DNA from: Erodium maritimum
Lineage: Eukaryota; Streptophyta; Magnoliopsida; Geraniales; Geraniaceae
Reading direction: 5' to 3'
Assembly (NCBI GenBank): GCA_963921825.1
Contig: OY997593.1
Location: forward strand, 63,844,039 to 63,908,038
Length of the DNA stretch: 64,000 nt
A program made the translations under genes and the position numbers. Each line of letters begins with the position of its first letter. Position 1 is the first letter of the stretch. The notes under the pieces are model-generated. The model ran no database searches and had not been told where the DNA came from. It was given only the letters and a program-made list of their open reading frames with translations. Shown in pieces: positions 1 through 64,000 of this stretch.

Positions 1-1652
1 CCAGTCACGGCTCCGTGAGGAGAACCGTGACGGTGCAGACCACGGGTCTGTGACCCGAACCGCGACAGACCAGAGTTGGGCCTTTTGGGCCCATTTTGTT
101 GGATTTCGAGTAATTGGGGCGGTTATCTATAACCAAGCTCTTTTGGGATTAATTGGGAATGTTTTCCTCTTTAAACCAATTGTGAATTACTCTTGATTCT
201 AGTATTTAAACTGTGATCCTAGACTTTGGACCCGAGCTTGGCCGCGGAGGAGACTTTTGGACCTCGTGAAGTGACTAAGCGTTCGGAAAGCGATCGAGGT
301 AGGGAAAGTAGCGAATACCGGTTTAATTACGGAAAGTTACTAGTATGCATATAGGTTGCGATTACTTGAACTAATTGTTAGAATTGCATGTTAGGATGTG
401 AGGAACTAGTGAAATGAGGGATAGCTTACGAGCCATGTCGAGCCGTAAGTTTGGGAATTGTCGTGCTGTAGAAATGCATGCGGGCCATGTCGAGCCCTTA
501 GGTTGTGTGTTGAATGTGATGCCATGATCTATGATTGTGATGCTTGATGCGTGGCTCATCCGTTGGTAGATTAAGAATCATGTTATGATATGCTCGGTGT
601 AGCGTGTTGTTATGTTTTGGGCAAGTGTGTCATGCTTGGTATGACGTGAACCAATGGTTGTGATATGATCGGGTGATTGATAGACCGATGTGATATGTTG
701 TGGTAAGTTGACCCGGTTGGTATACCGTGGTTGAACTATGGAATTGTGATGCGTGAGACTTTCTTGATGCATGTTCCAAGAGGAGTTGTATTCCGGTATG
801 GTACCTACATCGAGGGGGTAAGCCGGTGTAGGGTAGTACCTAGGCCGACGGTGTGGTCCCACGTATGCGCGGTCCCCCAGAGTGTGGTTCCGGTACGATA
901 CCTACATTGAGGGGGTATGCCGTTGTAGAGTATCTAGGCCGACGATTTGTGTTTCAGTATGATGTGTCGTGATTGTGCCCCGACGGATTCCCGGGAAGAC
1001 ATCTAGGCCGATGTTGTGTGGTCTGGTATGATGTATTGTGATTGTGCCCCGATGCGGTTCCGGGAAGATATCTAGGCCGATGCTGAGTGTTCCGGTACGA
1101 TATGATAGAGTCGGGTTGTGTACAGCCGGCGGAGTTCGGGGACTGCGGTACGGGACGTGTGTTTGTTTACTGTGTATCGTATGCTTGTTGATCGGTTAAG
1201 TAATGTGAGTACATGGTGATAGTGGTCATGTAAGTATGTTTGTGGTTATGTGCTCTCCGTGGGTGTCATTAGTGTTGGGCTTTGCTAGTATGCCCTAATT
1301 GGACGGTTACTCGTGGTGACGAGCGGACACTCATCACCTTAACTACTTTTCCTACTGAGCGAAAGCTCACCCCTTTACTTTATTGTTCTATAGGTTTTGA
1401 GCGGGATGTGGTCTAGCGGGATTCTCGGATCTAGGGAGCTAGCGAGGGTCTTAGACTAGTCTGGTCTAGAGACGTACCCTTTATTTTGGACTGAACGTTT
1501 ATTGCTGAATTTATGAGCTGTTGACTCATTTTATCGGATTTATCACTTTCAGATTATTATTTCAGAATTTATTTCCTTTTAAATTGTCTTTATTTATTTA
1601 CTATTTTAGTTCACGTCTCGAGTCCGGTCAAAACCGGATTTGGGGCGTGACA
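1..1652 (+). mobile_element. 3' part of a long LTR (Ty3/gypsy-like), cut by the window edge
   Basis: The stretch ends in GGGGCGTGACA at 1652, the same terminus found on the solo LTRs ending at 5362 and (reverse strand) 17577. It aligns by eye over its whole length with the reverse complement of 17577-19170, so it is the same LTR subfamily. Inside are a GC-rich cluster of CCGTGAC/GTCACGG half-sites (1-70) and a degenerate tandem array with four CTAGGCCGA boxes (about 789-1085). No coding capacity is visible. The start lies before the window. Assignment to Ty3/gypsy rests on LTR length and end motif only; it is a fossil. Confidence 0.8.
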
Positions 1653-2361
1653 CAACGCTCATGGACCCGTAGAAATAGTCTACGTGTGGTCGCAGACATT
1701 AACTCAGGAGATCCCCTAACCGACCTTTGAAAGGTACGAAACTGAAAATAACTAGTCCAACAAACGAAAGGAACTAACCAATCCAAACTAACATAATAAA
1801 AGACATAAATCAAGCTTGAAACGAGTGCTCTGATTGCGGCTTTCCCGAGACTTCCCAACACCGGTAGTCCTGGGTCTGTGTGTATAGTCCATAGTCGGAC
1901 CCTCCCTTCCCCGCCGAGTCTTCTCATTCTTCCGAAGGAGGCTGTGACGCCTTCGTATGTGAATCCTGGACCTCCTCCTCGTCCAACAACTTATGGACAT
2001 GCGGGATCAAATATGACAACATGTTTCCTTACATAAATCGGCATCCCAAACCCCTTTCGGTCGCCGGTCGATCTCCCTTCTCCCTACAAATAGAGACGAC
2101 TAGACGAGCTGCGTCCCGCGCCGGCGCTTTGGGAGTGGCTTCCGGAAACCTTCGCGGCCGCGATAAAGCCCAACCGGCTTCAGCATGGGATCGGCCAGGA
2201 CAGTGATTGTGCGATCTCAATTGCTCGAGATCGGGAAGGTTCGTGCGCCCGAACCTGCGTTGGTGCGGTTGCTTGAGATCCCGAGGTGTCGTGCTTGTCC
2301 CCCGGGATAGCTTTAAATACAGGCATGTCCTCCGGATTCGTCCCGGCCATCGTGACGTGGT
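1653..2361. other. Unassigned sequence between two LTR copies
   Basis: The stretch carries no recognisable domain. It is moderately GC-rich at 2080-2360, with short open frames on the minus strand. It is the left half of the site into which the solo LTR at 2367-5362 inserted; the right half continues at 5368. No primer-binding site follows the LTR end at 1652, so it does not look like the 5' internal region of that element. Confidence 0.4.
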
Positions 2362-2366
2362 TGTGC

Positions 2367-5362
2367 TGTAAGAACCGCCCCCGGTCTATCCCGGTCGAAC
2401 CGGTGATTTCTAGACAAGTTTGACTTTCGGCCGGAGAAGTCAATCGATGACTCAGGAAGTCATTCGAGAACTTTCTGGAACCCAAAAAGCTTAGCCGTCA
2501 TCACGTTTAGCTTAGTTGGGCTGTTTCCTTTAGTTTGACTGTAATTTTGGTTAGGTCAATTTTCGGTCAAACTTAGACTTTTTATCGACTTTTTCCGACT
2601 TAAAATTAGACAGCCGAATTTAATTTAAGAGAAGGTAGCTCCTGCAATGCCACATTGCATTAGAGCCTTGGATGAGAAGAATTGAAGTTAAAATGGCCCT
2701 TACACCCCTCCCAGCTTACCTTTAAAGGGATAAGACCTTAAGGGCCTTTTGGTAAATGGACATAATAGGTCATTTAAAGCAAGGGAGCACACAATTCAGC
2801 TCATATTGTGTTGTTGCAGCATAAAATCGCCTTAGGAAGAGAATGGAGGAGAGCTCATTTCTTGAGGAAGAAGAAAGAGAGGAAAGCAAGCATCTTGGAC
2901 CTTATTCTCTACCATTTCTTCTCCATTTTCCTTCCATCTTCATCATCTCCTCATCCTCAAGGTATGTATGCCCTTAACTTTCCATTTCATCCACTTTCCA
3001 ATTTGGTTTTTGTGGGTATTTGGCTTGAAGTTGAAGAACTAGCTCTTTTGGTTGTTGTTGGAGAAGTTTTAGTGAAGCTAGGTTGTTTGGATTGTGTTTT
3101 GGTTGAAGTTTTGATGAAACCATTGAGGGTGTTGATGATTGGAGACTTTTTATGAACATTTTGGAGTTAGAAGAGTTGGAAATGGGGTTTTAGGTCTGAT
3201 TTTGGTGAAATCCGAGTTGGGGAAGAAAGGGGAAGGAGCTGGACTGGTTCGATGCGGAACGGGACTCGGACCAGGCCATGTGCCAGCACGGCAGGCCGCA
3301 TGGAACGGACCAGGTACCGGCACGGTACGCGGCGCAGAACGGGCGCGAGTCCGGCACGGCACCTCACACGGTCCGTGTCTGACTCCGGGCCGGTGCGTCG
3401 CGCGGTCCGTGCTGGTTACCGGGCCGGTCTGTGATACGGTCCGTGCCAGGTTCCGGCACGGCCTATGACACGTTCCGGACCGCATTCCGGATCAGTTTTC
3501 CAGAACCAAAATCCTTCCTTTTGAGTCCATTTCAATTCCTAGATCATTCCTTTGGCTTTGTTTCTATTCTTTGAGGACTGTTCTGTATTTTAAGTTGAGG
3601 AGCACTCCGTTGGGTTACTAATTTTGGTATTGTTGTGGTCCAAGACCGAGTACCCGAGCTCGAAGAGAGAAGGAGACTTGGACCCACGAGAAGACGGAGA
3701 GAAGGATAGCCGGACCGCTGTTGATAGGAGTATTTGTTCGTAGGAAGACCGCAAGGTAGGGAAAGTACTAACTTCTCGTGGATTTCAATACTAGTATGCC
3801 TATTAGGTTAATAAAATCGGAAAGGTCCTAGAATTGCATATAGGATGTGAATATCTAGAATAATCGTCTTTCAATTACTAATAACCGGACGTGTCTAGTA
3901 TGCATGTGTAGGATGTGAACAACTAGAGTAACTCGCTTTCAGTACTTGGGAATTGCTTTACTGGTAGAGAGGCCTTGATGAGCCCTCGGATTAGTTGTGT
4001 TTGTCTCACATGCTTGGTTGCCTAATTTGGATAAGCTAAGAGTCTAATACAACTAGATGATTTGAATGTTGAACCTTGAATGCTTGAATGGTTACTTGAT
4101 CGAATGTTTGGATGAATAATTGTATGACTGTTGAGTGTAATTGATTGTGCTAAATGGTATATGACCGGGTGAATGATAGACCGATGGAGTGTTATCGGTA
4201 AGTATATTGGTAAGTGTTAAGTTACAATGATTCATGTGGTGTGTTGTGATAGAATTGTGATGTGCTAAGCTTTGGTTGTGCTATGAATGTTTAGTATGTT
4301 ACTCTCTTGTGGATCTTGAGTTGGGTTCTATATCGGTATGGCACCCATGCTGCGGGTGGGGTAGTGCCTATAAGGTACCTACACCAAGGGGAATGCTGGT
4401 GTGGGGTAGTACCTAAGCCGAGGATTTGGTATTCGGTATGGTACCCACACCAAAGGGAATGCTGGTGTGGAGTAGTATCATAGCCGGTGGATTGGACCCT
4501 CCGGGGCATTGATTATTAGACCCTCCGGGGCATTGATTATTGGACCCTCCGGGGCATTGGTTATTGGACCATGCGGGGCTTTGGATGGTTTACCCTGCGG
4601 GGGTTGATTACTTGTTGTTTCACCCGAGTGTATGCGTCTTGCGGGAGCATTATCTCGGTTCCCGATGATTCATGGTCCTTTGGAGACGTTTCCGAGAATC
4701 CCGATGAATGCGTCCTCATAAGGATGTTTCCGGTATTCTCGACGTTATACGTCTTTGTGATGTCATGCTTCTCCTCCGGACCGAGGGGAAATCCGATATG
4801 ACACAAAGAGTATTGTGGATCGGAGGGTGGTGACTTCATGTCCCCCGGCATAACTTAAACGCCCTATCTCCTATTGGTTGCTAAGGAATTACATTGCTTC
4901 TTTTATCTCCTATGATTAGTGTTGATTCTTGCAAGAGTTAAATACTCGTTTTACTCCCGTTTTTCAAGGTCTTCTTATTTCTTCGTATTTTGATGACTCG
5001 AACTAAAATTGTGGAATCCAATTTGTTAAACTAAAGGACTTTCCTTGTTATGTATTTTTCCCTACTGAGTGTAAGCTCACCCCTATCTGTTTACCACTGT
5101 TTTACAGGCTTGCGTGATGATTAGTGGACTCGGAGCTCGGGAGCTTCTGTGGGTCCGGGTGCCTATTCTCTAGAGACGTTTTTGTCATTTTATTTTTGGT
5201 CATGAACCTTTTGTTAAAGGATTTACTTTGAGTTTTATAAGATGTTTTGGATTGAACTTAACTTGGCGAGTTTATTGAAATTATAACACTTTTATTGTTA
5301 AACTTTATTTTATCTTCGAGTCACGTCTCAAGTCCGGTCAATACCGGATTTGGGGCGTGACA
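2367..5362 (+). mobile_element. Complete solo LTR, 2,996 bp, with 5-bp target duplication
   Basis: The copy starts TGTAAGAACCG at 2367 and ends GGGGCGTGACA at 5362, so it is bounded by TG...CA. It is flanked by TGTGC at 2362-2366 and again at 5363-5367, a perfect 5-bp target-site duplication. No second LTR or coding region lies inside, so it is a solo LTR, which is the usual product of LTR-LTR recombination. It shares ends with the copies at 1-1652 and 17577-20202 but is more diverged. A GC-rich cluster of short CCGTG/CACGG inverted repeats lies at about 3245-3490. Family is inferred as Ty3/gypsy (Tekay-like by size); age appears moderate. Confidence 0.85.
4493..4590 (+). repeat. 24-bp tandem repeat inside the solo LTR, about 4 units
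   Basis: The unit GGACCCTCCGGGGCATTGAT plus TATT is repeated three times almost exactly, and a fourth, more diverged unit follows. The array lies in the middle of the LTR at 2367-5362 and was not seen in the other two LTR copies, so it arose within this subfamily. Confidence 0.75.
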
Positions 5363-5367
5363 TGTGC

Positions 5368-5731
5368 TGAGTAGCATGCACCAAAACGGGATCCGAGTGC
5401 ATCGAATCCGAAGGACGGTCGATTGAAAGGAGGTTCATATCGAGTAGAGAGAGGTTGGGCATTTGGGCTTCGACTGGTTTCGGTTGATCGGAGTCCATGG
5501 GCATGAGATCAATGGTGGGGATCTGGTTTCTAAGAGGGATACGCGAGGAAGAAGGTGGGTGAAGGGAGCGTCTGTAAAAACCCTAAGGTTCAGGTACTCA
5601 ATAAACATTAAATTCTTCCACGACCAAAACGTTAGTTGTTAAAAAAATGGCGCAGAGAGAAATCTAATTCTCTCTGCGCGCAGCCCCTTCCCCCACCCCC
5701 TCCTCCATGGAAGCCACCATTCTCCACCATT
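5368..5731. other. No gene seen; right flank of the solo LTR
   Basis: This is the continuation of the pre-insertion sequence, with open frame on the minus strand near 5370-5520. A GCGCAGAGAGA/TCTCTCTGCGC inverted pair lies at about 5650-5682. No family is recognised. Confidence 0.3.
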
Positions 5732-5822
5732 GAAGCCCCTGCTCCAAAGCTCTCCACTACCCTTTGGGGTCCAATCGAAGCCCCTGCTTCCAAAGCTCTC
5801 CACTACCATTCGGGGTCCAATC
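5732..5822 (+). repeat. Tandem duplication, two units of 45-46 bp
   Basis: Unit 1 (5732-5776) and unit 2 (5777-5822) both begin GAAGCCCCTGCT and end GGGGTCCAATC, with only a few differences. They lie in a GC-rich open stretch (about 5636-6223) with a frame rich in Pro, Ser and Arg and no recognisable domain. I do not call that frame a gene. Confidence 0.8.
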
Positions 5823-6428
5823 TACCGTCACCGTTCTTCTGGTCGGAGTCGGTTTTATTTTTTCTTGTCTTTTTTGCAGACGGACTACCTCCGAAGGTCA
5901 CCGCCTATCGTTCAATCCGTGCCACGACCTCTCCCTCGCTTCGCGTTACCGATCATGCGTCGCCGGACCGGTCCCGCCCTCGAGCCAGTAGCCACCGTGG
6001 CCCCCCTGACGTATCTGGAATACGGGCTCCACGCGCCGTCTTCCATCTGCACGGCCTACCGCCCCAAGGTCACCCCTCGCCGGCATGGGCCTGCTTCCTA
6101 GATGGATCTGGGATCCGAGAGGAGGAACGGGAGTTCGGGACCTACTTCACAGGCACCCAACTTCGGGACTCTCAACCCCAAACAAGTTTTTGCAGCAGGG
6201 AGATCTCGAGAATTCTGCACTAAAGAAAAATTCTCCAGTAGGTTTCGCTGTTTTAGTTCGAATAATCATGTGGCTCAATAAGTTTAGGAATTTGGTTTAT
6301 TATTTTTTTGTAACGTTGGATCGAGGAACTCCTAAGTTCGGATCCGCTAATCAAAGCGGACTATATGTATGGAACCATGTGCGCCCGACGGGCTACGACC
6401 GGTTGGGACAAAAGCTGGTATCCGGGTT

Positions 6429-6504
6429 ATAATCTACACACGACCCTGTTGTAAATGTTGGAGGTCATAATCTACACACGGCCCTGTTGTAAATATCTGC
6501 TGGA
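6429..6504 (+). repeat. Tandem duplication, two 38-bp units
   Basis: ATAATCTACACACGACCCTG at 6429 is repeated at 6467 with one change (CGGCCCTG), and both units continue TTGTAAAT. It sits just left of the LINE fragment. Confidence 0.75.
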
Positions 6505-6539
6505 AATAGTTCAGTAGCATCTCAAACATGCCTGTATTC

Positions 6540-7820
6540 CATGTAACTTCCACTTGTCATTATTTACTAGCACAATAATTTTGTTTTTCTTCTGTCTCTT
6601 CGTGGCCAATCATTGAAAAAATTTAGTATTACGATCCCCTCTCCCAACCAATGTTTGTTCTTATTGCGCTAGGGCCCGATTATAGAGTTTCTGGATGACT
6701 AGCCTATGTTTAATACCATGTCTGTCTGTACGCCCGTTTAGATAGGCCAGCTTCCTCTGGTACTTTCGGATCTGGTTAATGTTGTCCCGAAATACTGTTT
6801 GCCCCCAACTGTCCAAAGAACTTCCAATATCGCTGAGATGATATTTGATATGCCTGTCTCCCGTCTACCCCATTCATTTTGGATCAATGTCCCACATTCC
6901 GGGTGCTCCACCCATGCATTCTCAAGCCTGAATTGTCTTGGTCCGCGAACAGAGTCTTCCATGTGAAGGCAAAGTAATAAGGGCATATGATCCGAAGTAG
7001 AAAATCCCAAATTCCTTAGGGAAGCATGAGGGAACCGAATGCCTGCTTGTGGAGGCATAAACGCCCTATCCAGTTGGATCTCCATACAGGTATCGACATC
7101 CTTGTCCATGTAAATTGGTACCCCGAGAGCGGTACCTCCTCAACCCCAATATCCTGAACAACATGCTGAAACGCTTGGAGAAGCTCCATAGAGTACGGTA
7201 TATCCCCCTTTTCTCACTGGGTCGGAGAATACCGTTGAAATCACCCATTAGAATCCATGCAGACGGTGCCTGAACTGTAACCAAATGTCGGAGTAGGTTC
7301 CAAGTCTGATATTGATGCGCATATCCGGTTCGCCATAAATCCCCGTGAAGCGGATAACCGGTTCTTGTCCAAACCCCAAATTCACATCGATGTGGTCTTG
7401 TTGTTTGGATAAAACCTCAACATGACACTGTTCCGACCATAGTAACATCACCCCCCTCTTTATTGGTCGTCACCGAACCTTGTCTGTGTGTCTGTTGTGA
7501 TGTAATTCCTGGTATGCCCGTCCCTTCATGGAAACCTAACGTTCGGCGAAGAATAGCAAGTCGGGATCGGGAGTTACTATTCTCCACATGACGCGTTTCC
7601 GTTAAAAACACCATATCCGTTTTGAAGGTTGTCACGAGATCTTTTAGTTGTCGGCGTTTGTGATCCGAGACGAGACGTGGAGGACGCTTGGTGATCGGAG
7701 GGAAAGAGGAAACCCTAGGGTTCGAGATTAAGGGTTTCCCTTTTTTTACTTCAATCCAGTCCTTATCTGATTTTGTACTCACTTTCACCCACCTGTGCCG
7801 AGTCTCCCCCATTCTCATAT
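6540..7820 (-). mobile_element. LINE (L1 clade) ORF2 fragment: AP-endonuclease domain
   Basis: Read on the minus strand from about 7820 downwards, broken frames show hallmarks of a plant L1-clade ORF2. In order they are: the N-terminal endonuclease segment (DMVFLTETRH near 7620-7590), the WILMGDFNGI motif (about 7250-7220), the STSDHMPLLL catalytic motif (about 7000-6970), and the spacer motif GDRNTKFF near 6630-6605 that precedes the reverse transcriptase in this group. The reverse transcriptase itself is absent, so it is a fragment. Several frame changes and stops make it non-functional. Confidence 0.85.
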
Positions 7821-7824
7821 AATC

Positions 7825-8014
7825 CTACAAAAGAGAAATGCGATCCTCCACAGAAATAGATGCAGACGAAACAATATCACGAAGTACGAGTTCTTTGGAC
7901 TTACTTCTCTTTTTCGTGTTCACCTTGGACATATCACGTCCGGTATCCTCCACCTCAATTGCAATCTTTTGATCGTCCATTGCTTGTTGTTTGAACCGGA
8001 GCTCTGATACCACT
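7825..8014 (-). mobile_element. Leader and start of an internal region behind an LTR
   Basis: On the minus strand the LTR end at 8015 is followed after two bases by TGGTATCAGAGC (8012-8001). This is the classical primer-binding site complementary to the 3' end of initiator tRNA-Met. After it comes a short open frame, charged and Lys-rich, that could be the beginning of gag. The rest of the element is not here; LINE sequence follows directly. It is a broken fossil. Confidence 0.7.
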
Positions 8015-8627
8015 TGTCACGAGACCAAATTCCAACCCTTTGATCCGTGCGGCTCACGACCTTGCACAAGACTCCTCCTTGAGCTTTGCAAGCATTGTGA
8101 TCAGCCTAGAACGTTGCGGAAGCGAATTGATAGCAATCAACGAACAAACCCAAACAAGAAATGGAGAAGAACGAGAATTGGTGCTCAAGAGGAGAGCGTT
8201 TTTAGATTTGTATTGATGAGAAAATAAGTGTGAAGTAAGTGATTACAATTTGAAAATGAACCCCCTATATATACTAATCCAAGGATGCTAAAAATAACAC
8301 TTGGTTACAAGAAAGAAGGAAGATTGAAATTCAAAAGCCTAAGACTTCTTCTTGGTTAAGGGGGAGAACCGGCCCTCCTTTATCTCCTCCTTGTCCCGAC
8401 GCCAACATGGCTCTCGCTTCCTCCTTTCGTGCTCCATGTCCGAGCCAACATGGCATGCACACACTTTGACTATCAAGCCTTCCTCGCGGGCCTTGACCAT
8501 GATAAGCACATGCCGCATCCATCCCTTAGCCAAACTCTCCCTCTTTGCAACCAACTTGGCCCGAGTCTTCCTCGCCCATACATGCTCCGCACATGTCAAG
8601 GACCGGGTCAACTCTCGGTCCGTGACA
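8015..8627 (-). mobile_element. Single LTR (613 bp) of an LTR retrotransposon
   Basis: On the minus strand it runs from TGTCACGGACC at 8627 to GGTCTCGTGACA at 8015 (TG...CA). It is followed by an initiator-tRNA primer-binding site, so it is the 5' LTR. A TATA-like TATATATA lies at about 8263-8272 in the same orientation, consistent with an LTR promoter. The element has no matching second LTR in the window. Copia versus gypsy cannot be decided from what is left. Confidence 0.7.
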
Positions 8628-9690
8628 TAAGTTTACCCCAAAAGAAGACCCACTGATACCATTACGTAGTGACATATCAACGCTTATTAGCCTAATCACG
8701 ATCCGACGGGCAGCTTGGGTGGTGGTAGAGAGAAAAACAACCCGAAAACCCAATATGTGGCACCTTTGAACCAAACCCATCCAAATGGCACATCTACCCT
8801 ATTACGGGGGTTACTGACTGGGTCCGCTCCTGTGTGGCCTCTATCTCTCCTTGTGGAGCATTAGGAAGTCTGAGAGAGGGAGCGATCGGGAGCAACAACA
8901 CTAAAGACCGTGATAGTAATAGGTGTTATCCCAAGTTAGAGATATACAAAAGTTTGAAGACTCGGACTCGGAAGAAGGCGTCATTGGAGTTGGCACTAAG
9001 AGAGATGAGGAAACGGGATTTCTCCAAGGGAAACTCGTCCCTAACTAAGGTACATGAGGATTCTCCTACACCACTGGATCAATGAGTACTCAGACTAAGA
9101 TCGGGTGGGTGTCAGGACCCCTACTCGACCTAGACAAGACAAGTTCGCCCTTGTCGCATCTGCTACGACACAACCTATTCACTCTCAAGTGACCATTAGT
9201 AGGGACCCAACTGCATCTCGTTAGATATTCATACCAGTGTTGTATCCTAGATTCAACCAAAATCCGTACAGTCAACCTCATTGCAATACAACTTTATGTT
9301 GTGCGGTTTATTAACAGTTTGTAATAGATGTGGTCGTTATTCTTTTTGACATGATCTATTTGTACTCGGGGTTGTAAGCTTTTAAGGTGTCCCGCATCGG
9401 ATCAATGAGCATCCGAACTAAAATCGTGTGGTGTCAAGATGCCCTTATTCGACCAAGACAGTTGCATCCGCTACAACACGACCTATTCCAACCTTTTTAT
9501 ATGATCAAATAAAAAGGTTTCCTTCCATTAAAAACAAATAATCTACGAAACATATAAACCTATCTTTACGATTATCTTTGACTATAAGTTAATTCTTTAG
9601 CATATTTAAAAATCCATTGAATTGCTACTCATGTGGGCAAGATTGGCTGTTGGAGCATTCATCAAAGTCAATCCGTCACAACTCACAATC
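8628..9690. other. Repeat-derived sequence without a recognisable gene
   Basis: No domain is recognised. A short open frame at 8834-9085 (+) is Lys/Arg-rich but resembles nothing I can name. A dispersed direct repeat of about 90-105 bp is present (see 9079-9490). Confidence 0.4.
9079..9490 (+). repeat. Pair of diverged direct repeats, about 90-105 bp each
   Basis: GGATCAATGAG at 9079 and again at 9409 opens two related blocks. Both then run through an ACTAAGATCG/ACTAAAATCG motif, CGACC(TAGA/AAGA)CAAG, and end in CTACRACACRACCTATTC (about 9165-9180 and 9470-9487). They are separated by about 225 bp. They could be the ends of a small element; no target duplication was found. Confidence 0.6.
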
Positions 9691-9965
9691 AATGGCGGAT
9701 CTACTTTAGAGCAAGGACAACGGGTCGCGCCCGCGCCCTGCCCCGCGCGCTCCGGGAACGATCCCCGCTGGCCGGTTCGCTGCAGACGCCCAAAATCGCG
9801 GTCCCGCTCCCGATCTCCCGCTCCGCAATCGCTGGCCGGGCACGTTGGACGCGCCTGCGCGCTCCAGCTGCGCTGGCAGCCTGTGGGCGTGCCACGTGTC
9901 CCGACCGTTGCACCTCAAACGGCTAGTTTTTTTTTTTTTAATTCAAAAATCACCAAATAAAACCC

Positions 9966-9973
9966 TATAAATA
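9966..9973 (+). promoter_or_regulatory. TATA box of the Myb/SANT-like gene
   Basis: TATAAATA lies 105 bp before the ATG at 10078. It is followed by a CT-rich leader, as expected for a plant core promoter and 5' UTR. Confidence 0.6.
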
Positions 9974-10077
9974 CCCCTTTCCTCTCATATTTTTCACACC
10001 ACTTCCTACTTCAACTATCCAACTTCACTCTCTCCTTCCCAAATTCTCCTCTCTCGTTTCAATTATTCTCGCGAAAA

Positions 10078-11592
10078 ATGTCGGGCGACGCTGGGTCTCG
10101 TGCACACTCATTTGGTGACGAACGAGAATTCACCCCGGACGAACTGGCACGAGGTTTCGGAGACATTCTGACGGGCCCTCGCTCCCACTCCCCAAGCTCG
10201 AACCCGGGGTCGAGTTCAGGTTAGTGCAAACTTATTTTATTGTATTAATGCATTGTATTCATTTTTTTGATTAATTATTTGCACTTATTTTATTTTTGAG
10301 CACTTAATTTAATGTATAATTTTTGTTGTATTAAATTTTTGAGCACTTAATTTAATGTATAAATATTTTTGTCAGGGCAAACCCGTACCCCACATTACCA
10401 AATGGCGCCAGGGTTCCAACTGCCCCCACAAGGGTTCCAAGTGAAATCACAATGGAACATGCCCCCACCAGAACAAGCACAATGGAGCACGCCCAAACCA
10501 GAGTCACAATCACAATGGGGCATGAGACCCCAATTCTACAACTACGAGGGTCATCCACTACCCGACGTAGAAACCCCCCAACCATCCTCTTCCCAACGAC
10601 GAGGCCGAGCCCCTGGCCGAGCCCGAGCCCGAGCCCCTGCCCGAGCCCAACCCCGAGCCCAACCGGTAGAACAAGAGGCGGATGGCCGGCCATTCAGCAA
10701 GGAGGAGGACAACTGGCTCATAACTTGCTGGTTAGCAACATCAAGAGACGGCGTCAAGGGAAACTCGCAAACCGGCAACACATTCTGGTGCTCAGTGCAG
10801 AGGAAATACAACGCCCAGAGCCGTTACCCACCTCGCCGCTGGCCAGCCATCAAGAAACGTTGGCTCAGAGGTTCCAGCCAGACAAGGAGGATGTTCGGCT
10901 ATATGAAGAGGTCCAGGGAAGAGAAGCCGAGCGGCGCAAACGACGACGAGCACTTGAGACGTGCGAATGAAATGTGGGAGAAAGATGGGAAAGTGGTTAG
11001 TGACCACCCGCTAAAGTTCGACCTGGATCATTGGGTCTGGAGGATCGAAGGCAATGAGAAGTTCAGTGCCGAGGAGGGCACAATGGGAACTGTCCGCCGT
11101 CAAGTACGCCAACAACGACAGCGGTTGGATGAGGCTGGGGCTTACAGCTCAACCCCACCCACAAGCGCAGGGGAGGAGGGCACACCTCTCAGTGGTGAGT
11201 CCCAACCACCAGAATGGGGAGGCAGCGAGAACTACGAGGGGACTCAGGTCCCTCTCAGCGACACACCCCCATCCCCCGAGGCCGACCCAAGTCCCCCTCC
11301 TCGACCGCAAGGGAAGAAGGCAGCGAAGGCCGCAAAGAAGGGGGTCGTCCTCACGGCCCAAATGTCTGCCTTCGTCGAGCTGGAAAAATCACGGGTGGAT
11401 GCTGAACGTTCACGTCGCGAACAACTTGTAGAAGCGCATCGCCTCATGCAGTCATTAACCCAACAGTGGGAATCAAACATCATTTATTACAAGACCCTGG
11501 TGGAGAAGGACACATCTTCCTACGACGAAGAGGCGTTGGAAGAGCATAAGTTTTGCAAGACCCAAGTGCGAAGACTCATCACTAGCCTTTAA
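10078..11592 (+). CDS. Myb/SANT-like protein with NAM-associated C-terminal region
   Basis: The model has two exons, 10078-10219 and 10376-11592, joined by a GT-AG intron in phase 1; it gives 452 aa. The N-terminal third is Pro/Gln- and Arg-rich (PRARAPARAQ-type repeats). A trihelix/Myb-SANT-like domain follows at about residues 150-260, with the pattern FSKEEDNWLITCWL, FWCSVQRKY, RWPAIKKRW, then AxxMWxKDG and FDLDHWVWRI. A basic/coiled-coil tail begins near residue 370. This matches the large plant family of 'NAM-associated' or 'glutathione S-transferase T3-like' SANT proteins, related to the Myb-like second protein of PIF/Harbinger transposons. Function is unknown. After the stop the same frame runs on for 20 codons to a second stop at about 11652 and encodes a plausible end of the coiled coil, so the stop may be recent. 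No Harbinger transposase is present nearby. Confidence 0.75.
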
Positions 11593-11659
11593 GCCCAAAT
11601 TGAAGATCTTCGAAAACAACCCCCACCACCAGATGACGCCGGAACATCTTGAACTTGTA

Positions 11660-12139
11660 TTTTGTTTTGGGTTGTATTAAAATGGATTGAATAAAATTAG
11701 AAGTTCATTTCTATTCGTGTTGAATTTATTAATTATTGATTGTCTTTAATTATTTATTTCCAAAATTGTTTAAATTATGACTAAATTAAACGGTTTTTGA
11801 TAACGAATTAAATAAAACAGGAAAATAACAAATTAATAATCCAGTCAGCATTGTTCTGCACTCCCAGGACCTCAAGGTCCTTTCTGTTGCAAAACACCCA
11901 CTATTCTGCACTCCCACTCCCTGACTTTTGTCCAGTCAGCACAAGGTATGCACTCCCACTCCCTGACCAAGGTCTGTCCATGATTCACATCTCTAAATTA
12001 TAACTAATCTATTAACAGTCCCTCTTCTCATGATTCTTGTTTACTAATTATAATTAATCCAAACAATGTTCCTATTGTATTTGTATTTTATTTGTCATAT
12101 TTTTACTTCTTTTTTTTAATTCTTTTAATTTTAATTAGC
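11660..12139. other. AT-rich downstream region with short direct repeats
   Basis: No gene is seen. TGCACTCCCACTCCCTGAC occurs twice (about 11908 and 11949) and a related TCTGCACTCCCAGGAC once (about 11854). The rest is AT-rich and featureless. Confidence 0.4.
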
Positions 12140-12151
12140 TTAAAATTGTAT

Positions 12152-13421
12152 TAACCTAGGTAGCCGCCCTTCTTCTCTCTGCAGATTAGGGTTTGGTTTT
12201 TTTCTGAGCAACCATGGCGGCTCAGATCTCTAGTCTTTCCGGTGATCCCTTGCTGCGGTGTGATGAACCAGAGGAGGTCGACGGGGAGGAATCCGGCGGT
12301 GAGGTCGGTGTGGGCGTCGAGGACGCGAGGGGGACGGCGGGGTTGGGTTTCGCCGGTCTGCCCGAGGACGACGCACAGGGTGTCGGGATGGGGGTCGGTC
12401 TGGGTGATGAACCTGGGTTGATCCCGGTGGCGCTAGAAGATGGGGCGGCGGGGACGGAGGTGTCTGACACGGTGGCGGAGCCGCTGACGCCGCAGGAAGG
12501 CTCGACATCTCCGCGCCCCCGAGTTGCGAGAGGAGCGGGGTCGGGACCGGCTCGGGACATCGCGAATGAGACTCGGGCGACGTCGAGATCGGTGCCAGTT
12601 GCGGCAGTAGTTGTGCTGGTGGTGGAGGTGTCCTCCGATAGTGGAGCACTGCTGCATGCGGACATGGCGGCGAGACGGGTGCTGATCCGGGTCTCGTCGG
12701 ACTCGGATGACACGCAGCCGGAGCCTCCGGCAGCACAGGGGCAACGACGGCTAAAGGGGAAGGCGGTTGCCGAGGTAGGGGACAACCCTAGCGAGGTGGA
12801 GCCGGACCCGGAGCAGCGGGCTGGGCCGGGCCGGTGCAAGGGGAGGGCGGTGGCCGGGGTGCGGGACAACCCTAGCGTGGCGGGGTTGGGCCTGGGGAAG
12901 CAGTCTGGGTCGGGCCCGGAGGAAGCATCACACGCAGCAGCGGCGGGGGGCTACAAGCGCCCCCGCCTGCAGGAATGAGTCTGTGGTGGCCCGGGGAGGG
13001 GTGGGTTGACTTTGATCCTTTCCCGGCGGATGGATGGCGTTGGCACCATCATCAGTTGACAATTGTCTCCCCTGCCAGTCTGGAGTCAGCACACCCGCGT
13101 TCAGGAGCCCTACCATTATCAGTCCAGGGAGGACGACGCACGCTGACACACCAGGGGAGATGTAGGTCCACCAGTATTCCCCTAAACTTGGTTGGCTCGC
13201 CTCGTCCCATTTGGAAGAAGCATGCTGTATCGGTGTCACCAGACGCTACCGCGGATATCCCCTTCGTCCGCAACCAATTACCAGAGCCGAATTTATTGTT
13301 TTTAGTTTCATTTCTGATTATTAGCTGGATTTTCTTATGTAGGTGGAGTACGTTTGTGTACCCACCAAACTATCTTATTATGTTTTAATACTATTGCAAT
13401 GGTTATTCTAAAAAAAAAAGT
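12152..13421 (+). mobile_element. Complete non-autonomous retroposon, copy A (unnamed family)
   Basis: It is flanked by a perfect 12-bp target duplication, TTAAAATTGTAT, at 12140-12151 and 13422-13433. It ends in an A-run (AAAAAAAAAAGT) directly before the right duplication. Both are hallmarks of target-primed insertion of a non-LTR retroposon. The 1,270-bp body consists of a short leader ending CTCTCTGCAG-A-TTAGGG, a GC-rich ORF (12214-12978), a tail of about 300 nt shared with copy B, and an imperfect hairpin (GGTGGAGTAC/GTGTACCCACC, about 13341-13365) before the A-tail. No endonuclease or reverse transcriptase is encoded, so it must have used enzymes from elsewhere. Confidence 0.8.
12214..12978 (+). 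CDS. ORF of retroposon copy A, 254 aa, unknown
   Basis: An uninterrupted frame opens with ATGGCGGCTCAG shortly after the leader. The protein is low-complexity: Gly/Glu/Asp-rich in the first third, then Ser/Pro/Arg-rich. It contains two diverged copies of a motif, RRLKGKAVAEVGDNPS and RCKGRAVAGVRDNPS, so an internal duplication is likely. It ends GGYKRPRLQE. The same type of ending, GGGKHPRRQE, closes the ORF of copy B. I see no domain. It could be the C-terminal half of a LINE ORF1, because plant L1 ORF1 proteins end in low-complexity tails. Whether it is translated is unknown. Confidence 0.45.
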   Translation: MAAQISSLSGDPLLRCDEPEEVDGEESGGEVGVGVEDARGTAGLGFAGLPEDDAQGVGMGVGLGDEPGLIPVALEDGAAGTEVSDTVAEPLTPQEGSTSPRPRVARGAGSGPARDIANETRATSRSVPVAAVVVLVVEVSSDSGALLHADMAARRVLIRVSSDSDDTQPEPPAAQGQRRLKGKAVAEVGDNPSEVEPDPEQRAGPGRCKGRAVAGVRDNPSVAGLGLGKQSGSGPEEASHAAAAGGYKRPRLQE

Positions 13422-13433
13422 TTAAAATTGTAT

Positions 13434-14330
13434 CCCTATCTAATATATTGTTTAGAGTAGTTAATTCTAAAAAAAAAATTGTTTAGAGGCTGGGACTACA
13501 CCAATTTAAGTTTTACTTGAGTCATCTGCAAAATTAAGAAATAAGAATAAATTATCTTCTTTATATCTCAATTTATTTTCTTTAAATTTCTTAATTTAAC
13601 TAGTCAAAGAAATTTATTCTTATTTAAGTATCATGTAAACTTTGATATTATGTAGACTTTGAGATTATCATTAAGTTGAGTTTTGAAGTAGTTCGTAACA
13701 AAATTGATATAATCGTAAGGAGATATTTCAAAAGATAAAATGATCGAATATTACCGCACGCGACTGAAGAGAGTATTTTCTGTTATGAATATCATAAAGA
13801 CTTGGTTAAAAAAAAATCGAATGAGAGACCATAGATAAATGATAATAGGATCGTATGCAACGAAAAATATGTTTTTTGATTGTATTAACAACGAAATTGT
13901 TTAAAATATTTTTAAATTATACAATCTCGACGCAGCGTCTTCTAATAAGTAGTCATTTCTTAATTTATACAATGATAAAAATTTATTATTAGTCATATTA
14001 TTTTGACGTTATATGTTATTATAAAAAAATAGTGCCCCTGCTCAATTAAAAAGCTAGATCCGCTACTGCCTCCTTGTAAGCACAATTTTATCGTAATACT
14101 ACTTTTTTTCCGTTTCAAAAAAAGTCCTTAAAAAATGATATGAAATTACAGGCGATTTACACAACAAAAATATATATTAACAATTTGATCTCGAAAATTT
14201 GATGACATGTCAAAGATTCTCGAATTTGACGATGAGGTACATAATACGTGGACCAACAAATAATTAATTTTCATAAAGAAGTTGGCAGCTGCCCCTGCGG
14301 AGTGCGGGCGGACCATGCATAGATGAGATT
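13434..14330. other. AT-rich intergenic region
   Basis: No gene is seen. Near 14035-14070 the sequence TGCTCAATTAAAAAGCTAGA then TCCGCTACTG is the diverged reverse complement of 9693-9720 (CAATGGCGGATCTACTTTAG). The two could be the ends of a decayed DNA element spanning the Myb/SANT gene and retroposon A. Confidence 0.35.
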
Positions 14331-14338
14331 CATTTCTG

Positions 14339-14344
14339 TATAAG
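14339..14344 (+). promoter_or_regulatory. TATA box of the BAHD gene
   Basis: TATAAG lies 54 bp before the first in-frame ATG (14393). This spacing would give a short 5' UTR containing no other ATG. Confidence 0.45.
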
Positions 14345-14392
14345 TAGGATTGGTTGATTGAGCAAATAATTAGAAGGAGATCAAGTTTGAGT

Positions 14393-15733
14393 ATGTTGAG
14401 AAACAAAGTAGGCATCCTCAAAAAGGAGATTGAGATGGTCTCGAAAGAGATCATAAAACCATCGTCGATTGATCAGAAAAGTCCGTTCAAAATCTCCCTT
14501 ATGGACCAGCTCATTCCCTCAACTTATTCTCCCTTCACCTTTTTCTACCAGTCAAAAATCACCGCCTCATCCGCCACGCACCGCCTCAAGACCTCACTCT
14601 CCGACACCCTGTCACGCTTCTACCCTCTCTCCGGCAGACTCAGGGACAACTCATTCGTCGACGATTTCGACCAGGGCGTTCCCTTCGCTGAATCTCGAGT
14701 CCGATGCAACATGTCCCACTACCTCCGCCATCCCCACACGGAGTGGCTCAACGATTTCGTTCCGTACCGTCCCTTTTTCCCCGAACCCAACCCCTCCACC
14801 ATGCCCCAATTGGCCGTCCAGGCCAACATATTCGACTGCGGCGGCGTAGCCCTCGGTTTGTCCCTAAGCCACAAGTTCATGGACTCACTTTCCATCAATT
14901 CTTTCCTCAAAAGCTGGGCGATGGCCGCACGCGGCGAGGGAAGCAAAGGTGGAAATGCATTGGAGGGAGTGTCGGGTCGGCTTCGGCCGGTGGAGGCCCT
15001 GCCGCCTGGTCTCGAAGAGAGGATGGCTAATCTCTGGTTCTGTCAAGGCGATTTGAAACTAAGGAGGTTCGTTTTCAGTGCGGAGGCAATCGCGGCAATA
15101 AGGGAAAAGGGGAGGAGCGAAGATGTTACAAATCCCACCAGAAACGAGGCACTGTCGAGCTTCATTTGGAAGAGGGTCATGTCTGCGACAGCGGCGGTGT
15201 CAGGTTGTTCGGATAAGCCATTGATGTTGTCCCAATCAGTGGACATCAGGAAGCGAATCAAATCACACATTCCTGATGTTGCCATCGGGAACACGGTCTT
15301 CACGGCCAGGGCCGCCACACTCTGCTCCGGCGACGAAAGTAAGACCGGGTTGCCAGCGCTGGTGAAACAAGTGAGACGATCGATCGAGGCAGTGGACAAC
15401 GACTACGTGGAATATGTGGAACAAAAAATTTTCGATTTGTGGGGGCGGAAACCAGAATTTGGGCCCTCGGAAATCCTCAACTGCACGAGTTTTCTGAGAT
15501 CTGGTTTGGACGAAATAGATTTCGGGTGGGGAAAGCCTATATGGGTTGGTGTTTTTGGAGAGATTAGTTCGAAATTTATGAACTGGGTCCTGTTAAAAAA
15601 CATCAACGCAACTGAAAAGGGAATTGAAGCTTGGGTGACATTACGTCAGGACGTCATGGATGTACTGGAGAAAGATCCGAAGTTCCTCTCATACGCTTGC
15701 CTCAACCCTCCCATTGTTTCCTCCGTCCCGTGA
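14393..15733 (+). CDS. BAHD acyltransferase (vinorine synthase-like), 446 aa
   Basis: This is a single-exon gene of the BAHD family, which transfers acyl groups from acyl-CoA to alcohols or amines in specialised metabolism, in the cytosol. The catalytic HxxxD motif is present as HKFMD at residues 160-164. The structural DFGWG motif is present at residues 376-380 (IDFGWGKPIW). The N-terminus, VSKEIIKPSS...KISLMDQL, is typical of the vinorine synthase/clade III group. Length fits the family (430-450 aa). The first ATG is 14393; an alternative start at 14435 (MVSKEIIKPSS) matches the usual family N-terminus and would give 432 aa. The frame has no break and looks functional. The substrate cannot be told from the sequence. 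A MITE inserted 30 bp after the stop, probably in the 3' UTR. Confidence 0.95.
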   Translation: MLRNKVGILKKEIEMVSKEIIKPSSIDQKSPFKISLMDQLIPSTYSPFTFFYQSKITASSATHRLKTSLSDTLSRFYPLSGRLRDNSFVDDFDQGVPFAESRVRCNMSHYLRHPHTEWLNDFVPYRPFFPEPNPSTMPQLAVQANIFDCGGVALGLSLSHKFMDSLSINSFLKSWAMAARGEGSKGGNALEGVSGRLRPVEALPPGLEERMANLWFCQGDLKLRRFVFSAEAIAAIREKGRSEDVTNPTRNEALSSFIWKRVMSATAAVSGCSDKPLMLSQSVDIRKRIKSHIPDVAIGNTVFTARAATLCSGDESKTGLPALVKQVRRSIEAVDNDYVEYVEQKIFDLWGRKPEFGPSEILNCTSFLRSGLDEIDFGWGKPIWVGVFGEISSKFMNWVLLKNINATEKGIEAWVTLRQDVMDVLEKDPKFLSYACLNPPIVSSVP

Positions 15734-15763
15734 TGCATTTCATGTTTCAAATGTATGAATAAA

Positions 15764-16084
15764 GGGAAAACTCCAGGAAACAACTATGTTTTGACTTTCT
15801 AGTACAATATTTAACGACTGACTTTGCTATCGTTCAAAGTACATGGTTTGGCAACAAATTTTTCAAAAATTATAATTTTCTGTCCAAAAAGACGGAATAT
15901 TCTGTTTTTGGACATAATATTCCTTGTTTTGAATAGAATATTCCGAAATATTCTGTCTTTTTGGACAGGAAATTATAGTTTTTGAAAATTTTGTTTCCAA
16001 ACTATGTACTTTGAACGATAACAAAGTCAATCGTTATATCTTGTAATATAAAATCAGAACATAGTTGTTTCTTGGAGTTTTTCC
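15764..16084. mobile_element. Foldback MITE, Mutator-like (9-bp target duplication)
   Basis: This is a 321-bp element with long terminal inverted repeats: the left end GGGAAAACTCCAGGAAACAA pairs with the reverse complement of the right end, GGAAAAACTCCAAGAAACAA. Almost the entire element folds on itself. It is flanked by ATGAATAAA at 15755-15763 and 16085-16093, a 9-bp duplication as made by Mutator-like transposases. It is non-coding and lies just after the BAHD stop codon. Confidence 0.85.
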
Positions 16085-16093
16085 ATGAATAAA

Positions 16094-16394
16094 CATAGCA
16101 TAATACATGCTACTGTAGTGGATGAGAACGCATCTATTATATAAATTTACCCCCGCAGTTATAGTTTTTTAACCCTTTCTTATATATTTTTTTTTGAAAA
16201 GAAAGATTCATCAATAAATCAACAAACCTTACAAACCGAACATGAACCAAACCGTACAAGTGTTGCATCCGCCGATCGTCCTCCGGAATCCGAAGAACGA
16301 CCGGCGAGATGAATAGCTCTCGAGACGGGCGACACAACGCCTAGATAAAAACAAACTACCAGATCGATCATCCTTATCGGATCTCCGGATGGCT
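16094..16394. other. Short intergenic stretch
   Basis: I see no gene in these 301 bases. An A-rich run at about 16190-16215 could be the remnant of a retroposed tail. Confidence 0.3.
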
Positions 16395-16402
16395 ACACTT
16401 TT

Positions 16403-17249
16403 TAGGGGTGGGCATCGGTCGGAGTCCGGCAATATTTTCATTATTCGTAACCGTTACCGCACCGGGTTCCAACGGGAAACCTAAAAACCGACCGTCACGG
16501 AGTCGGCCATTTAGGGTTTTTAACCGACCCATTGGGTTTCTTTTGGGCCTTCAATGAAAGCCCAAAATAGAAAGGAAAAAAACATCAATTTTTGTAACAA
16601 CTAGAACAATAAAATCAATTTACAACAAAAATACAATTAGTTATTACTAATAATTTGCTATTAAGCTATTACATCAAGAAAAACATTTCTAAAAAAGTAT
16701 TTAATGGTCTCTAAAAACAAAAACTTTCAAGTTAAATACATGCCACAAACAATAAATAAAATATTAAAATGTATATTTATTCAAGTATAAGATTTAAATT
16801 CAACTTTATTACAATCAAATAAACTTTGAACTTTAAAATCAAATAAATTCATTAATACTTGTGCCAATATTTAATTATTTTAACTTAACAACCAATTTAC
16901 TGCAGGATTGTTTATAGACATATTTATGATTAAAAGTAAACTAATCTCCTACATTTTACTACATTGTTAATCTAATATTAGTGTCAGCATTTAATTTAAA
17001 CATCTTGTAATACTATAACCATCAAATTAGTAAAACAAAACATAAACATTTTTATATACGCACTTAAAGCCGGTCGGTCGGTTTTTTACCGGTTTGGAAG
17101 ATAAAAAACCGTACCCACCCATAATTCTACTGGGTTGGTATTTTTTTAACCGTGACCGTCACCGGTGACACCGTTTCGGGTCATTTCGGTGATGGGGACA
17201 ACCGGTGACGGTCGGTTTTCGGTGACGGCCGGATATTTGCCCAGCCCTA
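16403..17249. mobile_element. Non-autonomous hAT element, 847 bp
   Basis: The termini are TAGGGGTGGGCATCGGTCGG and, inverted, TAGGGCTGGGCAAATATCCGG, the typical hAT-type ends. The element is flanked by a perfect 8-bp duplication, ACACTTTT, at 16395-16402 and 17250-17257. Subterminal CCGGT/ACCGG-rich blocks (GTCGGTTTTTTACCGG and kin) lie at both ends, as usual for transposase-binding regions. The middle is AT-rich and codes for nothing, so mobilisation would need an autonomous hAT. Confidence 0.88.
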
Positions 17250-17257
17250 ACACTTTT

Positions 17258-17576
17258 ATCTTATAATATGGTTTGTCTCTGATAAAAAAACCTATAACCC
17301 TAATGGACTCGTAAGCCTAAGTTAGTGACCAAGTAAAATCATTGGACATATTGTAAACCTAACCCTGGTACAACAATATGATTTATTAACTATTGCAGTA
17401 TGAATGTTCGGACTTTGAAATTACCTAATACTTTATCTTCTTTTTTTCTCTCGCTAACCGAGAGCAATCCTAGTTCTAGCCGCCAATATTTTCTACGATC
17501 ACGGTGTTTTCTAGTCCTGCTTTCATCACCGACAATTTTGGAGACGTTTTTCCTGCGTTTCATCTGTGGAACCTCT
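17258..17576 (+). mobile_element. Probable 5' flank of a LINE, left of the solo LTR
   Basis: The CT-rich leader-like sequence carries a small open frame (17400 onward). The LINE ORF1 relic begins on the other side of the reverse-strand LTR, so this may be the LINE 5' UTR. That assignment is inference only. Confidence 0.3.
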
Positions 17577-20202
17577 TGTCACGCCCCAAATCTGGTTTTG
17601 ACCGGACTCGAGACGTGAACCAGGAATATAAATAATAAAAGATAATTTAAAAGAAATAAGTTCTATAATATTAATCCGACAACAACAAATCTGATAAAGT
17701 GAGTCAACAACTCATAAACAAGTAAACAAAATGTTTAGTTCAGAATAGAAAGTACGTCTCTAGACCATACTAGCCTAAGACCCTTGCTAGCTCCCAAGCT
17801 CCGAGAATCCCGCTAGACCATATCCCGCTCAAGACTTGTAAATCAGTAAAGTAAAGGGGTGAGCTTTCGCTCAGTAGGAAAAGTAGTTAAGGTGATGAGT
17901 ATCTGCTCACCACCACGAGTAACCGTCCAATTAGGGAATACTAGCAAGGCACAACACTAATGATGTCCACGGAAAACACATAATCACAAACATACTTTCA
18001 TGACCGATTTCACACTAGAATCACATCACTTACAATCATCAAGCACAACACACACAGTAAAACAACCACACGTCCCGTACAACAATCCCCGAACTCCGCC
18101 GGTTGTCCACAACCCGACTCAACCATATCGTACCGGACCACACATCATCTGCCTAGATATCTTCCCGGAACACGACATCGGGGTACCAAACACGATACAT
18201 CATACTGGATCACACAACATCGGCCTAGATGTCTTCCTGAAACACACAACATCGGGGTACGTATCACACCATCATTGGCCTAGATACCTTACACCGGCAT
18301 ACCCCTCGATGTATGTATCGTATCGGAACCACTCCCCGGGGGACCGCGTACGTGGGACCACACCTTCGGCCTAGATACCACCCTACACCGGCATACCCCC
18401 TCGATGTAGGTGTCGTACCGGAATACACCTCGTCTTGGAACATGCCACGAGAATCTCGACATATCACAATGCCATGGAGCAATTTACGGCATACCAAGCC
18501 AAAAAATCTTCCCACAACACATTACATCGGTCTATCAATCACCCGATCATATCACAAGCATTGGTTCACGTCATACCAAACATCTCACACTTGTCATAAC
18601 ATACCAACATATTACACCGAGCATGCCATATCATGATTTCTCAATCTAACAACGGATAAGTCACATATCACACATCACAGTCATCAATCATGACATCACA
18701 ACCAACACACAAACCTAAGGGCTCGACATGGCCCACATGCATTTCTACAACACAACAATTCCCAAACTTACGGCACGACCTGGCTCGTAAGCTATCCCTC
18801 ATTTCACTCGTTCCTCACATCCTACATGCAATTATATCATTATACCAAGTATTCGCAACCTATATGCATACTAGTAACTTTCTGTAATTAAACCGGTATT
18901 CGCTACTTTCCCTACCTCAATCGCTTTCCAAACGCTTAGTCACTTCAAGATGCCCAAAAGTCTCCTCCGCCGAGCTCGGGTCCAAAGTCTAGGATCACAG
19001 ATTAATACGAGAATCAAGAGTAATTCACGAATGGTTTAAGGAGGAAAACATTCCCAATTAACCCCAAACGGGCTCGGTCATAGTTAACCGTCCCAATTAC
19101 TCGAAAAGCACCAAAATGGGCCCAAAAGGCCCAAATCTGATCTACCACGGTTCGGGTCACGGAGCCTTGATGGACTCCGTGACGGTTTGGGTCACGGAAC
19201 CGTGAGGTTCCCCATCACGGGTGACGTCACGAAACCGTGACGTGTGCCGTCGCGGCCTCCGTCACGGAGCCGTGACGCGTTCCATCACGGTGCATGCACG
19301 GATCCGTGACGGGTCCGGACAGATTCGTCCATCTTCTTCCTCCAGCTTCTTCTCCACGAAACCAGACCTTCCAAACTCCATTTTTGACCCCCAAAACCTC
19401 CAAAAATAGCTCCAAAACCCTCAACACTTCAATACCCATGATGGGTCTTCATCAAAACATCAAAATCCAAATGATTTCTACTCAAAAACACCCTCTTAAC
19501 TCCAAAAACCAATCATCTAAGCATCAAATCAAAAACCCATTGACTCCAACTATTTTCATGCCTTTTCTCCCCAAACCCATAATCTAAATTGCCACAAAAA
19601 CGAAAAAGGTTAGAAGACTCACCTTGGAAATGGAGAATAGAGGAGGAAGATGATGATTTCGATGAGATTTGAGTAGAAAACTAGGTCAAGACCCCTCTTT
19701 TCCTTATTTCTTCTTCTTCAAGCTTCCATAGCTTTCTCTCTTCCTTCTCTCCCTCTAAGTTTCGGCCAAGGTGTGTAAAATGGGCTGAATTGTTGTCCCA
19801 ATCCACTTAAAACCTAATTTGGTATTGACCCAATTGTCCCATTTGCCTAAAAGCCTCGCATGTTCAAGTTTAAGGGTATAAGGGTCTTTTTTCCCTTCTT
19901 TCTTCTCACCCAAGCCACTATGGACATGTGTCCACGTGGGGACTACCTCTACCCAAAATATCTCAGCAATCAATTAATTAATTCACTAAGACTCAAGGTT
20001 TTACCGAAATTTACCCCGGGTTGACTTTTTCACAAAACAACTGTTTGAAAGGAAACGACCCAATTAAGCTAACCGTAACGACGACTAATATTTTTGGGCC
20101 CCGGAAAGGTCCCGAATGACTCTCAGAGTCATCGGTTGACTTTTCCGGCAAAAAGCCAACTTTCGCCAGAATTCACCGGTTCGACTGGGGACGGTTCTTA
20201 CA
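17577..20202 (-). mobile_element. Solo LTR, 2,626 bp, reverse orientation
   Basis: On the minus strand it runs from TGTAAGAACCGTCCCC at 20202 to GGGGCGTGACA at 17577, the same ends as the LTR at 2367-5362. Positions 17577-19170 match 1-1652 closely, and less closely the copy at 2367-5362. The 5-bp flanks (CCTCT left, CTTTG right) do not match, so a clean target duplication is not preserved. It contains a dense palindromic cluster of GTCACGGA/TCCGTGAC motifs (19137-19315). No coding region is present. Solo LTR of a Ty3/gypsy-like fossil. Confidence 0.82.
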
Positions 20203-20327
20203 CTTTGGTCTTACAACTCGGGCGTAGGAGGAAGCAAAAGCAAGACCTAGTCGGGTCTCCTTCAACGCTTCCTTCTACTCCGGCGAGTCCACCACCCTCT
20301 CTCTCCACTGTACTGGTGCCCTTGGCC

Positions 20328-21345
20328 ATGAGTGACTCTACTCCAACCACTACTGGCAAACCACGTCGAGGACGTCTGATACGGCCTAAAGGCGTTGCTT
20401 CATCCGCAAGAAACATGTCGTTGGGTCTCGCTCCACCGCCTTTGCCAATCGTCTCTGCTCCATCTCCTTCCTGGGTTCCTACTACTCGGGTTGATCCGCC
20501 CACTCCTCTTCAACAGGACCCGACGCGGGGGAAGACCCCGATGGAGGATCTCCCACATACGGCGGTGGAGGAATTGAGCTTGGGTCGTTGTCTTCCCAAT
20601 AAGGATAGGATCCCCCTCATCCCCTCTCTCGTTACCGTTCCTGCCGGTATGGTCCTTGGTCGGAAGGTGGCCCTCTCGTTGAATCAGCCCCCTTCGCCCA
20701 CCATTGTGGCTTTACCAAAGTTGCAGGCATCCATGGAGACATTCCAAGATGGGCTCTCCTCCTGCTCCCTCGACGATGACGACGAAGTTGAGGTCGTGGT
20801 TCCTTACTCTCCGGGCAATGCCACGGTCAATTCCCGTCAGTAGTGGGGACTGATGGGCAAGCTATGAACGTCAAAGCCTCCCCAGAAGGACATTCTATTC
20901 CGTATCATCACCATCGCGTGGGGGCAGGCTGTAGAATGCTTGGTCGTCAAAGATCTTGGAACGGGAGTCTTCGACTTCTATTTCCGGACAGTAGAGTCAC
21001 GATCTTGGGTCCATAGTAATGAGCCTTGGTGTTTCAATGGGTGCCTCATTTTGCTTAGAGAGTTGAACCCCTATGCCCAGGAACTTTCCGCATTGGACCG
21101 CTTGCAACTATGGGTCCACGCTCGGGGTCAGTCGCCCCTGTTTCAGATGAAGACAACGGGGGATACGATGGGGACGAATTTGGGGTGTGTGTGGAGGTAC
21201 CCTGCGATCAAGGGAGTATGTGCTGGGGTGGAACGGTGAGGGTGCGTTTTGGCACCTTGTTGAACGTTCTCTAGAGCGGGGAGTGGTATTGAGGTTCAAG
21301 GACTTCCCGATTCCCGTGAAGGTCGACCTCACCTATACGAAATAG
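20328..21345 (+). mobile_element. LINE (L1 clade) ORF1 relic with DUF4283-like domain
   Basis: An ORF1-type N-terminus begins MSDSTPTTTGKPRRGR at 20328 and is Pro/Ser-rich; this frame ends at 20843. In another frame, from about 20900, the DUF4283 signature of plant L1 ORF1 proteins follows. It shows GVFDFYFRTVESRSWV, EPWCFNGCLILLREL, LDRLQLWVHARG and, at the end, GVVLRFKDFPIPVKVDL. The zinc knuckle that should come next is missing: the sequence breaks off at about 21345 into AT-rich DNA. The element has at least one frameshift and several stops and is not functional. Confidence 0.82.
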
Positions 21346-21747
21346 AAGATTTTTTTTTGGACAATGTCAGAATTAGAGAAAGAAAATGGAGGAAAATGAA
21401 AGCTTTGTAATATTGTCAAAATGGTAGTAAAAGAATATTGTAAGTTTCATAAAAAAAGAGAGAAGACTATTGAACAAACAACTATTAGGAGGAGGCTTGA
21501 AACAGACCAGGCCCCTTCTAAGCGTCATTTTCTCATTGACGGGCTCAATTAATCTCCGATTAATCTCTAAAAAGTTTTAACCGTCCGACTAGCGCTATTT
21601 TTAGAACTTTGCTTAAAAACAAATAAAAAATTAAAAAATAAGGCTGAGAAAATACCCGTCTATACTCATAAAGAACACAATTACCCTTCTTTAACCTATA
21701 ATACCAGCGTGTAATTTTTATTTAATAATAATAAAGTGATTAAACAA
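21346..21747. other. AT-rich stretch between LINE ORF1 relic and retroposon B
   Basis: No gene is seen. The stretch has poly-T and poly-A runs and may hold a decayed insertion that cut the LINE. Confidence 0.3.
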
Positions 21748-21758
21748 TTACTTACAAC

Positions 21759-23188
21759 TGTAGTATTGTTAGATTTCTTTCATGCATTAGACTAATGTTC
21801 TCTCTGCAGCTAGGGCTTGGAGAGCCGCCGCCAGGGAGATTGGGTGATCACTATCCCCAATCTCCATGACCTGTGCATGGCTATGGCATGTGGGGTTTAT
21901 GGAGAGGAATCATACAACGGTGCTTCGGTACAGATACACAGGAGATGAGGTCAGTTCTACCAAACTCTGCTTTGATTTTGGAAGAACAAACATGTTTAGA
22001 CTCTACGTAGAGGCAAGGGCGTCTCAAGTGGGGAATGGATGTGTTTGATTACGACGCAAACCTTACTTCTCTCTTTGAGAGGCGGTTGGGGTTTTGCGAA
22101 TCGTGGACGACGGCGGTGCAGAGACTTTCGGCGAGCTCCGGTCACACACAATACAGGAGGACAGTGAATGACAACGGTTCTTGGCCGGTGCCGTCTCTGT
22201 CCCCTGAGCGGGTCTTTCCTCGATCAAGCTCGCCGATGGCGACGCCAGAGGGAGGCCATTCGGGGGTGCTGCGGGGGTCGAGAGGACGACCACAGGGGCA
22301 TCTGGTGAAGCTTCGGGTCTGCCCAGAGCTGTGGCCGACGGAGAAGAAATCTTTGTTGTCTCGTGAATTTTCGGGGAGGACGGTGGCGCGAGGTGTAGTG
22401 TTGGTCTTGTCGGGGGACGTTTCAGCGCCGGACTCATCAGACAGTGCCCCAGTTACAGAGGGGCTAATAGAGGCGGTGGCGTGGCGGCGAAACAAAGGGA
22501 CGACGATGGCGCACGGACCCGCTAGGGTTTCAAACGCGGCACTGGGCCAGGATCGCGAGGACGTGGGCCTGGGTCGGGGCCTGTGCGCGGACGCTCGCCG
22601 GGCCTGGCAGGCTAACTCGACATGGGCTCCGCGTGCTAGGTTTGGTGATCATCGAAAGGTGGAACCTGAGGAAGAAACAGGATCGTCAAATTCGGAGGGA
22701 GCATCGAATGTAGTGGTGGGGGGCGGTAAGCACCCCCGCCGCCAGGAATGAGAGCCTGGAGACCCCAGAAGGGTTTGGTCGACTGTATCCCCTTCCTAGC
22801 AGTTTGGTGGCAGTGGTTCTGCCAACAGTCGATGAGATACTCCCCTACCACTTCAGGGTCAGCATTCCCGCGTTCAGGAGCCCTACATTTATCACTCAAG
22901 GGAAGACGACACACGTTGACATACCGGGGGAGCTATCGGTCCACCACTGTTCAACGTTCACCATATATGCTCGATCAGTATTTATGATTGGAGCATACTG
23001 TATCGGTATCCATGGATGCTACCGCAGTCAACCCCCCGACCGCCTCTATGCATATGAGCACAATTTATTTCGCAGCACTTCTGTTTATTTCTATTCGAGC
23101 TACTGCTTTGTAAGGTGTTCGTCGGCAGACGAACACCTAGGTACCTTTATTTCTCAATAATATTTCCGGTTCCTCACATCATTTTTTT
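21759..23188 (+). mobile_element. Complete non-autonomous retroposon, copy B (same family as 12152-13421)
   Basis: It is flanked by an 11-bp duplication, TTACTTACAAC, at 21748-21758 and 23189-23199. The body repeats the plan of copy A: a leader with CTCTCTGCAGCTAGGG (about 21800), a GC-rich ORF ending at 22751, a tail clearly homologous to A (for example GCGTTCAGGAGCCCTAC in both), and a perfect hairpin AGGTGTTCGTC-GGCA-GACGAACACCT at 23119-23144 where A has its imperfect one. The 3' end is T-rich rather than A-rich. By eye the copies are roughly two-thirds identical in the tail, so the family is not young. Confidence 0.75.
22035..22751 (+). CDS. ORF of retroposon copy B, 238 aa, unknown
   Basis: The frame is open from ATGGATGTGTTTGAT to TGA at 22751. 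The protein is low-complexity and shows little similarity to the copy-A ORF except at the C-terminus, where both end in an acidic/Ser stretch, EGAS or EEAS, then GG-K-PR-QE. In both copies the stop codon overlaps an ATG (GAATGAG), after which the homologous tail starts. The body may be frame-scrambled relative to A. Translation is not established. Confidence 0.35.
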   Translation: MDVFDYDANLTSLFERRLGFCESWTTAVQRLSASSGHTQYRRTVNDNGSWPVPSLSPERVFPRSSSPMATPEGGHSGVLRGSRGRPQGHLVKLRVCPELWPTEKKSLLSREFSGRTVARGVVLVLSGDVSAPDSSDSAPVTEGLIEAVAWRRNKGTTMAHGPARVSNAALGQDREDVGLGRGLCADARRAWQANSTWAPRARFGDHRKVEPEEETGSSNSEGASNVVVGGGKHPRRQE

Positions 23189-23199
23189 TTACTTACAAC

Positions 23200-23640
23200 A
23201 GTTAGATTACGAAATTGGATGGACGAGATTTATTTATGACTTGTATTTTACGATTGTGTTTGTATTGGGAATTCATCGAAACCACCGGTAATGGGTTATA
23301 ATTTTTTTCGTTTTTATCGTATGTTAAGAGATTCATTTTATTTATTTTTTGCTTAAATCTAACCGGAGCATGGATTTTTTTGTCCAGTTTTGAAATCACA
23401 CAGCCGAGAACAGGTACATATCTGCTCCCCTACATGTGTTTGAGTTCCTGGTTTTTATTTAGGTTGATATACGTGTATGAATTAGACCGATATGTGTGTA
23501 TAAATTTGTGGAAATCTGATCGATATATGTATTCATGTTTCCTTAAATCTGTGTAAAATGAGTTTTCTGAAATTTGGATACTGTAAAATAAGTTCTCTGG
23601 ATTGTAAAATCCGTGCTTTCTGAAATATGGCTTTGAGAAA
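23200..23640. other. AT-rich intergenic region, no gene seen
   Basis: Nothing recognisable is present apart from T-rich runs; it precedes the tandem repeat at 23640-23992. Confidence 0.3.
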
Positions 23641-23992
23641 TCAGGTTTTTGATTAACCTAGTTTTCTAGGTTTCACTTCAATATTATTGAGTAAATCTTT
23701 GTTTTAGTAAGTTCGTGTATTTTAATTGAGTTTTGTATCTGGTTTTCTGACATCCGTAGTTTTTGATGAACTGAGTTTTCTAGGTGTTAATTTAGTATAA
23801 GGTTTCAAATTTTAAGTTCCAGTATTTGTGAAATCTTGTTACCGTGTTTTTATGAAAATGAATAAATCTGTGTTTTAATAAGTTTGTGTACTTTAATTGA
23901 GTCTGATCACTGGTTCTGAGTTTTTTGAAATCTGTAGTTTTTGATGAGTTGAATTTTCTAGGTCTTAGTTCAATATAAAGTTTCAAATTTTA
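23640..23992 (+). repeat. Degenerate tandem repeat, period about 172 bp, about 2 copies
   Basis: Two blocks of about 115 bp, at about 23700-23816 and 23872-23992, share AATTGAGT, CGTAGTTTTTGATGA / TGTAGTTTTTGATGA, TTTTCTAGGT and GGTTTCAAATTTTAA / AGTTTCAAATTTTAA. A third partial unit with TTTTTGATTAACCTAGTTTT lies just before (23645-23695). Confidence 0.7.
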
Positions 23993-24282
23993 ATTGTTGA
24001 CGCGAATTACAACTAAATTGTTTCCGTTTAGTTGTGTGATTCACTTCAACAATTAGTTACTCTACAACTTTTACAGTACTGAAAACATTTTTTAAAGGAA
24101 AAATAATGATTGTGTATTCATTAAATCACATCGTTCAATCAGAAATAGCACAACTCATGCTTCTTCATTGCACTTCTAAATATAAAAAAAGTAACAAAAC
24201 AATCTTCAAACAAAAGAATGGAAATCCATCTTAATCGTTGAAATCAAAATTGATTTCGGAATCCCGATAATTTTTTTTTTAC

Positions 24283-24672
24283 TAAGTACTATTAAAAGTA
24301 GGAAACCAAGGTCCTTAACAGAGTACTCCTCAAGTTGCTGAAATCTAGAATTATAAGAGCAACAACTCACCGGAGAGAAGGTTCCTCGAATCTAAAGAGT
24401 GATGTTGCCCCGACTCATCGATGCAATGGATGAGAAGTTAAGGGTGGTGATGTTGTATTTCCAAAATCTTGGTGTCATAATTGATGAGTAAAGAAGGTTA
24501 AGCGATATGGTAAAAAACGAGCAGAGGATTTTTTATTGGCAACATGAGCATCATGCGCAAGAACGAAAGTCTTTTAATCCTTGGTGAGTTGTTGCTATTC
24601 TAATTTAATACTAAATTTTAACAACTTGAGCATTATGTTGAGGACCTTGGTTTTCTACTGTCACGAATACTT
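24283..24672. repeat. Long imperfect foldback, about 390 bp
   Basis: The left arm (AGTAGGAAACCAAGGTCCT, then CAAGTTG, then GCAACAACTCACC) is mirrored on the right as GGTGAGTTGTTGC, CAACTTGAG and AGGACCTTGGTTTTCTACT. CTAAGTA/TACTTAG extends the outer ends. The middle, about 200 bp, is unpaired. It is most likely an old MITE; no certain target duplication was found. Confidence 0.65.
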
Positions 24673-25297
24673 AGGGATTTTTATTTGGATAATGGAATCA
24701 GATAGTGGTTTTGACTAATGTTGAGTATTATGTTTGAACCCTATGGATTTTAGGGGAAATTACCTTTTTACCCTTATTTAATAAAGTGGGGAGTGAAAAA
24801 TTAAAATCAAAGAGTTTATGAAAATTAAAAAATAATGAAATTGAAAAAATAAATTATTTTAATGGCAAATCTTAAAATTCGAAGGTTAATGAAGGGAATT
24901 ATTACCATTTATTATTTTTACGTTTTAGGAACCAATGGCAGGGTTTTGAAATTTTGATTGTTAGTGAGGTATTTTGAACTTTTACATTTTTTGGATCGAA
25001 AATTAATGGCGACGAATAAAGTGAAAATAAAACATAGTTAAGGTACCTCCCAAACGACATTTTTAGTTATGTGTAGCTAGATGAAAAATGTGTATAGTCA
25101 TATGTAGTTAAGTGCATTTTCTGTAGAAAATATTAAAGGATATATAGTTGAAGCATAATTTAGTTCAATGTAGGTTTATGCTTTTGATTTATAGTACGGG
25201 GTTGTTATGTGATGTATTGTTTCCCCTTAACTAATCTTTATTTTTCAGTCTTTCATTATATGGGTTGTTTACTTTGCTTTGTGCATAGAACCTTGCG
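24673..25297. other. Upstream region of USE1
   Basis: AT-rich sequence that probably contains the promoter and any 5' UTR of the SNARE gene. No clear TATA box could be chosen. Confidence 0.3.
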
Positions 25298-28200
25298 ATG
25301 GGAATAAGCAAAACGGAAGTTAACTTGAGGAGGTTGCTTGCAGCTGCACCTCATCAACAAAATCAAGCAAAGCTTGTTCATGTATGCCTAAAATCTTTGT
25401 ATTTGGTGTTCAATTCAACATTTTATTGATAATTCTTATTGTTCAACATGATGAAAGTATTCCTTTACATTGGGATTATCTCTATACTAAATTGGGGATA
25501 CAATCATGCTAATAAGCAATATAGAAATAGAAAAAAGTTAGTAGGAAACTAGGAATAGGAAATAATTGTAACTGGAAAAAAATAAACTCTTAACAGTCCC
25601 TTTCATGTGATGCCAGATAATGAGTCTTGCCCACCGGATAATGAACGGTACCAGATCTGATAAAAAGGAATTCCAAATGATAATGTCTTGACCACCCGCT
25701 AAACCATAAATTAACCTAGGGTCGAACCTGACTCTAATGTGAAATTCAATGTGTTATTGATAGTTCTTGTTGTTCAATACAACGAGAACATCCCTTTATA
25801 TTGGACTACCTCTATTCATGGTAGGAAATATAATAATATTATACTGCTAAGCAACATAGAAATAGAAAAGGCTAATATGAAACTAGGAATAAGAAATATT
25901 TGTATATGGAAATAAATTAAACTCTAACATTTGGTTATATACTTCATGCATTTTCTCTCTTTGTGTTTACCATTGTTTTTTTATTTTTCGAAAAAGTGTT
26001 TTGTGTGGCCTTATTCAGTTATTCCTTTATGCTTTATTGTTTGCAAATGATAACTTGCAGTATGTGGCTACATTACGGGAACAGTTAGAACAATTGGCTG
26101 AAGATATGACTTCAGAAGGGTTGCCTAGGTTTGTTTGCTTCATTTTTCTGGTAGAATGTGTTATTTTTGGAGTCACTGCAGCTGTATTAGCAGGTAGTCT
26201 TCGTCAGATTCATTGTATGTTTGCTCATATTCTTCTAAAGTGATGGAAACCTTTTCTTCTATATATGCCATGAAGCCATATCATGTGTGCATGTATCCTC
26301 CATGGCTCTATACAAATCAGTTTGTTGGATAAGAGGTGGGGTACTGATTGGAAATCTTTTGTTTTCAAGTTATTTTTCTACAAAGAAGTGATGTGCAGTA
26401 GGGTCATAGTATATCGTTATAAATAGATGGCTAAATGCATTGCCCTTTTGAGGTGAAATACAAGTTAATTTCTGGTCGTTTTTACTTCTAGAGGCTCCTT
26501 GAGATCTGAGTTGAGCTTCACACTTATCATTTAATATGTTTTAATGCCCCATAAAATAAAGAAAATTGTTAATGCTCCATAAATTAAAGACTATTGCACC
26601 CTGTTAATTTATGTTTTTTTATCAATGATACGCGATAAGATTTTAGTACTATAACTATTGCATTTTGAAGTTTACTTATCCAATAGGGGGCTTATTTATG
26701 CTAATCTAAGACATGTGAATAAGTATCTATTGATAGGTTATTTTTTCTTGATATGTTTTCTGATGCTGCTCAAAGAGTCATAGAACTGTAAAATTACAGA
26801 ACAAAGGGTTGTGGGTAAACAGGCAGAGATCTCATATAATTAGTACCATTGGTTCTTACACTTGCAGTGATCGTTGATAAAAAAATGTAAGATTACACAG
26901 TCTACTTTATAGTGAGTACAACATACGGTTGATACAACATCTTTTGAACTTCTTTCAACAGAGTTTCAAAGGCTATCGTGAATGATTATTCAGAGAAGAT
27001 AGAAGAGATCGCTTCCAAGATATTTGGTGCTTTGGTGCGTTTTTGTGAATCAAAATGCATATGGGTTAAGCATTGATGTGTCAGTTTTAAAATATCTCAT
27101 TATTATAAATAAAAAATTGCTGCGTGTGGAAATTTGTTCACGTGCTTTGTATATAGCTTTAAATTTTGTGATATGCCTTATTCCATATTTTATCTTTAAA
27201 TCGTAATTATTGTATAATTTATTGATGTAGTAACCTTTACATGAACTTTATATGTCAAACATGAATGTTGTCTATCATAAATACCCTAATCTTAACTGGT
27301 CTGAATCTGGGTCGAGTTTGATGGTCAAGTTGAATCAGTCTTGTATTAATATGAACAATATGCAAAATTTCCCATGTAGAAAACAGGAGTGTTCTTTTAA
27401 AAAAAGAAAAGAAAAGAGGAGTGTTATACATCACAATTAGGCTACATTGCTGTAAATGCCAGATTTTTTTTGTCTGAGTATTACTGTTTATCCAATATAT
27501 ATAATATTGTGAATTTCCCATATACTGAACATAATGGTTCATTGTATTGAATTAGGATGACTCATCCGACACTTGGAGTTTGGGTCACATTTATGTCCAG
27601 ATGTGTATAGTATGCTACTAATGGTTGTTTCACTAACCATTTTCTCTTTAGTGAATTTCCAGCATGATGTGCAAATACTCCAAGCACCTTTTTCAAGGGT
27701 TTCATCGAAGGATATCCCTTCTATGCCTGATGGAGAGGATGTCATTCCCCAATCTCCAAGGCTAAGAAGGAGATTTGTGTAAGTAAAAGAACTGTCATTA
27801 CAATCCCTTCAATCTAAGTCAGCCTTTTGTTTTCTTCTTATGTTTTTTTTTTCTCGTATTCAATTGACAGGCAACCATCAAATGTGGAGGGTGGAACCCA
27901 TGACACTACCGAGTCGGATACATCAGCTCCCATCAAGTTAGACGCCACAGCACAAGTACACATTCAAAAGCACCGGTATGCTATTGCATTAATTTGTTCC
28001 TTAACTTTTATTCTTGAGTCACTACAGCAACTATCAAATGAGAGGAATAATTTTTAGTATTTCACTTTCTACCTTTAAAACCTCATCGCTTACATCTCCT
28101 TGCTACTAAATTTTTTAATCAGTGTATACTTGCTCAACTATATACAATTTTGAAGTATGATTTTTTGTTCTGAAGACTCGCATAGTACGAGCATGAAAAT

Positions 28201-29612
28201 GATTATGGGTTGCAAGTTCTGTTCACTTTTCAAATATAATTGAATTTCACATGACATGAGCTTAAGTGTGTAACGTGTTTGGATCTATCTTATTTTACTA
28301 AACTATGTCGTTAATAATGTATTATATATTAGCATATATTTAATGCGAAATGAGTTTTGTCGATATCTCCCTGATAAGTCAAAACATCCTTAGAGCATCC
28401 ACAACCATCTCGCCGGCTCAACCATCTCGCCGGAAGCCGGCGAGATGGCGCCGGTGAGATGGTTTAAACATAAATGTTGTAGTTATGGTGTTTGTTTTTT
28501 AACATAAAAACGAGTATCAAGGTTCTTCTATTGGACATTTAGATTTTATTTGGATAATATAGGTGGGTCTTATTTTTTTTTTTTAAATTAACATTGATCA
28601 AGAGTATTTTATTGGACAAAAAGGATTTTGGAGGATAAACGATCTCTTCTCGCCGGCGTGAACTGCCAGCGAGAAGGTCGTTGCCAGCGATCCTCGCCAG
28701 CGAGCTCCCCGCCAGCTCCTCGCCGCCGTTTTCTCCTCGCCAGCGGCTTACCGCCCATGGTTGTGGATGCTCTTATGGCTAATCAACTAAAAAGGAAAGG
28801 AACATTTATTTTGTCTGGCTTGTAATTCCTGGGGCTGTGCAAGAGTTTTTTAACAAGTCTCATTGGGACAAGCTGAGATGCCTTGGAAGTAGAGACTGTG
28901 TGGTCTGAACTTGTTTTGGCTGCTGGGATTGTGAGCTTATAATTGGCAAATCTCTTCCTTGATTCTTTTGGGGTTCAACTTTTGCTATGTGATTTTGGTG
29001 CTACGTTCATGAACATATCTAACGCCACTCCTAACCTACAACGTCACTCTAATATTCTTCTCCTTATTTGGTCATCAGGAAACTTCAGGAGGACTTGACA
29101 GATGAAATGGTGGGGTTGGCCCGGCAACTCAAAGAGAGTAGTCTGATGATGAGTCAGTCAGTGCAAAACACCGAGAAAGTAAGACCCATGCAAATTCACT
29201 GTATATATTTGGATCGCATGTGGATTTGATAATCTTAACAACTTCCCAGTACTACATTGGAGTATCTTACCTATTTGTTGTTAGCTTCCCGAGTCCTTGC
29301 TCCTCACGCCACATGTAACTCTTTCCTCATCTGGGCTCCTACTAACATTTGTGGGACATGATTTAGCTATATTATGTTAATGCATTTACTTAGTAGAGAT
29401 GGATGGTGGATGAGAAACTTTTGATATGGGTGCAGCTGCTTGATTGCACAGAGAAGGCTGTGGAGGAAAGCTTGGCAAGAACTGGTCATGCCAATGCACG
29501 TGCCATGCAAATCTACTCCGAGAGCTCTAAAACTTCTTGCTTCACATGGCTTCTAATGTTTGCAATGACGTGTATCTTCGTCATGATTGTACTTCTGATT
29601 CGTGTTACTTGA
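25298..29612 (+). CDS. USE1: USE1-type Qc-SNARE (membrane fusion protein Use1), 240 aa
   Basis: I assembled seven exons: 25298-25381, 26061-26128, 26962-27034, 27663-27778, 27871-27975, 29079-29178 and 29436-29612. All introns are GT-AG and the frame is continuous for 241 codons. The N-terminus [19 protein letters not shown] and the block [23 protein letters not shown] are the plant Use1 signature. A coiled-coil SNARE region follows at about 150-214 ([16 protein letters not shown]...[20 protein letters not shown]). A C-terminal membrane anchor (about 216-238, [19 protein letters not shown]) with two or three lumenal residues makes it a tail-anchored protein. Use1 acts at the ER in fusion of COPI vesicles returning from the Golgi, with Sec20, Ufe1/SYP81 and a Sec22-type R-SNARE. 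Length fits the family. Introns 1 and 5 carry mobile elements. The gene looks functional. Confidence 0.93.
25407..25929 (-). mobile_element. TRIM (terminal-repeat retrotransposon in miniature) in USE1 intron 1
   Basis: Two direct terminal repeats, 25407-25595 (189 bp) and 25738-25929 (192 bp), are similar throughout and have TG...CA ends (minus-strand start TGTTARAGTTTA, end TTSAACA/TTTCACA). They flank a 142-bp non-coding internal part (25596-25737). A perfect 5-bp target duplication, TTTGG, lies at 25402-25406 and 25930-25934. A purine tract GAAAGGGAC directly precedes the left repeat on the minus strand, marking it as the 3' LTR. Size and structure are those of a TRIM. It has no coding capacity and looks structurally whole. 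Confidence 0.85.
28393..28772. mobile_element. Tourist-like MITE (PIF/Harbinger type) in USE1 intron 5
   Basis: The 380-bp element has terminal inverted repeats GAGCATCCACAACCAT, exact at both ends. It is flanked by TTA at 28390-28392 and 28773-28775, the PIF/Harbinger target duplication. Both ends carry GC-rich CTCGCCGG/CCGGCGAG blocks that form secondary hairpins, and the middle is AT-rich. It does not disturb the splice sites of the intron. Confidence 0.85.
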
Positions 29613-31985
29613 AAACCTCTGGTAAGGGAAATGTCATTTACTTATGGTGGTTGTATAGAATCTATAGATTTATTCATTGGCAAAATACACATTTTTCTTT
29701 TGTGCAGAATTCAATTGCGCCAGTGTTTGTGTTCATAGTTCCTGTGAGATTTACTCTCCAAAAAAGTACAAAGAATTGGGATCTAATGACCGTTATGTGT
29801 TTTACTTTTGTGATTAATCTCATTGCATTATTCATTAACTGAAAATGATACCATACATCTTTTGACAAGAGACGGGCACTCAACGTTTGCATGACTCAGG
29901 TGTTGTCACCTGTAAAATGTTGTTGATAGGTGTAAAATATTCGTCAGTTTCTCTAGACAAGATAAGGTTGATTAGATATCAGAGCATGTATGATGGTAGT
30001 GAACAACTTCTTATTCTGTTAAATTGCTTAGAGCATGAACAGTGGACCGGCCCTTCGGCCCGGCTCGTACTTGGACTATTTTGTTCATGTGTTTCTAGAC
30101 ATATCCTAATCCCATGACTGGGCTAACACTCTGTATTTCTTTCTGCAGAAATTGAAATCAAATTTTAGGGTTTTGTTTTCATATTTGATTCAATTTCCGT
30201 GTTTGTGTTTGTGTTCGTGGGAGGGATGGTCTAATGATATCGAATGAAATTTTTGTGTTTCTCGAAGATGGATGTTCATCTTCGAGATAAATTAAAAAGA
30301 GAATTAACTAAATAGAAATTAAGTTAAATAAGAGTATTTAAACAAAAAGATGATTAAAAAAAAGAGAATTAACTAATAAAAAGACAAACAAAAAATTTTA
30401 ATTTCTGAAAAAAATAACAAAAATTAAACAAATATATATATAAATAAAATTAGAAAAAATATTCATGTTTTGTAAAATTAAAATTTAAAAAATAAATGAA
30501 AAATTAAAAAAATAGTTATTAATATTTTAAGAGGTAACTGAATGAATAATTTTGAATTATTAAAGAATTAATGATCATAAGGGTAAAATAGTCTTTTAAC
30601 TCATAAGAAAACTTAATTTGAAATGTCTTATTTCACGTAATTCTGTTAGTTTTTTTAACTCCAAATGCTTAAACCATTCGTTGACTGAACATAAAGGTAC
30701 CAAAAGGTCTGTGGACCGAACATAATGGTACCATAATATATATAACCCATAATTTAATTTCACTTTTAATAAAGCGAAAAATGCAGTTTAATTAAAATTA
30801 CCCAACATATGGATATCGTATTGAAGTTGGGTTTCATCGGCCTGGCTTTCATCGTAGCCTTCATCGAGTAATACGGAATATTTTATCAGAAAAAAAAGGG
30901 GAGAAATATGGGAGAAAAGAGTGTAGAGAAGTGAAAGAAAGGTGTGAAAAAATATAGGGAGATGAGTTGTATTTATAATAAGAGGTGATTTTTTGGGGGG
31001 TGTAAAATTGAATTTTGGGGGTTGGGGAAGTAGTCGTTGTTGTCATACGGCTGCAGCGGACTGGTGCGCTGATTAGTCGTTGTAGCCACGTGGCCGCAAC
31101 ACACTGGTGGAGCAAGGAGCCTTTGGAGCTACGAGTCACCGCATGTGTCACTACCTTTGGAGTCGTCTCATCTGTTATTGCGCCGACGTATCCGTTGCGT
31201 AAAACACGTTGCATCGATCACTTTTGCACCATTGTGCATGCTTTATTGCATGTTTTTTATATCATATTATTACAGGTGTTTTATCACCCACATCACATAT
31301 TTTTTATCACACTATTGTACATGTGTTTTTCCTCAAAAAAAACAGTAGGTTTATCATCACCGATATAATTTTTTCCATCCTTCAAAGTATATTCAATATG
31401 TCGTTTGATAGAGACTTTGAAAAAATAAAAATATTGGCGCAAGAACGAAGTCAAGCGGAGTTCAAACGAAGCGGAGATGATTAGATTAGTGAACTGGTAA
31501 AGAAAAAAATGGACACTTGTTCAAGTGGCGTGTTGCTACCTATTACAATTGTATCCTTGTATGAATGAGGATGAATTGTTCTGAAACTTTGAGTGATTTT
31601 GGGTGATGATGTGACATTATAGTGAATGTCGTATCTTAAGTGGGTGTGACTTATATTGGTTTACACTATTTGCAACTTAGAGCATCTCCAATGGTAATGG
31701 CCTGCGTAGTTGTTTGGAGGGCTTGTATGAGCACATTTTGAGTTTCTCTCTCCTCCAAACAATTACCTCCTACAACTACCTTTCCAGTGATTAACAACTA
31801 ATAGTTGTTTGGAGCCATTGTTTGCACTTTTCATATATTCAAAATCACTCCAAATTAAACTATTATTTTTATTCATGCCAAATATGAAATACCTATATTA
31901 CTCTCATTGTTGTCGTCTTCTCTGAAAAAGTCGCCCTTTGAGGCTCTTTTTAGGTATCCTCCATCCATCATGGGAATTAGCAGAC
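29613..31985. other. Intergenic region with decayed repeats
   Basis: After the USE1 3' end there is AT-rich DNA (30290-30560) without genes. TTAGAGCATGAACAGTGGACC (about 30028) and TTAGAGCATCTCCAATGG (about 31678) look like left ends of further Tourist-like MITEs whose right ends I cannot find. A perfect 10-bp stem CTCGAAGATG/CATCTTCGAG lies at about 30263-30288. A GC-rich patch at 31020-31200 shows no domain. Confidence 0.35.
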
Positions 31986-32560
31986 TGAGTCTAATGTGCA
32001 GTCAGTGGAGGAATTGATTCTGGGGAAGGACATGAAAGAGATTTTGGAGAAGAATCTCAAGCAAGCTCAACACATAATAAAGCAAAATGATGATAAAAAG
32101 AGTAGAGAAAGGAGCTTTAAAGTTGGAGAGTGGGTGTACTTAAAGTTACAACCTTATAGACAATGTTCAGTAAGTTTAAGAAAGAACATAAATGTTGCAG
32201 TCAGATACTATGGCTCATTTCAAATCTTGGAAAAGAGAAGCAAGGTCACTTATAAGCTAAGATTACTTGAAGAATCCAGGATCCATCATGTCTTCCATGT
32301 TTCCCTATTAGAGAGGCATTTGGGCCACATAAACATATACGCTCTTAGCTTGTCAGAAATGACAGATTTTGGGCAATGGAAGCTATATTTTCAACAGTTG
32401 CTGGAGACTATGATTGTGAAGAGAAACAACATGGTTGTTGTGCAATATCTGGTCCAGTAGGGGAGGTCTACCAAGGAGGATGCCTCATGAGAAGACGTCG
32501 GGGTTATTCGCAACCAGTTTCCTAAATGGTTGCATAGAGCTCAGGCTTGAGAATACACAT
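31986..32560 (+). mobile_element. Ty3/gypsy fossil: integrase C-terminus and chromodomain-like tail
   Basis: The open frame at 31996-32460 shows the end of a gypsy integrase: RSFKVGEWVYLKLQPYRQ, then the (V/I)RYYGSFQILEK and (I/V)HHVFHVSLLERHLG motifs. A segment resembling a chromodomain (VVVQYLVQ... further downstream SWEDVGVIRNQFP) follows, suggesting a chromovirus. No LTRs were identified around it. It is broken, with several interruptions, and old. The 3' part up to about 32960 may include LTR-derived sequence. Confidence 0.75.
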
Positions 32561-33620
32561 GTCGAAGGAGGGAACTTTGTCATCAGAGCTTCCTTGGGCT
32601 GCAAGTAACTCAAAAGTGAAGAAGAAACTAAAGCAGCAAACATTGCGTTTTAATCAACGTCGCCTTAAGTTAAATGACGCTTTTTGGGTTACTTGGGATC
32701 GAAGCCAAATTCAGGTTGTTACTGTGTGTCGGAACAATGTAGGCTTTACCAGAGTTGACCTACAACTCCTGCAAATGCTCTTAAATGGTTCTTGTCCTAG
32801 CGCTTGCTAGTGCAACCTAATAGTAGGATATATGTTGGAAGAGAATTTAAGGCTTGGAGTCAAATTTGTATTATCTTATTATCATTTTCAATTTGGAGAG
32901 AAAGTTGTAAAAGGAAAAAGATAAAACCTTGTACCTCCATTTATGACTATCAATAAAATCAACATATTTCTGCTTCAATTTCTAGCCATTAGTTTCAGTT
33001 TTCGACACACAGAACCGTAAAATGATTAAATCCCAGAAAAATGATAATGTGCGACAATAATTATGAGTTTGGAGTTCAAATGTCGCCAACTATTATTGTT
33101 GATTGGCCCCATATACGGACCTCATTGTCTGTGCAACGAAGCCATAAAAGCAGAGGACCAAAACGTAATTTCCCACACATTCTGCTGTTGCTGTCCCCAC
33201 CCACGTGCCCTTTCTGCGGCTGCCAGCCCCAATCGCTTTCCCAACGGTCACAAATTCTCAGCCGCACGATGCTTCTCAACGTTTCCTCCCCATCCTGTGG
33301 CTGCCATGTGCGTTCCAAAACACTTTATACAGTATATAGATTAATTAGAAAATATACGATCACTGATAAAATCTTGCATATAAATAAATGAAAAATAAAT
33401 ATATTGTGGATAAGAACATTCACCAAAGAAAAATGATATAGAGCCTGTCCACATCCTTCCAGAACAATCCCAGAGGAGCACAAACTCAAACAGTGTGTAT
33501 TTGTTTAATGATTGAGAAAGCAAGACTAATCTAGTTTAAGGGTCACTCCTAGTCTTAAACAAAGGGGTTAATCAAGTTTTTGAGGACAACCCATTTTTTG
33601 TCTGTAAACAACTAGACCTT
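32561..33620. other. Region upstream of the aquaporin
   Basis: It holds decayed gypsy-derived sequence in the first 400 bp, then the aquaporin promoter region. Small open frames at 33041-33391 are not convincing. Confidence 0.3.
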
Positions 33621-33629
33621 TGTTCCTTG

Positions 33630-33636
33630 TATAAAA
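33630..33636 (+). promoter_or_regulatory. TATA box of the PIP1 gene
   Basis: TATAAAA lies 52 bp upstream of the ATG at 33688, giving a short leader of about 25-30 nt, as is common for plant PIP genes. Confidence 0.65.
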
Positions 33637-33687
33637 CCTAGCTTACCTCTGATTTTGCACACAAGTTGATAGTAGAGAGAAATTGGA

Positions 33688-34894
33688 ATGGAGGGGAAGG
33701 AAGAAGATGTTAAGGTTGGAGCTAACAAGTTCTCAGAGAGGCAGCCACTGGGCACATCAGCTCAGACCGACAAGGACTACAAGGAGCCACCACCGGCTCC
33801 TCTGTTCGAGCCCGGTGAGCTCAAGTCATGGTCTTTCTACAGAGCCGGCATTGCCGAGTTCATGGCCACCTTCCTGTTCCTCTACATCACCATCTTGACT
33901 GTCATGGGTGTCAGCACTGCACCCACCAAGTGTGCCACTGTGGGTATTCAGGGGATTGCTTGGGCTTTTGGTGGCATGATCTTTGCCCTTGTCTACTGCA
34001 CCGCTGGTATCTCAGGTAACAACTTCATTTTCATCATAAAGTTTGTATTTTTAACTGAGCACTGAGCAGATGTGTGTGTGTGTGTGTGTTGTTTAGATGT
34101 GAAAATATGAGAAAGTTTGTATTTTTGTGGCTTTGAGCTCTCTAGTTGATATGATTAGCAGTTGTGGTCAGCTGATATGTGTGTGTTGTTGCAACAGGAG
34201 GACACATCAACCCAGCTGTGACCTTCGGGTTGCTTCTGGCAAGGAAGCTTTCCCTGACGAGGGCTGTGTTCTACATGGTGATGCAGTGCCTTGGTGCCAT
34301 CTGTGGGGCGGGTGTGGTGAAGGGCTTTGAGGGCTCCAAGTACGAGATGTTGGGTGGAGGAGCCAACATGGTTGCTCCTGGCTACACCAAGGGTGATGGC
34401 CTTGGTGCTGAGATTGTGGGCACCTTTGTCCTTGTCTACACCGTCTTCTCAGCCACCGATGCCAAGAGAAACGCCAGAGACTCTCATGTCCCTGTATGTA
34501 CTCTGCTTTTCAGTATTTATAAATTGTAACTATGTGTGTGTTTGCGTGTGTGGATTCATTTCTCATGTTGATGAATTGGATGCAGATTTTGGCTCCTCTT
34601 CCTATTGGGTTTGCTGTCTTCTTGGTTCATTTGGCCACCATTCCCATCACTGGAACTGGCATCAACCCAGCAAGGAGTCTTGGAGCTGCCATCATCTTCA
34701 ACAAACAACATGCATGGGATGACCAAGTAAGCTTTACTTTACATTGATGATGGTAATGGCTTTGCTTTACTTGTACTCATCTCTTGTTTCCATTGCAGTG
34801 GATCTTCTGGGTTGGACCCTTCATTGGAGCTGCTCTTGCTGCTGTCTACCACCAGATTGTCATTAGGGCCATTCCTTTCAAGACCAGGTCTTGA
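33688..34894 (+). CDS. PIP1: Plasma-membrane aquaporin, PIP1 type, 286 aa
   Basis: There are four exons, 33688-34015, 34198-34493, 34586-34726 and 34799-34894, with GT-AG introns at the positions conserved in PIP genes. The long N-terminus [20 protein letters not shown] and the C-terminus RAIPFKTRS place it in PIP1 rather than PIP2. The six-helix MIP fold is present. The two pore NPA boxes are GGHINPAV (N114-A116) and GINPARS (N235-A237). Arg238 and His223 (FLVHLATIP) are the selectivity-filter residues of water-specific aquaporins. His206 in RDSHVP of loop D is the conserved pH-gating histidine, and the loop-A Cys (TKCATVG) is also there. PIP1 proteins move water, and in some cases CO2 or H2O2, across the plasma membrane, usually as hetero-tetramers with PIP2. 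It is complete and looks functional. Confidence 0.97.
34071..34089 (+). repeat. (TG)n microsatellite in PIP1 intron 1
   Basis: About nine to ten uninterrupted TG units lie in the first intron, a likely length-polymorphic marker. Confidence 0.9.
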
Positions 34895-35731
34895 AACCCT
34901 CTCACGCCTCCAAGTCATGTCATTAGTTCCTCCACTCCTCTTCAACCTCTTCGACTCCTCGTTTTTGTTCCCCTATTAGTCTTCAATCATATATGCAATC
35001 GTTGTCAAGGAGTTTAGTTTGTGTGTAAATCATGAAAACAACATTCTATGTGTGTTTTGTGCCAGCTTTGAATGAACATTTTTTTTGTTCTCAATTAGAT
35101 TACTCAGAATCCATACCCATCTGCTTCAAAATTAAGCTGTTTCATATATTTGTAAAGATTAAACTAATAGCATGCAGCAGGTGTACAGATAGCGAACCAA
35201 ATTTGTGTTTCAACTTTAAACATATTGCCATTATTGAAAATCAAGTTTCTGATGCCCCCATTCGTTACCAACTACATGAATGTAACCGGGATCCCAACTA
35301 TATTAAGCGGATCAAGCATCCATCTCGACTAATTTGTTTCCAAATACTCTGTACATTACTTTTGCAGCTACCTCCCCCTTCTGCCTCAAAACAGCAGGTG
35401 GAAACAGCAATAACTCAACATTTTGCACCTCTCTTGTGTGAAAAGAGAAAACTTTACAATAGCAGAACAGTCATTGTAGAAACGGAAAAAGGCTGGTTAT
35501 CTCTCAGAGCCAGCTTACCTGCAAAAATCAAGTTTTTAGTTTCAGACTTCATTACCAATTTCCCGGGAAGAAGAAACCATAGTAACACAAATGCCTTTTG
35601 TTGTGAGGAACAAAGAGTAAGGGAGGCCGTGTCTGATTTCTAGACCATGAACAAGAATGACAGAACTAACCTTGAAGCATGAAGAAGAATACGATACCAT
35701 TGCAAGCCTGTTCTGCTTAGGAATTCATCAG
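34895..35731. other. Convergent 3' ends of PIP1 (+) and YODA (-)
   Basis: The two genes point towards each other with 837 bp between stop codons. The stretch must hold both 3' UTRs. A 203-codon open frame on the plus strand here (35032-35643) shows no family resemblance and is taken as chance. Confidence 0.5.
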
Positions 35732-38700
35732 CTAAGTTCCAACTGTACGACCTTGTGCTGGAGTGCTGGGATTGAGGTCCAGAGATGGGTTGAACTTCAT
35801 ATGCTCTCTAAGAACCTGCTGAGACACTCGATCCTCCAACACTGGCTGTCTATCATGGAAATCCCTGGTATCCCCATGGACAGGCCTTCCAAATTGGTCA
35901 TGGGAGGGTTGTTGCATCCTACGGAATAGGTCAGGTTTGAGCTCTTGATAGGGTATACTGCTATTGGTATAAAAACTGTTGTTAGACCTTTTCATCATGC
36001 CTATGCCATCTGGCATATAGTTTGGCTGCTTCATGTGATGAAATGGAATGGCACCATTGCCACCTGTTAAAGGAGTGGATGAGCCAGATGCAGTATGAGG
36101 GGACGGAGACATCATTCCACTCATATGCTGTGGTGATCTAGAATGTAAAAGAGGGCTGCCAGTGGGCGAAACTGGGCATGAAATGTTCCTTGGCACATGG
36201 ACATCACTGGAACCGAAAACATGTAGGGACAAAAAAAAGGAATTATTAACCAGTGAGATGATTGTTAAATACATACATAACACAGTATAAAACAAGATTA
36301 TGCCCGCCCACCCAATACTTATCGGATAGTTTTGCCATCATAAATCAAGTGTTTCCACTGGTTACATGTTTTACATACTAACTTTAATTTTTAGTTTTCT
36401 CACTGACTCATGTCAGTCTGTCAGGTATTTAAAACACTGTATGAATGCCCAATTCATATTTTTCAAGATGGTTAAGAGCCAGAATGGGTCAACTCATCAA
36501 AGAAGGTATAAAGTAATAAACAAATGATATGTGATTGATGTTCATCACTTAGCAACAATGAAATTGCAGCAATAACTAATGCATGTCACATGACATGGAG
36601 AGAGAAAGAGACCTGGATCCTGCAGTGGGTTTTGAAACTCTAGACTGACGGATGGTCACCCCTTCTGATTCCATGCATGAAACTTTTCTTGTATTTCCAA
36701 TGCCCTAGTAGACAACAGTAACCATTGCTTGATGAAGCCCTAGCAATTATGAAAAAATAGAAATATAAAAGAGAACAAGGTAATACCATAGATCTCACTC
36801 CATTTGCGACAGCAATTGGTGGTTCTGATGGATGAACAGCCAGAATAGATCTGTCCACTTGTGCTGCATTTTTAACAAAAGGGTGCTCCAACAGCTGTGC
36901 AGCTGTAGGACGCTGCGATGGGTTTCGTTGCAAGCACAGCCTTACAAAGTCTTTTCCTTCCTCTGACAGGTGATCAGGAATTGCAGGAAGTTCCTTGCTG
37001 TTTCCAATTTTAAACATAGCAGCAACCTTCATGGAAGCATATGGAATGGCAAATTAACACATTAACAATCCACATGGCATGTAGGGGATCTTACTGAGAA
37101 AGAGTCTTAGTTCTATAAGACATAACATCCAATACACAAGATTTAAGAACTTCAGACTTTTCAAGCTTGTATCCAAAATTTACTAACCCCTTCATACTGA
37201 CTCCATGGTGGCTTCGCTGTAGCCATCTCCAACACAGTGCATCCAAGGCTCCATATGTCAACAGCAAGATTAGAACCATTTGAATTTTTTATAACCTGAA
37301 TGATCAAGCCAATTAAACATATTAATACAAAAAAAAAAACATATTGTGTTGTGTGTGAGAGGATAGTATGCTGCAGGGAACTACTTACCTCAGGTGCCAT
37401 CCAGTATGGGCTTCCTTTTAATGACAAGGGGCAAGGCTGCCCAGAAATCTGCATATTAATCCAAGTGCATTAGATTAGAAAAAGAACAATTGGTTGATGG
37501 GTTGATAACATCATCTGTCCCAATTGGAAATTTCCTTCTTGATTTGTAACTCTTCATTCCATATTTCATTGGCTAAAATGAAATAAAGCACCAATTAATT
37601 ACAGTAGTTCTCTCTAATAATCACATTTGTTGGTTTATAATTGTTATTAATGTGTATCAAAATTACAGATGAGACATCTTACATGCTTTGCCATCCCAAA
37701 ATCAGCCAACTTCACACGGCCATTGGGGTCTACTAGCAGGTTCGCTCCCTTGATGTCCCTGGACGGGATTAAATGCAACTATAAGCAAATTTGATGTTTG
37801 AACATAAGAAATGAAAAAGCTAAAACTGATGGATGAAGTTAAAATAGGCAAATAAAACAGTAATAAAAAGACTGACCTATGGATAGTATTTTTAGCATGC
37901 AGGTATGCAAGACCAGACAGAATTTGTTGGGTGTAACTACGAATAGCTAATTCACCAAACTGTCCGTACTCTTGAAGAAGCTTGTGGATAGAACCACCAG
38001 ATACATACTCCAAGTATATGTACAGTTTGTCCTCTACCTATTCAAGGCATACAACACGGGTAAAGCAAAAAATGAAGTTAGAAACAGTCAGAAATTTTAA
38101 TTTGCTGCAGTTATTGAACTTATGATAATAGGGTGACAAATATGGGCAAAATAAGTTATGGGGGGAAACTAGTTGCTAAATTAACTTGAACAATGCCATA
38201 TTCTTTACTGGGCATCAAACTACAAGATCTCATCATGGACAATGAATGTGAAGAGTGGAAAACTTACCGTCTCAGTTCCATAATACTGCACGATATTTGG
38301 ATGTCTTAAGCGACTTAATAGTGCAATTTCCTGTCAGATACATAGCACTAATAAGTACAAGAATTTACCTGAACTCTATTGGGCCATCTGCTTGGGCGCA
38401 GATGTAAGGGAGGGGTTAGGTTGGGAGTTAGATTAGGAATTGCCGATAAAAACAAATGTTGGTTATTAACTATAGAATAACAACTTAAGTGGAAAGCTTA
38501 CCTGTCCAAGCTGCTGTGCACTTTCCTTTGATTTCGCATCATCTGAAAGTAGGAGTACCTCCTTCATAGCGCACATCTCACCGCTTTCCCTGCACAAACA
38601 ACATGTATAGCTCAAGCAGCAATTGGCGAAATAAATGAATTACCCAAGTTTAACTACTATGAATATGTGAATAAAGACATCAGACAGGTGATTTTGAATT

Positions 38701-40255
38701 CAAGAATCACCAGTTCAGTATTTGTCAAGTAACAAAAAATGTGTTGTTTGAACACACATGTACATAGAGCCAGGATCGTGTATTAAACAAGAATCCAATG
38801 GAAATAAGTTAGTGAAACAAAAAGAAAAATAATAACACCCTCTGACCAGACCTGTTAAAGCCTAGATAAACATGTCCAAACGTCCCTCTCCCGAGCAGCC
38901 GCCCCTTCTTCCACCGTGAACCAGGGCTAGGTGGATTTTCCTGCCTACCAGGACTCCGCATGACTGAAGAAGTTGGTGAAGTTGAATATGCAGGGGAGAA
39001 AGGACCAGTATTAGAAATTGTCAAAGGAGGAAGAGGCAACTGGTGGCTTTGTTGTTTCACATCATCGGGCCGACTTGAAGGAGAGTCAGCAGCGGCTCCT
39101 CCAGCTCGTGGATGTAGAGGGGTGACTGCACCACTGTGTATTCTGGAGCTGGGACCAGGACTTGTCATTCTAGGGCTAGGTATCGGAGAGCACTCAGGAC
39201 TACACCTGTTCTGCTGCCAAAACAGCTGTCCAGACATATCGCCTCCTACAGAATTTTGACCAGAGCCTGGACTCGAGCAGTGTCCAGATTCAACTAAATT
39301 CATGTCTGAATGAGTCTTTCCTGCCCAGAAACCAGAATTTATAATTTGATCAGAGCCAAATGCCTTCATTGGACTCCTTGAAGGACTTGACATTAAGCTG
39401 TCTGGAGTACTACAGAAAGCACCACGGTGAGGAATCTGTATATTCTGCATGTGACCGTTCAAAGACCTGTTTTTAGGTGATGTGGAGAAAATCTGATTAT
39501 TCAAAAATAGAGTGGCAGGCTTGACATCCTCTCTTGAGGTCTTCTGCTTGAAAATGGAGAACTGATCCTTATGCATTACACTTCAGCAAAGGAAGAGAGA
39601 AAAGTGTATCAGGGATGGTGGTGAGAGGGTGCGAAAATGAGATGTATCTGCTGTCATAATAACCCAAGAGATCATCAAATTTTGAAATGGCATTAATACA
39701 AACTCACCTGGTAGGACTGTTAGCTGCAGGTTTATTCCCATTTTCACAGTCAGATGCCAGGGGGCTAAGGAGACGTGAATCAGAAGGATCATCACTGTCA
39801 ATGGAACCATCACTCGAAACTGACGCTGTGGCCAAGTCTCCTTCAGCATCTGTAAGACCTGGCCTAGGAGAGACACATCCTGGTCTTGGAAGAGGCAAAT
39901 ATGACAATGACTTAGGGCTTATCCCTGGCTGAGGTGATGCACTAGTTCCAGAGTCAGCACGCCCAATGCCAGCTAGGCGAACCCCAGGAAGTGGTAGCGG
40001 TTGGGCACGAGGCCTTTCAATAAAACTTTGACAACGCGCTACTCGCTTGGAGGGTGACGGTGATCTTGATGGAAGACGAGATATACACCCCCTTTCTGAA
40101 ACAGTATTGTTTCTAGGTGCCCTAAACCCTCCTGATCTACTATTTGACCTTTCTTGCAATGAACTCTTAAGTTTTCTGTGTATTGAATCAAATAAACTCT
40201 CTTTATTTACTTTCTTTTTATCTTCTTTGGATGATGACTTCCCCCACCAAGGCAT
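35732..40255 (-). CDS. YDA: MAPKKK YODA (MEKK-type kinase), 879 aa
   Basis: Eleven coding exons on the minus strand: 40255-39708, 39580-38852, 38589-38502, 38330-38268, 38037-37877, 37758-37683, 37448-37389, 37295-37188, 37026-36787, 36704-36613 and 36206-35732. All introns are GT-AG; the frame closes at 880 codons. The protein starts [20 protein letters not shown], the YODA N-terminus. Its Ser/Pro-rich regulatory region reaches about residue 400. The kinase domain (406-662) has the Gly loop GRGTFGHV (413-420), Lys435 (CAMKEV), HRDIKGAN (529-536), DFG (549-551) and GSPYWMAPE (567-575); all catalytic residues are intact. A Ser/Pro/His-rich C-terminal region follows. YODA phosphorylates MKK4/MKK5 upstream of MPK3/MPK6 and controls stomatal patterning and zygote asymmetry, acting at the cell cortex and cytosol. 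Length matches the Arabidopsis protein closely. Confidence 0.96.
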
Positions 40256-41168
40256 ATCTTTCTATCAACAGTGTACAGATTATGGACAAATTCTATGATA
40301 AAATCTGCCCAAAAATAAATAACCTATCACATGTATTTCAAGTAAACAAATAATCTTGCAGCCATGTCTGTCCACAAAACCTCACTGAAAGAGAACAAAC
40401 AGGCCAACTTCACTCTGTTCAGAATGTGAACCACAAGTCCACAGTACGATAACGGTTCAAGAACCAAGCTGATCAAAGAACCTGAATGAAAGTGTTTCAA
40501 GTATTAGGCATTACGAAGTCTACCCAAAAGAAGATTAAGTAATAAACGAACGAATTACTACATACAAAAAACTTGAAGATATAGGACTACCATGAATAGA
40601 AGATAGGGGAATCATCATATGTTTTTAAGCCATGCTAGAAATAGAACTATTCAAGTTGTATATGAATTCATACTTCCATGTATTATACAAGGCATCTTGA
40701 CATCGGTCTAAATTGAAGAACATCACTTTAGCATCTAGCGTTTCTCCTATCTTTTTCACTTATATAAATACATCAATTATATTCAGAAAACAAAATAGAG
40801 GGGCAAATTCAAACACAGATCTATATGATCAGCTTGTCATCACAACAACAATCAAGCACAAACCAGTATCAGCACAATTTAGACGCCAAAACTCACCAAA
40901 TGGACCAAAATTGTACCCCGAATAGAGAATCGCTTCCGAATTCAGCTGAAATAATAACAACGCAGAGCACACTCAAAACACCATAATTCCCAGAAAATTC
41001 AGGTAATCGGAGTACACAGCTAGTGCTCTAAAACACTTGCCAAACTCAAATACCTTAAAGGCATCATCATCATATGCGAAACCACAGTTCATAAATATCA
41101 AATTCAATCAAAACCGTAACTCAATCCAGCTCAAAACGTGAGTACAAAGAGCCCTCTCAGATACTTAC

Positions 41169-41345
41169 AGGGAAGCTATCCAGCGTGTGTGCACATCCCT
41201 AAACACGAGACTCTCCTCCCGAAAGCCCAGAGAAAAGCGTCGGTTTCGCGCAGAGACGACGGAGAGAAACTGTAAAGGCGCGGAGGAAAGGGACGAATAC
41301 AAGGAGAAGGAACCAAGTTCCAGAGAGAGAGAGACTCGAACAATC
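41169..41345 (-). other. YDA: Non-coding first exon (5' UTR) of YODA
   Basis: On the minus strand a CT-rich leader with a (GA/CT) microsatellite (about 41320-41333) runs to TTCCCT|GTAAGTAT at 41169, a strong donor site. About 0.9 kb of intron separates it from the ATG at 40255. A 5' UTR intron is common in plant MAPKKK genes. The exact transcription start is not known. Confidence 0.6.
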
Positions 41346-42331
41346 TAGAGAGAGAAACTGAAACTTGTCTGGTGCGTTTAATTGCTAAACAAAATATTTG
41401 ACAAAATTATTATTATTCGATTAATTATTGAAAATGGGGTGACCCCTTTTGGACGCATGATGTATGGTAATTATTTCGTACGGTGAAATCGGATCCGTTG
41501 ATTCGATCCTAATGACGTCACTAACCGTGTTTGGGTGGTGATGGAGGATGGATTATGGTGGTACGAACAGCACGTGATTATTGCTATTTATCACTTTTAA
41601 CGCCGACTTATCATTTTCCTTTTATATTTATTATTCCATTATCATTTATCTCATCTTCTTTACGCAATGGGTTTTTATTTTATTTGTTTGCGGGAGATCC
41701 TTTGACTAAGGATTATTTCTGCTTGTACCCAAACTTTTCTAATTTTGTTTGATAGCCCGTTGACTTTTGCTCTTTTGTACTGGAATTCACATCTACAAAG
41801 GGGAGAAGTGAGAACCGATAACTCATCACAAAAATGTGTCAGGGAACAAATGTCAACTTACATGTGAATCTATACGTTTTTATGGAAATGCCAAACAAGC
41901 GTTAGGTACAATTCATTACATAAAAATAAAAATACACATCTAACATAATTATAGTTGTGAATAGAAGGATGAAGATGAAAATAAGATGACAACTAAAATA
42001 AATACAAAAATTGCTAGTAATAGAATTTTTTATTGCTACTAGCCTGATAGTAATTTTGCAATTTGATGTATGAGATATGGACTATTAAATTAACCAAAAC
42101 ATAAAGTGACAATAATGTTATTTATGAATGAGAGTAATAATAAACGTTACTTTTGACAAAAAAATAACAAATACGATCATAATTCATAAGCTTATGACAT
42201 AAAAAAATTATAATAATTAAAGCGTTTTTAATGCAATGCAATAAACTTATATAAATACATAAGCGTAACTCTTGCGTATGTATCATAATTCACAATATTA
42301 GACGACGCCACTTACGCGATCATCTGTAGGA
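41346..42331. other. YODA promoter region and CYP86A 3' flank
   Basis: No gene is seen. The stretch is AT-rich from about 41900 on. It contains the presumed YODA promoter (41346-42000) and the downstream region of the P450 gene. Confidence 0.4.
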
Positions 42332-43930
42332 CTAATTAAAGTTGTTCTCGGTGATATTTTTGGAGGCAGTGATAATTCCCAATATAGGGTTCAAGTTTCT
42401 GGGCTCCACATTGACCTTGAGACCAAACTTCATGAACAACGTTAACGACATCTTTTGCTCCACGCGGTGGCCCTCCACCACCACCAGCCGGTGGCGCAGG
42501 AGGACGGCCGCCGCGATTGACTTCATTTGCAAGTAAGCCAAGTCTTTTCCTAGGCAAATCCTGGGACCCGCATTAAACGCCACGAACCTGTAAGAACTTT
42601 GCGCCTCCATCTTCTTACCGTCTTGGGACAACCATCTCTCCGGCTTGAACTCCAGAGAATCGTTACCCCACAGCGACTTCAGTCGACCCGCCGAGTATAT
42701 CGAGTATGTGATTGAAGATCCCGCCGGGACAAATGTTCCGTCCGGTAGAGTGTCGTCGGCGATCACGTGTTTCGAGTCCTCCGGCACCGATGGGTACAAC
42801 CTTAGTGCCTCCGACAGTGCGGCTTTGAGGTATATCAATCGGTCAACTTCTTCGAAAGCCAACGGGTCGTCCAACCACTTTGACGTGTCTCCGCCACGTG
42901 TCTCCATCAGGACGGTGCATATCTCGGTCAAGATCTTTTCCTCGACCTTGGGGTTTTGACTGACTGACCAGAAGAACCAGCTCAGCGCGACCGATGACGT
43001 GTCTCGTCCAGCTAGGATGAAGTTGAGCGCCACGTGTTGGAGAAACGTGTCCGAGTAGGATTCCTTCTTCTTCATGAACCTGGAGAGCAGGTCGTCGTGG
43101 AGGGCCCCGCCGCCACCTTTCTGCTGAGTCAGCAGCTCGAGCTTACGTGTATCGATGATGTTGGAGAGGTAAGAGTCGATGTGCTGGAGGCTTCGGGTCA
43201 AGTTGACTTCCATCCCGAGGCCGAGCCATTTCTTGAGCTTCCACACGAACTCCGGCAATATGAAACGCTGCAGCGTGGCCTCGGTGGCTCCGTCGAAAGC
43301 CACGGCGAAGGCGTTGACCGGAAGCTCCGGGGAGAGCGTCTCGGGGTCTTTGCCGAAAGCCAAGCCGCAGATGTTATCGAAAGTGAGGCGGAGCATGAGG
43401 TCTTGGAGCTCGACGGGGGTCCCTTGAAGCTGAGCCGAGTGGAGGATGGGGCAGAGCCTGAGCTTGATGGCGCGGCTGACCCAGCGAGCCATGGCCAGGC
43501 GGAGGGTCCGGGTGGTGAATTCGAGGGCGGCGGTCTTGCGCTGGAAGAGCCACGTGTCTCCGTCGGAGTTGAAGATGCCGTCGCCGAGCAGGTCGTGGAA
43601 GACGGACTGCCAGGTGGGGCCCTTGGGGTAGTTGTCGAACCTGAGCTTGAGGATGTGCTCGAGGTTCTTGGGGTCGCACGTGACGGTCACGAGGCCTTGC
43701 TTTCGGGCGAGGAAAGGGATGGCGCAGATGCAGGTCTGGTACGTGCCGCCACACGCACGGAGGTTGTCGGCGATCCAGTCGTGCATGCGGCTCGAGTTCT
43801 GTATGAGCCCGGGGAGGCTGCCCAATAGTGGCCAGACACGTGGTCCCTTCAGCGACCGAGTGATGAATCTGAACCACAGCATGTAAGCTGCCAAGGCGGA
43901 GAAGATGAGCAAGGCCGTCGATGTCTCCAT
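42332..43930 (-). CDS. CYP86A: Cytochrome P450 CYP86A, fatty-acid omega-hydroxylase, 532 aa
   Basis: This is a single-exon gene whose first ATG on the minus strand is 43930-43928 ([10 protein letters not shown]). An N-terminal membrane anchor (about residues 3-20) is followed by the Pro-rich hinge [15 protein letters not shown]. All P450 landmarks are intact: the I-helix AGRDTSS at 307-313, ExxR as EALR, the PERW motif, and the heme loop [15 protein letters not shown] with Cys459. The sequence around the heme loop and the end [18 protein letters not shown] is diagnostic for CYP86A. These ER enzymes hydroxylate the omega carbon of C12-C18 fatty acids, using NADPH-P450 reductase, and feed cutin and suberin synthesis. 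The coding region is very GC-rich compared with its flanks. It is complete and looks functional; which CYP86A subgroup cannot be told. Confidence 0.96.
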
Positions 43931-44055
43931 CTGCCGCTTCTTCAAAAATGCAGATGAGTTATGGTACCAAAACCAAAATGTGAGGTTTTGGTGTGTTGAG
44001 ACTTGAGAGAGAGTCTAATGTAAGTTATGGATGAAAAGAAAGGGAAAATGTAAGT

Positions 44056-44065
44056 TATATATATA
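44056..44065 (-). promoter_or_regulatory. TATA box of the CYP86A gene
   Basis: TATATATATA lies about 125 bp upstream of the ATG on the minus strand, with a purine/pyrimidine-biased leader between. Confidence 0.55.
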
Positions 44066-44399
44066 GCAAAGCAAGGAAAAGGAGAAGGCTGAGAGGAGTG
44101 AGTTAAAAGTGTACTTGGAAACTTCTCTACTTGAGTCTTGACAGAGGGTAGGATCTATTACATTACTTCCCATTTAATGATCAAATAAGGTCATGAAATA
44201 TGGTGAGAGCCATTAATGCCAACATGTGTTGTTGAGGTGTTATTACATGCAAGGAAAAGAAAAATATAGTTGAGAACACACCGACACTAACCGATTGTAT
44301 TTTTCAAAGCTAATTTCTCCCGGAAACAACATATAGGTTGAGTTGAGATGTTAGAGTTATGGTAATTCTATTATTTATTTGTATTTAAAGTAAAGAGAA

Positions 44400-46735
44400 A
44401 TGTGTTAAATCAGTTGGGTTGTTCCGTGGTGTTGGTCATGGGCGAGTTTCTTTTGAACTGAGTAGTGTTCGGGGGCTAGCTTGGTTTTGGAGTGCAGGTG
44501 GGGTCGTCTCGGTGGTGACTCTATCTCGTCATGGAGGTTGCGAGCCCGGAGGTGCTGTTTCGTTTTCGGCAGCTGATTGGCTTCGAGTGTTGCGGTTGGG
44601 TTTGGTTGAGTTCGCAAGCGATTTCTTCTGTTTTTTTGCTTCAGTTATGTTCTTAGTTAGTTTGATGGGCATGAGGCCATTTGTGGTTTGATCTTCATGT
44701 TGGGGAAATCTGGGTCTTGACCTTTTGTTTCTTGGTTGTTTTTAATTTGGTTTCAGGGTATAGGTTTGTTCGACCTTCTCCTAGTTTGCTTAAAGTCTAA
44801 AAAATATGGGTATTGTTTTTTTTATCGACAAAGCAAATTTAAATTAAAACCTCTCCCGAGGTGAAAGAGGAGTACAAAGACAGGTCCAACTACAGACCAC
44901 CAAAAAAAGTCAACAACCAACTTGATACAAACTCGAGCGCTAGCATGACAACTCAGCCTCATGACTTTCCCAACAGGGGGATGAAACAAGGAAGAAGGGG
45001 AATGCAAACCCAATAAACCTGAAACCATGAAACCCAATAGTGGGAGTGAACCAAAACACAGAGGTCTAATAAATTAGATTTAACAAACTTTAAGCACAAA
45101 GAAAAGGTCTAATACCCTAATTTTCCAACCATGAGCCCAAGAACTAAAAGTGGTCTAGTACCCGGATTTTCCAACCTTGAAGCTCATAGAAAACTTGAAA
45201 CTACCGAGATCCATGCTTAAGATTGAAGTGCACCATGTCTCATTAGGATCATCAATGACGGTCACTAATAAGCCGGCGGCCAACACCGCAAACGAAAGAG
45301 ACATTTTCAGTGGACCAAGCCACCAAAATCACTGAACCCTAAATCAAAACTGACGGTAACAATCAATAAGCAGAATTGCCCAACCACTCGCCGGCGTCCA
45401 ACACCTAAAAACCGGCGAGCCCTTACCACCAAGATGGAAGGGAAGCGATGTAACCGAACAACAACGAAATAAGGACAACAAGGGCACAACTACACTTAAG
45501 CAAAGGATACAGAGATCAAGTAAACCTCTACTGAAAAAAGGGTATCACCTGAGCAAAGCACCGTCAAGTTGAGGCCAACACCACACCAGCCAAAGAAACG
45601 ACACTATCGAGCATAACCACACAATCTACCACCTAAGAAGTCGAGAAACACGTCCCACATTGGAACTTAGATGAGAAGCCGGTGACACGCCTAAAACAGA
45701 GAGGTTGAAGCAAGGGAACGACTGACAGAAGCATCCAGAACGACTCATTCCAATCCACTACAATCAACAACTAGAGAGGTTGAGAAAATAGTCTCACACC
45801 GGATCTGAAACGAGAAATCAGAAACTCCGTCGGTGGCGAAACCCTAAAACCTCAACCGATCTTCGCAACTACCAGAAACTCCGGCATACTGAACTCTGAC
45901 GAACAGCTGCTACTAGAGAAGGAACCTGAGCCGGACTAAATGAACCCAGACCAGATCCACAACAGATCCAGACCAAGCCCTTGACCAGGCCCAGTTCCAA
46001 ACCCGAAACCAAGCCCAGAACCGAATCTAGGCCCAAACCGGAAACCAAGCCCAGAATTGGAACCAACCCGAACCTTGTACCAATCTTGAACCCAAACCTC
46101 CCGAAGCTTGCGACGCCGCCCATGACATGACTACCGGCGGCGAAGGCGGGGCTATATCACTACGAAGAATCAGGAGCGAGAAACCAAACCAACAACCGCG
46201 AAGGGCGAGCCGGCGACGAGGCCAAAGAAGAGAGGGTCGTCGGTGTCGCTCGAACAACGGAAGAGACGGTGAAGGGACACCAGAACTCCATAGAACATGA
46301 CAACTACCTTCCTTCCCACAAATCCGGGATGAGCGCACCTTTAATGGGTGACAAACATCTCCCACTAGCCGAAAATGAAGGAGGTACGCAACCCCGGGCT
46401 CAGGCGAGAATCCGGCTGAAGGTTGAAGCAGGGAAATGGGAGGAAAGGTTGAAGTAGAGAGAGGAAAAGGAAAAAAAGAGGAAGAAGGACATATCACCAC
46501 TGCCGACGTCCATGGTCGGAAACCATGGCGTCGCTGGCAGTTTAGACAAAAAGAAGAAGGGGCAGAGGCAAAGGTCGGCTAGTGTTTTATATAGACGGTA
46601 AAATCTGAGTATTGTTTAGATCCATCTCTGGTTTGTTATGGTTGTATTGTTATGGTTGTATGTGGTTTGTTACCATGCTCTTATTTCCTTTTCGGAAATC
46701 TGAGTCTATTCATAATATTTGTTGATCAAAAAAAA
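44400..46735 (+). mobile_element. Old LINE tail (3' part), interrupted by a younger retroposon
   Basis: Sequence left (44400-44800) and right (46618-46735) of the insertion at 44819-46599 reads as one T/G-rich 3' region that ends GTTGATCAAAAAAAA at about 46735. That is the kind of terminus common on plant L1-clade LINEs. No reverse transcriptase motif remains, so the piece is a strongly 5'-truncated copy. The boundary at 44400 is approximate. Confidence 0.5.
44819..46599 (-). mobile_element. Non-autonomous retroposon, 1,781 bp, nested in the LINE tail
   Basis: It is flanked by an 18-bp target duplication with two mismatches, AAAATATGGGTATTGTTT (44801-44818) and AAAATCTGAGTATTGTTT (46600-46617). 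On the minus strand it starts ACCGTCTATATAAAACAC and ends TTTGCTTTGTCGATAAAAAA, an A-tail. Just before the tail lies a small hairpin ACCTC-GGGA-GAGGT. Several modest open frames exist (the longest 46500-46027), none with a domain, and no endonuclease or reverse transcriptase. A three-fold 45-bp repeat (GGTCTARTACCC..ATTTTCCAACC) lies at about 45065-45190. It was mobilised in trans by a LINE. Confidence 0.75.
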
Positions 46736-46774
46736 TATTGACTTTATAAATATTTAAAACACCACACATTTTGG

Positions 46775-47547
46775 TAGAGGTGTCCAAAATTGACCCATAA
46801 CCCAGAGCACCCGATCAACCGGTAATTGGCCCATAACCCAATGCACCCAATCAACCATCCCACCCGGTCCTAGAAGGTTTTCCCTTATGGATTACGGGGA
46901 CAGGCCCGGGTTCAAAAAAACAAAACTCAGAGTGAGCGGTCCGGGTAGCGGATCCGTGACATGCTTTCCTACATAACCCGGACCACCAGGATATGGTACA
47001 AGTCCAAGACCTAAGGCCACACTCTTACAATTTTAATTACTTTGCATATGAAGAGGAAAATTAATGGCTTGAGATTTTGAAGATGATTACCGATTTCTAA
47101 TACAACATGTCGCAGTTTTGTGTTGAGTTGAACTCATCTTTTGTAATCGTAATCTGTTTTTGGTCAACTTGAACTCCTTGTTGAACGCTTATAATCCTTG
47201 AATCTTTGATATAAGTTATCACAGGGTATGGAGTTTTTTCATCATTAAGAATTGACCAAATTGAGAGCTTTTAAGCACTAATTGAGGACTTTTTAATGAT
47301 TTTTTGGATAATGAAAAAAATATTTGAAAGTATATGTAATACTACTTACGGTTAACGTGATCAATTGTTAAAAAATTCGGATGGGTTGGTCAAACCCGAT
47401 GAACTGGACCATAATCTGGACGGGTGGGTTCAAAGGTCCCTTTTTGGGCCTAGGGCTGGGAATGGGTTAAATTTTTTGAATTTGTTCACTCCGAGTCGGT
47501 TCAAAATTTTGGCGACGGGGTCGGGGCCTGACCCATGGACACCCCTA
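46775..47547. mobile_element. Non-autonomous hAT element, 773 bp
   Basis: The ends are TAGAGGTGTCCA and, inverted, TAGGGGTGTCCA. A perfect 8-bp duplication, CATTTTGG, lies at 46767-46774 and 47548-47555. Subterminal CCCATAACCC/GGGTT-type repeats are seen near both ends. The element has no coding capacity. It belongs to a different hAT subfamily from the one at 16403-17249, judged by its ends. Confidence 0.85.
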
Positions 47548-47709
47548 CATTTTGGTAAGTGGCGGGGTATTTTGGTAACACCGTCTTGGAGGCAACATAA
47601 GTGTTATCACCGGGACGCAAAACATTTATCAACTAGAATCGTATATCAACCCGGAATACTACTTTTATCAATTGCATTCAAAACATTTATAAACTAGAAA
47701 CGTTCATCA

Positions 47710-49297
47710 GCAAACTGCAAGTGGGATAAGGAAAAGCATGATCGACCAATATCTCGATACCCTTATGTTTATGTGAGGTTCTTGGAAGCTTTGGAAAATA
47801 TCAAGAGGGCCTTGTTGGATTATAAGAATTTCTCGGGTTTGAAGGTAAAATTATCAAATCCAAAAGTAGTTATTTTGAATATTTATGCTTTTTCGTATTA
47901 GGATGTAGAGTCAGTTATTGGGTGCGATGTGGACGTGTTGTCGTTAGGGATTCTAATGGCAATTGTAAGCTCTACAATCATATTATCTCTTTGGTTAGTG
48001 GCCCTCTATTTTGTAGCGTGTCTGGTAATCAGGATTAGTGTGGAACTTTGGCAAGGGAGATTTGGTGTCATTATGGGATGATGTTTGGTTAGTGGAGACC
48101 CTATTTTGATCTCGTTTCCCTAACGCCTATCTGATGACCATGAATCGAGAAGGTTGGATTGAGGAGTATTGGAATGGTTCGAGTTGGTCAACTGAGTTCA
48201 GGAGGAGTAGGTGGGATTGGAGAAGGATGAGGTGCTTGATCTTCTTCTTTCTTTGGAATTCCATGTTGTTATTCCAGCTTTGGAGGACATGTTGGTATTG
48301 AGGAAGAACCAGTCTGATTTCACGATTTCGTGTGCTTATTCCTTGCTGATAGGGGGAGATTGTGTACATTTATCCTTGGGCTTCGATTTTGTGGATCTCG
48401 GGTATTCCCCTAAAACATTGTGTGTTGGTGTGGTTGGTTGTTCAGAAGATTTTGTCAACGTCTATAATTTTATAGGAACGTGGTATGTCTTTGTTTGAAT
48501 CAATTGTTTTGTTCGTTCTGTAAGTATCGTATGGAGACGTACGAACATATTCTTCTTCATTGTTCGGTTTCTTGGTGGATCTAGGGTCGTGTATCGAATT
48601 GGTGGAGTTTTCTTTAGGTCTTGCCTAGTAATGTTGTGGAGGTTTTATGTTTGTGGAAGAGCTTGGGATCTCATCATTGGCGAAAGGCTTGGGTTATGAT
48701 TGGATATTTGACCTTTTTGCACATTCGAATGTTGAGGAATGCAGTAGTGTTCAATAGTGTATTTGGAGTGTGAAGAAGTGATTTTTTTGGTAAAATTCAA
48801 ACCAATCTTTTTGTATTTTATGGAAAGTGGGGTCCTTGTGTGCCAATTTTCTTTTGTGGATTGGAAACATCGTTCGGGTGGTGTCTTCGCCCTAAGAGGA
48901 GACAGGGTCGGTCTCGTGGTGGTGTTTGCCCGTGTTTGGTCTTTTGGATCCGGGGAGTTTCTATTCAGGTGTCATTGTAGGTTTTGTTTGTTCTCACTTG
49001 AATCTGGTGAGTACTCATCCGGGGAGACTTTACGGGCCGATCTTCCACGGGTGGAGGGGCACGAATTATGTAGTTCCTTTGAAACTAGAGGATTCACCTA
49101 GTTCACCCTAAGCAACTATTCATTGGTTCGGGTGAGATGTCCGTTTTTGATATCTTGAGAAACTGTTCTCTGGTCTGTGTTTTCTTTCGGTCTTTGGCCC
49201 TTAGCTCTTTCGGAGAGTTTTTTGTAATTGTGGTTTCTTGGCTTGGTCCTTCTTGGACTAACTCTCTTTTTAATAAGATTCTTGAGCTGATGAAAAA
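47710..49297 (+). mobile_element. 5'-truncated LINE (L1 clade): RT thumb and zf-RVT remnants
   Basis: Broken frames on the plus strand show the region after the RT catalytic core (LEALENIKRALLDYKNFSGLKV near 47790-47855). Later the zinc-binding domain of plant LINE reverse transcriptases appears (YEHILLHCSVSWWI near 48540-48585). The copy ends at about 49290 with AAGATTCTTGAGCTGATG then AAAAAA, a typical LINE end. The endonuclease and most of the RT are missing. GTTCATC occurs at both edges and could be the target duplication. Many stops are present; non-functional. Confidence 0.72.
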
Positions 49298-49424
49298 ATG
49301 TTCATCGTAGGTGATAAATTTAGCACAATGTGGTGATAGTTTTTTCACAAAACAGGTGATAACTTTTTCTACAATAATGTTTCCGAGTTGAAAAAAGTAA
49401 CGTTATAAGTTGATATACGTATTG

Positions 49425-49510
49425 CATTCAGGTGATAATTTTAGTGTATTATGGTGATAAATGTTTTTCATTCAGGTGATAATTTTAGTGTATTATGGTG
49501 ATAAATATCA
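49425..49510 (+). repeat. Tandem repeat, two 44-bp units
   Basis: CATTCAGGTGATAATTTTAG followed by TGTATTATGGTGATAAAT occurs at 49425 and, identically, at 49469. The identity suggests a recent duplication. Confidence 0.85.
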
Positions 49511-49593
49511 GGTCATAAATTATGATGAACACTTGATAAAAACGTAAAATATAGAATGAAGATTCAAATTTTGAAGAACACATAGAACCATAT

Positions 49594-50739
49594 TGATGGA
49601 ATGTGATTCCTGATCTTCTCATTAACTGTAATTGCTATAAATATAGTTTTGTTACAAGATAAGTATTATCCAATATACAAAATACAAATGAGGTATATCT
49701 TATCTAACACGCCCCCTCAGTCGGAACGGGAGGAGGCAAGACGTTCGGACTGGATCTGAAATCATAAAACAAGACCTGTGGGAGTCCCTTGGTGAAGATG
49801 TCGGAAATCTGAGACCGAGAAGGGACATGAAGAACCCGAACTTGTCCTTTAGCGACATTTTCCCGAACGAAATGGATATCTAGTTTGATATGCTTTGTGC
49901 GTTGATGTTGCACAGGATTTCCGGATAAATAAATGGCACTTACATTGTCACAATAAACCAGGGTGGCTCGAGATATTGGACAATATAGTTCCAAGAGTAA
50001 GTTCCGGAGCCAGCAAGATTCTGATACAACATTCGCAAGGCCTCGGCATTCAGCTTCAGTGCTAGAACGAGAGATAGTCGGTTGCCTCTTAGAAGACCAC
50101 GAAATGAGATTATCACCCAAAAACACACAATATCCTGATGTAGAGCGGCGAGTGTCAGGACAACCGGCCCAGTCTGCATCGGTGTAAGAAACCAATTCCG
50201 AAATCTTGGAGGAGTATAGGTGAAGACCTAAATGTAGTGTTCCCTGAAGATAACAGATGATGCGTTTGAGAGCACTCATATGATTGTCACGTAGATCATG
50301 CATGTGGAGACAGATTTGCTGAACAACATAGGATATGTCTGGGCGAGTGAACGTGAGGTACTGCAATGCGCCTGCGAGACTGCGGTAGAGAGTCGGATTA
50401 GCAAAAGGAGCACCGGATATGCCGCTCACTTTAGCCTTCGTATCCACTGGAGTCGCAGATGGGGAGCAAGAGCTCATTCCTGCTCGATGAATAATCTCCT
50501 CCGCATATTTCCGTTGGGAAAGGAACATGCCTGTAGAATGACGATCAACTGCAATACCAAGAAAATAAGACAAAGGCCCAAGATCCTTCATGGAAAACTC
50601 CGAGCTAAGTTTAGACATAATGGAAAGTCGTAAAGCATGACTCGAAGTAGTCAGAATGATGTCATCCACATATAAAAGCAGAAAGGCAGTGTCGGAGCCC
50701 TGACGGTAAACAAACATAGAGTGTATATCTTATCTAACA
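49594..50739 (-). mobile_element. Ty1/copia fossil: RT end, RNase H and 3' LTR
   Basis: The element is flanked by a 5-bp target duplication, ATATG, at 49589-49593 and 50740-50744. On the minus strand a long frame covers the end of the reverse transcriptase (LLLYVDDIILT, with the YVDD catalytic box), the conserved GALQYLTFTRPDISYVVQ segment, and RNase H with SYTDADWAGCPDTRRSTSGY and the TKHIKLDIHFVRE motif. A purine tract and a short LTR (49594-49709, starting TGTTAGATAAG) follow. It is a shortened copy that lacks most of the pol and all of gag, so it is broken. Parts present look moderately young. Confidence 0.88.
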
Positions 50740-50744
50740 CATAT

Positions 50745-53540
50745 ATTGTCGTGATTCATAGCTAAATATGAAGCAATTAGTATCAAGAACGAGTTTTTGC
50801 TACTAATGATTTAAGAAAAAAAACACATTAAATCACGATAATCAATTGATAAAACCATAAAACAGGGTATGGAGATTCAGAACTTGAAGAACATAGAGAC
50901 TTAATTTTTGATCCCTGAATTGAATCAATAATGATCAAAGGAAAGAGGAAGCAATAATATGCATATTTTTCGTCTTAATTAGTTGTGGAACTCGTTGATT
51001 TTGAATAGAATAAATGTATGGTTTGAAGGTGAAAATAAAGCATGTTTAGTGTTTGGTTCTTGTGTGAGTTACAATATTGTCTGGCTTGCGTGAGTCATGA
51101 GAATGAAAAGTGTGGAGTGTTGTTGTGTTTCTAGGTGATGATGTGACATCATGTTAAGTGTTGAATCTTAGACATGTATGGTCGGGATTGGTACTCATGA
51201 TTGTTAGAGTAAGAGTGGTTCTCAATATATTTCACCTTCTACTTACAAGAGTGTTTAAATTTGATCTATCAACCACTTCAACCTGTAAAACTGCCTCTAT
51301 CGAAACTCATTGGATCAACACTGTTGGGCTTCAAGGTGGTGAATGAATTTGATTTTCTAAAACCAATTGTAAACTAGTAAAAGTAGCCTCGGTAAATCTT
51401 TATATATATATATGTGGGTTGTGTTTATATGACCATGTAAAAAGAGTTTACTGTAAAAATTAAATTTAACTCAGCAATTAGTTAACCTAATAATTCCAAC
51501 AAAATCACCCACTTATGCATCAATAAATTAGCTTACATAGAAGCCTTTATGTAGATGCAAGAAAAAATATTATTGAAATTAAATTATATTCTAGATAAAA
51601 AAAATTACATATGAAACATTTATTAACCATTACATAATAAACGTTAATTAACAATCCATAAAATAAAGATCAACATATTTGAAAATAAAAATGAACGTAA
51701 GAAATTTTTGGAATCATTAGGAATTCTCTCCTTTCCAAAAACCTCTCCCAAAAAAACATTTCCGCCTCTCTCCCGACTGTCACGACCTCGGCTGCATCTT
51801 TCGATGATCATAGATTCCTGTTCACCATGGTCCTCGGCCTCTACTGTTGAGTCTCGGCTACCAGTCTGTCGATTTTCCACGACCCGCCTAACTAAATGGG
51901 GCCCGTGAATCATCCCACAAGAGGACTTTGCTGCTCTCACTACTAATCTCCGACTACTACCACACGAAATGACGTATCCTTACCATGGAGATCAACATGT
52001 CCGGGTGGACTCCCGACCCCTACCACCGTGACGACGGGACGACGCAGAGGAAGACGAGGACCCCACCCTCCACTAGATCTCCAATGACGCTGCCAAGGAA
52101 ATGAGGACTCGGTGTCCTATTAGGGAACACCTATTGACCACGATCCCACTCTACCCCTATCGTAGACCCTCTAGTATCAGAACCTTCCCTAGGCGTAGCC
52201 GATCAACAACTCGTCGGTGAGGGCTCAACATCGAGGGATCACTCAAGTCTAGAAAGGAGACAACAGATCTATAGAGAAATGAATAGAACTGTTAGGATAG
52301 AGGACCGGGTGAGCAAGCCACTACGCACAACAATTTAGAGATGTCAAAGATAAAGATTGGTTGGTCATGCGGAGAAAAATGACATAGAGAAGGCAATTGA
52401 GTGCGAGTTGGGGTGTAAGGGAAGACGAAGATTGCAAATAAGGAAATGGTAAGGGATAGAAAGCACTAACAAACTCCTATTATGAGAAAACCAAAGGAGG
52501 TCGTCGACTGTTAGAGCAATACCGAGGTGAGACCAGCAACAAGAGGGTTTGGCAAAAGAGTTTCATATCAATCTAGTCATCTTGCTCTACTATTACCCCC
52601 ATAATGCAATAGGAAAAGATCTCGGCCCATTAGGAATCGACGGCAGAACAAGTCTTCTATGTAAATTAGACGCTCGACAAAGTAATCGTTTATTAGTCGT
52701 TCATGGTCACCTACACTATCTTGGTCCACGCACCTTCAATTGTGTTAACTCTATGGCGATACTTTTTTAAAAATTGCATTTGCCTTAACACTTAGTACTT
52801 CTCGTTGAAATCCTCAATTAATTTGGTCTCCCTAAGCTCGTACTTTTCGTCCAATTCCTCCTTTAACTTGGTCTTTATTGGCTCATAATTTTCCTAATCC
52901 AGTAGCTTGGGCAAGAGAAAGAAATTTCAAAATTATGAGTGGTGAAATAAGGATTTGAAAAGAAGAATAGTTGTGTGAGAAATTAGAACGTGTTGTCTAT
53001 TTGTAGGGGTACATTTCATATTATCATGTATTATTTCATAAAATCAATATCGATCATTTTTTAAATTCCAACTACCATGCGTTGAACAATCGTGTTTTCG
53101 GCATCGTTAATGTCACATGCCAACATCTACATCGTCATCGTCGACCTCAACCCCACTGTTAGTGCCCTAAATGTCTAGGTAAATTTTACGGTCCTTAAGT
53201 TTCACAAGTTTATTTTAAAAAAAACTCATCATATGAAAGATTATTTTTCATATGAATTGAATATTGTACATAAATATGATGACTAAATCGGGTATATATA
53301 GATCACGGCACTATATAATATGATGAATAAGGCTTAAACCCGATTGGTGGGCTGCCATAGACTATAACATCTTCTTCTTCAAAAATTGTGTACACGTTAC
53401 AGCTTAAGCCTGGGTGGGCAAGCCACCATCTTTCAGTGGTCAATTTCTACTTTCTAGTTCTATCTACCAAAACGGTGTCGTGCGGTGCTATTTACTCATC
53501 CCCTTGCTTGTGATCTCATTTGTATACATGAAATAATGTG
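50745..53540. other. Intergenic region without recognisable genes
   Basis: The stretch is AT-rich except for a GC-richer island at 51770-52260 that shows no domain in any frame and may be decayed mobile-element sequence. A palindrome CATATGAAA/TTTCATATG lies at about 53233-53257. Short open frames (51644-51940, 52549-52770) have no support. Confidence 0.35.
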
Positions 53541-53975
53541 ATTGTTCGTCAGTTAATTAAGAAGCATAGGAAACTATCGGTTTGAATTATTTGGTCATTC
53601 TTAGATTTTGAAAGTCTTTTATTTAGTTCTTGAGATTTTCTATATTACAGTTTAATTATATGAAGAAAAAGAAAATGTAATTGTTCATCAATTATTTGCA
53701 TCTCTCATATTAATAAGCATAGAAATTAGAAAACTAGTGGTTTGTATTATTTAGTTATTTCATAGATTCAGAAAGTCCTTTATTTAATTCTTGAGACTTT
53801 TTGTATTACAGTTTAGTTGTACGGGACAATGGAGTTGTTCATCAATTATTTGCACCTCTCATATTAATAAGACTAGAAGACTAGTGGTTTGAATTATTTG
53901 GTAGTTTTATAGATTCTGAAAATCATCTATTTAATTCTTGAGATTTTTTATATTAGAGTTTAGTTCTTGATAAAA
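53541..53975 (+). repeat. Degenerate tandem repeat, three units of about 140-155 bp
   Basis: Units start at about 53541, 53680 and 53834 with ATTGTTCRTCARTTA. Each contains a CTA(T/G)(C/T)GGTTTGAATTATTTGG-type block, an AGATTYTGAAARTC block and CTTGAGAYTTTTTRTATTA. Similarity between units is moderate. Confidence 0.75.
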
Positions 53976-54843
53976 AAAATTTAAAAATATATATAAATGA
54001 TTACTATCGCCGAAATCGGTTGTTTTCTTTTAAGAAATAAATTTAACTGACTATTACGTAGATTGTTCCAAAATTATTTGAAATCTGTCTAGAACCTTTT
54101 TGTCCCCGTGAAAACGTCAAGCATCTAGTGGGTCGAGATGACATGAGACCCAATTAAGTTATAGGTAGGAGGGTCCTAAATGAGCCACACTTATCTATAA
54201 TAAAAGCTAGATGTGTCACTAATTCAATGCAAGTGGTTGAGCAATGAACACCAAGATACACTTTTGGTTGGTAAGGAGATATGTGTGTATGCAAATTGCA
54301 GGCTAATGAAGTCTCTTCTGTAATTGATTCTCGCTAGGTTAAGTCAGTACCAATCTCACATACAGAGATGTGCATTAAAGAGCCTGCAATCGTAGATGAT
54401 CATCAAAAGTCAAACCTTTTCTGGTGGAAATTATTAAGCATTAACTCTGGAGCCAATGTTGATGTCAACCATGTTACTCCCACTAATCAATGAATTACAA
54501 ACTTTGCAATTCGTTACTGTTCTCATGTCTTAAATCCCATTCATAACATTTGATTGAAAAGACTGATTTAACCTCGTTACTCCTTCTCAATATACTGTTT
54601 TCCTGATCATCAATAAGCTATGGTACAGAATTTGTATACCATTTATAAGTAGAATCAAGACATTGTCTGAGCAATTGACACTGGAACAGAGATCATTTCA
54701 AGTATCTAACTGTTCATGCTAGCCAATTCAGAGTTGCAGGTGAGTGTTGATATTGGATTGTTGAATTAGATCATCAAAACTAGAAAGAATTAAATCATAC
54801 ACAACTATGAAAGAAAGTTTGGATTTTTAACATTATCAAGGAC
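53976..54843. other. Downstream region of the BTB gene
   Basis: No gene is seen. It includes the likely 3' UTR of the gene that ends at 54844. Confidence 0.3.
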
Positions 54844-56247
54844 CTATCCTCTGACAGAACTCTGCCAAACCTCTACACATTGCAGATCCTTCCTGGTCAC
54901 AAACATTTTGTTCCCTCCAAAGGCCAAGTTGGTAACCCTCGAACCACCCATGTCCTTCACTCTGCCCAGTAGGTTCTTCCTAAAGACCCTTCCCTCAGCA
55001 AACCCATCTCTTCCATTGTGTTTTACAGAGCCCATCACTACCTCAGACCACAGCTCTATATTGCCTCCTTTGCTGCAAAACACTTGATTGCCATGGCTCT
55101 CGATTTTGCACCCATTACCTTCCTTCTTCCCATTCACAACTCTACCCCCACCCCCAATACATTCCCATGGCTTCTCACCACCCATGTTCCTTAAATCCAT
55201 ATAGAACATGTCACCTGAGTTAACACCTACCTTGAACATGGCTGACAAGTTATCCAATACCGTCACGTCGGAGAAGCAATCAGTCTTCTCCTTGAGCTCC
55301 CAGGCCACATTTCCAGACCTTATGTCCCACAATTTGATGTTGCCAGTTACTCCAGAAGGTCCGCTATGGGATCCAGAGGCCATAAGCAGATTGTAACTCG
55401 AAACCCAATTCAATTTGGTAGCTGGGATTGCAGAATCGATGTCTGCCCCGTATATTTCGTTGTGGCCGATCTCGGTGACGGGCCTCAAGCTCTGCAGATC
55501 ATAAACCATGATGGAATTCGAATTCCGGCGGCCGGATTCGAAGCTGGTGAAGAGCATTTCAGGCGACGAGCCGATTGCTTGGACGGTGGAGCTAGACTTG
55601 GTCACGTTTTCCCAATTCAGCGTCTCTCTCACGAATCCCTTGTCGAGATCGATAACTTGCAGGCCGGAGAAATCGGTGGCGCCTGCAGCCGCCACGTTCT
55701 CCGACAACGCCAGTAAAGAATCGACGGCGGCGAATTGGGAAAGAACCGTCGATTTCCGCCGCAGAGACCAATCGAAGGAGGTAATCTTGCTCCCGTGCGC
55801 GACGTGGACCGACCCGTTGGGCGTGGTGGCGATGGAAGATGGCGAATCGCGGCCGTTGAGGGGGAGAAGCAGAGACTTGTCGAGGTTGAAGGCCTCGAAT
55901 TGAGAAGGGTTGGAGAGAGAATTCACCAGGAGGGTCTCGACCCCGTAGAACCGGGACTCGGAGATGAGATCCTGGAGGTCCCAAGCCTTGGCCTTCGAAG
56001 GGAGGTTCCCGGTGCGGAGGAGCGAGAGGAGAATCGCGAACAACTCGGGATCTCGGTCGACGAACGGGGTGGTGAGCTGAGCCGACTCGGCGATCTGGGA
56101 GAAGACGGAATCGGGGCCGGAGAGGGCGAGGGTCTGCTTGGTGGTCTGGAAGATCTGGCCACCAACATCAACGGTGACGACGTTGGAATCAGGTCTGGGT
56201 TGGCGAGACCCAATCGATTTGGACACAGATTGCGAAAAAGGAGGCAT
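54844..56247 (-). CDS. BTB/POZ protein with WD40/YVTN-like repeats (At5g41330-like), 467 aa
   Basis: This is a single-exon gene. The N-terminal T1-type BTB/POZ domain spans about residues 22-108: VVTVDVGGQIFQTTKQTLAL, then FVDRDPELFAILLSLLRTG and LISESRFYGVETLLV. The rest (about 140-460) is a beta-propeller-like region with YVTN/WD-type blades (for example GNIKLWDIRSGNVAWEL). The arrangement and the start MPPFSQSV match the plant At5g41330 type. Proteins with this BTB class can act as substrate adaptors of CUL3 ubiquitin ligases; the specific target here is unknown. The start codon is preceded by a 90-bp CT/GA-mixed leader and a TATATATATA box at about 56345. It sits in tandem behind the aminopeptidase, 447 bp after its stop. 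It is complete and looks functional. Confidence 0.93.
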   Translation of the reverse strand: MPPFSQSVSKSIGSRQPRPDSNVVTVDVGGQIFQTTKQTLALSGPDSVFSQIAESAQLTTPFVDRDPELFAILLSLLRTGNLPSKAKAWDLQDLISESRFYGVETLLVNSLSNPSQFEAFNLDKSLLLPLNGRDSPSSIATTPNGSVHVAHGSKITSFDWSLRRKSTVLSQFAAVDSLLALSENVAAAGATDFSGLQVIDLDKGFVRETLNWENVTKSSSTVQAIGSSPEMLFTSFESGRRNSNSIMVYDLQSLRPVTEIGHNEIYGADIDSAIPATKLNWVSSYNLLMASGSHSGPSGVTGNIKLWDIRSGNVAWELKEKTDCFSDVTVLDNLSAMFKVGVNSGDMFYMDLRNMGGEKPWECIGGGGRVVNGKKEGNGCKIESHGNQVFCSKGGNIELWSEVVMGSVKHNGRDGFAEGRVFRKNLLGRVKDMGGSRVTNLAFGGNKMFVTRKDLQCVEVWQSSVRG

Positions 56248-56694
56248 TTTTATCCAACCCAGAAGAGAAAAATCCCGGCGATGATCAACGGAGTCTGGCG
56301 GCGGCGACGGCGAGATACAGGAATCGGAACTTGGTGAAGCAGGAGATATATATAGTTATATATACACGTGTGTGTATGAAACCGTACCAGATGACGGGTC
56401 TTTGGTCAAATGGGTGCTTTTGAATTTGTTGATGAAGCCGTCCAAAGTGGACCCGATGGATAGAGTAAACGGTAAATTTGGCGTCAAAAGATAACAGAGT
56501 TTAACGGAACATAAAAGAAGAAGAAGACAGAAACTCAGTCGTTTTGCCTGCTCTTTTGTCGATTCTACTTGTATCTGTTGACATTAATTTGATGAGTAAT
56601 GAAATGTTGAAATTAAAAGATCAATAACATCATGTTTTGTTTCTTCTACACTGTCAGTGTCACTGAGATGAATAGAAGCTAAAGGTTATGTTTA
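56248..56694. other. Promoter of the BTB gene and 3' end of the aminopeptidase gene
   Basis: Both genes are on the minus strand. A TATATATATAGTTATATATA block at 56345-56364, with an adjoining ACACGTGTGTGT stretch, is the likely core promoter of the BTB gene; CACGTG is a G-box-type core. Confidence 0.5.
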
Positions 56695-59600
56695 TTATGC
56701 AGACAAGCTTCTGGAGGCAATCTCATAAACATTCTCCGACAGTCCGTTGATTGACATGATCATCTCCAGCTGAGCCTGTAATAATATACATGAAACTTAT
56801 CAGGTTTCAGTTTCGGAACAACAATGAGAAAAACAATCTTGGTTTCATTACCTTAGCAAGGCTTTGTCTGGTTGCGTCGTATCGCTTCCATCTCGAGAAG
56901 GCTGACACCATTCTGGAGGCAACCTGCAGTCAATCCAACAGCAAAATGAGACGAGTTGTGGTTCAAACAAATGACAGAGACAGGTATGTTTTGTTTGTTA
57001 CCTGAGGATTTATTTTGTCTAGTTGAACCACGATATCTCCCAAGAACTTGTAGCCAGACCCATCCTTGGCGTGGAAATTCACAGGAGACCCACAGAATCC
57101 TCCAATGAGGGAGTACACCTTGTTTGGGTTGCGCAGGTCAAAGGCCGGATGATCCAAGAGCTTCTTCACATTCTCGACATTGCCAGGAATGTCAGACGTG
57201 GCTTGAAGAGCAAACCATTTATTCACCACCAAGAAGTCCTCCTTCCACTTGCCGTAAAAGTCAGCAAGAGCTTCATCACGTGCTTTACCAGGGTTCTGAG
57301 CAATTGCAGCCAGTGCGGCAAATTGTTCGGTCATGTTCTTGGCTGCATTGTACTCTTGTAACGCAAGGTTGGTGCAATCTGGGTCTTCGAGGGAGGCAAG
57401 ATATGCTATAAGCAGTACCAAACATAGATATGCTTAGTTGGTTCAACTTTTAAATATAACCTTTCTAATAGAGACTCTGCTTAGATAATTGCATGAAAAT
57501 GCCCTAAGGTATTAACTTTTTTGCAAATCGTAGCCCTCTTCTTTGATAATTGTAAAAAAGTGTCCTGAACTTTTTCAAAGTGCAACAAAAAGAAAGTCAG
57601 GGCACTTTTTTGCAATTATCAAAGAGGGCTATGATTTACAAAGAAAAGTTAATATCTCAGAGCACTTTTTTGCAATTATCCCAAAAATCAATACAGACCA
57701 AGAGCAGTATTCTTCAGAGCACGCCTGGCCAAATTAGGATGATCAAACACATATTCTTCTGAACTCCTATTATTTTCAACCTATATACCATCCAAATAAC
57801 AAGTTAATTCTAAATACTAATTAAAGGAGAAACACAAAACACAAGCTAATTTGAGAATAGCATACCGTGCTGAGAAACTCTGCTTTGAGTTCTTGGGCAA
57901 GCTGCTTCCTGATGAAAGATCGGACAGCATGGACTGCATCAGGATCTGCTACTTCCATCATGTCCATTATCTCACCTTCACCTGGCAAAGTTACTGCCTT
58001 CGCAATGAATTCCTGAGCAATTCACAATTGATTAGTTCAATCGCCTTCCTAATCCCTATGAGAAGAAAGATCTTGAGTCTTGATTAACCTTATCTAAGCT
58101 TGAATCACTTATTATGCTTCTCAGCCCATCCACAAACTTGGGATTGAGAACCAATGGTTTGCTTTGCTGAAAATCAGCCACTAAGCTTAGCATCAGCTTC
58201 CTTGCCAGCACTTGTCCAGCCTCCCACCTAAAACACAGAACCCAGTTAAAAAAAATTACCCAGTAAGTCAACCACTGCTTGGAGAAATACAAACCTGTTG
58301 AACCCATCAGAATCATGAGCTAGGAGGAAATACAGATCACTACTAGTGAGATCAGATTCAAGACGGATTGGAGCACTATAGCCCCTCAACAGAGAGGGAA
58401 CGGGCCGCTCAGCTATATCAGAGAACACAAATTCCTCTTCAGCCTACACCATATCAACACAAAGCATTAAACTTATATCACATAAGCTATGAAGCAAGCA
58501 TAGATTTACTATGAGTTAAGAACCTACCTTTGTAACTCTAAGAACGGTAGTATAGACGGGCTCATCATTGGTTGCAACAGACTGCAATGTCCCATCATGA
58601 TACACGGAGCTAAGGGCCATATCCTTGCCATTAGAGTCCAACAGACCTACAGCCACAGGAATAAACATTGGCTCCTTAATGGGCTGCCCTGGAGTTGGTG
58701 GCACCACCTGGCTGTAAAATTGATCCACCAAATGTAAGTTTCCACTATCAAAGGAAGGAGATAGTGCATACTGAAAATTACAACCAAATACTTGAAGCAC
58801 ATACCTAAACTTCAAAGAAAATGTACGGCTTTCAGCATTGTAGTGTGACGTAACTTTCACAGAAGGTGTCCCAGCCTGTGAGTACCTGTGTTTGTGTTAT
58901 ATGCAAGTCCTTCAGCATCAAAACTATCAAGTGGAAGCTTCGAAGAAGAAAAAAAAGATGCATACCATAGTAAGAAATTAGCAAAATCTGCACCATTAGC
59001 ATCTCGCATTGCAGCAAAGAAATCTTCACAGGTTACTGCTTGCCCATCATGTCTTTTAAAGTAAAGATCCATACCCTGAAAGGTCAATTTTTTTATCTCA
59101 ACCAACTTTCCATTTAAGATGGAAACTTCAAACATATGACATCTTTGCAAATCTTACCTTTCTGAAACCTTCACTTCCCAGTAAGGTTTTGTACATCCTT
59201 ACAACTTCAGCTCCCTGATCATGAGAACAATAGGAAGAACTGTTAATAGACAGACAACAATTCTGCAGTGGCGAGAGAGATAGCGGCATAAGATGTATCT
59301 AACCTTTTCATAAACCTGCAAAAAAACAAAAAGAAACAGCCAAGAACAAAAATTGATTATTCAGTTTGAAGAAATAGAAACTAGAAATGGAGATAAAGAA
59401 CACAAAAATCATAGCTAGATCTTACCGTCACTGCACGTTCAAGTTGGCGAATTTCCCAAATCAGAATCATTTCCCACATCAACAAACACAAAAGCCATAG
59501 AACCCATAATTAAAGGCACATGGTAAAATAATAATTATGCATATGAGCTCTTCAGTTCAAAATGATGTAAGCTTGCCTGTGTAGAAGTTGTCCATCTGTC

Positions 59601-62600
59601 AAAAGGGAAAAGGTAATGAAGTTAAACTTACATTCAAAACATATGGTTAAGAAACTTCAGCTGACATGTTTACAACTTGCAAGATATAATTGTATAAGCA
59701 GTAAAGGAGAGGTTAAGTCAAACCTTGATATACGAATGTGGTCGTACAGGGTGAGCCATTGGACCAGCGTCCTGAAGAATCACCAACAAATATTAGCACC
59801 AGTTTGTGGCTTGTAATAATACCATAACAATCTACGTCAAACACAAAATAAAAGACACCTGCGGGAACTGATAACTTCTCAGCCTTGACACATCAGCAAT
59901 CCGCATCACAGTGCGACTTCCCATGTCGGATGAAAATTCCTACAAGTACACAAAAGATTTATCAGATACAAAAAAATCAACCGAAGGGTGTTTTGTTTAG
60001 GTGGCAATTGTTAAAGCCTGGTCCAACCCAAAAGATTTAGTTGATGGTCTGAAGCCCAAAGATATATATCAACTGATCACCAAATCCACATTCTTTAAAA
60101 CAAAGGAGAACAAAGTTCATGCCTGATCACGAAAGACGGTGAGGCCTTCCTTTAGGCTGAGCTGGAACCAGTCACGACATGTCACTCTGCAAATGTTTTA
60201 ACTAATACTTAATTCAAGAATTCAAAAATGGAGAGCTTAGGCATATTAGTAGTATTTACAAAAGAATTACAAGTTATCATGGGATATTAACCAACCTATT
60301 GCCAGTCCAGTTGTGGAAATACTGTACGATAGACAAGAAATGGAAACGAGTCAAATATTAATCCAATTAATCTAAACTCAATTCAGATAAGTAAAGGCCA
60401 TGTCTCCTTCATGTAATTGTATTGATAACCAACCTCATGGCCAATAACCCCCAATATCGCAGCATAATCTCCATCAGAAGCAGTTTGTGGAGATGCCAAT
60501 ACAAGTTTGGAATTGAAAATCTGTACAGAAGAAACACACAAAATTCTAAGACAATAGAATAGGACATGTCTATAATGAAGTCAAGATAGTCAGGAACATA
60601 CATTCAAACTCTTGTTCTCCATGGCTCCCCTGATATTCAATTTAGCATAATATTTATTAGACATTTAGAAGACATGCACCCAACATTTTAACTAATCAAG
60701 TATATTAACATAGGATAACTTACATGTTAAAATCTGGAACAGCCACAATATTGAAGAGATCCAAGTCATATTCAAGGCCAAAAACCTGTTTGCAATAGCA
60801 CACGATTGCATTCAAAATCAAGACGAACAAAATTACTTTGGGATATCAATCATATCTAAGGATAAAAGTTAAGAGACTGACATCCTCATCCCATTTCATA
60901 GATGCCTTCAATGAGTACATGGCATGAGCAGTCTTGGGCAGGTCCTCAGCTGGGGTCCAGATCCTAAGAGCGACCTCTCGACCAGAACGAGTAATGAACT
61001 TATCATCTCTGCTCTCCAACTTTCCAGCAACCAAGGCAAACAAGTAGCAAGGTTTCACAAATGGATCTTCCCAAAGAGCATAGTGCCTTCCACCCTGCAA
61101 TGGACCAACAATTAATGGAAAAGAAATAGTGTACCAATCTTTTTTCCTACTTGATAATTGATAGCTCAACTTCACCTCAAGCTCTCCTTGCTCTATGAGA
61201 TTCCCATTGGACAATAACACAGGGTAGGACGACTTATCGGCTTCAATGCGGCATGTATATTTTGCCATTATATCGGGGCGGTCCTGTTTGATAATAAAAC
61301 ATATCATTACAGTCATAGGAAATTAACTAAAAATATTGATCACAAATATCAATAACTGTCTCAGTTAATAAGACCTGATAAAATGTAATTTTCCGGAAAC
61401 CTTCTGCTTCGCATTGCGTACAGAAATTGCCAGATGATTTGTAAAGTCCCTGCAGTATAAGAAAACTGGGTTTACATGAAGAACAGGTATCGTACATGAA
61501 CATAAAGTTCATGAACAACTTAGGGTGAGAGAAATGTATGTTTCACCTCCAGTGAAGTATTTTTCTGAGGCTGAATCTCAGTTTCAATTTCTAAGGTAAA
61601 TTGACCACTTGGCGGAGATGAGAGAGTCAGATGGCGTGAGTCCACTAGGTAATCTTCCTTCTATATTGTGAGAAAGCACAAAACAGAGTTATAAAATGAT
61701 AAGCCATAAGACTCCATCAGAGTACAATCCAGAACTTAAATGAATAAATACACATTGAAAATCCTGAACTGAACAGAACAATATAGTTTCTAGGGAAAAT
61801 TACACTTTATCCTACCTAACTAAAAAACTTTCGCTTACAATACACTGATATGTTTTTTTTTTCACTTTACTCTTTTCCGTAACCTTTTTAACGGAAATTT
61901 ATCATAGTTAAGTAGGGTAAAGTGAAAAAAAAATCTCAGGGTACCGTAAACGATTTTTTTGGTAGGTAGGGCAAATTAAAAAAAATATTTCAGGATATCG
62001 TAAACGAAAGTTTTTTAGTTAGGTTGGGTAAAGTAAAAAACGTGTCAAGTTGGGTACAGTAAAGTGTAATTTTCCCTAGTTTCTATAAACATAAAAGAGA
62101 ACCTCCAATTATTACACCAACATCCAAAAAATCTAAACTCAAATGTTCCATACAGAGAAGAAGTTGTGCAAGGAGAAGGGTGGGAAAAACTATTGTTATT
62201 GCCTACATTTTAGATAAGCTGTGGAAAAGTATCATACCTTCAATTCCTTGCCATTGACCTTAACTGAAAGTAGGTTCATATCTCGTCCATCCATAACCAG
62301 AGGGGAGGAAGAACCTATTTTTCAAGATCAATTACAAAGAGAAATAAGTGTTGATCACATAAATAAATAAACTAGCACAAATCCCTCATACAATCAAACT
62401 GAATATTCATATTATGTGAGTCCAGATAGATTTTGCCAATGACTGGAAAATTCTAAGGTATAACATGATGACAAATCAATCCATAGTGTTATAGACTTAT
62501 AGTATACCATGCGGTTAGATAGAACAATACCTTCAACTCTTGGGTACACAGTTATTTTTGAACTAACAGTTGTCTTCTCCTCTCCCAGTACAAATTTCAA

Positions 62601-63720
62601 ATCAACCTGGAGTGATAGTACTATAAGTTAAGAAGAAAAAGAGATGGCATGTAGTAATCATAATTTAAATTCAAATAAATATACATACCGTATCGAAGTA
62701 GTAATCAGGCAACTTGTAATCCTTCAAGAAAATTTCTTTTGGTGCATCCATTTTAGATTCTTCAACTTCTTTTCCTAAGGGTTCTGTGGCAACCGAACAA
62801 ATAAGCCTCTGGCTGCTTTGCAGAGCTCTCTGAGATAAGGTTCAGTAGTGATCAGTAAAATGAACCAAAAGGAACTAAATTGTGATCAGAATTCGGCACA
62901 TGAAAGTACAAAAATGCAACATATATGAAGTTCGCTTCAGAAATGATCATTGACAGCTTCCAAATCACATTAGGCAACTTACACGTGACAGAGTATAAGG
63001 GAAACAATATTTTCTTCGACTTGAAATCTGCAAGCACCAAAAGACAGTGGATGTGAGATTAGAATCAACAAATACAGCATCAAAAAACAGTCATAGATTA
63101 CACTAACGATAAGGAAAAGGTTTACAAACCTCTGAACTAAGATGATGCCTGTATCTGCAGATATTTTTTGCAGAATGCTCAAGATTACTGACCCGGCATG
63201 CAGCAGGACGCTGCCAAGAGAAGATATCGAAAAATTTAAACCAATACCAGCTAAAATTAATTAAATGCTACACGTATAGAAAATGCACACTACAGTCTAA
63301 ACAGCTAACTTATTTCAATGCTGCTTTTTCCATAAAAATGTGGGAAATAGAACGGATTATTTTTACCAAAAATCCCTTTTGAACTTAAATGTGGACCGGG
63401 CACATTTCTTGTTCTAAGAACTCTATTACAAATTTGCAAGCATAACATCTCAATTTGAATAAAGCAACACATGAACCACTAAATAAACTATCCTCTTACA
63501 GTGAATGCAGAAAACCCACAAACCATACAACAGAGCACTTCCAAATTTCCTGAGTTAACGAGTTTTATAGCAACCAAATCGAGCTCTATGCATTTGTCAT
63601 ATGAACAGCTAAATAATCAAATAAGATGAAATGGGTAATCACATGAACTGAAGAGATTAAACCCAGTAGATTCGTTTTCGTCAAAGCCAGACACTTGTGG
63701 GGCAGAATCAACCGAGCCAT
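56695..63720 (-). CDS. M1 alanyl aminopeptidase (PepN-like, At1g63770 type), 981 aa
   Basis: 31 exons on the minus strand: 63720-63643, 63210-63130, 63027-62983, 62829-62689, 62606-62531, 62314-62238, 61660-61547, 61449-61375, 61283-61176, 61094-60882, 60785-60724, 60629-60602, 60520-60434, 60321-60296, 60186-60123, 59939-59859, 59771-59724, 59595-59577, 59430-59426, 59315-59304, 59214-59158, 59075-58966, 58885-58805, 58711-58528, 58443-58295, 58227-58089, 58012-57866, 57780-57699, 57405-57002, 56923-56852 and 56775-56695. The frame closes at 982 codons. Residues 1-94 ([20 protein letters not shown]...) look like an organelle transit peptide; Met95 ([13 protein letters not shown]) aligns with shorter forms. 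Active site: GAMEN (358-362), HEYFH (394-398), zinc ligand Glu417, catalytic Tyr478 (VYEKG). This zinc enzyme removes N-terminal residues in peptide turnover. Introns 15 and 18 begin with GC. Confidence 0.95.
57483..57682. repeat. Foldback repeat (MITE-like) in aminopeptidase intron 28
   Basis: The two arms of about 95 bp pair nearly end to end. The left GATAATTGCATGAAAATGCC and right reverse complement GATAATTGCAAAAAAGTGCT open the arms, and both continue to TATTAACTTTT, TAGCCCTCTT and GATAATTG. The target duplication is uncertain. It does not touch the splice sites. Confidence 0.7.
59426..59430 (-). other. 5-nt micro-exon (exon 19) of the aminopeptidase gene
   Basis: On the minus strand GTGCAG|TGACG|GTAAG gives an exon of five bases. 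It is needed to join exon 18 (ending ...TACACAG, 59577) to exon 20 (GTTTATGAAAAG, 59315-59304). The join yields MDNFYT-VT-VYEK, the sequence expected for M1 aminopeptidases. Without it the frame is lost. Confidence 0.85.
61793..62076. mobile_element. Mutator-like MITE, 284 bp, in aminopeptidase intron 6
   Basis: The terminal inverted repeats are GGGAAAATTACACTTTA, exact at both ends. A perfect 9-bp duplication, TAGTTTCTA, lies at 61784-61792 and 62077-62085. Inner TAAGTAGGGTAAAGTGAAAA and related blocks pair as further stems. It is non-coding. Confidence 0.88.
62749..62751 (-). promoter_or_regulatory. Possible internal start codon of the aminopeptidase
   Basis: Met95 begins [13 protein letters not shown], where bacterial and cytosolic M1 enzymes start. 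Use of this ATG would give an 887-residue protein without the targeting region. Whether plants use it from this gene cannot be seen here. Confidence 0.4.
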
Positions 63721-64000
63721 ATAGTTGAAAATACTGAGAACCCAATAACCTAAGCAACGATACAGTATTGAATAAACCCGAAAGGGATCAGTCTGTGATG
63801 ATGGCAGAGAACACCCAGATAGTCAAAACCCAGAATCTCCACAGATAAAAAAAAACGATATTTAAAGCCCTAGATCAGAAAGACCCGCAAAGGAGATATA
63901 ATGAAAACAGAGCCGCTACAGTCTAATAAAGATATGTGGATAATTGGAGTTCTGGACCAGAAAAATTAAATTAAAAAACGGTAAAATAAAACGAAACAGG
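63721..64000 (-). promoter_or_regulatory. 5' flank of the aminopeptidase gene
   Basis: The region immediately upstream of the ATG should hold the 5' UTR and core promoter. No single TATA box stands out, and the window ends 280 bp upstream. Confidence 0.35.

Follow-up and report, generated by a model that had tools for sequence, protein, structure and literature searches.

HAL1, in the sections of its description cited here, is a LINE derivative that encodes ORF1p only, is non-autonomous and arose several times in mammals (PMC5753468). Sadhu elements are presented in the cited part of their report as non-protein-coding retroposons of about 900 bp, non-autonomous and LINE-dependent, with a 5' motif (CAATCGTTSC) and a pyrimidine patch past it, a poly(A) tail, target-site duplications (TSDs) of 7-16 bp and no pol III boxes (PMC2848041). 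A complete plant L1-type LINE is exemplified by Celine of poplar, which in the cited part of its report carries DUF4283 in ORF1, a poly(A) tail and TSDs of 10-30 bp, DUF4283 being conserved among plant LINEs (PMC11288735).

Against this background, the family studied here, represented by copies A and B in the window (the whole stretch of 64,000 nucleotides that was analysed), resembles HAL1 in being an ORF1-only, non-autonomous LINE derivative. It differs in its plant host, in an ORF1 of the DUF4283 plus zinc-knuckle type, in a 3' module that none of the LINEs read possesses, and in derivatives (copy A included) that lack the ORF1 core and yet keep its ends in frame; we know of no core-less, frame-keeping forms of HAL1. 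Mammalian L1 ORF1 is of another type, and the family is not HAL1 proper, which descends from mammalian L1: its ORF1 has a homologue in a LINE of the same genome. With Celine it shares a DUF4283 ORF1, poly(A) and TSDs, whereas the ORF2 of Celine, with endonuclease and reverse transcriptase (RT), has no counterpart in the loci of the family that we followed.

The original prediction had named Sadhu-type elements as the nearest concept. The likeness is real (non-autonomous, poly(A), TSD, no pol III boxes, a 5' motif then a pyrimidine patch), but Sadhu is non-coding, has a different 5' motif and, in the part of the report cited, no ORF1 ancestry is mentioned (PMC2848041). The motif CAATCGTTSC was absent from our element even with two mismatches allowed, and the Sadhu trait of having no conserved ORF does not hold here, where the parental ORF1 core is under selection and the tail frame is kept in derivatives, the ORF of copy A alone being unselected. 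The nearest relatives are instead ORF1-only LINE derivatives of the same genome. Our reading, with a probability of roughly 0.8, is that copy A arose by internal deletion from a LINE lineage that has ORF1 only, a half-LINE of plants comparable to HAL1 of mammals. No HAL1-like or ORF1-only LINE family of plants appeared among the titles and abstracts listed in searches of the open-licence literature, and Repbase may already list the family. As a half-LINE the element is of a known kind; what stands out is that its core-less derivatives keep the frame and that its ORF1 core is strongly selected without an enzyme of its own.

Boundaries and copy number of the unit

Copy A at 12152-13421 is confirmed as a complete insertion of a multicopy retroposon family. 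The perfect 12-bp duplication and the A-tail said to bound it were both read directly, the duplication also being found by script (Table 1). Across the family, we accepted TSDs of 9-18 bp from script proposals (cut-off at least 9 bp) at 31 of 59 loci, and an exact match of at least 12 bp between the 3' flank and the 5' region was present in 23/31 own pairs vs. 2/930 cross-locus pairs used as control. TSD and A-tail are hallmarks of target-primed reverse transcription, and that proposed mode of insertion stands. One correction concerns the 5' end of the "full-length" unit, since its first 8 bases are not family sequence.

Such fillers are common: 0-75 nt of other sequence separate the TSD from the 5' end of the family at the 28 loci measured (26 non-zero), the boundary having been set by a simple pattern, with the result that some lengths take in a little family sequence. 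When compared with their own local flanks, 17 of the 18 fillers tested show nothing beyond background, and local templating was rejected as their source, a long own-flank match occurring in L015 only. Variable transcription starts in the donor flank (5' transduction) would explain them.

The multicopy status that had been proposed is borne out by an 18-mer of the 3' module (CCGCGTTCAGGAGCCCTA), which occurs at 1,906 exact places in the 763-Mb host genome, the reversed control occurring at none. Used whole as a query, copy A gave 53 matches from the 40 scored of 2,866 first-look candidates; its first 501 bp gave 116 first-look candidates, and its 3' 438 bp gave 2,361, the 40 scored being 92-100% identical. 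Genome counts other than those of exact patterns are counts of first-look candidates, and the loci read are the best-scoring ones only. Copy A was found neither as a single copy nor as part of a LINE. For annotation, the ORFs of a family of this size could pass for unknown plant genes.

The claim that copy A is not a SINE also survives. Rfam gave no match to it up to E = 1, a tRNA search found none, and neither a pol III promoter nor the tRNA, 5S or 7SL ancestry of a SINE was found in it. The A- and B-box patterns used for the pol III check match copy A 18 and 4 times, respectively, at up to 2 mismatches, which in GC-rich sequence is too frequent to be meaningful.

Table 1. Features of copy A and position of copy B (coordinates of the window).
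Feature	Position	Strand	Basis
Left target-site duplication TTAAAATTGTAT	12140..12151	+	reading, script, cross-locus control
8-nt 5' filler of copy A, non-family sequence	12152..12159	+	L002 and L003 matches begin at query base 9
5' leader: GTAGCCGCC plus pyrimidine patch, the 5' end that this part of the family has in common	12160..12213	+	
Section homologous to 5' leader and ORF1 N-terminus of ORF1-only parents, 70-83% identity	12160..12640	+	
254-codon ORF, read as a LINE ORF1 with an internal deletion, its N-terminal and linker part fused to C-terminal tail ...KRPRLQE*	12214..12978	+	
Section common to second sub-lineage L004-L008 (whose 5' end differs), 90-93% identity	12649..12927	+	
Two 84-bp direct repeats in linker of copy A, 73% identical	12739..12906	+	
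3' module common to the family, read as non-coding; includes the counted 18-mer	12979..13409	+	
3' stem-loop GGUGG(A)GUAC / GUACCCACC; position kept, stem sequence different in L038 and copy B	13342..13366	+	
A10 tail of copy A	13410..13419	+	read directly
Right target-site duplication TTAAAATTGTAT	13422..13433	+	reading, script
Copy B, from a different sub-lineage whose 5' part is distinct	21759..23188	+	similarity search

ORF1-only parents and core-deleted derivatives

The 254-codon ORF exists as predicted, and Pfam assigns zero families to it up to E = 1, but it is no novel gene: it corresponds to a LINE ORF1 whose DUF4283/zinc-knuckle core is deleted. When we searched with the 5' part of copy A, 21 of the 30 loci taken ran on into an ORF absent from copy A, which matches DUF4283 (3.2e-14) and zf-CCHC_4 (4e-05, under its cut-off) in Pfam. 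Judged by this domain content, a DUF4283 domain and a zinc knuckle of the zf-CCHC_4 type, the parental frame is a plant LINE ORF1. Downstream DNA was followed for 14 of these 21 loci, and in all 14 the 3' module begins ~200-240 bp past the core end, with an A-run of at least 7 at the expected end in nine; in L017 and L024 the start of the module is visible inside the locus itself. ORF1 is hence followed by the 3' module without ORF2 at 16/16 loci reached via the 5' end (a count that leaves out L029, L030 and L037, plus L021 and L022, which form a tandem duplication with L020) and at 3/3 reached via an ORF1 motif, as expected from the claim that the element is non-autonomous, with no LINE ORF2 between ORF and tail. 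This order implies an RT-less parent type made up of ORF1, 3' module and tail. It recurs in L044, L047, L049, L056, L057, L062 and L064, which, having been retrieved by the 3' module, offer no independent check. The part of C1 below 28.78 Mb contains 11 ORF1-motif places, and at 9 of them the exact 18-mer follows downstream on the same strand at a start-to-start distance of 399-439 bp; some of these places coincide with loci that were read, and of the remaining two, L034 was seen on reading to have a variant 3' module.

Measured between their duplications, five parent copies span 2,430-2,514 bp, and one more reaches 2,614 bp. The family thus appears to descend from an RT-less half-LINE of about 2.4-2.6 kb, consisting of a LINE ORF1 and a ~490-bp 3' module with no ORF2. 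Of the features that define a half-LINE, a LINE-type ORF1 is present in the parents, copy A retaining the ORF1 ends only, and the absence of ORF2, with a 3' end directly past ORF1, was seen at the loci followed. Three parent copies with identical scores, L020-L022, lie ~30.14 kb apart (G000:C5:71685832-71746489) in a tandem segmental duplication.

Compared with the parents, copy A is missing 98 bp of the linker near 12512 as well as a stretch of about 1.36 kb with the ORF1 core, and the section that replaces this stretch is 90-93% like sub-lineage L004-L008, which makes copy A a mosaic. By alignment, its predicted nucleic-acid-binding core has been deleted and ORF1 N-terminal sequence rejoined in frame to the C-terminal tail. 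Other derivatives lost the core at different breakpoints. Among the junctions inspected, some overlap by 2-12 bases and others show no overlap or 1-17 nt of filler. Splicing was rejected as the source of the internal deletions, a GT...AG pair being absent at all of these junctions, whose features fit template switching or microhomology better.

Sorting the junctions by the residues at the break gave ten types, for each of which the frame of the nearest ORF1-derived segment was compared with that of the tail. All ten types (10/10) are in frame with the ORF1 C-terminal tail (p = 1.7e-5 if independent; the types share breakpoint zones, and the independent events may be fewer than ten). By locus, 23/27 are in frame, and the exceptions (L004, L005, L007 and L067) are all of the type of copy A, which is in frame at 7/11 loci; we attribute their out-of-frame state to later indels. 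By eye, L052, L058 and copy B are likewise in frame (L051 and L053 could not be judged). A VVEVSSDTE-type stretch, followed by AWRRxKGKG and a KHPRLQE end, recurs across sub-lineages in the linkers of derivative ORFs (L027, L045, L068); the stretch resembles a SUMO-interacting motif.

Across the RT-less copies, purifying selection on the ORF1 core is strong. In tblastn segments of at least 150 aa from 20 loci, with stop codons dropped, median dN/dS was 0.13 (147/190 pairs computable, none at or above 1), compared with 1.53 and 2.10 in the other two frames of the same rows, and differences by codon position (5,176 / 3,597 / 14,759) are dominated by third positions. Inside the two main groups, medians were 0.085 (15/15 pairs) and 0.176 (91/91); between these groups only 41/84 pairs were computable, with dS ~2.6 (saturated) and dN 0.11, all 43 pairs without a value being of this kind. 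Core identity and 3'-module identity are correlated (Spearman 0.77; 20 loci, 190 non-independent pairs), which suggests that ORF1 and the 3' module diverged together. Taken with the core dN/dS, this indicates that ORF1 was constrained while carried by elements lacking RT, provided that the true lineage is not a LINE that shares the 3' module and escaped notice.

The derivatives present a different picture. Over 3 copies, the ORF of copy A has a dN/dS of 0.66, its other frames giving 0.71 and 0.97, and shows no constraint of its own, and 23 derivative ORF ends show weak constraint (0.73 vs. 0.96 and 1.05). The frame and dN/dS results together suggest that it is translation as far as the tail that counts, more than the precise protein made. 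A 137-codon frame overlapping the ORF stop (ATGA, 12975-13388) was considered as a second gene and rejected: it is open in many copies, yet its dN/dS is 1.01 (42 loci). Values in the other frames of this region are 0.52 and 0.93; the frame with 0.52 has 206 stops in 5,677 codons and is therefore not a gene either. We treat the 3' module as non-coding.

The retention of ORF1 by non-autonomous LINE derivatives is puzzling, as the enzyme can be borrowed and a trans-acting protein should decay. A dN/dS of ~0.13 without RT, together with ten frame-keeping junction types, offers a natural experiment, in plants, on cis-preference and on what a LINE needs of its template RNA.

3' ends, LINEs and the origin of the family

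A stem-loop lies ~37-45 nt upstream of the A-tail, with the stem GAUGGGUACA/UGUACUCGUC in parents, GAUGCCU/AGGCAUC in L038 and GGUGUUCGUC/GACGAACACC in copy B. Because a bulge in copy A shifts the register, we used a cross-lineage arm test instead of counting pairs on a MAFFT alignment. Own arms pair at 9/9, 10/10, 7/7 and 10/10 positions, arms swapped with copy B or L038 at 4-6 of 7-10 (best 6/7), and the stems of copy A and the parents are interchangeable (8-10 of 9-10 paired), so that two to three stems at most are independent. Folding relative to shuffles gave z-scores of -3.8 for copy B, -2.5 for a parent and -1.7 for L038, and the stem-loop of copy A itself folds no better than shuffles (z = -1.1).

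LINEs are abundant in the host genome, and some look young (12,901 first-look zf-RVT candidates in 763 Mb, a few of the 150 scored lying in open frames of >1,300 aa). We read 20 of them, chosen non-randomly for long frames among the best 150 (two, L091 and L099, without a clear 3' end), and the 3' module was present in 0/20 of their 3' regions. By our own count, TCTC precedes the A-run in 14/20 of these regions, mostly in one LINE type, and these are not 14 independent observations; among family tails, 39/50 finish with TTCT or a near variant, to which a final C may or may not be added. This TCTC-A(n) likeness is a hint, not proof, of a recognition end common to LINEs and family. One LINE ORF1 of the same genome, L104, has the same two domains and is 33% identical to the L044 core, half-LINE cores being 74-100% identical to the latter. 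For the commonest LINE type, the copy fetched (L083/L103) has no ORF1 in the 2.3 kb upstream of its long frame.

We propose the following origin. In the loci read, the parent is a LINE ORF1 (DUF4283 plus CCHC knuckle) joined directly to the 3' module with its stem-loop near the end, and its core is under the purifying selection described above. A full LINE of the same genome would supply endonuclease and RT in trans, its enzyme recognising the ...TTCTC-A(n) end together with the 3' stem-loop and inserting new copies by target-primed reverse transcription, to which TSDs and A-tails attest; most likely the family spread with a copying enzyme taken from other LINEs. Deletions with differing breakpoints removed the ORF1 core and produced 1.0-1.45-kb derivatives like copy A. 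Given that the frame is retained at all ten junction types, the RNA may have to be translated through to the ORF1 tail ...KHPRLQE* for good mobilisation, or else out-of-frame RNA may be lost, e.g., by nonsense-mediated decay. It is tempting, if rather doubtful, to go further and regard translation in cis as the ticket to mobility, such that RT-less relatives persist only if ribosomes reach the ORF1 tail beside the 3' module, where the tail, or terminating there, would recruit the LINE enzyme; this would account for the frame being preserved even in miniature derivatives without the RNA-binding core.

Alternatively, the ORF1-only forms could be recurrent internal deletions of a still-living LINE with the same ORF1 and 3' end, the constraint on ORF1 being then the LINE's own. 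The abundance of LINE candidates (150 of the 12,901 scored) and the presence in the genome of a LINE ORF1 of the same domain type are both compatible with this. However, ORF2 is absent from 19/19 followed ORF1-bearing loci not picked by their 3' end, none of the 20 LINE 3' regions holds the 3' module, the only ORF1 of this type read in a LINE is far more distant from the L044 core than half-LINE cores are, and ORF1 and 3' module co-diverge, all of which makes such a living source unlikely.

A-tails, TSDs, 5'-complete copies and a conserved ORF would also mark the retrocopies of a transcribed gene, and the family might on these grounds consist of processed pseudogenes that stem from a family of host genes for a DUF4283 protein; an 18-mer of the 3' end at 1,906 places, stem-loops that differ among sub-lineages and derivative families that amplified on their own (e.g., that of copy B) render this quite improbable. 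Least credible is a non-coding retroposon of the Sadhu type or resembling a SINE. The size class, poly(A), TSD, lack of pol III features and a 5' motif followed by a pyrimidine patch are indeed similar in the cited part of the Sadhu report (PMC2848041), but the origin from a LINE ORF1 is traceable, derivatives keep the ORF in frame and the Sadhu 5' motif is absent at up to 2 mismatches. A half-LINE with deleted derivatives remains our preferred reading of the family.

Copy B and other features of the window

A related full-length copy had been reported 8 kb away. Copy B is real, but it begins 9.6 kb from the start of copy A, has no A-tail, and resembles copy A at 71-72% identity over 241-263 bp only, at the end of the ORF and in a portion of the 3' module. 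It terminates in CCTCACATCATTTTTTTT before an 11-bp duplication read by eye around the element (window 23170-23199), and its ORF (22035-22748) ends in ...KHPRRQE. Nine matches, itself included, span nearly the whole element at 88-100% identity. Elsewhere in the genome, a 3' module of the copy-B type occurs three times with a spacing of exactly 1,996 bp (G000:C5:57938261-57942769), a tandem array that includes the retroposon end.

Three further features were observed in the window. A fragment at 20919-21080 is 37% identical to the DUF4283 core (E 5e-6) and is probably a relic of another LINE ORF1. An inverted repeat at 15764-16084, with two 138-nt arms that are 88% complementary and 45 nt apart, is possibly a MITE-like or hairpin element. 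Beside copy B, at 23645-23993, are AT-rich direct repeats, degenerate and spaced 114 to 178 bp apart.
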